A stretch of DNA of 37,865 bases, from assembly GCA_003252385.1 (NCBI GenBank), contig QKEH01000093.1, positions 1 through 37,865 on the forward strand, read 5' to 3'. Positions 1 through 37,865 of this stretch are shown piece by piece (position 1 is the first letter of the stretch; each line of letters opens with the position of its first letter). Both the position numbers and the translations under genes were made by a program. The DNA comes from Bacteroidota bacterium (GTDB lineage: Bacteria; Bacteroidota; Bacteroidia; Bacteroidales; UBA10428). Under the pieces are notes generated by a model. It was not told the origin of the DNA. It saw only the letters and a program-made list of their open reading frames with translations, and searched no databases.

Positions 1-218
1 GCTGCTCTCAACCCGAAACGGAGATGGACTCCATGAAATACAAAATCTTTTTTAGGCTGCAACCACATTAGGTTACTACACCCTCCCCTGGTTTCACCAG
101 ACTACAAATATCCAGACTACCTCTAAGTTACAGACAGCCCCCCCTATACGGAAGACAGCAAGAGACGGTGCAATTGCAAAGGTTTCCCAACTTCCCGCCG
201 GCAAAGCCTCATAAACTA

Positions 219-3200
219 TCAGTTCGCTTTTAGAAAACGCCCCATGTAGGAAGCGTCTCCGTTGTAGAATTTGACCAGGTAAATACCGGGTTGAAACCGT
301 TCGGTTCCAATGGTATAGGTAGAGCCTGCCAAATTACCCAGTTGAACCTGATGGATCAGGTGACCGGTAACATCGTAAATGGATAGGGATCCTTTTGCAC
401 TGCCTGGTGCTGAATCGGGCAATTGGATGTGTAATTCAGAATCTACCGGGTTTGGGTAGATATACAACTCCCCTTCAACAATTCCCGACTGAACTTGTGC
501 ATTTTCCAGATCGGTGACCATACCTGACGACTCAACCACTCCAATATCCGGAGCCGCCCCTTCGGGAATCGGACGTCCGTGAATGTCGTATTGCAGCCCT
601 ACGTAGGTTCCCCCGTCAATACCCGGTGACTTGGCAAGCAGGGTGTAGTTTTTATTCGCCTGATCCTGAAACAGCGGATCCGAGCTTACCGATTTGTAAT
701 CGCTGTTCTGATAGCTTCGTAGCTCATCAATACTGCTGTAAACAATGTTATTGATCTGACAGAAATTTGATCGAATCGGGTAGTACAGGTTATGATCGGA
801 AGAGTAAACAACGGCATTACAGATTAAAGCACGATCGCTTTCCTGTGAAAGATAAAAGATATTATTGTATGCCAAGACATAGTCGCCGGTAAAGGTGATC
901 GCATCGCGGTTATTAATAAACAGATTATTTAAAACCATAGCTCCCAAACCATTACTGATGATATTCAGTCCCAAGGTATTGGATTCGAAGATACTATAGT
1001 TGACATCTACCTCGTCGGCTACAATAAAGCCTGCCTGTATGGTATTCGAGAAGGAACAATATTCCATCTGAAGGTAATCGACATCCAACGCACGGATACC
1101 ATAATGCCCCCCTTTAACACTACAATTGGAAAGCTGTATTCCCCGTGCCTTGGTATTGCTTAAATAAAAACCTCCCAACGAACCACTGGCCTGAATAGCT
1201 ATATCCTGTATTACAATGCGATCGCGATCCGATATACGTACTACATAACTGCCCGTTGTTGATGAAATAACTGGTGCCGCCCCCTGGCCATAAGCTCCCA
1301 CAATGATATTGTCAGCGTTGATATTCCAAACCGTAACCTCGGAGTGCGTACCCCTTTTCAATAAATACATATATCCGGACTGCAAACTCACCGAGCTCAA
1401 ATTGCTAAATGGATTTTCAAAGCTTCCATCGCCCTCTAAGGAGTTATCCGGATCAATGTAAACAATATTCTCAGCCGGAATGTAACGAATGGTAATTACC
1501 GCCTGATTGGCTTCCTGAGGGTTTCCGTTGTCGACCACTTCTACCGTTATCTGATGTTCCTGAGGAACCAACACATCTGCCACTTCTGCATTAACACGCA
1601 ACATACCGGTTCCGGGGTCAATGGCATAAAGTTCGTCTGCCGTATTGGCCACAATGGAATAAGTAATCTCATCTTCATCTGGATCGGATGCGGTAACAAT
1701 CCCCACTTCGGTATCACCCTCGGGAGATACCCGATAGATAAATTCCTGATCTTCAATCAAGGGAGCATGATTCACTACACTCTGATGCAATTGAACCTGA
1801 ATTACAGCTGTAGCACTTTGAACCGGGCTTCCATTATCCGTTACACGAACAGTGAGTGAATACGTCGGATTACCCGAGTATGGAATGGTATTGGTAGTAA
1901 AACGAAGATGACCGGCATTGTCAATGGAGAAAAGGCCACCCGTATTTCCCGATTCAATACTATAACTAATAGCCTGTCCATAATCCGGATCGTAGGCATG
2001 CAGGGTTCCAATTAACGTTCCGTCCTGTTCCCCTTCATTAACTATAAAAGTAACAGAGTTAATACGTGGCGGATTGTTGGTATAACCCTGCTGATCCATC
2101 AACAGAGCCGGAACCAGGGCCGAATCCACATATCGCTCCGGGTCAACACTACGGATATCGCCCGACTGATAAAAAAGAATCTTGGAATAGAAAGGTGGAA
2201 TGGTGGTAGATCCGGATACCTGATTTCCCTCCATATCGCGAAAAGTTGCACTGCCCAAATTAACCACACGTCTTTGCGCACTGAAATTGGTGAAAAATTT
2301 CACGAAATCCTCTTTGCTCACCTGTCCCGACACCTGACTGTACATAATTCCCTGAGGGTTAACCCGGCTATGCAGATCCGATGGCTGTGGCAGCACTTCG
2401 CCTCCATTGTATCGCATCTCTGCCAACGTAAAACTGTGATCAGCCTGCCAGTCCCAAACGTACTTTCCAATTACTGGTTCGGTCGAAAAGAACGGACTAG
2501 CCACCATATTGTAATCGTAGTAGAAATTATTCTGATCAATATACTGATTGGCAATTGCGGTGGTGGTATGCCGCAAATACAGCGAAGTACCCGCATTGTC
2601 GCCAAAGACAACTTTGTTATTCCTGATGGTATCCCGGTCGGCAGAGTACGTTACAATACCAATGGCCTGATCCTTTAAAAAAGCAGTACTAAAGATATTG
2701 GGTAAATGGTTGTGGGCGTTCACCACGTTGTTGTTCTTAAAACAGTTTTTATAGTTCCGGTTGGAATAAAAAGCCACGGATGTATTTTCGATGGAATTCG
2801 AATCGCAGATATAGGAGAGTGCCACCTCGTCCATATAGATTCCATGGGGATGTAATGCCAGCGTATTGATATCAAATCGGTTCCCGGCCGTTTTCGAATC
2901 CAGAATAATATTATTCTTTATGTAACGTCGCGTATCACTGTCCACATCGGAATTGCTGTAGAATGCACCACAATCGGCAACTGTTACCCCATAATCTTCC
3001 ACATAGTTATAACTGATACTGGCTCCGTTATTCTCCCTAAAGGTGTAGGTCTGAACTGCAGCCCCAACACTATCGAAATGGTTGTACTGAACGAAAGTTT
3101 CCCTTCCCATGGAATTATGGATGGAAATGGCACACCCCATTTTAAAATCGTAATTACACATCCCCACATGCTGCGTAGCAATCCGGCAAAACCGATTATT

Positions 3201-4235
3201 GCGAATCTCGAGGTAATCGTACATATTTATCCGCATTCCCATGGCACCACAATCGTGCACATAGTTGCGGTTAAAAACAATGTTGTCGGTTCGATAACAA
3301 CGGACAGCGCCCCCTGCGGTATACCGCAACTCACAATCGGTAATGGAGATATGATCGCTCTCACGCATTGAGATATGCCGGTAATTCGACATTTCGAACA
3401 CCAGGTTTTTAAACTGTATGTGCTCCGACTCATTAATCCCAATAATGGAATCCACCACGCTGAACTGAACATTATGGGACTCCAGATCCCCATCGTAGTA
3501 AATACGCAACATCCGGTTGCGAAAGGTCCAGTCTCCATTAGTTTGTAAATACTTGTCGCTGTTGGCAAGATAATAAGGTGTCTTTTTATCGGTTCGCGAA
3601 GGATATTCAATATCCGAGAAGTAAAGCGTATTAGAGGTATTTGAAGTTATTACCCGGGATTCCCACTGCCATAACACCGATTGAATAAAAATATAAGCTC
3701 CGGCATATTCATTACTTTGCCAATTTTGGCTGTAATCCGAAAGCTGTCGCGTAGAATTGCTTCCGGAGATGATGCGTTCTTCGCTTCGGGCAATATCGTG
3801 CCAAACACCATCCAAAAGTATTCCTCCGGGAACGTTAATATTTCCATGAGGAAAATCCTGGAGCACCCCAATAGAATGGATCGATCCATTTCTTGTAAAG
3901 CCTTCGAGAAGCTTACCTCCCGACAATACCGGCCGGGATCCGGAACCGTACGCATCAAATACTATCGGTTGCGAAGAAGTCGCCACCCGTTGATTGATCA
4001 TCAGATTTACTTCGTACCAAACCGAACCTCTTTCAAAAAGCACCTTATCGCCAGCGTGCATGGTATTGAGTAATTGCTGCAATTTCACCATACTCCTGAA
4101 TGGACTGCTGGCATTGGTTCCCGCATTGGCATCGTTCCCATTGGCGGACGAGAAATAATAGGTTGTTTGGCCTTGCACCCACAATGTACTTAACACAGCA
4201 ACCAGGCTGAGTAAATATCTAACGCTCAACTTCAT
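219..4235 (-). CDS. Secreted beta-helix/cadherin/beta-helix protein with T9SS type A sorting domain
   Basis: This 1338-residue protein has an N-terminal signal peptide (about residues 1-23, hydrophobic core LLSLVAVLSTLWV). Residues about 25-600 look like a right-handed parallel beta-helix: a start motif (YYFSSANGNDANAGT) is followed by many short repeats rich in Asn, Ile and aromatic residues, such as IRNN and ISYNYV. Residues about 722-820 and 824-918 are two cadherin-like repeats with calcium-type motifs (AYDPDYGQ, ASDPDEDE, VTDNGSP, VVDNGNP). A second beta-helix runs about 923-1235 and ends in the pattern KSPGIDGGT...APDIGVVE, known from Bacteroidota beta-helix proteins. The C-terminus (about 1255-1338, beginning YIYPNPVDSELHIQL) is a type IX sorting domain, so export to the cell surface or medium is expected. 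Enzyme activity cannot be assigned: polysaccharide lyase or adhesin-like binding are both possible. The gene stands alone and the ATG at 4235 directly precedes the signal peptide. Confidence 0.85.
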   Translation of the reverse strand: MKLSVRYLLSLVAVLSTLWVQGQTTYYFSSANGNDANAGTNASSPFRSMVKLQQLLNTMHAGDKVLFERGSVWYEVNLMINQRVATSSQPIVFDAYGSGSRPVLSGGKLLEGFTRNGSIHSIGVLQDFPHGNINVPGGILLDGVWHDIARSEERIISGSNSTRQLSDYSQNWQSNEYAGAYIFIQSVLWQWESRVITSNTSNTLYFSDIEYPSRTDKKTPYYLANSDKYLQTNGDWTFRNRMLRIYYDGDLESHNVQFSVVDSIIGINESEHIQFKNLVFEMSNYRHISMRESDHISITDCELRYTAGGAVRCYRTDNIVFNRNYVHDCGAMGMRINMYDYLEIRNNRFCRIATQHVGMCNYDFKMGCAISIHNSMGRETFVQYNHFDSVGAAVQTYTFRENNGASISYNYVEDYGVTVADCGAFYSNSDVDSDTRRYIKNNIILDSKTAGNRFDINTLALHPHGIYMDEVALSYICDSNSIENTSVAFYSNRNYKNCFKNNNVVNAHNHLPNIFSTAFLKDQAIGIVTYSADRDTIRNNKVVFGDNAGTSLYLRHTTTAIANQYIDQNNFYYDYNMVASPFFSTEPVIGKYVWDWQADHSFTLAEMRYNGGEVLPQPSDLHSRVNPQGIMYSQVSGQVSKEDFVKFFTNFSAQRRVVNLGSATFRDMEGNQVSGSTTIPPFYSKILFYQSGDIRSVDPERYVDSALVPALLMDQQGYTNNPPRINSVTFIVNEGEQDGTLIGTLHAYDPDYGQAISYSIESGNTGGLFSIDNAGHLRFTTNTIPYSGNPTYSLTVRVTDNGSPVQSATAVIQVQLHQSVVNHAPLIEDQEFIYRVSPEGDTEVGIVTASDPDEDEITYSIVANTADELYAIDPGTGMLRVNAEVADVLVPQEHQITVEVVDNGNPQEANQAVITIRYIPAENIVYIDPDNSLEGDGSFENPFSNLSSVSLQSGYMYLLKRGTHSEVTVWNINADNIIVGAYGQGAAPVISSTTGSYVVRISDRDRIVIQDIAIQASGSLGGFYLSNTKARGIQLSNCSVKGGHYGIRALDVDYLQMEYCSFSNTIQAGFIVADEVDVNYSIFESNTLGLNIISNGLGAMVLNNLFINNRDAITFTGDYVLAYNNIFYLSQESDRALICNAVVYSSDHNLYYPIRSNFCQINNIVYSSIDELRSYQNSDYKSVSSDPLFQDQANKNYTLLAKSPGIDGGTYVGLQYDIHGRPIPEGAAPDIGVVESSGMVTDLENAQVQSGIVEGELYIYPNPVDSELHIQLPDSAPGSAKGSLSIYDVTGHLIHQVQLGNLAGSTYTIGTERFQPGIYLVKFYNGDASYMGRFLKAN

Positions 4236-4660
4236 CTAACTCAGGTCTATTAATTTTAGGCTATCACTGACGTGACAGACGCAAAAATCTGCTATTTCCG
4301 GAATATCCACAAGGTTTCGCAAGAAAATATTTGTTAATCTTTTCAACGAAACACAAGGCTTATTCGTATAAGTTTGGCAATATGTAAAATCGTCTCCTGG
4401 TTTTTACATCGAAAACGGGATGCATCCCGTTCTGAAAACAAAAATACCACCTCAAAACTATCCCGTCCACCAACTACTCTTTAGCCATCATACCGAATGT
4501 TAATGTCATATTTATACAATATCTGAGATCAGACTTAATATAGGACTACTGGAATATTGCAAAGTAGATTTTGCTTTTTTTCAAAAGGTTCCTTTAGCTG
4601 ACTTTAACCGCCTCCATGACAGATTCGCCAGGTATTTTATGTTCTGTGAGATGTGCCGAA
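4236..4660. other. AT-rich intergenic region upstream of the beta-helix gene
   Basis: This stretch of 425 bases holds no convincing gene. It lies between the terminator that ends the rpoBC transcript and the start of the beta-helix gene, so it should carry that gene's promoter. On the minus strand two sequences fit the Bacteroidota -7 pattern TAnnTTTG: TATTTTTG at 4446-4439 and TAGTTTTG at 4460-4453. Neither has a TTTG or TTG at the usual 19-21 base spacing, so the promoter is not settled. An 18-bp perfect palindrome at 4414-4431 sits just downstream of the first candidate. Confidence 0.5.
4414..4431. promoter_or_regulatory. Perfect 18-bp palindrome, possible operator
   Basis: AACGGGATGCATCCCGTT reads the same on both strands with no loop. 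It lies about 180 bases upstream of the beta-helix gene and just downstream of a possible -7 element (TATTTTTG, minus strand, 4446-4439), which is where a repressor operator would sit. The absence of a U-tract and of a loop argues against a terminator. The function is inferred from symmetry and place only. Confidence 0.4.
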
Positions 4661-4701
4661 AAAGAAAAAGCTGCCTAAATTTCTTAGACAGCTTTTTCTT
4701 T
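4661..4701 (-). terminator. Intrinsic terminator of the rpoBC-DUF3467 transcript
   Basis: Arms of 18 bases (4661-4678 and 4684-4701) pair with a single G-U or mismatch around the 5-base loop ATTTC. On the minus strand the 3' side of the stem ends GCAGCTTTTTCTTT, giving a U-rich tail. The first base of the stop codon of the DUF3467 gene (4701-4703) lies inside the stem. The arms are A- and T-rich at their outer ends, so the hairpin could also stop transcription on the plus strand. Confidence 0.85.
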
Positions 4702-5021
4702 TATGCTTGTGCCGTAGGGCCTCCAAAATTGAGAGGAATATTGCCCCCCTCGCCTCCGGGTTCCTTTATAGTCCCATGAACGGCTTCATATTTAGCAATG
4801 TTATCTTTCAGCGCGGCCAAGAGTCGTTTTGCATGCGCCGGAGCCAGAATAATCCGCGATTTTACATCGGCTTTTGGCATTCCCGGCATAACGCGAACAA
4901 AATCCAGTACAAATTCCGAAGCAGAATGCGTGATGATAGCCAGGTTGGAATAGATCCCCTGTGCCACCTCTTCCTTCAGTTCAATATTTAACTGATTCTT
5001 ATTTTCGTTCCTTTCGTCCAT
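4701..5021 (-). CDS. DUF3467 domain-containing small protein
   Basis: The 106-residue protein matches what I recall of the DUF3467 family, which in Bacteroidota is often encoded right after rpoC. It has no signal peptide or membrane segment and is probably cytosolic. The core carries the phrase YSNLAIITHSASEFVLDFV and then the conserved stretch KSRIILAPAHAKRLLAAL. The C-terminal 20 residues are Gly/Pro rich and probably disordered. The start lies only 15 bases after the rpoC stop, and a strong terminator begins within the stop codon, so it is the last gene of the rpoBC transcript. The family's biochemical role is unknown to me. The location suggests a link to transcription, but that is inference from position only. 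Confidence 0.8.
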   Translation of the reverse strand: MDERNENKNQLNIELKEEVAQGIYSNLAIITHSASEFVLDFVRVMPGMPKADVKSRIILAPAHAKRLLAALKDNIAKYEAVHGTIKEPGGEGGNIPLNFGGPTAQA

Positions 5022-5036
5022 CTTTGCAACCCAATA

Positions 5037-9308
<4,272 letters not shown>

Positions 9309-9353
9309 GCGTTAAAAATTAATTCTGTTTACAATAAGAACCATTACTTGTTA

Positions 9354-12300
9354 CTACACCAGGTTGATGCTCAGTCCAAGGCCTCTAAGTTCGTGCAACA
9401 GCACGTTCAGCGACTCAGGAATACCGGGTTGCGGTAACGGTTCCCCTTTAACGATTGCTTCATAGGTTTTCGCACGGCCAATTACGTCGTCCGATTTTAC
9501 AGTCAGAATTTCCTGAAGGATGTTTGCAGCACCGAATGCCTCAAGTGCCCACACCTCCATCTCACCAAAACGCTGACCTCCAAACTGAGCTTTACCACCC
9601 AACGGTTGTTGTGTAATAAGTGAGTATGGTCCAATGGAACGGGCATGCATTTTGTCATCGACCATGTGTCCAAGTTTCAGCATGTAGATTACCCCTACGG
9701 TTGCCGGTTGATCGAAACGATCTCCGGTACCGCCATCGTAAAGGTAGGTTTTACCGTATCTTGGAATGCCTGCTTTATCGGTATACTCGTTGATTTCATC
9801 GAGTTTGGCTCCGTCGAAAATGGGAGTGGCAAATTTGGTTCCCAGTTGTTTACCGGCCCAGCCCAGAACAGTTTCGTAAATTTGACCGAGGTTCATACGC
9901 GAAGGCACACCCAACGGGTTCAGTACAATATCCACAGGAGTTCCATCTTCGAGGAACGGCATATCTTCCTGACGTACAATCTTGGCAACAATACCTTTGT
10001 TACCGTGTCGACCTGCCATCTTATCTCCCACCTTCAGCTTCCGCTTTTGAGCAATGTAAACTTTGGCCAATTGTACAATACCTGCAGGCAATTCATCGCC
10101 AATAGTAATATTGTATTTCTTGCGTTTGTAAATGGCATCAATCTCTTTGTACTTTATGATATAGTTGTGTATCAACTTATATATCATATCGTTTTTAGAC
10201 TTATCCGTTGTCCATTTACTCGGATTGATATTGAAATAGTCGATATCCTGCAGGATTTTTTGAGAGAACTTGGTCCCTTTGGCAATGATATCAACGTTCA
10301 AATAGTCCTTAACCCCTTGCGATGTTTTACCATTGGTCAGCGCAAAAAGTTTGTCTACCAACATACCTTTTAGTTCGCCTACCTGGCGGTTGAACTCTTC
10401 TTCAATTTTATCCAGAATAGGCTTGGTAGCAGCTTTCAACTTCCGGTCTTTAACCGAACGGGAGAAAAGCTTTTTGTCAATGACCGTACCAAACAACGAT
10501 GGAGAAGCTTTTAGTGAGGCATCCTTCACATCGCCAGCCTTGTCGCCAAAAATGGCACGCAGCAGTTTCTCTTCGGGCGATGGATCGGATTCTCCTTTAG
10601 GTGTGATTTTACCAATCAGGATATCGCCGGGCACCACATTGGCTCCAATACGTATCAGACCGTTTTCATCGAGGTCTTTGGTGGCTTCTTCGCTTACGTT
10701 GGGAATATCGGCAGTGAGTTCCTCCAAACCACGTTTGGTATCGCGTACTTCCAACAGGTACTCATCGATGTGTACCGAAGTGAAAATATCTTCGCGAACC
10801 ACACGCTCCGAAATCACAATCGCATCCTCAAAGTTATATCCTTTCCAGGGCATGAATGCCACCATCAGGTTACGGCCAAGGGCAAGTTCGCCCTTCTGAG
10901 TAGCATAACCTTCCGTAAGGATATCGCCTTTTTTAACCTTGGTGCCTTTTGAAATTATCGGCTTCAGGTTAATGCATGAATTTTGGTTGGTTTTACGGTA
11001 TTTGGGGAGTTTATAGCGCTTAAGGTCGCCCTCGAAACTTACAAACTTTTCCTCATCGTCCAATTCGTAGCGAACTACAATCTCGTTGGCATCCACATAT
11101 TCTACCACACCTTCGCCTTCGGCTACCACCAGTAGTCGCGAGTCGCGCACTACGTTGGCCTCAATACCGGTACCTACAATCGGTGCTTCGGGCTGAAGCA
11201 GCGGCACAGCCTGGCGCATCATGTTCGATCCCATCAAAGCCCGGTTGGCATCATCGTGTTCCAGGAACGGAATGAGCGATGCTGCGATGGATGCAATCTG
11301 ATTAGGTGCAACGTCCATCAAATGAACCTCTTCAGGGGTTGCCAACGGATAATCTGCCTCCAGTCGCGATTTGATTTTCGGATTTACAAATTTTCCATCA
11401 TTGTGAATGGGCGCATTCGCCTGAGCAATTATTTTTTCTTCTTCTTCCTCTGCACTTAAATAGACCACGCCTTCGTTGGTCAGATTTACCTGCCCGCTTT
11501 CCACGGTCCGGTAGGGTGTTTCAATGAATCCCAGTTCGTTGATCTTGGCATACACGCACAACGAGGAAATAAGACCAATGTTAGGGCCTTCGGGGGTTTC
11601 AATGGGGCACAAACGTCCATAATGGGTATAATGTACGTCGCGAACCTCAAAACCTGCGCGTTCGCGCGAAAGACCTCCTGGTCCCAATGCCGACAACCGA
11701 CGTTTGTGGGTCATTTCGGCCAAGGGGTTGGTCTGATCCATAAACTGCGAAAGCTGGTTGGTTCCAAAGAAGGAGTTGATTACCGAGGATAGCGTCTTGG
11801 AATTGATCAGATCAATTGGCGTAAAAACCTCATTGTCGCGAACATTCATGCGCTCACGTATGGTACGGGCCATACGGGCCAAGCCAACACCGAACTGGTT
11901 GAACAACTGTTCACCCACAGTGCGAACCCTACGGTTGCTCAGGTGATCGATATCGTCCACGTCAGTTCTCGAATTGATCAGCTGAATCAGATATTTTATG
12001 ATTTCAATAATATCTTCTTTGGTCAGCACTTTAACATCCATATCGGTTTGCAAACCCAGTTTGCGGTTGATCCGATAGCGTCCCACGTTACCAAGGTCGT
12101 AACGTTTATCTGAGAAAAACAACTTATCAATCACATCGCGAGCCGTGGCCTCATCGGGGGGCTCTGAGTTACGCAATTGACGGTAAATGTGCAGTACGGC
12201 CTCTTTTTCGGAGTTACAGGGGTCTTTCTGCAAAGTATTATATATGATTTCGAAATCAGCCTGGTTCAGGTTTTCCTTATGAAGCAGTATGGCCTTCGTT

Positions 12301-13166
12301 CCCGAATCCATAATCAGGTCGATATGATCGTCTTCCAGTACGGTTTCACGATCAATAATCACTTCATTCCGCTCTATGGATACCACCTCTCCGGTGTCTT
12401 CGTCCACAAAATCTTCCACCCACGATTTTAGAACGCGTGCGGCCAATTTGCGGCCGATGAGTTTTTTTAACCCTGTTTTGGAAACTTTAATTTCATCGGC
12501 AAGGTCAAAAATTTCAAGTACATCTTTATCACTTTCGTAACCAATAGCACGCAACAGCGTGGTTACGGGTAATTTCTTTTTCCGGTCGATATACGCATAC
12601 ATCACGTTGTTGATGTCGGTAGCAAATTCGATCCAGGATCCTTTAAACGGAATAATACGCGCTGAATACAGTTTGGTGCCGTTAGCGTGGAGGCTCTGCC
12701 CGAAGAACACCCCGGGTGAACGGTGTAGCTGCGAAACTACAACCCTCTCGGCGCCATTGATGATGAACATACCACGATCGGTCATATAGGGGATGGTTCC
12801 CAAATACACGTCTTGAACGACGGTATCGAAGTCCTCATGCTCCGGATCGGTACAGTACAATTTTAATTTAGCCTTTAGCGGTACGCTATAGGTAAGTCCT
12901 CGCTCAATACACTCGTCAATCGAATAACGGGGAGGGTCGAGGTAGTAATCCAGGAACTCAAGTACAAAATTATTCCGGGTATCGGAAATGGGGAAATTCT
13001 CGGAAAAAACCTGGTAAAGCCCTTCCTCACGGCGGCGCTCCGGTGTAGTTTCCAACTGAAAGAAGTCCTGGAATGACTTTAATTGAATTTCAAGAAAATC
13101 AGGGTACTCTAATTGGTTTTTTGTTGAAGCAAAGGAAATCCTTTGTGGTATATTGCTGTTCGACAT
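9354..13166 (-). CDS. rpoB: DNA-directed RNA polymerase subunit beta
   Basis: This is the beta subunit of RNA polymerase, 1270 residues, which is the usual length in Bacteroidota. I place the start at the ATG at 13166 ([16 protein letters not shown]), which matches the family's N-terminus. The frame is open upstream to a TTG at 13211, but that codon lies inside an attenuator-like hairpin. The rifampicin-pocket region reads [19 protein letters not shown], followed by [13 protein letters not shown]. The C-terminus carries [20 protein letters not shown], the clamp segment that contacts beta'. The gap to rplL is 107 bases and holds the hairpin at 13213-13256; the gap to rpoC is 45 bases. The beta subunit is expected to be made in step with beta' as part of the L10/L12-rpoBC operon. 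Confidence 0.99.
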
Positions 13167-13212
13167 CAGATACAAAATAAAGCGTTGAACTTGAGTTATT
13201 AATAACGACAAA

Positions 13213-13256
13213 AAGGCTTAATCCCGAAATTCATCGGGATTAAACCCACTAGCCTT
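13213..13256 (-). terminator. Attenuator-like hairpin between rplL and rpoB
   Basis: On the minus strand the RNA can fold as AAGGC, an 8-base bulge, the 10-base arm TTAATCCCGA, the loop TGAATT, the 10-base arm TCGGGATTAA, and GCCTT, followed at once by more U residues (five in a row in all). This is the form of an intrinsic terminator, but it lies inside an essential operon. Partial termination here would lower rpoBC output relative to ribosomal proteins L10 and L12, as is known for the rplL-rpoB gap in E. coli. Function here is inferred. Confidence 0.75.
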
Positions 13257-13273
13257 GTTAGGCATTGTGTTCC

Positions 13274-13648
13274 TTATTTAAGCTCAACTTCAGCTCCAGC
13301 TTCTTCGAGTTGAGATTTAAGTGATTCGGCTTCGTCTTTAGTAACACCTTCTTTAAGAGCGGTAGGTGCTTTGTCTACTAATTCTTTAGCTTCTTTCAGT
13401 CCAACACCGGTAAGTTCTTTAACCAGTTTCACGATCTGAAGTTTTGCACCACCGGCTGATTTAAGAATTACATCGAAAGAATTTTTTTCTTCCACAGCGG
13501 CTTCGCCACCACCAACAGGGCCGGCAATAGCAACAGCAGCAGCTGCAGGTTCGATACCATATTCTTCTTTTAAGATACCAGCAAGTTCATTTACTTCTTT
13601 AACTGTAAGATTTACGAGCTGTTCAGCAAACGCTTTTAAATCTGCCAT
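13274..13648 (-). CDS. rplL: 50S ribosomal protein L7/L12
   Basis: This 124-residue acidic protein is the stalk protein of the large ribosomal subunit, which recruits translation GTPases. The N-terminal dimerization helix (about 1-35) is followed by an Ala/Gly-rich hinge (about 36-52, [16 protein letters not shown]) and the C-terminal factor-binding domain (about 57-124), which contains the conserved phrase [19 protein letters not shown]. The length is typical. It lies 35 bases after rplJ, whose product anchors the L12 dimers, and upstream of rpoB across an attenuator-like hairpin. Confidence 0.98.
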
Positions 13649-13683
13649 TTTTGTATAAATTAATTAAGTTATTATTTACTGTT

Positions 13684-14202
13684 TTATTCTTTATCTGAAA
13701 GAGTTTTGATAATACCGGCGAGGGTGTTTCCTCCCGATTGAAGCGCAGAGATAACATTCTTGGCGGGCGATTGGAGTAATCCAATGATATCGCCAATAAG
13801 TTCGTCTCTGGATTTGACGTTCACAAGAGCATCCAGTTGTGTATCTCCAATGTAAACGCATTCTTCCACGTAAGCACCCTTCAGAATGGGCTTTTCTTTA
13901 TCCTTTCTGAACTCCTTAATAAGTTTTGCGGGGGCATTACCGACTTCGGTAAACATAACCGAAGTTTCGTGGTGAAGCGTGGGATACAGCTCAGAATAAT
14001 CCCCTTCGGCCTGCTCCAATGCACGCTTTAACAGGGTATTCTTCACTACTACCAACTTGATGTCTTTTTCAAAGCATTTCCTTCTAAGTTTGCTGGTATC
14101 TTCTGCATTGAGAGCAGAAATATCAGCCAAATAAAAATGATTTGCTTCGCTTATGGATTGAGCCAGGCGTTCAATTACCTGAGTTTTTTGGTCCCGTGTC
14201 AT
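13684..14202 (-). CDS. rplJ: 50S ribosomal protein L10
   Basis: This 172-residue protein is L10, which binds 23S rRNA and carries the L12 dimers on its C-terminal helix. The N-terminal domain shows the conserved phrases YLADISALNAEDTSKLRR and VVVKNTLLKRAL. The last 30 residues are helical and Leu/Ile-rich, ending IKTLSDKE. In many bacteria L10-L12 represses its own mRNA through a leader structure. Here the gap to rplA is only 28 bases, so there is little room for a separate leader. Confidence 0.97.
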   Translation of the reverse strand: MTRDQKTQVIERLAQSISEANHFYLADISALNAEDTSKLRRKCFEKDIKLVVVKNTLLKRALEQAEGDYSELYPTLHHETSVMFTEVGNAPAKLIKEFRKDKEKPILKGAYVEECVYIGDTQLDALVNVKSRDELIGDIIGLLQSPAKNVISALQSGGNTLAGIIKTLSDKE

Positions 14203-14230
14203 AATTTCAAAGTTTTACTTTTAATTATTA

Positions 14231-14923
14231 TCAGTCTATTGCTTTAGCATCGACCCGAATACCAGGACTCATTGTGCTTGAAAGCGCGATACTTTTTATG
14301 TAAGTTCCTTTAGCTGCCGAAGGTTTTAGCTTGATAATGGTCTGAATAAATTCATGCGCATTTTCAGCAATTTTATCGGGACTAAAGGAGGTCTTTCCCA
14401 CGGTTGTGTGCACAATCCCGTACTTGTCAACTTTGAAATCGATTTTACCGGCCTTTACTTCGGCTACGGCTTTTCCAACTTCCATAGTTACAGTACCACT
14501 TTTAGGATTAGGCATTAAACCACGAGGACCCAGGATACGACCCAGTTTACCAATTTTTCCCATAATGGGGGGCATGGTAATCATTACGTCGAAGTCAGTC
14601 CATCCACCGGATATCTTGTCGACATAGTCGTCCAGTCCAACATAATCAGCACCAGCTTGTTTAGCTTCTTCTACCTTGTCTGGTGTACACAATACCAATA
14701 CCCGGGTTTCTTTTCCGGTACCGTGAGGAAGGGTAACCACACCGCGAACCATCTGATTCGCTTTGCGGGGATCCACTCCCAGACGGATATCGATATCGAC
14801 CGAAGCATCAAATTTGGTGAAAGTAATTTCCTTCACCAGCTGGGAAGCTTCAGCCAACGTGTACTGTTTTCCAGGCTCAATTTTCTCTAATGCTGCTTTT
14901 TGATTTTTTGTAAGTCTAGCCAT
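14231..14923 (-). CDS. rplA: 50S ribosomal protein L1
   Basis: This 230-residue protein is L1, which forms the mobile E-site stalk of the large subunit by binding 23S rRNA. The family signature is visible at about residues 120-140 ([20 protein letters not shown]), followed by [20 protein letters not shown]. The length matches the family. It follows rplK by 31 bases. In E. coli L1 represses the rplKA mRNA; no copy of that binding site was identified here. Confidence 0.98.
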
Positions 14924-14954
14924 TTTGTTTCTTGTAGTTTACAGAATGATTTAA

Positions 14955-15395
14955 CTACTCAGCAGGGAAAGTACCTTTAACACTAATTCCCATGCTACGT
15001 GCTGTACCGGCTACCATTGTCATTGCTGATGACAGTTTAAATGCGTTTAAGTCGGGCATTTTGTCTTCTGCAATTTGTTTCACCTGATCCCATGTTACAC
15101 TAGCCACTTTAACCCGGTTGGGCTCAGCCGAGCCACTTTTGAGTTTCGTTGCTTCGAGTAGTTGAACTGCTACCGGAGGCGTTTTTACGATAAAGTCGAA
15201 CGACTTGTCCGTGTAAACCGTAATAACAACCGGGAGCAATTTTCCTGCCTTATCCTGGGTACGACCGTTGAATTGTTTACAGAATTCCATAATATTCACA
15301 CCTTTCGAACCAAGGGCAGGGCCCACAGGAGGTGATGGGTTTGCGGCACCACCACGAATCTGCAACTTAATCAGTCCAGCAATTTCTTTTGCCAT
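14955..15395 (-). CDS. rplK: 50S ribosomal protein L11
   Basis: This 146-residue protein is L11, part of the GTPase-associated centre of the large subunit. The N-terminal domain contains [20 protein letters not shown], the proline-rich segment that faces elongation factors and is a thiopeptide contact site in other bacteria. The C-terminal rRNA-binding domain ends in the conserved [16 protein letters not shown]. The length is typical and the start at [11 protein letters not shown] is clear. The 91-base gap to nusG holds no promoter that I can support. Confidence 0.98.
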
Positions 15396-15486
15396 GATTT
15401 AAATATTTCCGATTTATTATTGAGATTCCAAATTACACAGTTACTTAGGAAGCATTAGGGAGTTGTAACCGGTAATCCGTTTGTTT

Positions 15487-16035
15487 TTATTCTTTTTCTA
15501 CTTGCATGAAACTCAATTCCAGCGGTGTTTTTCTTCCGAAAATTTTCACCATTACTTTGAGTTTCTTTTTCTCTTCGTTTACTTCTTCAATAATCCCTGT
15601 AAAACTATTGAAAGGGCCATCGATAACTTTAACGGCTTCTCCAACAAAATAGGGGGTGTTAATTTCTTCTTCGCCTGCTGCCAATTCATCCACCTTACCG
15701 AGTATCCGATTCACTTCAGACAATCGAAGCGGTGTAGGATCGTCGTTGTTCTTTTCACCTAAAAAACCGATGACATTGGGAATATTTTGAAGAATATGAG
15801 GAATTTCTCCAACCAGGGCTGCTTCGATGAGCACATATCCCGGATAGAAACTTCTTTCTTTGCTAATCTTTTTACCGTTCCGTATTTGATACACTTTCTC
15901 GGTAGGAATCAATACTTGCGAAATATACTCCTCCAAATTCAGACGAGCCACTTCGTTATCAATATACTCTTTTACTTTCTTTTCCTTACCACCTATAGCG
16001 CGTAAGACATACCACTTCTTTTCCTGTCCTTCCAT
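15487..16035 (-). CDS. nusG: Transcription termination/antitermination protein NusG
   Basis: This 182-residue protein is NusG, which binds RNA polymerase to modulate pausing and links it to Rho or to the ribosome. The NGN domain spans about residues 7-110 ([16 protein letters not shown] at the start, [12 protein letters not shown] in the middle). The KOW domain is at about 131-158 with [22 protein letters not shown]. Both are complete and in normal order, so this is housekeeping NusG. The UpxY-type paralogs of Bacteroidota polysaccharide loci are a less likely reading, because the gene sits directly between secE and rplK. The spacing to secE is 21 bases. Confidence 0.97.
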
Positions 16036-16056
16036 AGGAATTTATCTAGTTGAATT

Positions 16057-16248
16057 CTAATAAAATATTCCGTAAATTCCTGACATTCCGTTTTTGAACA
16101 ACAAGTCCATCAGCGCGACCACAATGGCAATGATTAAGGAAGCCACCATAACCACAATAGCACTACCTTGCAACTCTTCCCACGAGGGCCAGGTTACTTT
16201 GTGTACTAACTCAGCGTAGGCGTCCTGAAAATATCGTATTAGTTTCAT
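16057..16248 (-). CDS. secE: Preprotein translocase subunit SecE
   Basis: This 63-residue protein is the short, single-span form of SecE. It contains the amphipathic segment AYAELVHKVTWPSWEELQGS, with the family's hallmark VTWPSWEEL, and one membrane helix (about residues 33-52, IVVMVASLIIAIVVALMDLLF). SecE clamps SecY in the inner-membrane Sec channel. I chose the ATG at 16248; a longer open frame runs upstream, but it is read through tRNA-Trp and is not coding. The gene starts only 13 bases after the tRNA-Trp CCA end, so the two probably share a transcript. Confidence 0.95.
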   Translation of the reverse strand: MKLIRYFQDAYAELVHKVTWPSWEELQGSAIVVMVASLIIAIVVALMDLLFKNGMSGIYGIFY

Positions 16249-16261
16249 TACAGTGATAATT

Positions 16262-16337
16262 TGGCACGGGAGGAGCGACTCGAACGCCCGACACCTGGTT
16301 TTGGAGACCAGTGCTCTACCAACTGAGCTACACCCGT
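16262..16337 (-). tRNA. tRNA-Trp (anticodon CCA)
   Basis: The minus strand folds as a 76-nt cloverleaf with an encoded 3' CCA. The anticodon stem and loop read CTGGT CTCCAAA ACCAG with anticodon CCA. The T arm is GGGCG TTCGAGT CGCTC. The acceptor stem ACGGGTG pairs with CTCCCGT except for a U-U mismatch at position 6-67. It lies between the tuf terminator and secE. Confidence 0.95.
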
Positions 16338-16377
16338 AATTTAGAAGCCCGGCAAAATGCCTTCGCTTGATTAAGAA

Positions 16378-16385
16378 CAAAGATA
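16378..16385 (-). promoter_or_regulatory. Possible -7 element for tRNA-Trp/secE/nusG
   Basis: TATCTTTG on the minus strand is a perfect match to the Bacteroidota -7 pattern TAnnTTTG and would start RNA about 34 bases before tRNA-Trp. It overlaps the 3' arm of the tuf terminator. No TTTG or TTG is found at the usual distance upstream, so it may be chance: the terminator's own arm creates the sequence. Confidence 0.3.
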
Positions 16386-16411
16386 AACCCCGAAATTCAG
16401 GGTTTATCTTT
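16379..16411 (-). terminator. Intrinsic terminator downstream of tuf
   Basis: Perfect 12-base arms (AAAGATAAACCC at 16379-16390 and GGGTTTATCTTT at 16400-16411) flank a 9-base loop. On the minus strand the stem is followed by GTTCTT, a modest U-rich tail. It lies 21 bases past the tuf stop codon and separates the tRNA/tuf unit from tRNA-Trp and secE. Confidence 0.75.
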
Positions 16412-16431
16412 GCCGAGACTATTGAATAGTG

Positions 16432-17619
16432 TTATTGAACAATTTCGATTACCTGACCGGCACCTACGGTACGTCCTCCTTCGCGAATTGCGAAACGAAG
16501 TCCTTTGTCCATAGCTACAGGGGTGATCAGTTCCACAGTGATCGTAACGTTATCACCAGGCATTACCATGTCGGTACCTTCTGGAAGTTGAATTTCACCA
16601 GTTACGTCAAGAGTTCTCAGGTAGAACTGAGGACGGTATTTGTTGTGGAAAGGAGTGTGACGACCACCTTCTTCTTTCTTCAGGATATAAACCTCAGCTT
16701 TGAATCGGGTGTGAGGAGTGATTGAACCTGGTTTGGCAAGAACCATACCCCGTTTGATCTCTTTTTTGTCCACACCACGCAGCAGAAGACCTACATTATC
16801 ACCAGCTTCTCCACGATCCAGAATTTTACGGAACATTTCCACTCCGGTACATACAGTTTTGCGTGCTTCAGCACCCAAACCAATGATAGCCAGTTCGTCG
16901 CCAGTGTTAACCACACCAGTTTCAATACGACCGGTAGCAACAGTACCACGACCGGTAATAGAGAACACGTCTTCAACAGGCATCAGGAATGGTTTTTCGT
17001 TGTCGCGGGGAGGAATCGGAATCCACTCGTCCACTGCGTTCATCAGCTCCATTACTTTTTCTACCCACTGAGGCTCACCATTCAGCGCACCCAAAGCAGA
17101 ACCATGAATAACTGGAGTATTATCGCCATCGAATTCGTAGAACTGAAGGAGTTCACGAACTTCCATTTCAACAAGTTCGAGCAGCTCTGCATCGTCAACC
17201 ATGTCCACTTTGTTCAGGAAAACAACGATTTTAGGAACGTTTACCTGACGAGCCAAAAGGATGTGCTCACGAGTTTGAGGCATAGGACCGTCGGTACCAG
17301 CTACAACCAAGATAGCGCCGTCCATTTGGGCAGCACCAGTAACCATGTTTTTAACATAGTCGGCGTGACCCGGACAATCCACGTGAGCATAGTGACGGTT
17401 TTCGGTTTGGTATTCAACGTGTGAAGTATTGATAGTAATACCACGTTCTTTTTCTTCAGGAGCGTTGTCGATTGAATCGAAGTCACGAACTTCGGACAAA
17501 CCAGCCTCTGCCAATACCTTGGTAATAGCAGCGGTGAGTGTAGTTTTACCGTGGTCAACGTGACCAATCGTACCGATATTTACGTGCGGCTTCGACCTGT
17601 CAAATTTTTCTTTAGCCAT
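16432..17619 (-). CDS. tuf: Translation elongation factor Tu
   Basis: This 395-residue protein is EF-Tu, the GTPase that brings aminoacyl-tRNA to the ribosome. The P-loop is GHVDHGKT (residues 19-26), the switch II motif is DCPGHADY (about 81), and the guanine-specificity motif is NKVD (about 136). Domains 2 and 3 are complete, ending IEIVQ. I chose the ATG at 17619 ([20 protein letters not shown]); the frame stays open 18 codons upstream, but family members start at MAKE. It follows tRNA-Thr(GGT) closely, as in many bacteria where tuf is cotranscribed with tRNAs. A terminator ends the unit. Confidence 0.99.
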
Positions 17620-17680
17620 AATTAGTAGGATATTAAAATATACAGTTTCTATTGTTATTTTGAACAGTTCCAAAATATAG

Positions 17681-17752
<72 letters not shown>

Positions 17753-17853
17753 TTATTAGCGAGCACTAACTGCGTTTGAAAAAATGTTAAAGATAATGAA
17801 TTCCAACAAGTTGTCAAACACTTCATTCATTCAATGTACGCGTCGCTCTTTTG

Positions 17854-17926
17854 AGCGGGAGACGAGGCTCGAACTCGCGACCCTAACCTTGGAAGGGTTA
17901 TGCTCTACCAACTGAGCTACTCCCGC
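17854..17926 (-). tRNA. tRNA-Gly (anticodon TCC)
   Basis: This 73-nt cloverleaf on the minus strand has anticodon stem and loop TAACC CTTCCAA GGTTA with anticodon TCC, reading GGA and GGG. The acceptor stem GCGGGAG pairs perfectly with CTCCCGC. The 3' CCA is not encoded. A gap of 101 bases separates it from the following tRNA-Thr(GGT). Confidence 0.96.
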
Positions 17927-17981
17927 TTGTAATCATAAAAAGAGTGTAAGCATGTTTTCATCCTTACACTCCAAGGGTTTT

Positions 17982-18067
17982 TGGTGGGGAGAGGAGGATT
18001 CGAACCTCCGAAGTCATACGACAGCAGATTTACAGTCTGCCCCAGTTGGCCGCTTTGGTATCTCCCC
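17982..18067 (-). tRNA. tRNA-Tyr (anticodon GTA)
   Basis: This is an 86-nt class II tRNA on the minus strand, with a long variable arm (about 14 bases, TGTCGTATGACTTC) and an encoded 3' CCA. The anticodon stem and loop are GCAGA CTGTAAA TCTGC with anticodon GTA. The acceptor stem GGGGAGA pairs perfectly with TCTCCCC. Confidence 0.96.
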
Positions 18068-18078
18068 TTAAAAAATTG

Positions 18079-18152
18079 AGCCGGTGGAGGGATTCGAACC
18101 CCCGACCAGCTGATTACAAATCAGCTGCTCTGGCCAACTGAGCTACACCGGC
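18079..18152 (-). tRNA. tRNA-Thr (anticodon TGT)
   Basis: This 74-nt cloverleaf on the minus strand has anticodon stem and loop GCTGA TTTGTAA TCAGC with anticodon TGT, reading ACA and ACG. The acceptor stem GCCGGTG pairs perfectly with CACCGGC. No 3' CCA is encoded. It is the first gene of the tRNA/tuf unit, 50 to 57 bases downstream of a good promoter, and only 11 bases before tRNA-Tyr. Confidence 0.96.
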
Positions 18153-18175
18153 AAACCCTTTCCTTTTAAAGAACG

Positions 18176-18203
18176 CGATTTCGAGAGTTACCCCTCGAAA
18201 TCG
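18176..18203 (-). promoter_or_regulatory. Hairpin at the 5' end of the tRNA/tuf transcript
   Basis: Two perfect 10-base arms (CGATTTCGAG and CTCGAAATCG, 18176-18185 and 18194-18203) flank an 8-base loop. The predicted start of the tRNA/tuf RNA is about 18202, so the transcript would begin with this hairpin. It lacks an adjacent U run, so a terminator for hpf is less likely. A role in RNA 5'-end stability or tRNA precursor processing is inference. Confidence 0.45.
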
Positions 18204-18208
18204 GTTCG

Positions 18209-18241
18209 CAAATGTATAAATTATTTTATTAATTCCACAAA
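18209..18241 (-). promoter_or_regulatory. Promoter of the tRNA-tuf unit
   Basis: On the minus strand, TTTG (18241-18238), a 21-base spacer and TACATTTG (18216-18209) match the Bacteroidota vegetative promoter pattern (TTTG/TAnnTTTG). Transcription would start near 18202, about 50 bases before tRNA-Thr(TGT). The -7 region shares ATACATTTGCG with the promoter of rpsU. Confidence 0.7.
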
Positions 18242-18271
18242 TAATATTTTTGATTTTTTTGTAGCCGGTAC

Positions 18272-18571
18272 TCAGGCACGTTTATTCTTCTTTTTCACCT
18301 TGGCTATCTGTTTGATTAGTGCATCAATAGCAGTGTCGGTAGATTCTTCAAATGATTTACTTTGTTTTTTTGCAAAAAGCTCGTTGCCCGGTATTTCCAG
18401 CCGTATTTCGGCAACTTTATTGGCTTCGTCCTGCGTATTTTCCAACTTGAGGAATACTTCGGCCCCAATAATCTCATCGTTGTACTGATCTAACTTGGAA
18501 ACTTTACTTTCCACAAAACTTTCCAGTTGTTGGGTTGGGGAAAATCGAAGAGAATTAATTCTAATGTTCAT
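18272..18571 (-). CDS. hpf: Ribosome hibernation-promoting factor/RaiA family protein
   Basis: This 99-residue protein belongs to the HPF/YfiA (RaiA) family, which binds the decoding region of the 30S subunit and idles ribosomes in stationary phase or stress. The fold is visible as a strand (MNIRINSLRFSP), a helix (QQLESFVESKVSKLDQY), paired strands (AEVFLKLENT, AEIRLEIPGNELFAK) and a long helix (SFEESTDTAIDALIKQIAKVK) with a basic tail KKKNKRA. It is the short form, without the C-terminal dimerization domain of long HPF. I prefer the ATG at 18571; an ATG five codons upstream (18586) is possible and would put it 3 bases after xerC. It follows xerC, so both may share a transcript from the rpsU promoter. 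Confidence 0.9.
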   Translation of the reverse strand: MNIRINSLRFSPTQQLESFVESKVSKLDQYNDEIIGAEVFLKLENTQDEANKVAEIRLEIPGNELFAKKQSKSFEESTDTAIDALIKQIAKVKKKNKRA

Positions 18572-18589
18572 GATATTATCCTCCATAAT

Positions 18590-19477
18590 TTATGCTCTGG
18601 GATGAGCTTGTTTATATATAGACTTCAATTTCTCGTAGGTGGTATGCGTATAGATTTCGGTAGCTGCCAGATTGGCGTGACCCAGCAACTCCTTCACTGC
18701 ATTCAAATCCGCTCCATTATTTAACAGGTGAGTTGCAAAAGTATGCCGCAACACATGGGGACTCTTTTTCTCAAGTGTTATGGATTGCAAAAGGTACTTG
18801 TGTACGGTACGCTGTATCATTCGCGGATATACCGGCAGTCCTTTATCGGTGACCAGCAATTTATCGTGCGACAAAGCCGGGTAAGTTTCGTTGCGCAGGA
18901 TCAGATACTTTTTAATAAAGACTACCAAGTTTTCCGATAACGGTATGATACGTTCCTTATTACGTTTACCTTTTACCTTAATTTCTTCCCGACTCAGATT
19001 AATTGAGCTGTTCATCAGACCGGACAACTCGGCAAGGCGAATTCCGGTAGCATAAAACAGCTCGAATATGAGTTGATCCCGCATTCCGGAAAAACCTTCC
19101 TTAAATTCAGGTTGCTGAAAAAGATGATCGATACCCAAAGTATTAATGAACTCGGGCAGCTCACGCTGCTGCTTTGGTAGTATAACATGGCTGGCCGGAT
19201 TTTGTTTGATCCATTCCTGCCGGATACAAAATTTATAAAAGGAATTCAGTGAGGCCAGTTTCCTGCGCAGTGTCCGAGGGGAAGTATGCTGGTTCATTAA
19301 ATATAAAATCCACTGACGAATATGCATTTTCGCAGCGGATAGTATATTTTCCGAATTTTCGGAATGCAGAAAAAAAGCAGCAAATTGTTCAATGTCATCA
19401 GAGTAAGCACGAACGGTATGCTCTGAATATCTTTTTTCTACACGAATATGTTCGATGAATTGTGAGAGCTCTTTCAT
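18590..19477 (-). CDS. xerC: Tyrosine recombinase XerC-like
   Basis: This 295-residue tyrosine recombinase probably acts in chromosome dimer resolution at dif. The N-terminal SAM-like DNA-binding domain spans about 1-90. The catalytic domain holds Arg147 (ATGIRLAELSGL), a Lys at about 169-171 (KGKRNKER), His241 and Arg244 (HVLRHTFATH), His267 (LLGHANLAATEIY) and the nucleophile Tyr276. All active-site residues are present. Its place between rpsU and hpf is a conserved Bacteroidota arrangement and argues for housekeeping XerC rather than a mobile-element integrase. The XerC-versus-XerD call is by context; no dif site was identified in the window. Confidence 0.93.
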   Translation of the reverse strand: MKELSQFIEHIRVEKRYSEHTVRAYSDDIEQFAAFFLHSENSENILSAAKMHIRQWILYLMNQHTSPRTLRRKLASLNSFYKFCIRQEWIKQNPASHVILPKQQRELPEFINTLGIDHLFQQPEFKEGFSGMRDQLIFELFYATGIRLAELSGLMNSSINLSREEIKVKGKRNKERIIPLSENLVVFIKKYLILRNETYPALSHDKLLVTDKGLPVYPRMIQRTVHKYLLQSITLEKKSPHVLRHTFATHLLNNGADLNAVKELLGHANLAATEIYTHTTYEKLKSIYKQAHPRA

Positions 19478-19542
19478 ACTCAGGGATTTTTGAAGTAAAA
19501 GGCCGGTACCTAATAATTCCGGATTATCCCTGGGTAGTGCTC

Positions 19543-19734
19543 CTATTCTTCGGCTTGTTGCAGCCCTTGTACGTAAATTGCGCGCTTAACTTCTTCTCTA
19601 CGTACTTCGGAAGGCTTTTTAAAAGCCTGACGACCTCTCAACTCTTTGACCACTCCGGTTCTTTCGAATTTTCTTTTGAACTTTTTCAGTGCTCTTTCGA
19701 TGTTTTCTCCTTCTTTTACAGGAACTATTATCAT
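19543..19734 (-). CDS. rpsU: 30S ribosomal protein S21
   Basis: This 63-residue basic protein is S21 of the small ribosomal subunit. It shows the family core MIIVPVKEGENIERALKKFKR in two parts (strand, then helix) and the basic stretch RREEVKRAIY near the C-terminus. In Bacteroidota S21 has been linked to sequestering of the anti-Shine-Dalgarno end of 16S rRNA, which fits the lack of clear Shine-Dalgarno sites in this window. The chosen ATG is 19734; a longer frame runs through the promoter and was rejected. It is 65 bases upstream of xerC. Confidence 0.97.
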   Translation of the reverse strand: MIIVPVKEGENIERALKKFKRKFERTGVVKELRGRQAFKKPSEVRREEVKRAIYVQGLQQAEE

Positions 19735-19763
19735 AGTGTTCAGATGTTTAATGAAACGAGGCG

Positions 19764-19795
19764 CAAATGTATTACAGGCAATCGGATTTACCAAA
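19764..19795 (-). promoter_or_regulatory. Promoter of rpsU
   Basis: On the minus strand, TTTG (19795-19792), a 20-base spacer and TACATTTG (19771-19764) match the Bacteroidota promoter pattern. RNA would begin near 19757, leaving a leader of about 23 bases before the S21 start codon. The core ATACATTTGCG is identical to that of the tRNA/tuf promoter. Confidence 0.75.
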
Positions 19796-20101
19796 TGATT
19801 TGACTTAAATTTTCAATGATCATAATCCAGAATTTGTTTTTGATACCGGCTTACAAAGGACTTTTTTGTTCCTTTCTTACCAATAAAAATACGGATTATT
19901 TTCTGAAGAAAGCCCATTATTTATGAGAAATTAACATAAAAAACAATGCCATCCTTAGTTGTAAAAGGGGTTCGCTACCTCCATCCTATTCGCAAGAAGC
20001 CTCCTCTTTTATCCTTTCTCTACCAAGCTGATAACGAGCGAGCCTGCCACCATTAAAGTTTGTATATCGTATCCATTTGCCGGCATGGAGGTTGCAGTTC
20101 G
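19796..20101. other. Intergenic region with a possible 34-codon ORF
   Basis: This gap lies between the triple-HhH gene and the rpsU promoter and holds no recognised gene. On the minus strand an ATG at 19917 opens a 34-residue frame ending at 19813 (MGFLQKIIRIFIGKKG at its start, lysine-rich, ending LDYDH). It stops 18 bases before the -33 element of rpsU. No promoter or terminator was found for it, so I do not call it as a gene. Confidence 0.3.
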
Positions 20102-20977
20102 TTATTCCAAACTCAAATAGGGTCGTATTTTCTGATACGTTTCGTCGGAGAGGAGATAATTATCGCGGAGCTGGCTTAGTGCGGTAAACGAACCGGTAAT
20201 ACGCAAGTAGCTCTGAATGGCCTTGGCCTCATTCCGGGTAAGATAGGGATGAGTGAAAAGCATCTTCTGCCCCGGAATGTTGATATTGATTTTGGTGATG
20301 TGCGTGCTGTCCACTCGGATGCGATGCTGAAGTCGCTGAAGTAATGAGTCGGAAATGCCATATACTTCGCTCAATTGCTCAACACTGTAGAATCCCCCGA
20401 GCCAATTGCGATATTTCACAATCCGACGGGAAAGCACCGGACCAATACCAGGCAATGCAGCCCACTGAATGGTGTCGGCTGTATTGATTTCCAATTTTGG
20501 ACCGGATTCCAGATCAGATACGATTCGGAACCGATCCGGCTGACCTGGTAAGAATTGAAAATGAGTTAATGCCGTTGAATCAAGACCCTGAATTCGCTTC
20601 AGATCTTCCGCCCGGCAGAAAACTGCCCCCTTCAAACGACAAACCAATATCCGGGTGGCAACATCAGAAGGTATCCCAGCATCAATCATCGCGGAAAACG
20701 TTGCTGTGTTGGGATCAACTATTCCCTTGACCGTTTCAGTTGCCTGGCGATCCGCACCCGAAAACCGGGGCGATAGAAAACACGAGTTACCTGAAACTGA
20801 GGTTTCGAATACGGTATCCACACCAAATAGTTCGTAGCTAACCGGCGGAGGGGTACGCACAATTCGAATCAAAATCACTACAAGAAGCACAACAAATAAC
20901 ACCGTTAGCCCTCTGAATTCGAGCCGTGAATAGCCAAAAGACCTTCTGCTGAATGGTATTTTAGGAATGAATGACAT
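20102..20977 (-). CDS. Membrane-anchored triple helix-hairpin-helix (ComEA-like) protein
   Basis: This 291-residue protein has a short basic N-terminus, one membrane span (about 23-40, LTVLFVVLLVVILIRIV) and three helix-hairpin-helix units. The units are at about 88-140 (DPNTATFSAMIDAGIPSDVA), 162-222 (EINTADTIQWAALPGIGPVL) and 230-288 (NIPGQKMLFTHPYLTRNEAK). The middle unit has the classical ComEA form with LPGIGPVLSRRIVKYR; the outer two are more diverged. ComEA proteins bind double-stranded DNA for uptake in competence, with the HhH part outside the inner membrane. Whether this Bacteroidota form takes part in transformation is unknown; no competence genes are beside it. The start at 20977 is an ATG. 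Confidence 0.8.
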   Translation of the reverse strand: MSFIPKIPFSRRSFGYSRLEFRGLTVLFVVLLVVILIRIVRTPPPVSYELFGVDTVFETSVSGNSCFLSPRFSGADRQATETVKGIVDPNTATFSAMIDAGIPSDVATRILVCRLKGAVFCRAEDLKRIQGLDSTALTHFQFLPGQPDRFRIVSDLESGPKLEINTADTIQWAALPGIGPVLSRRIVKYRNWLGGFYSVEQLSEVYGISDSLLQRLQHRIRVDSTHITKININIPGQKMLFTHPYLTRNEAKAIQSYLRITGSFTALSQLRDNYLLSDETYQKIRPYLSLE

Positions 20978-21266
20978 GGATTTGTTTTTCAGCCTGCTTT
21001 CGTTAAACGGGTATATAGTTACGGATTAGAAAGAGTCAACCTGCCTATTAAATATAGGCAAAAACCCTTTACAAAACAGCAGGTAAACCACTTATAATGA
21101 AAGGACATCTGAAATAAAAACAGTAAAAACCGAAAAATATAAACATGTGATAAGCGAACCAACATCAGCCATTAAGATGTATGGTTTTTTACTACATGGC
21201 CTTCCAGGAAACTTATTCAAGACCATCCCTTGTTTGGATGCTTCCCTAAAGACCGGAATGAATGCC

Positions 21267-22649
21267 CTATCGTTTGAACAGAGCCATAACCGCATCCAGA
21301 ATTTTAAGCCCGTTGAGGAAAACAATAAAGATGGCAATGGGTGCCACAAATCGAACCAAGTTCATAAAAACAGTAAGGAACCAGCCTTTCAGGCTTCCAC
21401 CCTGTGCCACTTCGCGCATTACCCTGAACTTACCAAAGAACCAACCGATAAACAAGGCAATGAACATTCCGCCTAAGGGTAGAAGGATATTGGCTGAAAT
21501 AAAATCGAGCAAATCGAATATGGTTTTATTAAACACCTGTACGTTGGAATAGATTCCCAGCGACAGCGAGCAAATAATCCCCAAAAGGGTAATTAAGGAA
21601 GTTGCAATAATGGTAGCCGACCGACGATGCAACTTCAGTTCTTCCACAAAATAGGCAACCACTACTTCCAGAATGGATATAGCCGAGGTGAGTGCGGCAA
21701 TGGTTAAGAGAATGAAAAACAGCACCGAAAAAATAACACCACCCGGCATTTGAATAAATACATTTGGCAGGGTCTTAAAAATAAGACCAACGCCCCCATC
21801 GGGTTCAATATGAAACGCAAAAACAGCAGGAAATATAGCAATACCCGCCAAGATCGCCACTACGGTATCGGCTACGGTAACCTGCACGGCAATGTTTATC
21901 AGATTGTTCTGTTTGTTCACATAAGATCCGTACGTAATAAGGGTGCCCATTCCCAAACTCAGGGAGAAAAAGGCATGACCCAAAGCACTCAGCACCCCTT
22001 CAAAAGTGAGCTTCGAGAAATCGGGATGGAAAAGAAAACGAAGTCCTTCTCCTGCCCCGTGCAGAGTAACCGCCCGGATATCGAGAATAAGAATAATGAT
22101 GAGCAGTATGGGCATAAGCACTTTCGAAAAACTCTCGATACCATTATGTACCCCAAGAATAACAATGGCTCCGGTGAGTATCATAAAAATAATCTGGTAG
22201 AGTAAGGGCTTTCCCGGATCCGCTACAAAGGCATCGAAGGTTTCGGCAATTTGCAGGGGCGAGAATCCATCAAAAGTATTGGAAAGGGAAAAAAAGATAT
22301 ATTTAATACTCCAACCGGCCACCACGCCATAGAACGAGAGTATAAGAAAGGCAGCGGCAACACCAAAAGATCCGATAAATCGCCAGGGGCTGCCGGGAGC
22401 CAGTTTATTGAATGCTCCAAACGCGTTGCGGCGCGACCTCCGCCCAATGACCAGCTCGGAAAGCATTACGGGCAGGCCAATGGCCAAAATAAAGCCCAGA
22501 TATACAAAGAGGAAGGCGGCACCTCCATAGACACCGGTGATGTACGGAAATTTCCAAATATTTCCTAAACCTATGGCCGAACCCGCTGCAGCAGCAAAAA
22601 CACCAAACTTACTTCCAAACTGTGCGCGTGTTTTACGTTGCCCTGTCAT
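21267..22649 (-). CDS. Sodium-dependent transporter, neurotransmitter:sodium symporter (NSS) family
   Basis: This 460-residue inner-membrane protein belongs to the NSS (SNF) family, the group of bacterial LeuT and MhsT. The TM1 sodium and substrate segment is clear (GSAIGLGNIWKFPYITGVYG). About eleven hydrophobic segments follow, as in many bacterial members that lack TM12. The phrase FSLSLGMGTLITYGSYV is the conserved TM6 region. The substrate is probably an amino acid or related amine, taken up with sodium; it cannot be fixed from sequence. The gene stands between two same-strand genes, behind the aldolase terminator, so it has its own promoter. The ATG at 22649 begins MTGQRKTRAQFGSKFGV, the usual N-terminus. 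Confidence 0.93.
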   Translation of the reverse strand: MTGQRKTRAQFGSKFGVFAAAAGSAIGLGNIWKFPYITGVYGGAAFLFVYLGFILAIGLPVMLSELVIGRRSRRNAFGAFNKLAPGSPWRFIGSFGVAAAFLILSFYGVVAGWSIKYIFFSLSNTFDGFSPLQIAETFDAFVADPGKPLLYQIIFMILTGAIVILGVHNGIESFSKVLMPILLIIILILDIRAVTLHGAGEGLRFLFHPDFSKLTFEGVLSALGHAFFSLSLGMGTLITYGSYVNKQNNLINIAVQVTVADTVVAILAGIAIFPAVFAFHIEPDGGVGLIFKTLPNVFIQMPGGVIFSVLFFILLTIAALTSAISILEVVVAYFVEELKLHRRSATIIATSLITLLGIICSLSLGIYSNVQVFNKTIFDLLDFISANILLPLGGMFIALFIGWFFGKFRVMREVAQGGSLKGWFLTVFMNLVRFVAPIAIFIVFLNGLKILDAVMALFKR

Positions 22650-22674
22650 AATTAAGGTTTGTATTAGTGGTGTA

Positions 22675-22682
22675 CAAAACTA
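22675..22682 (-). promoter_or_regulatory. Possible -7 element of the symporter gene
   Basis: TAGTTTTG on the minus strand fits TAnnTTTG and would start RNA near 22668, about 20 bases before the symporter's start codon. No TTTG lies at the usual -33 position; that place is taken by the U-rich arm of the aldolase terminator. Confidence 0.35.
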
Positions 22683-22695
22683 TTAAAAACCCAGG

Positions 22696-22734
22696 TATAT
22701 AAAAAAAGCCTCCGGTGGAGGCTTTTTTTATATA
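22696..22734 (-). terminator. Intrinsic terminator of the aldolase gene
   Basis: Two perfect 18-base arms (22696-22713 and 22717-22734) flank the 3-base loop. The GC-rich core GCCTCC/GGAGGC is followed on either strand by seven T residues, so the terminator should work in both directions. It lies 13 bases past the fba stop codon. Confidence 0.92.
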
Positions 22735-22747
22735 GAATCGAATTCAA

Positions 22748-23824
22748 TTAGTTTTTATTCAGACAATTCAGGTCTTCAAAAGCAATTTTCAGGCGATCCA
22801 CCATAGCTTCTTCCCCTTTGCGCAGCCATACGCGGGGATCGTATTTCTTTTTGTTTGGTTTATCATCGCCCTCAGGGTTACCAATTTGGCCTTGCAGGTA
22901 ATCGTGGTTGGCCGCTTCGTATTTGCGAATACCATCCCAGTAAGCCCATTGGGTATCGGTATCGATATTCATTTTAATTACGCCATACGAAATAGCTTCG
23001 CGGATCTCTTCGCGGGTAGAACCTGAACCACCGTGGAATACAAAATTCACGGGTTTAGCAGCGGTTTTGAGTTTATCCTCAATGTATTTTTGCGATTTAT
23101 CCAGAATTTTCGGAGTAAGTTTTACGTTACCGGGCTTGTACACCCCGTGAACGTTACCAAATGAAGCGGCAATGGTGAAGTTCGGGCTCACCTTGCTTAA
23201 TTCCTGGTAAGCATAAGCTACTTCCTCTGGTTGAGTATACAGGAGGGCATTGTCTACATCGGAGTTATCCACACCATCTTCTTCGCCACCGGTTACACCC
23301 AACTCTATTTCGAGGGTCATTCCCATTTTGCTCATGCGCTCGAGGTATTTTTTGCAAATGGCGATGTTTTCCTCCAGTGGTTCTTCGGAAAGATCGAGCA
23401 TGTGCGAACTGAACAAGGGTTTGCCATGTTGCTTGTAAAAGGCCTCACCAGCATCGAGAAGTCCATCGATCCAGGGAAGCAATTTTTTAGCAGCGTGGTC
23501 AGTATGCAAAACTACCGGTATGCCATAAGCTTCGGCCAGACGATGAATGCTTTCGGCTCCGGCAACCGCTCCTACGATAGCCGCCTTTTGACCATCGTTT
23601 GAAAGAGTTTTTCCGGCATAAAATGAAGCACCACCATTAGAGAACTGAATCATAACCGGAGAATTCACTGCCTTAGCAGCTTCCAGAACTGCATTCACAG
23701 AGCCGGAACTCACCACGTTAACTGCCGGCATGGCAAACTGGTTTTCCTTTGCCACTTTAAATAACATCTGAAGATCGTTGCCGGTAACAACTCCCGGCTT
23801 AATAACATCTAATACTTTAGTCAT
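22748..23824 (-). CDS. fbaA: Class II fructose-bisphosphate aldolase
   Basis: This 358-residue cytosolic enzyme cleaves fructose 1,6-bisphosphate to glyceraldehyde 3-phosphate and dihydroxyacetone phosphate in glycolysis and catalyses the reverse step in gluconeogenesis. Zinc ligands are visible as His110 (VVLHTDHAAKK, with catalytic Asp109), Glu181 or its neighbour (GVTGGEEDGVD), His226 (GNVHGVYK) and His264 (FVFHGGSGS). The phosphate-binding phrase NIDTDTQWAYW is at about 286. The length and these motifs place it in the E. coli FbaA-like class IIA group. It appears to be a single-gene unit ending at the terminator at 22696-22734. Confidence 0.96.
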   Translation of the reverse strand: MTKVLDVIKPGVVTGNDLQMLFKVAKENQFAMPAVNVVSSGSVNAVLEAAKAVNSPVMIQFSNGGASFYAGKTLSNDGQKAAIVGAVAGAESIHRLAEAYGIPVVLHTDHAAKKLLPWIDGLLDAGEAFYKQHGKPLFSSHMLDLSEEPLEENIAICKKYLERMSKMGMTLEIELGVTGGEEDGVDNSDVDNALLYTQPEEVAYAYQELSKVSPNFTIAASFGNVHGVYKPGNVKLTPKILDKSQKYIEDKLKTAAKPVNFVFHGGSGSTREEIREAISYGVIKMNIDTDTQWAYWDGIRKYEAANHDYLQGQIGNPEGDDKPNKKKYDPRVWLRKGEEAMVDRLKIAFEDLNCLNKN

Positions 23825-24182
23825 TGTATTTGGTTTTTATTTGTACATCAATCGCGTAATGCGCTACTTGGTATTTCATTAACGTTTGGCTTAGGACAAC
23901 TGTCCTTCACCCTGTTAATTATGCACGCGAAGTTAGTTCTAATTTGTATCCGGGAAAAAGTTTTAGGCATTTTTTTTGGGTACCGGCACCGTCTGGATAT
24001 TCCTCCTTCGGCTAGTGTTTGTAGGATTAGCTGCCATTTTAGTACTTCCTTAAATCATTCCAAATAATAGGAAAATGTACATCTCGTTGTCAGAGAATGG
24101 CTTCCCATCCCTGACGGCGGTGAGTACACCATACCCAATCCGGGAATTGCGGATTTTTGGCAACCCTAATTTATAGTGGTTC
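23825..24182. other. Intergenic region upstream of fbaA
   Basis: This 358-base gap should contain the fbaA promoter, but no full TTTG/TAnnTTTG pair was found. It contains a 24-codon frame on the minus strand (24037-23963, starting MAANPTNTSRRRN), which is too short to call. A weak hairpin (AATCCG and CGGATT, 24137-24155) lies downstream of the TamL-like gene but lacks a U-tract on the minus strand. Confidence 0.35.
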
Positions 24183-26489
24183 TTAGAACGGATAACCTAT
24201 CCCGAAATGAAAACTAAATCGTTCCCGCAAGGGATAAGGCGCCCTTCCGGAATCAATCCAGCGGGCACCGGAAGGCAGAGACGGGTCGCGCAGTTTAAAA
24301 CCAAAATCGGTGCGCAGAAGCAGGAACTCAAAATCGAAACGCAATCCCAAACCCGTACCCAAAGCAATTTCGTCGTAGAAACGGTTCCACCGGAATTCTG
24401 AACCTTCGCGCAATTTATTCACTGTCCAAATGTTCCCGGCATCGACAAACAAGCCGCCCTCGATGTGCCAGAATAATTTAAAGCGGTACTCCAGGTTGGC
24501 TTCGAGTTTAACATCGCCCAACTGAGTGGCATAGGAGGTAGCTTTGGAGGAATCGACCGCCGAACCGGGCCCCAGTCCAAAGGTATTCCAAGCCCGAATA
24601 CCGTTAGGCCCACCGGAGAAATACATTTTCTCAAAGGGAAGTGTTTTGGATTTTCCTAACGGATAACCCACTCCGGTAAAAACCCGATACACAATTTTAT
24701 TTCCCGGCGTAATCTGATTGTGCACCTGAAACTCTATATCGGCTTTCAGATATCGGAAATACGGTACCTGCATAAAATTGGAATCGCTCACCCACGAAGT
24801 GAGTTGCGAAAGGGAATGCAGAATATTTCCGGCCGACTCCAGATTGGTGCGCAAATAGATAAAGTCTTTCTTTTTTTCAATAACCTGTGTGGTGTATTCG
24901 AAAGTATATCGGGTAGATAAAATGGTGTGGTCGGTAAAACTATTGATCAGTGGCGTATTCTTGATATCGTTGATCAGGAGCGAATCGGGCACCCCCGGCA
25001 GGCGAACGTAGTTGAATTCCAACGGGTGTAATCGGTGGGTATTAAATTCGTTGCCCTTCCACTCGTACGACAGGGATGTACCGGCAATGGTGCGCACATA
25101 GTCGGGCCGATCCTGATAATTAAAAGATGCATTGATACTCGTGCGAGGATTGTATTTCATGGTAAAGCGTTGTGCCGGAAAGGGTACCAGAAATTTGGGC
25201 AAGCCCAGGGTTGCTTCTACCCCACCCTCGCGCATAAAGGCAGTAGCAGCCTTCGGGTATTGCTTTCGCATATCCTCCACCGCACCGGTAAAACGCAGGT
25301 TAAAGTTTTCGGCACCGCGAAACAGACTGTAATTGTTGTACGAAAAATTGATACGTGCTCCCAGATCGCCGGAAGAGTTGGTTCCCACAATTTCGGTCTG
25401 ATAGGACTGTCGCTTGCGGGGGGTTAACTCAATGTAACAGTCGAGACTCCTGAAGGCATTGGTATCGAGCGGACTGGTGCGAACCTCATCGAAACGAACG
25501 TTGATCAGACGAAACAAGCGCAGCGATGAATAGCTGGTGTAGGTCTGACGAACATTGGACAAACTGTATATTTTACCTGGCAAACAGCGGTTGGGCAGCA
25601 CTACCGGTGCCGGACGAATACCTTGTTTGCCTTTGTAAAGGATGTAATTAGTATGTTCCCAAACCGTATCAACGGGCCAATCCCTGTTCTTATCGGAAAA
25701 TAACTCGAAATTCGGATAAATATAGGTATTGCGAATCTGATAGCGTTGGTGGTGACGTACACGGGTTTCGGGATCGGGTGTACCGGCAATATCTTCTTTG
25801 ATGGTTATTTCCACATCCACCAGGTTACCGGCAGCCAACTCGGTAGCGGTGTAAAAAATGAATTCTCTGGAGAATTTATAAAACCCCTTGTTACGCAAAG
25901 ACTCTTCAATACGTTGCCTTTCCTCATCCAGCAACTCTTTATCAAAACGCTGACCGGGATGGATCAGTGAATTGGCCGTGTCGGCATACACAAAAGGCTG
26001 AATATCCTGGTCTTCAAAATGATAAATTACCTTCCGGATCCGATGTGGCTCATTAAACGCAACGGTATAACATACGGTCACTTTCTTTTTATCATAGAGT
26101 ACGGTATCGGAAACTTTGCCGGAATAGTACCCCTTGGTTTGCAGATAACTTTCGAGTTGATCCCTGGAACGATCCGTTAACAACGGATTCCAAACCACCG
26201 GCTCTTCGCCAATTTTACGCAACCAGCCACTTATGCCCTTGGTTTTCTCCGGCGATGCCAGATTGTAAAGAAACAAATGAAATTTCAGTTTCAGGATACG
26301 CTTGTTGGGTTTCTGTCTTATGTAGGATTGCAGGTCTTCAATACTGATTTCATCGGCCGGTGCCTCAATTTTTGTTTTGTTGAGCAGGTATTCATCGTTT
26401 TCCAAACGACGGGTAGATGAACAGGATGCTGCGAGAAACAACAGGATCATGCCATAAAGAAACGTTTGGGGTAATGTAACCATGCGCAT
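24183..26489 (-). CDS. TamL-like lipoprotein of the Omp85/BamA family
   Basis: The protein is 768 residues from the ATG at 26489 and belongs to the Omp85 family. It starts with a lipoprotein signal whose lipobox is LAAS-Cys (Cys at residue 23), so it should be acylated; this is typical of the Bacteroidota TamL form of TamA. Periplasmic POTRA-like segments span about 30-330 (e.g. LLDEERQRIEESLRNKGFYKF). A 16-strand barrel follows, with the L6-loop motif GGPNGIRAW at about residue 628. The last strand ends FHFGIGYPF, with the C-terminal aromatic usual for barrel proteins. It probably helps insert or export outer-membrane or surface proteins. A TTG 12 codons upstream (26525) is in frame but sits inside a likely -7 promoter element, so I reject it. 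The ATG at 26483 is also possible. Confidence 0.88.
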   Translation of the reverse strand: MRMVTLPQTFLYGMILLFLAASCSSTRRLENDEYLLNKTKIEAPADEISIEDLQSYIRQKPNKRILKLKFHLFLYNLASPEKTKGISGWLRKIGEEPVVWNPLLTDRSRDQLESYLQTKGYYSGKVSDTVLYDKKKVTVCYTVAFNEPHRIRKVIYHFEDQDIQPFVYADTANSLIHPGQRFDKELLDEERQRIEESLRNKGFYKFSREFIFYTATELAAGNLVDVEITIKEDIAGTPDPETRVRHHQRYQIRNTYIYPNFELFSDKNRDWPVDTVWEHTNYILYKGKQGIRPAPVVLPNRCLPGKIYSLSNVRQTYTSYSSLRLFRLINVRFDEVRTSPLDTNAFRSLDCYIELTPRKRQSYQTEIVGTNSSGDLGARINFSYNNYSLFRGAENFNLRFTGAVEDMRKQYPKAATAFMREGGVEATLGLPKFLVPFPAQRFTMKYNPRTSINASFNYQDRPDYVRTIAGTSLSYEWKGNEFNTHRLHPLEFNYVRLPGVPDSLLINDIKNTPLINSFTDHTILSTRYTFEYTTQVIEKKKDFIYLRTNLESAGNILHSLSQLTSWVSDSNFMQVPYFRYLKADIEFQVHNQITPGNKIVYRVFTGVGYPLGKSKTLPFEKMYFSGGPNGIRAWNTFGLGPGSAVDSSKATSYATQLGDVKLEANLEYRFKLFWHIEGGLFVDAGNIWTVNKLREGSEFRWNRFYDEIALGTGLGLRFDFEFLLLRTDFGFKLRDPSLPSGARWIDSGRAPYPLRERFSFHFGIGYPF

Positions 26490-26522
26490 GCGCAACTTCG
26501 GCTTATATTTAGTACTTTCGCC

Positions 26523-26530
26523 CAAAGATA
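26523..26530 (-). promoter_or_regulatory. -7 element of the TamL-like gene promoter
   Basis: TATCTTTG on the minus strand is a full match to TAnnTTTG, with only a weak -33 match (CTGG, about 19 bases upstream). RNA would start near 26516, about 27 bases before the ATG at 26489. This placement helps decide the start codon, because a TTG at 26525 lies within the element. It is divergent from the methyltransferase gene at 26595. Confidence 0.5.
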
Positions 26531-26594
26531 ACGGATTGCATGGTTTGCACCAGTACCCTCCAATGGAATTTATAAGAAATCGAAACCCTGGCGA

Positions 26595-27386
26595 ATGAAT
26601 ACCCCAGTGATCTCAAAATCGCAAATAAAGCTTATTCGTTCGTTGCATCAGAAAAAATACCGCGATGAACATGGGCTGTACCTAGCTGAAGGCATCAAAA
26701 TAGTTCAGGAGCTTCTGACTGCTTACAGCGATATGATTTACCTGCTTGTTGCTACCGAAGCGGCTGCAAAAACCATACAAGCGGGCATTTTGCCTACCCA
26801 TCAGGAATGGGTACTGATATCGGATACCGAGCTAAACCGTATCAGCACCTTAACAACTCCTCCGGGCATTATGGCTGTGGTTAAAAAACCTAGCTACCCG
26901 TTACCGGAAACACTCCCCACCCCATCGCTAAATCTAGTACTCGACGGCATACGCGACCCGGGAAACCTGGGCACCATCATCCGGCTGGCCGACTGGTTTG
27001 GTATGGAGCATTTGTTTTGTTCGCCGGATACGGTGGAGTGTTTTAATCCAAAAGTGGTTCAGGCCAGTATGGGGGCATTGTTCCGTGCCCAAATGCACTA
27101 TACCCACCTGCCGGAATACCTGAGCCAACTGCAGGCCAACCAAACGGTACACTGTTACGGCACCGCACTGGATGGCCACAACCTCTATGACATTCAGCTT
27201 GAAAGCCCGGCTCTTATTGTGATGGGCAGCGAAGCCAACGGCCTGTCCGATATGGTTCGCAGCCACTGTCAACAGAACCTGCTCATACCCAACTATGGAC
27301 AAACGGTCACCCGCAGCGAGTCGCTTAATGTGGCCATTGCTGCCGGCATTTTTTGCGCCGAATTCCGACGCCAGCTTGGAAAATAA
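26595..27386 (+). CDS. SpoU/TrmH-family RNA 2'-O-methyltransferase
   Basis: This 263-residue protein methylates a ribose 2'-OH of rRNA or tRNA using S-adenosylmethionine. An N-terminal substrate-binding domain spans about 8-97 (KKYRDEHGLYLAEGIKIVQEL). The knotted SPOUT domain follows. Motif 1 is LDGIRDPGNLGTIIRLADWFG in two parts, with Asn124 and Arg130. Motif 2 is IVMGSEANGLS with Glu213. Motif 3 is SESLNVAIAAGIF with Asn245. The exact nucleotide target cannot be told from the sequence. The gene is divergent from the TamL-like gene, about 65 bases from that gene's -7 element, and converges on the PorT-like gene. Confidence 0.92.
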   Translation: MNTPVISKSQIKLIRSLHQKKYRDEHGLYLAEGIKIVQELLTAYSDMIYLLVATEAAAKTIQAGILPTHQEWVLISDTELNRISTLTTPPGIMAVVKKPSYPLPETLPTPSLNLVLDGIRDPGNLGTIIRLADWFGMEHLFCSPDTVECFNPKVVQASMGALFRAQMHYTHLPEYLSQLQANQTVHCYGTALDGHNLYDIQLESPALIVMGSEANGLSDMVRSHCQQNLLIPNYGQTVTRSESLNVAIAAGIFCAEFRRQLGK

Positions 27387-27583
27387 ACCGATTCAGGAAT
27401 TTTGTGGTTAGCGGTTTTGGAAGATCACGATGGGCAGTACCTCTTTTGTTTTATAAATCAGAAACAGCCGTATAGATGATTTAGAACCTCCCCAAAAACA
27501 TATTGCAGGTAACCTTTGGCACACCAACATTCCAGCACCGCATTAAATATCAGTTAGTAAAGGACAACTAACCACGTTGCCAA

Positions 27584-28318
27584 CTACTCAAAATGAAACG
27601 AAATTATCACTACATGCGAATTGACAGATCGAATGTAATCGGTGTACTTCTTGAATTCTTCGGGTAAATCGCCCTTACGATCGGAGCGGCGAATAATATT
27701 TTCCAAACCATGCGAATACTTAATTTCCGTACCCAGTTTAAAATAGGGCATATAGAAGTCCATACCGAACCCGACATCTACATACCCTTCTAACGGATCA
27801 ATCATCAGCAATTGTTCCTGAATATCGTATTCGCGCTTATTGGCCAGGTCGTAGCGTACTGTACCCCCTGCCAGCAGATAGGGTCGGAAATTATTCTGAC
27901 GTTTGGCTTTGTATTTTAACATCAGAGGCAGCTCCAGGAACGATGACTCCACCTTATATTTCAGGAACTCGTAAACTTCTTCATCGGGCACATCGGGGTT
28001 CAGGCTTTTAAAATAGAGGTAGCGCTCCCCAAACGATATTCCCGGAAGTGCTCTAAAGTCGAGATTCTCCATCAGCCGGAAGTTCGATATGGCATGAATG
28101 TTAATACCCGGACTGATTTCTTCCAAGCCTATATATACTCTGTCGACACGTGCTTCCCGTGTAGGTTCAATACGATAATCGAGAAAATTAAGCCCTATAG
28201 AAAAACCAAAGTGAACGGGTTTGTCGTCGTGAGTAGGATCGTTTTTAACCTTTGATTTCTGCGAAAAACCTAATTGGGCAGTCAACACTACCAGACCGAT
28301 GAAAAAAAGTGCTCTCAA
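27584..28318 (-). CDS. porT: PorT-like outer-membrane beta-barrel protein (T9SS)
   Basis: This 244-residue protein has a signal peptide (about 1-19, FFIGLVVLTAQLGFS) and a run of amphipathic strands typical of an eight-stranded barrel. The opening strand KPVHFGFSIGLNFLDYRI and the stretch RPYLLAGGTVRYDL fit the PorT family. PorT is needed for the type IX secretion system in Porphyromonas. The C-terminus ends in a strand with a terminal aromatic pair (SFHFE). It stands alone here, without porK, L, M or N, which is common for T9SS genes in Bacteroidota. It could instead be a generic outer-membrane barrel of the same superfamily, but the length and opening motif favour PorT. Confidence 0.72.
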   Translation of the reverse strand: MRALFFIGLVVLTAQLGFSQKSKVKNDPTHDDKPVHFGFSIGLNFLDYRIEPTREARVDRVYIGLEEISPGINIHAISNFRLMENLDFRALPGISFGERYLYFKSLNPDVPDEEVYEFLKYKVESSFLELPLMLKYKAKRQNNFRPYLLAGGTVRYDLANKREYDIQEQLLMIDPLEGYVDVGFGMDFYMPYFKLGTEIKYSHGLENIIRRSDRKGDLPEEFKKYTDYIRSVNSHVVIISFHFE

Positions 28319-28785
28319 ATTATCAGGTGTTTATCCATAAAACGGAATGGCTGCTAAAATAGTATTTTTCTTGGCAAAGCGAAACATCGGAAAAAACGAA
28401 TCCAAGCTTGAACAAGAACATGCCTGGAAGGATCTGATTACGCTGGTGCGGCATTTACACCTACCGATCTTCTACAATTGTACATGACACTCATCCCTGG
28501 GTACCGACAGAGTACAAATACCAAAAAGAATACGACCTAAACCATGTGACAGAAAAAACAAGTTTCCAATCAAGTTTTGAACAACCAGTATCGGCCAATA
28601 CTGGTTGAAGGATGATATAGCATATCAGTCTTCTGATACCGCTCCAGTCCGAAAACGCCTTAATTCAGGCTACAAATCAGGCCAGTGCCTAACTACAAGG
28701 AATCAAAATCTGCGGCTTAAAAGCCGTTAAAGCAATTGGATGGTATCACTCTTTTTTATATATTAATGCAACCTAACCTAACCCT
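28319..28785. other. Intergenic region between the PorT-like gene and the sensor kinase
   Basis: This 467-base gap lies between divergent genes. It holds a perfect 10-bp inverted repeat (28582-28607) and a short hairpin CGGCTT-AA-AAGCCG at 28713-28726. A 46-codon ATG frame runs on the plus strand from 28347 to 28487 (start MAAKIVFFLAKR, later EHAWKDLITLVRHLHL). I do not recognise it and see no promoter for it. No clear TTTG/TAnnTTTG pair was found for either flanking gene. Confidence 0.35.
28582..28607. repeat. 10-bp perfect inverted repeat
   Basis: CAACCAGTAT and ATACTGGTTG (28582-28591 and 28598-28607) are perfectly inverted around the 6-base spacer CGGCCA. It lies about 180 bases upstream of the sensor kinase and has no U-tract in either direction. 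An operator or a structural RNA element are both possible. Confidence 0.5.
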
Positions 28786-31700
28786 ATGCGAGTATATCAT
28801 GTTATTTCGTTGCTTATAGCATTCGTTACCTGTTCACAAGCACAACAATACTCCTTCACCACACTCACCACTGCCAACGGACTATCCCAGAACGATGTAA
28901 ATAGTATCCTGCAAGACAGCCGGGGGTTTATGTGGTTTGGCACCTACGATGGTTTGAATAAGTACGATGGCTACGAGTTTATTGCCTATCAGACCATGCA
29001 AAACAATACCAACTCGCTATGCGGCAATCTGATTCATACTTTACGGGAGGGGGAGAACAACGAAATGTGGATCACCACGGAAAACGCCGGTTTATCCCGG
29101 CTAAATTTATTAACCAACGAAATCATCAATCTGGGGAATTCGGAGGCCACACCTCATCTGTTCCAAACCAATCGGCTGGAAGATATAGAATACTTTCCGG
29201 GAGGATATATATGGTTGGAAACCCAAAGAGGTATTTCCTTATTAAAATACAACAGCGATGGAACATATTGGTCTAAGGATATAACTCCACAAACCGATAT
29301 GCTGGGCCAGCTGTATTCCCAACGCCGGATGCGAACCCTGTTTAAAGACAACGACTCCTGTATCTGGCTCGTTACTCATGGAGGTATCGGTGTACTTCAT
29401 CTGAACCAACAACACGCCATCACCCGGATGGACGAGATTCAATTCTACGACAATAAATTTGAATGCGTCATTCATTGTCCCGAGGGCTATCTGATTGGAG
29501 CCATATCGGGGTTGTACTTTCTAACCTACACAGATCGAACAAGAAACAGGTATCGGGTTGCCAAACTGGATACTATAGTTCCCACCTGCATGTGCGTTGA
29601 TAATTTTGGCAAATTGTGGGTTGGAACCACCAATGGCATCTATGTGTACCATTATACCCCGGGTACTACCCGTCCCTACACCCTGAACAACCATTTTACC
29701 ATGGAGAACAGTAATTTGGCTTCCCATAAAATCCGCTGCATATACAAAAGCCAAACGGGGATACTTTGGTTTGGAACCAATGGAGGAGGAGTAGCCTTGC
29801 TGGATCAAAACAAACCCAACTTCAGGCATTACCCGGTAATTACAGATAAAAACCAAAAACATTATTCCATTAAGTGTTCCGCTATTTATGAAGACCAGCG
29901 GGGCAACCTGTGGATTGGATCCGACAATCACGGACTATTTTTTTTACCGAACACCTCCAACCGGCAATATTCCCAGGAGTGCTTTAGGTTCCAACCCAAT
30001 GAAAAATCGCTGTGGCATGCTGTGTACTTTATTCAGGATGTGCATACCAATCAGGGAAATTTTTTGTGGGCCGGATGCAGTTTCAACAATGTTTTGGTAG
30101 AAATTGACCTAAAAAAATGGGGTACTCCGCAATTTATGCATCCTATTGAAGGACTGCCCGAGATGTGCTTCCAAATGACTCAGGGCCGCGACAGCCTGAT
30201 TTGGATTGCTTCGTATTGGGGTGGTTTGTACCGATACGACCCCTATTCGGAACTAAATGAATTTGACCGATTTCTGGAAACTAACTCCGATTTACCATCG
30301 AACATAGTACGCAGTGTGCTCGAAGATGATGCGGGGCGGATATGGGTTGGAACCAGTCATGGACTATGCCGTATCGACAAAAAAGATAAAAGAAATGAGC
30401 AGTTGCGGATGAAAATTTTCACAGCAGAAATGAATACCCCCGGGAGTTTAAGCCACAACTACATCCTACCCATCCGCGAAACTTCTGATAACACGATATG
30501 GATTGGCACCATGGGAGGAGGACTCAACAAGTACCAGCCTCCCAGCGATTCAACCCTTGAGGGGTTTGTTAGCTATACCACCGAACAGGGCCTTCCGAAC
30601 AATGTCATTAAGGAAATTATCGAAGATAACAACGGCAATTTGTGGCTGGCCTCCAATAAGGGACTGACCCGGTTCAACCCAAAAACGGAAAAAATCAGTA
30701 TCTACGATAAGAACGATGGACTGCAGGATAATGAGTTTAGCGAGCTTTCCGGATGTAAATTAAAAAGTGGCGAAATTCTTTTTGGAGGAGTAAATGGTTT
30801 CAATGCATTCTTTCCGGAAGAAATTAAAGAAGACACTACTCTTCCTATTGTAGCTTTTACGCATATCGATATACAGGGTATTGAAATTAATATTCATGAT
30901 ACCATTCACGGAAGAGAGCTGTTAACCCGGCAACTCAACGAAACCCAGGAATTGCAACTGCGATACAACGAGAATAATTTCTCGGTTCACTTTAGCGGAT
31001 TACACTACTCCTCCCCGTTGAAAAACCAATACCGATATTTCCTGAAAGGATTTGATAAACGGTGGAATTCCACGAATGCCCTTGCACGTTTCGCCAAATA
31101 CACCAATTTGGAGCCCGGACAATATACCCTGCAAGTACTGGCCTCGAATGGCAATAATAACTGGACCAGCAAGGCCAAAGAGATCCGAATCATCATCCGG
31201 CCCCCCTTTTGGAAGACATGGCTCTTCCGACTACTTCTTTTACTGTTTACTGCCCTGGCACTGTTGTTTGTTTATCGATTCCGGATCCGTCAGCTAACCA
31301 GGGAATTGCAGCGACGTAAAGAGCACGAGCGTGTTCTGACCCTGGCCAAAACCAAGGCGGAAGAATCGGACAGTTTAAAAAGTGCTATAATTGCCAATCT
31401 TTCGCATGAAATACGAACTCCGGTGAATGGAATATTTGGATTTTCAGAGCTGCTTTCCTTGGAGAACCTATCGACCGAGAAACGCCAGCATTACAGCAAA
31501 ATTGTTCGGCAGCGCTGTAACGATTTAACTAAAGTACTGGATTCGGTATTATTGCTTTCCTCGGCACAAAGCGGCACCCTGAAAGCCGCCCTTTGGGATC
31601 GACCTTTAGGGACCGTGCTCACAGTTGTCCTGGCTGAAGCTCGGGATGTTTTATCTGCCAAAAAGAAAAATGTCCGTATTACCTTACAGGATACTGGCAC

Positions 31701-32064
31701 CGATTTAAAACAAATCGTACTCGCCGACCATCATAAGATCCACTATGTACTATCCAGCCTGCTGGACAACGCTATTAAATTTACCGAAAAGGGAAATATC
31801 GAAGTTTGCTGCAAGATTGTGGATGGGATGATTGAATTTTCTGTACGTGATACCGGCATTGGAATTCCCGAACAGTATCAGAAACTCATCTTCGAAGAAT
31901 TCCGACAAACCTCCATTGGCCTGTCGCGCCAATATGGTGGTATTGGACTGGGACTCTCGCTTTGCAAAACCTACGTAATTATGATGGGAGGGAAAATATG
32001 GCTGGACTCTGTTGAAGGAGAAGGCTCTATATTCTACTTCACTGTACCCTATCGACCTGCATAA
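28786..32064 (+). CDS. Sensor histidine kinase with reg_prop/Y_Y_Y periplasmic domain, no receiver or AraC domain
   Basis: This 1092-residue protein has a signal peptide (1-19). It is followed by a two-propeller periplasmic sensor built from reg_prop repeats (about 25-675; e.g. DSRGFMWFGTYDGLNKY, DDAGRIWVGTSHGLCRI, DNNGNLWLASNKGLTRF). A Y_Y_Y domain (about 725-805, ending VLASNGNNNWTSKAKEI) leads to one membrane span (about 810-832). The HisKA domain has the phospho-acceptor His874 (SHEIRTPVNGIFGFSELL). The ATPase domain has N-box DNAIKFTEKG (994), G1 DTGIGIP (1022) and G2 GGIGLGLSLCK (1051). It ends directly after the ATPase domain. In typical Bacteroidota hybrid sensors a receiver and an AraC helix-turn-helix follow; both are absent. 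The partner regulator is not in the window. Reg_prop sensors often respond to glycans, but the ligand here is unknown. Confidence 0.93.
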   Translation: MRVYHVISLLIAFVTCSQAQQYSFTTLTTANGLSQNDVNSILQDSRGFMWFGTYDGLNKYDGYEFIAYQTMQNNTNSLCGNLIHTLREGENNEMWITTENAGLSRLNLLTNEIINLGNSEATPHLFQTNRLEDIEYFPGGYIWLETQRGISLLKYNSDGTYWSKDITPQTDMLGQLYSQRRMRTLFKDNDSCIWLVTHGGIGVLHLNQQHAITRMDEIQFYDNKFECVIHCPEGYLIGAISGLYFLTYTDRTRNRYRVAKLDTIVPTCMCVDNFGKLWVGTTNGIYVYHYTPGTTRPYTLNNHFTMENSNLASHKIRCIYKSQTGILWFGTNGGGVALLDQNKPNFRHYPVITDKNQKHYSIKCSAIYEDQRGNLWIGSDNHGLFFLPNTSNRQYSQECFRFQPNEKSLWHAVYFIQDVHTNQGNFLWAGCSFNNVLVEIDLKKWGTPQFMHPIEGLPEMCFQMTQGRDSLIWIASYWGGLYRYDPYSELNEFDRFLETNSDLPSNIVRSVLEDDAGRIWVGTSHGLCRIDKKDKRNEQLRMKIFTAEMNTPGSLSHNYILPIRETSDNTIWIGTMGGGLNKYQPPSDSTLEGFVSYTTEQGLPNNVIKEIIEDNNGNLWLASNKGLTRFNPKTEKISIYDKNDGLQDNEFSELSGCKLKSGEILFGGVNGFNAFFPEEIKEDTTLPIVAFTHIDIQGIEINIHDTIHGRELLTRQLNETQELQLRYNENNFSVHFSGLHYSSPLKNQYRYFLKGFDKRWNSTNALARFAKYTNLEPGQYTLQVLASNGNNNWTSKAKEIRIIIRPPFWKTWLFRLLLLLFTALALLFVYRFRIRQLTRELQRRKEHERVLTLAKTKAEESDSLKSAIIANLSHEIRTPVNGIFGFSELLSLENLSTEKRQHYSKIVRQRCNDLTKVLDSVLLLSSAQSGTLKAALWDRPLGTVLTVVLAEARDVLSAKKKNVRITLQDTGTDLKQIVLADHHKIHYVLSSLLDNAIKFTEKGNIEVCCKIVDGMIEFSVRDTGIGIPEQYQKLIFEEFRQTSIGLSRQYGGIGLGLSLCKTYVIMMGGKIWLDSVEGEGSIFYFTVPYRPA

Positions 32065-32075
32065 TTTAAGTGCTC

Positions 32076-32774
32076 TTACAGATCTACCACCGCAGTGCAT
32101 CCCACAATACCGGTATGATAGTTTTTGTGCAGTTCCTGTTCGAGCATCGTAAAGAGCACCACGGAGAGCACTTGGTTGATCTTAATGTCGGCTTCCAGGC
32201 TATAGCGAAATTTATCCCATGCCTCATCGCGAGGTGCATTCATCTGGTAATAGGCTTCGCAACTCACCTTAGGGGTTACCGGACATTTTCGGATGTTATA
32301 TTGTACTTCAGCCTTCTGACGAAGATAATATCCCGTTTCATACGACAGCAACTTATTGCTCCCCGGATTAGATACCTGACAACGGGTGCGCGACTTAAAC
32401 TGCCAACGACCCATTTTCTGTTTAAACCGCAAATCGGCATGCAAACGGCCCGAATACAGATCCTCTCCAACGGTCTGTTGAAGAGTCAAACGGTAGCCCA
32501 ATCCCACTTCCAAACGTTTTACCGGTTGATAGAGCACGTTCCCCTCCATCAACCATTTATCCTGGATCAGTCCCAAAGTCCTGCGATCCTCCAAAGAGAC
32601 AGAATATTCCAGCTTTTTACCCAAATTATTGCTTAGCTCAACACCTAACCAGTAGCCGGGAAGAACGTCTTTCGAAAATCCCGTTGTACTGACCAATAAC
32701 CACAGCAATACTACAACTGTCCGGACAGTGGACACTTTCCGGTGAAAATGAAATCGATTACGTATCATACCCAT
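32076..32774 (-). CDS. DUF2490 outer-membrane protein
   Basis: This 232-residue protein has a basic N-terminus and a signal peptide (about 16-34, VRTVVVLLWLLVSTTGFS) and then short amphipathic strands (VSLEDRRTLG, LEVGLGYRLTLQQTVG, HADLRFKQKM) expected of a small beta-barrel. I recognise it as a DUF2490-type protein, a Bacteroidota family of unknown function that is often near CotH-kinase genes. The start may be the ATG at 32774 or the third codon (ATG at 32768). It lies 44 bases after the lipoprotein gene. It ends 11 bases from the end of the convergent sensor kinase gene, with no terminator seen between them. Confidence 0.72.
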   Translation of the reverse strand: MGMIRNRFHFHRKVSTVRTVVVLLWLLVSTTGFSKDVLPGYWLGVELSNNLGKKLEYSVSLEDRRTLGLIQDKWLMEGNVLYQPVKRLEVGLGYRLTLQQTVGEDLYSGRLHADLRFKQKMGRWQFKSRTRCQVSNPGSNKLLSYETGYYLRQKAEVQYNIRKCPVTPKVSCEAYYQMNAPRDEAWDKFRYSLEADIKINQVLSVVLFTMLEQELHKNYHTGIVGCTAVVDL

Positions 32775-32818
32775 GCTTTTCGTTTCAACAACCGCGCCTC
32801 AGAACCCTTGCCGGATTC

Positions 32819-33574
32819 TTAGAGTTGTTCTACAGTAATTGTACCCAAATCCACTTCCTGATCGCGTGTGCTTATTTCCACACTATGGTGCAGTACCACT
32901 CGTTCAGTACCTCCGGTAACGTCATCGGAATACAGAAACAAGTCGTAGGTTCCCGGTATCAGCTTTTTGAATACAAAAGAACCATCAAAATGAGTACGAA
33001 TGCGCTCATCGTAAACTGTATGACTGCCATAAGTAAGATACACATCATATTCCTGTGCCGCCGATGTATCTTTTGCCACCAGGTTGGGCCATTGGGTAAA
33101 ATTGTAGTAATTGATCAGTTCTACCTTTCCTTTGATTTGAGCCTTTCCATCGTTCCAGGCAAGTTTTTTGATTCGGGTAATCGTACCCAGATTCACTTCC
33201 TGCCGGTTTTTATCGACATGTACTGCTTGTTTGCTGGCTATCTTGGTATCCGATTGAGCATCGGCGATATCATCGGAGTAAACGAACAAGGTATAGTCGC
33301 CCTTTCGTAAGTTCTGGAATTGGAAGGAACCATCGTAAAGGGTTGTTGTTTTGTCGCCCACCGATGGTTCGGTACCATAAATAATAAATACCTCATCATC
33401 AGCAGTCACATCGGTAAACAGTAACTGCGAATAGTCGTCGTTATAGTACTGGGTTTGTAACACCCCGGAAATACTGGCACTGCCTCCCTCGCCCTCGGGA
33501 GTTTCGCACGAAGAAAGATAAAGGGCAGCTACTGTACCCATAAGACCGAGAATGATAGCACGATTTGTATTCAT
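32819..33574 (-). CDS. Lipoprotein with two tandem beta-sandwich-like repeats
   Basis: This 251-residue protein has a lipoprotein signal whose lipobox is LSSC (Cys23), so it is expected on the outer membrane. The mature part is two homologous domains, about 33-134 and 144-249. Each has the phrase DGSFxFxxLxxGxYxLFxYSDD (86-102 and 197-218) and ends QEV(N/D)LGTIT. Gly/Tyr-rich sandwich domains of this type (carboxypeptidase regulatory-like or SdrD-B-like) are common in surface proteins and may bind sugars or partners. There is no known enzyme motif. The gene is 28 bases downstream of the CotH-type gene and 44 bases upstream of the DUF2490 gene, so it is probably the middle gene of one operon. 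Confidence 0.7.
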   Translation of the reverse strand: MNTNRAIILGLMGTVAALYLSSCETPEGEGGSASISGVLQTQYYNDDYSQLLFTDVTADDEVFIIYGTEPSVGDKTTTLYDGSFQFQNLRKGDYTLFVYSDDIADAQSDTKIASKQAVHVDKNRQEVNLGTITRIKKLAWNDGKAQIKGKVELINYYNFTQWPNLVAKDTSAAQEYDVYLTYGSHTVYDERIRTHFDGSFVFKKLIPGTYDLFLYSDDVTGGTERVVLHHSVEISTRDQEVDLGTITVEQL

Positions 33575-33602
33575 TTGCTTAGATATAAGGATTACTAATT
33601 TA

Positions 33603-36600
33603 TTATTGTTTTACAATACGTTGGGTTATGTATTGGTTGTCCTGCTCAATACTCAGGATGTACATACCCGATTTAAGTCCTGACACATCGACCGAACCAT
33701 GTGAACCTTCAATCACCCAATCGGACACAACACGTCCGTAGATATCGCGAACGGTAATATGAGCAACTGCTTCCGAGGGCAACTCTATCCAAAGCATGCC
33801 ACTGGTCGGATTCGGATAAACGGCCAAGGCATCGGGTAGGTGCGTTTCCTTAAGTTCCGAATAGGTTCTTACCATAACTGCCTTCCAGTTGGCCGGATCG
33901 TTACCAAACTCATTATCCGCGACACGTACCAGCGTATATCCATAACCATCTGCAACCGGATTCCACGGTGCTTTATCGCTATAGCTTACGGCATCCACCA
34001 GTACGTAGGGTGGCCGCTCTATTTTATTAGGATCATTGATAATTCCCGGGCGATACAATCCAATGGTTTCACCCCCGTTCGAAAGACTGCCCTCCATGGA
34101 GAATACTTGAATGCCCGTCTCCAAATGATACATTCTCCTAAAAGCTGTATCAGATACCTGGGCTTCGATAATATAGAGTGAATCGCCTGATGCAAGGGAA
34201 ATTTCTTGTGGAAATTTAAAGTCAGCTCCCTCCACTTTCCAGGTATATTGAGGTTCGTCGGGGTGAGAGAAAGATACGGTTTCTGAAGAAATATTTTTCA
34301 ATTGAAGATATTCCCCGGCACTATCTGCCGGATGATACATGATTTGGGATATAACCACCGGCCCCACAGCAGGAAGGGTATTGCCCGTTCCAAGACTATT
34401 ATTTTCCTGAGCCACAAAGAAGTCTTCGCCCTGGCTATTGGTATGCTTACCAAAACTTACTGAGGGCATAGCTGCCCCAAAATTAACTTTTGACGAATAC
34501 CCGGTTAGTAGCCCCGCTTCCGTTGCCGAGGTAAGACATAACTCTTCTCCATCGGGATCGACATGGAAGCCTGCATCGAAATCGTTGGAAGAGAATAGGC
34601 GATATCCACCCGCCGAAATAGTGGTTCCTGCAGGAATCTGCCACTTTTTAGGTTGTTTCCTATCGTCGCTCAGGAACCAGCCACCTATATCGGCTGCAGA
34701 CGATGTGGGATTGTACAGTTCCACCTGATTCAGAATGGGCAACTCGGCATACGACAAGACTTCGGTTATTTCAATCGGGGCAAGGGTCAATTCGGGATCG
34801 TCGACACCGGGCGAACCATGCATGTTGGTGGAGGAACGCCAGTATTCCGACTTATCGGGATCAGTGGCAACATTCTGGGTTGCCGGAACCAGCGAGTAAC
34901 CATAACCATCAGCCAACATGGGCCAGTTAGCTCCATCCGAGTAGTCCAGCTTCATTGCAATGGATCCTTCACGGTCTTTCAACACCAACTGCTCACCGGA
35001 GTTTTTCAGGTTACCCAGGTAGAAGGCATTGGGCGCAAAACCATAACGCAACTGAAAGGTGTCCGCATCGGAGGCAATCACAAAAAAGTTCCCGGGTTGC
35101 AGATGCGTTTCCGGGAAAGTATAATCGATCCCTTTCGTAAAAGAGCATGCACTAAGATCGATACTGTTGCTCCCTGTATTTTTCAATTCTATGAATTCCA
35201 AATCGGACGAGCGTCCCGTAGAATCGACCGAAGGATTATAATGAATCTCCGTGATAGCCAGGCCCGGTATTTCCTTTAGTACATCCACACCTAATTCGTA
35301 TAGCGGACTCCATTCGTTTCCATTCTTCACCCTTGCCTTAATATCCATACCATGGTTCATAGTAATCAGGCCATTGTTGGACACACTAATGGCACTGGAT
35401 TTTACAGCTCCACCCACGGCACGCGGGTCGCTTCCATCGGTAACATAATAGATGGTGCCATTGCTATTGGTATGGGTAAAAAGAAGAGGTGTACCCGGGT
35501 CAACCGTAATGGATTTTTTTTCTATGGGCATGCCTTTTTCCAGTATTTGAGGAGCCTCCAATGTGGGGGCATAACCCCATTCGGAAAATAGTTGCACCAC
35601 ATAATCGGTGCGTAAAGGTACATAGTCTTCCAGAAGATGGTTAACGTTTTGTTCCCAATCAGCACGAGTGGGTACATTGGATAAGTCGGACCCAGATGTA
35701 ACCCACCACGACCAGCGTGCTGCCTCAGCAATTACCGGATTGTAGATTTGCTCCTTCCTTTTTTCCAACATGGCAGCAACGGTTTCCGGTGTAAACAGTC
35801 CACCCTCGCTGAAAAACTTATACACCCGGTCGGAAAATTTTAATCTATACTCATTGTTACTGAGCAAAGCCCGGTGAATGGTGAGCGGATTAAAGGCTGA
35901 AAACTGCTGCGAATACCACGATGCATCCAAACCATTGATGTAGGTATTATCAGAAGAATAGTACATCGATTTTTCCATATCATGGACCAACCATTTAAAA
36001 CCATCCGGATTGGTACGGTTATAAATGCCAATAAAGTTATTCGGCCGCACCATCTCACCCCACAAACCTGGCCAGATCACACCGGGGCCATCTTCACTTC
36101 CGGTATAGAAGCTAATAAGCAGGTAGTCGATCAGGTTCTCCACATCCAGCAACTTTTCGTAGGTAGCATTGGGTGTGCCATCGGCATTCATGCCCTGAAT
36201 ACGGAAGTAGTCTGCATTGGACGAAAAACCGGAAATCATAGCGTTCCATAGCCGCTGGGCAGCATCCAAATTCCCACCCGATGCACCAATCAACAAGTCG
36301 TTGGGTGGATCAATAACATTCTTTTGTGGCTTGATTACATCGTAATCTTGTGCACTATACCCCATGTATTCTTGGGCAAACTTCTCGTCGGCTCGTTCCT
36401 GAATCTGGTACAACCCCCAATACACTCCATTCAGATACAAATGACAATAGTAGCTGCGGGTATGGTCGTGACCCATTTCCCCTTGCACATCACGGGCATA
36501 TATTTCCTTCAGAAAGGTAACTGTAGATGGATCTTCCCCAGATTGCCAGGAGGAATTCTGGGCAGTGCGGAAATCGAGATGATCGTATTGATTTAATCCA

Positions 36601-37865
36601 TCGCCTCCAAATACCGGGTAATCGAGTTTCGCTGGACCATAATCGTCCTTAAAAAGGATGCGGAACGAGTGCTTGGGATTCCGCGGCAAACGACTGTACC
36701 TGCCCCGCATACGAATGGCTGCATCACACTGGAAGTCGGCTCCGTTAGGATCAATCAACTCCACAGAAACCGGGCGCTCCCAGCCTTCTTTAAGTGCATT
36801 CATGTAAATACCGGAGGATGCATCGAAGAGGTCATTATATTCAAATACCAGCGAATAGGTAGGTATTTCCAATAAAGCATCGTCCATTAAGTCGGCATAG
36901 GTTGACGATTGGGTGATTTCCTGATTCATTAAATAGGCTATACTCTGAGGAGCTGTATAACCCGGCCAATCAAAAGTAGCACGTGGAGCCCTCCACATTC
37001 CACCGGGAGCATCCTGCTCGCTTACGGCATCAATAAAAATATAGCTCTGGGTAGCCACTTTGCTCATGCTATAGCCTGGCGCTTCCACCGCAGCACGTAT
37101 TACCACCCCAGGTGTCCGTCCACCCCGATTTAAGGTACTTGCAGGATTAATAAATACTGTTGCCGGAGCAGTTGCTTCAACACGAGTACCTGAAAATAAA
37201 GGATTGCTGCCATCCAGGGTATACCATATTGTGGCACCGGAATGAATGGAGGAAAGAGTCAGGTTAAAGGCTTCCTTGTAGATACCCCGTTTGCTAGAGA
37301 AATCGGGCTTATAAGCTTGTAACTCACCTTGCTCGCCAGAAAAAAAGGCGACTCCAAAGTACGAAGGTCTGGTACGGGCCAGGTTATATTCTGAGAACCA
37401 TCCCAGTTTCCCCTGACGGGTTCCACCATCGTTGTCAGTAATTTGCACATCAAAACCTATGGGCAGCTTATCTACAACGGAACTAAGTGTCAATGTCGAA
37501 AACGGAATGGCAATCTCGTAGCACACCGTATCGCCCGACTGGCTCTGTGCCATAGTAACTCCGTTCGTAGTACCATGTGCTATTTCATACACCGTGGCAT
37601 CGTTATAGCGAATCAGGTAGTAAAAGTCATCACTCTGATAGCTACCCGGTTTATCGTTGTTAACATCTAAATAGATTTCAATTCCGTCATCCAAACTACG
37701 ATCGCTTTGGTTGTCATTCCGCCACTCGTTATCGCGCACCATGGCAAACAGGAACAAGGTATCGGCTGTCCATGCTACCTTAAACCTACCACTCAAATCA
37801 GCTGTAGAAGAAACTGTCCCATAATTCAAAGTTGCCAGGGGCTGATAGTTGGCCGAATCCCAGAT
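33603..37865 (-). CDS. CotH-kinase-family secreted protein with T9SS sorting domain (5' end cut by the window)
   Basis: The frame is open to the last base of the window (reading IWDSANYQPLATLNYG at the edge), so the true start and signal peptide lie outside; 1420 residues are visible. Domains in order, numbered from the first visible residue, are: a CBM9-like sugar-binding domain (about 1-180, LDDGIEIYLDVNNDKPG); a chitobiase/HEX C-terminal-type module (about 190-280, ATIWYTLDGSNPLF); a CotH-kinase domain (about 325-760, with YYCHLYLNGVYWGLYQIQER and LVHDMEKSMYY); a second HEX-type module (about 780-865); lamin-tail-like domains (about 868-975, 1028-1110 and 1168-1280); and a type IX sorting domain (about 1345-1420, VYPNPTSGMLWIELP). 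CotH proteins are atypical kinases in spore coats and effectors, but the Bacteroidota forms are uncharacterised. It leads an operon with the lipoprotein and DUF2490 genes. Confidence 0.85.
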   Translation of the reverse strand: MWDSANYQPLATLNYGTVSSTADLSGRFKVAWTADTLFLFAMVRDNEWRNDNQSDRSLDDGIEIYLDVNNDKPGSYQSDDFYYLIRYNDATVYEIAHGTTNGVTMAQSQSGDTVCYEIAIPFSTLTLSSVVDKLPIGFDVQITDNDGGTRQGKLGWFSEYNLARTRPSYFGVAFFSGEQGELQAYKPDFSSKRGIYKEAFNLTLSSIHSGATIWYTLDGSNPLFSGTRVEATAPATVFINPASTLNRGGRTPGVVIRAAVEAPGYSMSKVATQSYIFIDAVSEQDAPGGMWRAPRATFDWPGYTAPQSIAYLMNQEITQSSTYADLMDDALLEIPTYSLVFEYNDLFDASSGIYMNALKEGWERPVSVELIDPNGADFQCDAAIRMRGRYSRLPRNPKHSFRILFKDDYGPAKLDYPVFGGDGLNQYDHLDFRTAQNSSWQSGEDPSTVTFLKEIYARDVQGEMGHDHTRSYYCHLYLNGVYWGLYQIQERADEKFAQEYMGYSAQDYDVIKPQKNVIDPPNDLLIGASGGNLDAAQRLWNAMISGFSSNADYFRIQGMNADGTPNATYEKLLDVENLIDYLLISFYTGSEDGPGVIWPGLWGEMVRPNNFIGIYNRTNPDGFKWLVHDMEKSMYYSSDNTYINGLDASWYSQQFSAFNPLTIHRALLSNNEYRLKFSDRVYKFFSEGGLFTPETVAAMLEKRKEQIYNPVIAEAARWSWWVTSGSDLSNVPTRADWEQNVNHLLEDYVPLRTDYVVQLFSEWGYAPTLEAPQILEKGMPIEKKSITVDPGTPLLFTHTNSNGTIYYVTDGSDPRAVGGAVKSSAISVSNNGLITMNHGMDIKARVKNGNEWSPLYELGVDVLKEIPGLAITEIHYNPSVDSTGRSSDLEFIELKNTGSNSIDLSACSFTKGIDYTFPETHLQPGNFFVIASDADTFQLRYGFAPNAFYLGNLKNSGEQLVLKDREGSIAMKLDYSDGANWPMLADGYGYSLVPATQNVATDPDKSEYWRSSTNMHGSPGVDDPELTLAPIEITEVLSYAELPILNQVELYNPTSSAADIGGWFLSDDRKQPKKWQIPAGTTISAGGYRLFSSNDFDAGFHVDPDGEELCLTSATEAGLLTGYSSKVNFGAAMPSVSFGKHTNSQGEDFFVAQENNSLGTGNTLPAVGPVVISQIMYHPADSAGEYLQLKNISSETVSFSHPDEPQYTWKVEGADFKFPQEISLASGDSLYIIEAQVSDTAFRRMYHLETGIQVFSMEGSLSNGGETIGLYRPGIINDPNKIERPPYVLVDAVSYSDKAPWNPVADGYGYTLVRVADNEFGNDPANWKAVMVRTYSELKETHLPDALAVYPNPTSGMLWIELPSEAVAHITVRDIYGRVVSDWVIEGSHGSVDVSGLKSGMYILSIEQDNQYITQRIVKQ

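What the first reader, a model, noticed from the sequence alone, without database searches (positions are those of the whole stretch)
219..4235. Two beta-helices joined by cadherin repeats in one T9SS cargo protein
The protein carries two separate right-handed beta-helix domains (about 25-600 and 923-1235). Each begins with a similar start motif (YYFSSANGNDANAGT and VYIDPDNSLEGDGSFENP). Two cadherin-like repeats sit between them. The doubled helix start suggests duplication or fusion of a lyase-like module, and the calcium-type linkers suggest a long, rigid surface or secreted rod. The pairing of an enzyme-like fold with adhesion repeats is of interest. No function can be assigned.
Basis: partly seen in the sequence, partly recalled or inferred. 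Interest (0 to 1): 0.55.

Follow-up and report, generated by a model that had tools for sequence, protein, structure and literature searches.

The report
Modular twin-helix protein, probably sugar-cutting
A secreted bacterial protein joins a beta-helix that probably cuts sugar chains to a second, probably non-cutting beta-helix through two cadherin domains, and many of its relatives sit among genes that build slime polysaccharides, which suggests that these bacteria trim their own coat with it.

Summary
All 9 strong helix-1 copies of the family (window included) keep a separate helix 2. A recent helix duplication and PL6-type lyase chemistry are not supported. Helix 1 resembles GH141 glycosidases: over 20 sequences the only acids kept 20 of 20 in residues 110-716 are D421 and D469, which align with the catalytic pair D523/D564 of BT1002. 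Helix 2 keeps no acid in its barrel and is probably a binding or anchoring part. The module cadherin-helix 2-tail is re-used: 22 strong copies in 12 of 23 family genomes, 9 with this head, 13 with others (pectate-lyase-like, PL14, other helices). One gene is a clear head/tail mosaic. An exopolysaccharide priming transferase lies within 20 kb of 13 of 22 copies, against 3 of 112 other T9SS-tail genes. But none of the 3 copies in the window's own genome shows this, and the window's copy is an orphan between rpoC and hydrogenase genes. Best reading: a surface-delivered exopolysaccharide-cutting enzyme with exchangeable heads; substrate and role are inferred.

The parts
219..4235 (-). whole gene, 1338 aa, ATG to stop
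4170..4235 (-). signal peptide, residues 1-22 (by eye: basic start, hydrophobic stretch)
   Evidence: sequence; no predictor run
3915..4169 (-). N-terminal cap of helix 1, residues 23-107; similar to the cap of GH136 lacto-N-biosidases
   Evidence: profile E 7.7e-23 to 7v6m, cap only
3453..3914 (-). inserted domain, residues ~108-261, with the G-E/D-W motif near its end; mostly pLDDT under 50
   Evidence: same place as the inserted beta-sandwich 109-295 of GH141 BT1002 (PMC10154630, passages)
2436..3452 (-). helix 1 core, residues ~262-600
2973..2975 (-). codon of D421 (motif D-C-G-A-F-Y), aligned with nucleophile D523 of BT1002
2829..2831 (-). codon of D469 (motif H-G-I-Y-M-D-E), aligned with acid/base D564 of BT1002
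2160..2330 (-). beta-domain after helix 1, residues ~636-692
   Evidence: strands
1788..2081 (-). cadherin domain 1, residues ~719-816
1482..1772 (-). cadherin domain 2, residues ~822-918
657..1469 (-). helix 2, residues ~923-1193; no acid kept in 19 or more of 22 copies between residues 940 and 1130
528..653 (-). choice-of-anchor Q-like stretch, residues 1195-1236 (24.5 bits, just under the cut-off of 25)
222..461 (-). T9SS type A sorting domain, residues 1259-1338

Best explanation
A T9SS-secreted, probably surface-held polysaccharide-cutting enzyme. Shown by computation: helix 1 has the fold and the conserved Asp pair of GH141 glycosidases; helix 2 has a helix fold without a conserved acid pair in its barrel; the cadherin-helix 2-tail part recurs behind different heads, several of them like polysaccharide lyases; the family is strongly linked to exopolysaccharide (EPS) priming genes. 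Inferred: helix 1 hydrolyses a glycosidic bond by an Asp nucleophile (D421) and an Asp acid/base (D469); the cadherins are a spacer; helix 2 binds the polysaccharide or holds the protein at the surface; the usual substrate is the cell's own EPS, with the head chosen to fit the EPS, so that the enzyme trims, releases or remodels the coat, much as RbmB does for Vibrio polysaccharide. The window's copy lies outside an EPS cluster, so for it the EPS role rests on its relatives alone.
For: Foldseek best match of the N half is GH141 BT1002 (E 2.1e-8), VIA Z 26.3, rmsd 2.8 over 318 residues (AlgE6, RbmB and others are within 1 Z). A profile of 20 helix-1 sequences finds 9rx2 (1.7e-18) and BT1002 (4.6e-16), next match 6.8e-6. 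There D421 and D469 align with positions 528 and 569 of the 5mqp chain (that stretch i-E 6e-8), 41 apart as D523/D564 are (residues from PMC10154630 and PMC12786026, passages). They are the only acids kept 20 of 20 in residues 110-716. Other heads: 13 of 22 strong helix-2 copies. EPS linkage: 13 of 22 within 20 kb of PF02397 against 3 of 112 controls (Fisher p 6e-10); 11 of 17 when limited to genomes that gave controls. Neighbours scanned in four of the loci include WecG/TagA, EPS priming transferase and a Wzx-like protein. SprA, the T9SS translocon, is in the genome.
Against: The window copy lies between rpoC and hydrogenase-maturation genes, and 0 of the 3 strong copies of its own genome have PF02397 on their contig (contigs of 9, 20 and 38 kb). 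In all, 9 of 22 copies have none on their contig, 5 of these on contigs under 20 kb. Cases share descent, so the p-values are too small; by contig it is 9 of 19 against 3 of 87 at 15 kb. Identity to BT1002 is about 12-15%, the insert is badly modelled, and with the 9-sequence profile the stretch holding the Asp pair was not significant alone (i-E 13). No substrate is known.
Confidence: 0.53

Rival explanations
1. A surface glycosidase for food polysaccharides from outside (plant, algal or microbial matter), whose family happens to sit in variable genomic islands together with EPS genes.
For: GH141 members known so far act on pectin, xylan and fucoidan (PMC10154630, PMC12786026, passages). Other heads resemble pectate lyases and PL14. 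None of the 3 strong copies in the window's own genome has PF02397 on its contig, and the window's copy is outside an EPS cluster.
Against: Other T9SS-tail genes of the same genomes show little such linkage (3 of 112). No SusC/SusD pair was named among the neighbours scanned, but only 10 chosen neighbours of family loci were scanned.
Confidence: 0.27
2. A non-catalytic adhesin or rod: both helices bind matrix polysaccharide and the cadherins stiffen the rod.
For: Cadherins and two long helices; helix 2 shows no conserved acid in the barrel; the cadherins keep DxD.
Against: The Asp pair is kept 20 of 20 over sequences down to 17-21% identity, which is hard to explain without catalysis; at least 7 of the 13 other heads resemble named polysaccharide lyases.
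Confidence: 0.12
3. A PL6/PL31-type lyase.
For: PL6 structures match the helices well (Z about 24-26), and a two-domain PL6 enzyme is known (AlyGC; PMC6879350, passages).
Against: PL6 has a conserved Lys and Arg (PMC6879350); here the best K/R column in residues 262-560 is 14 of 20, at R437. PL31 was not tested.
Confidence: 0.05

Closest known systems
GH141 (BT1002, PDB 5MQP; Wf141 endo-fucanases; Xyn141E)
   Same: Beta-helix with a domain inserted between cap and helix; Asp pair at matching places; best Foldseek match
   Different: About 12-15% identity; here fused to cadherins, a second helix and a T9SS tail; many relatives near EPS genes
GH136 lacto-N-biosidases (LnbX, 5GQC)
   Same: The N-terminal cap is clearly alike (profile E 3.3e-22)
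   Different: The catalytic half of the helix gives no significant alignment
Two-domain PL6 alginate lyases (BcAlyPL6 7DMK, AlyGC 5GKQ)
   Same: Two parallel helices in one chain; helix 2 here best matches the SECOND helix of 7DMK (Z 25.9, rmsd 2.7, 268 aligned)
   Different: Head lacks a conserved Lys/Arg pair; here two cadherins lie between the helices
RbmB, Vibrio polysaccharide lyase
   Same: Secreted beta-helix enzyme encoded in the biofilm gene cluster and acting on the cell's own matrix (PMC11637428, passages); fold matches both helices (Z 25.7 and 21.9)
   Different: Lyase chemistry; solved chains of about 350-370 residues, i.e. without a second helix or cadherins

Membership tests
GH141 | catalytic Asp pair (BT1002 D523, D564) | tested here: met
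   D421/D469 aligned (stretch i-E 6e-8; stretch i-E 13); 20 of 20 conserved
GH141 | beta-sandwich inserted between cap and helix | tested here: inconclusive
   an insert of ~150 residues lies at the right place and its end aligns, but the model there has pLDDT under 50
GH141 | sequence membership (CAZy family threshold) | tested here: inconclusive
   profile hit to 5mqp E 4.6e-16, to 9rx2 1.7e-18; no CAZy model at hand
GH141 | glycosidase activity | not testable with these tools
   needs an assay
GH136 | family-wide sequence match including the catalytic region | tested here: inconclusive
   cap only; NF047897 49.4 bits against a cut-off of 2500, cap only; 6kqs E 0.015
PL6 | conserved catalytic Lys and Arg | tested here: not met
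   against PMC6879350 (passages)
T9SS cargo | C-terminal type A sorting domain | tested here: met
   TIGR04183 44.2 bits, cut-off 23; PF18962 45.3, cut-off 27
T9SS cargo | translocon in the genome | tested here: met
   SprA_N E 5.7e-173
cadherin | cadherin fold | tested here: met
   PF00028 76.7 bits, two stretches; Foldseek
cadherin | full set of calcium motifs (E, DxD, LDRE, DxNDN; motif names recalled) | tested here: not met
   DxD in both and NE/PE, but no LDRE and no DxNDN in residues 715-925

The most novel reading that the evidence does not exclude
EPS gene clusters of this Bacteroidales family carry a dedicated, surface-delivered depolymerase built as a cassette: a common cadherin-helix 2-T9SS tail that recognises or anchors to the coat, and a catalytic head that is swapped through the cadherin linker as the EPS changes, so that the coat and its own cutting enzyme evolve together.
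Probability: 0.3. Interest if true: 0.65.

Novelty: new variant of a known kind. Interest (0 to 1): 0.45.

Why it matters
If true, the head of such a gene would point to the chemistry of the EPS made next door, which is hard to read from glycosyltransferases, and the family would be a source of enzymes against defined bacterial slimes. It would also be a clear case of domain exchange through cadherin linkers in bacteria.

Tried and rejected
Internal duplication of the helix in this protein: not supported, though three relatives with other heads have a head cap like the helix-2 cap. PL6-type lyase: not supported. Recent foreign origin by base composition: nothing seen (gene GC 0.449, window 0.45). 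Pseudogene: the frame is open over 1338 codons and the Asp pair is kept. An EPS cluster beyond the window's left end: contig C26, whose last 144 bases equal the window's first 144, carries hydrogenase and hyp genes instead; the contigs were compared, not joined.

Literature searches: beta-helix + cadherin + T9SS + exopolysaccharide (0 papers); T9SS + EPS biosynthesis + glycoside hydrolase + gene cluster (2, not on this by title and start of abstract); parallel beta-helix + cadherin-like + Bacteroidetes + secretion (0); EPS cluster, endoglycanase and others (2, likewise). So nothing on this family was found in that open-access library, which lacks most subscription journals.

Rows left out: 4 of 116 control rows were family members and were dropped. 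The control rows were copied by hand, genomes G000-G014 only, from a listing that shows the best-scoring matches and is cut. Of 24 distinct helix-1 hits at E <= 1e-10 the 4 weakest (3e-15 to 3e-11) were not fetched, so '20 of 20' is of 20 of 24. My notebook says 13 genomes for the 22 copies; the right number is 12.

Several other beta-helix enzymes and tailspikes appear in the fold lists; a shared beta-helix says nothing about function.
Full report
WHAT IS THERE. The ORF at 219-4235 is on the minus strand, 1338 aa. Order: signal peptide (by eye), cap 23-107, insert ~108-261, helix 1 ~262-600, a beta-domain ~636-692, cadherins ~719-816 and ~822-918, helix 2 ~923-1193, a choice-of-anchor Q-like stretch, and the T9SS sorting domain. 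Upstream on the same strand lie a small ORF at 4701-5021 and rpoC/rpoB. Downstream the contig ends; the last 144 bases of contig C26 equal the window's first 144, and C26 carries CobW-type, AIRS-type, HypD and HypF genes and hydrogenase parts.

STRUCTURE. Two AlphaFold2 jobs with only 5 sequences each gave a half-good N half (pLDDT 61, pTM 0.69; the insert is unreliable) and a better C half (pLDDT 72, pTM 0.54; helix 2 82-92 in 18 of 19 ten-residue blocks over 926-1115). Foldseek puts GH141 BT1002 first for the N half; GH136, GH110, phage depolymerases, XylC and PL6 follow. VIA gives BT1002 Z 26.3, rmsd 2.8, 318 aligned, with AlgE6, RbmB and others within 1 Z, so structure alone does not choose the family. 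For the C half Foldseek's first 50 rows are cadherins, and VIA puts helix 2 on the second helix of the PL6 enzyme BcAlyPL6 (Z 25.9, rmsd 2.7, 268 aligned).

CATALYTIC RESIDUES. A profile of 9 helix-1 sequences without the cap finds BT1002 at 1.4e-5, but the stretch with the Asp pair is not significant alone (i-E 13). A profile of 20 sequences finds 9rx2 at 1.7e-18 and BT1002 at 4.6e-16, the next being 6.8e-6, and there the stretch with the pair has i-E 6e-8. In both alignments D421 falls on position 528 and D469 on 569 of the chain (counted by me on the printed alignment), 41 apart, as are nucleophile D523 and acid/base D564 of BT1002 (PMC10154630 and PMC12786026, passages read); the constant offset of 5 is taken as numbering of the construct. 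Over 20 sequences, 9 of the family and 11 distant ones at 17-21% identity (20 of 24 hits; the 4 weakest not fetched), D421 and D469 are the only acids kept 20 of 20 in residues 110-716. No Lys/Arg column of residues 262-560 exceeds 14 of 20, against the conserved Lys/Arg of PL6 (PMC6879350, passages). In helix 2, over 22 copies, no acid between 940 and 1130 is kept in 19 or more; the kept acids are D928 at its start and D1147, D1179, D1186, D1207, D1217, D1230 and E1235 at its end. I infer that helix 1 is a glycosidase and that helix 2 is not an enzyme of this kind; another chemistry in helix 2 is not excluded.

RELATIVES. In the 23 genomes of the family there are 13 helix-1 hits at E <= 1e-10: 9 strong (E < 1e-200; window included), all in ORFs with a strong helix-2 hit, and 4 weaker ones (5e-44 to 1e-34) without a helix-2 hit on their contig. 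None of the 9 has one continuous helix. Of 22 strong helix-2 copies in 12 genomes, 9 carry this head. Of the other 13, 5 have a PelZ-related head (below the family cut-off), 1 a Pel9A-like and 1 a PL14 head (both over the Pfam cut-off), 5 have heads with helix-type hits but no name, and 1 head was not scanned because my fetched stretch cut it. In 198 genomes drawn over the order, 9 have a helix-1 hit and 16 a helix-2 hit at E <= 1e-10, and the two lie in one ORF only in the window's own genome (at most 6 and 11 candidates per genome were scored).

EXCHANGE OF PARTS. The copy G002:C20 has a head 48-51% identical to the window's group (window, G002:C77, G006:C92b) and 30% to G006:C92a, but a helix 2 that is 71% identical to G006:C92a and 35-40% to the window's group. 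The two tandem copies G010:C114a and b share 71% in the head but 42% in helix 2. The simplest reading is that head and tail have been exchanged, with the cadherin linker between them; no formal recombination test was run.

GENOMIC SETTING. Ten chosen neighbours in four loci were scanned: three WecG/TagA/CpsF, an FkbM methyltransferase and one EPS priming transferase over their cut-offs; GT4, GT2, Wzx-like and two further priming-transferase matches below theirs. Test: within 20 kb of a PF02397 hit, 13 of 22 copies against 3 of 112 other T9SS-tail genes (Fisher p 6e-10); at 15 kb 11 of 22 against 3 of 112; at 10 kb 8 of 22 against 2 of 112; by contig 9 of 19 against 3 of 87 at 15 kb. Limited to genomes that gave controls: 11 of 17. 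By genome fraction about 0.9 of 22 would be expected. Against: 9 of 22 copies have no PF02397 on their contig, among them all 3 of the window's own genome; 5 of the 9 contigs are under 20 kb. Two of the 9 have a listed PF13579 glycosyltransferase at 5.6 and 8.3 kb (no control made for that). The copies share descent, so the p-values are too optimistic.

HOW IT MOST LIKELY WORKS. T9SS export (SprA present), the tail holding or releasing the protein at the surface, helix 1 cutting a polysaccharide by the Asp pair, cadherins as spacer, helix 2 as binder or anchor. For copies near EPS genes the nearest working comparison is RbmB, encoded in the V. cholerae biofilm cluster and contributing to dispersal (PMC11637428, passages). 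Steps shown by computation: fold, conservation, recurrence, linkage. Steps inferred: activity, substrate, binding by helix 2, role in the window's organism.

Noticed in passing
33603-37865 (- strand): A second T9SS cargo in the window: CBM9, CotH kinase, three lamin-tail stretches and a sorting domain; its frame runs off the window's right end.
   Followed up: no
28786-32064 (+ strand): Large sensor kinase whose middle part (458-636) also matches the PorZ family model, below its cut-off; perhaps a beta-propeller sensor.
   Followed up: no
L037 (G002:C20) 7064-11143: Mosaic gene: head of one paralogue group, helix 2 of another.
   Followed up: partly
L036 6131-14501; L038 4650-12963: Tandem pairs of twin-helix genes close to EPS genes; in G002 the contigs C20 and C77, each with one copy, share a 65-base end.
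   Followed up: partly
PDB 9rx2: A solved 'parallel beta-helix repeat protein' matches helix 1 slightly better than BT1002 does (1.7e-18) and its C-terminus also matches the helix-2 end; I do not know its function.
   Followed up: no
L041, L042, L052: Heads of these module genes carry a cap that resembles the helix-2 cap (i-E 4e-13 to 2e-16), unlike the window's head; possibly an older helix duplication there.
   Followed up: no
4701-5021 (- strand): Small ORF of 106 aa between this gene and rpoC, not identified.
   Followed up: no
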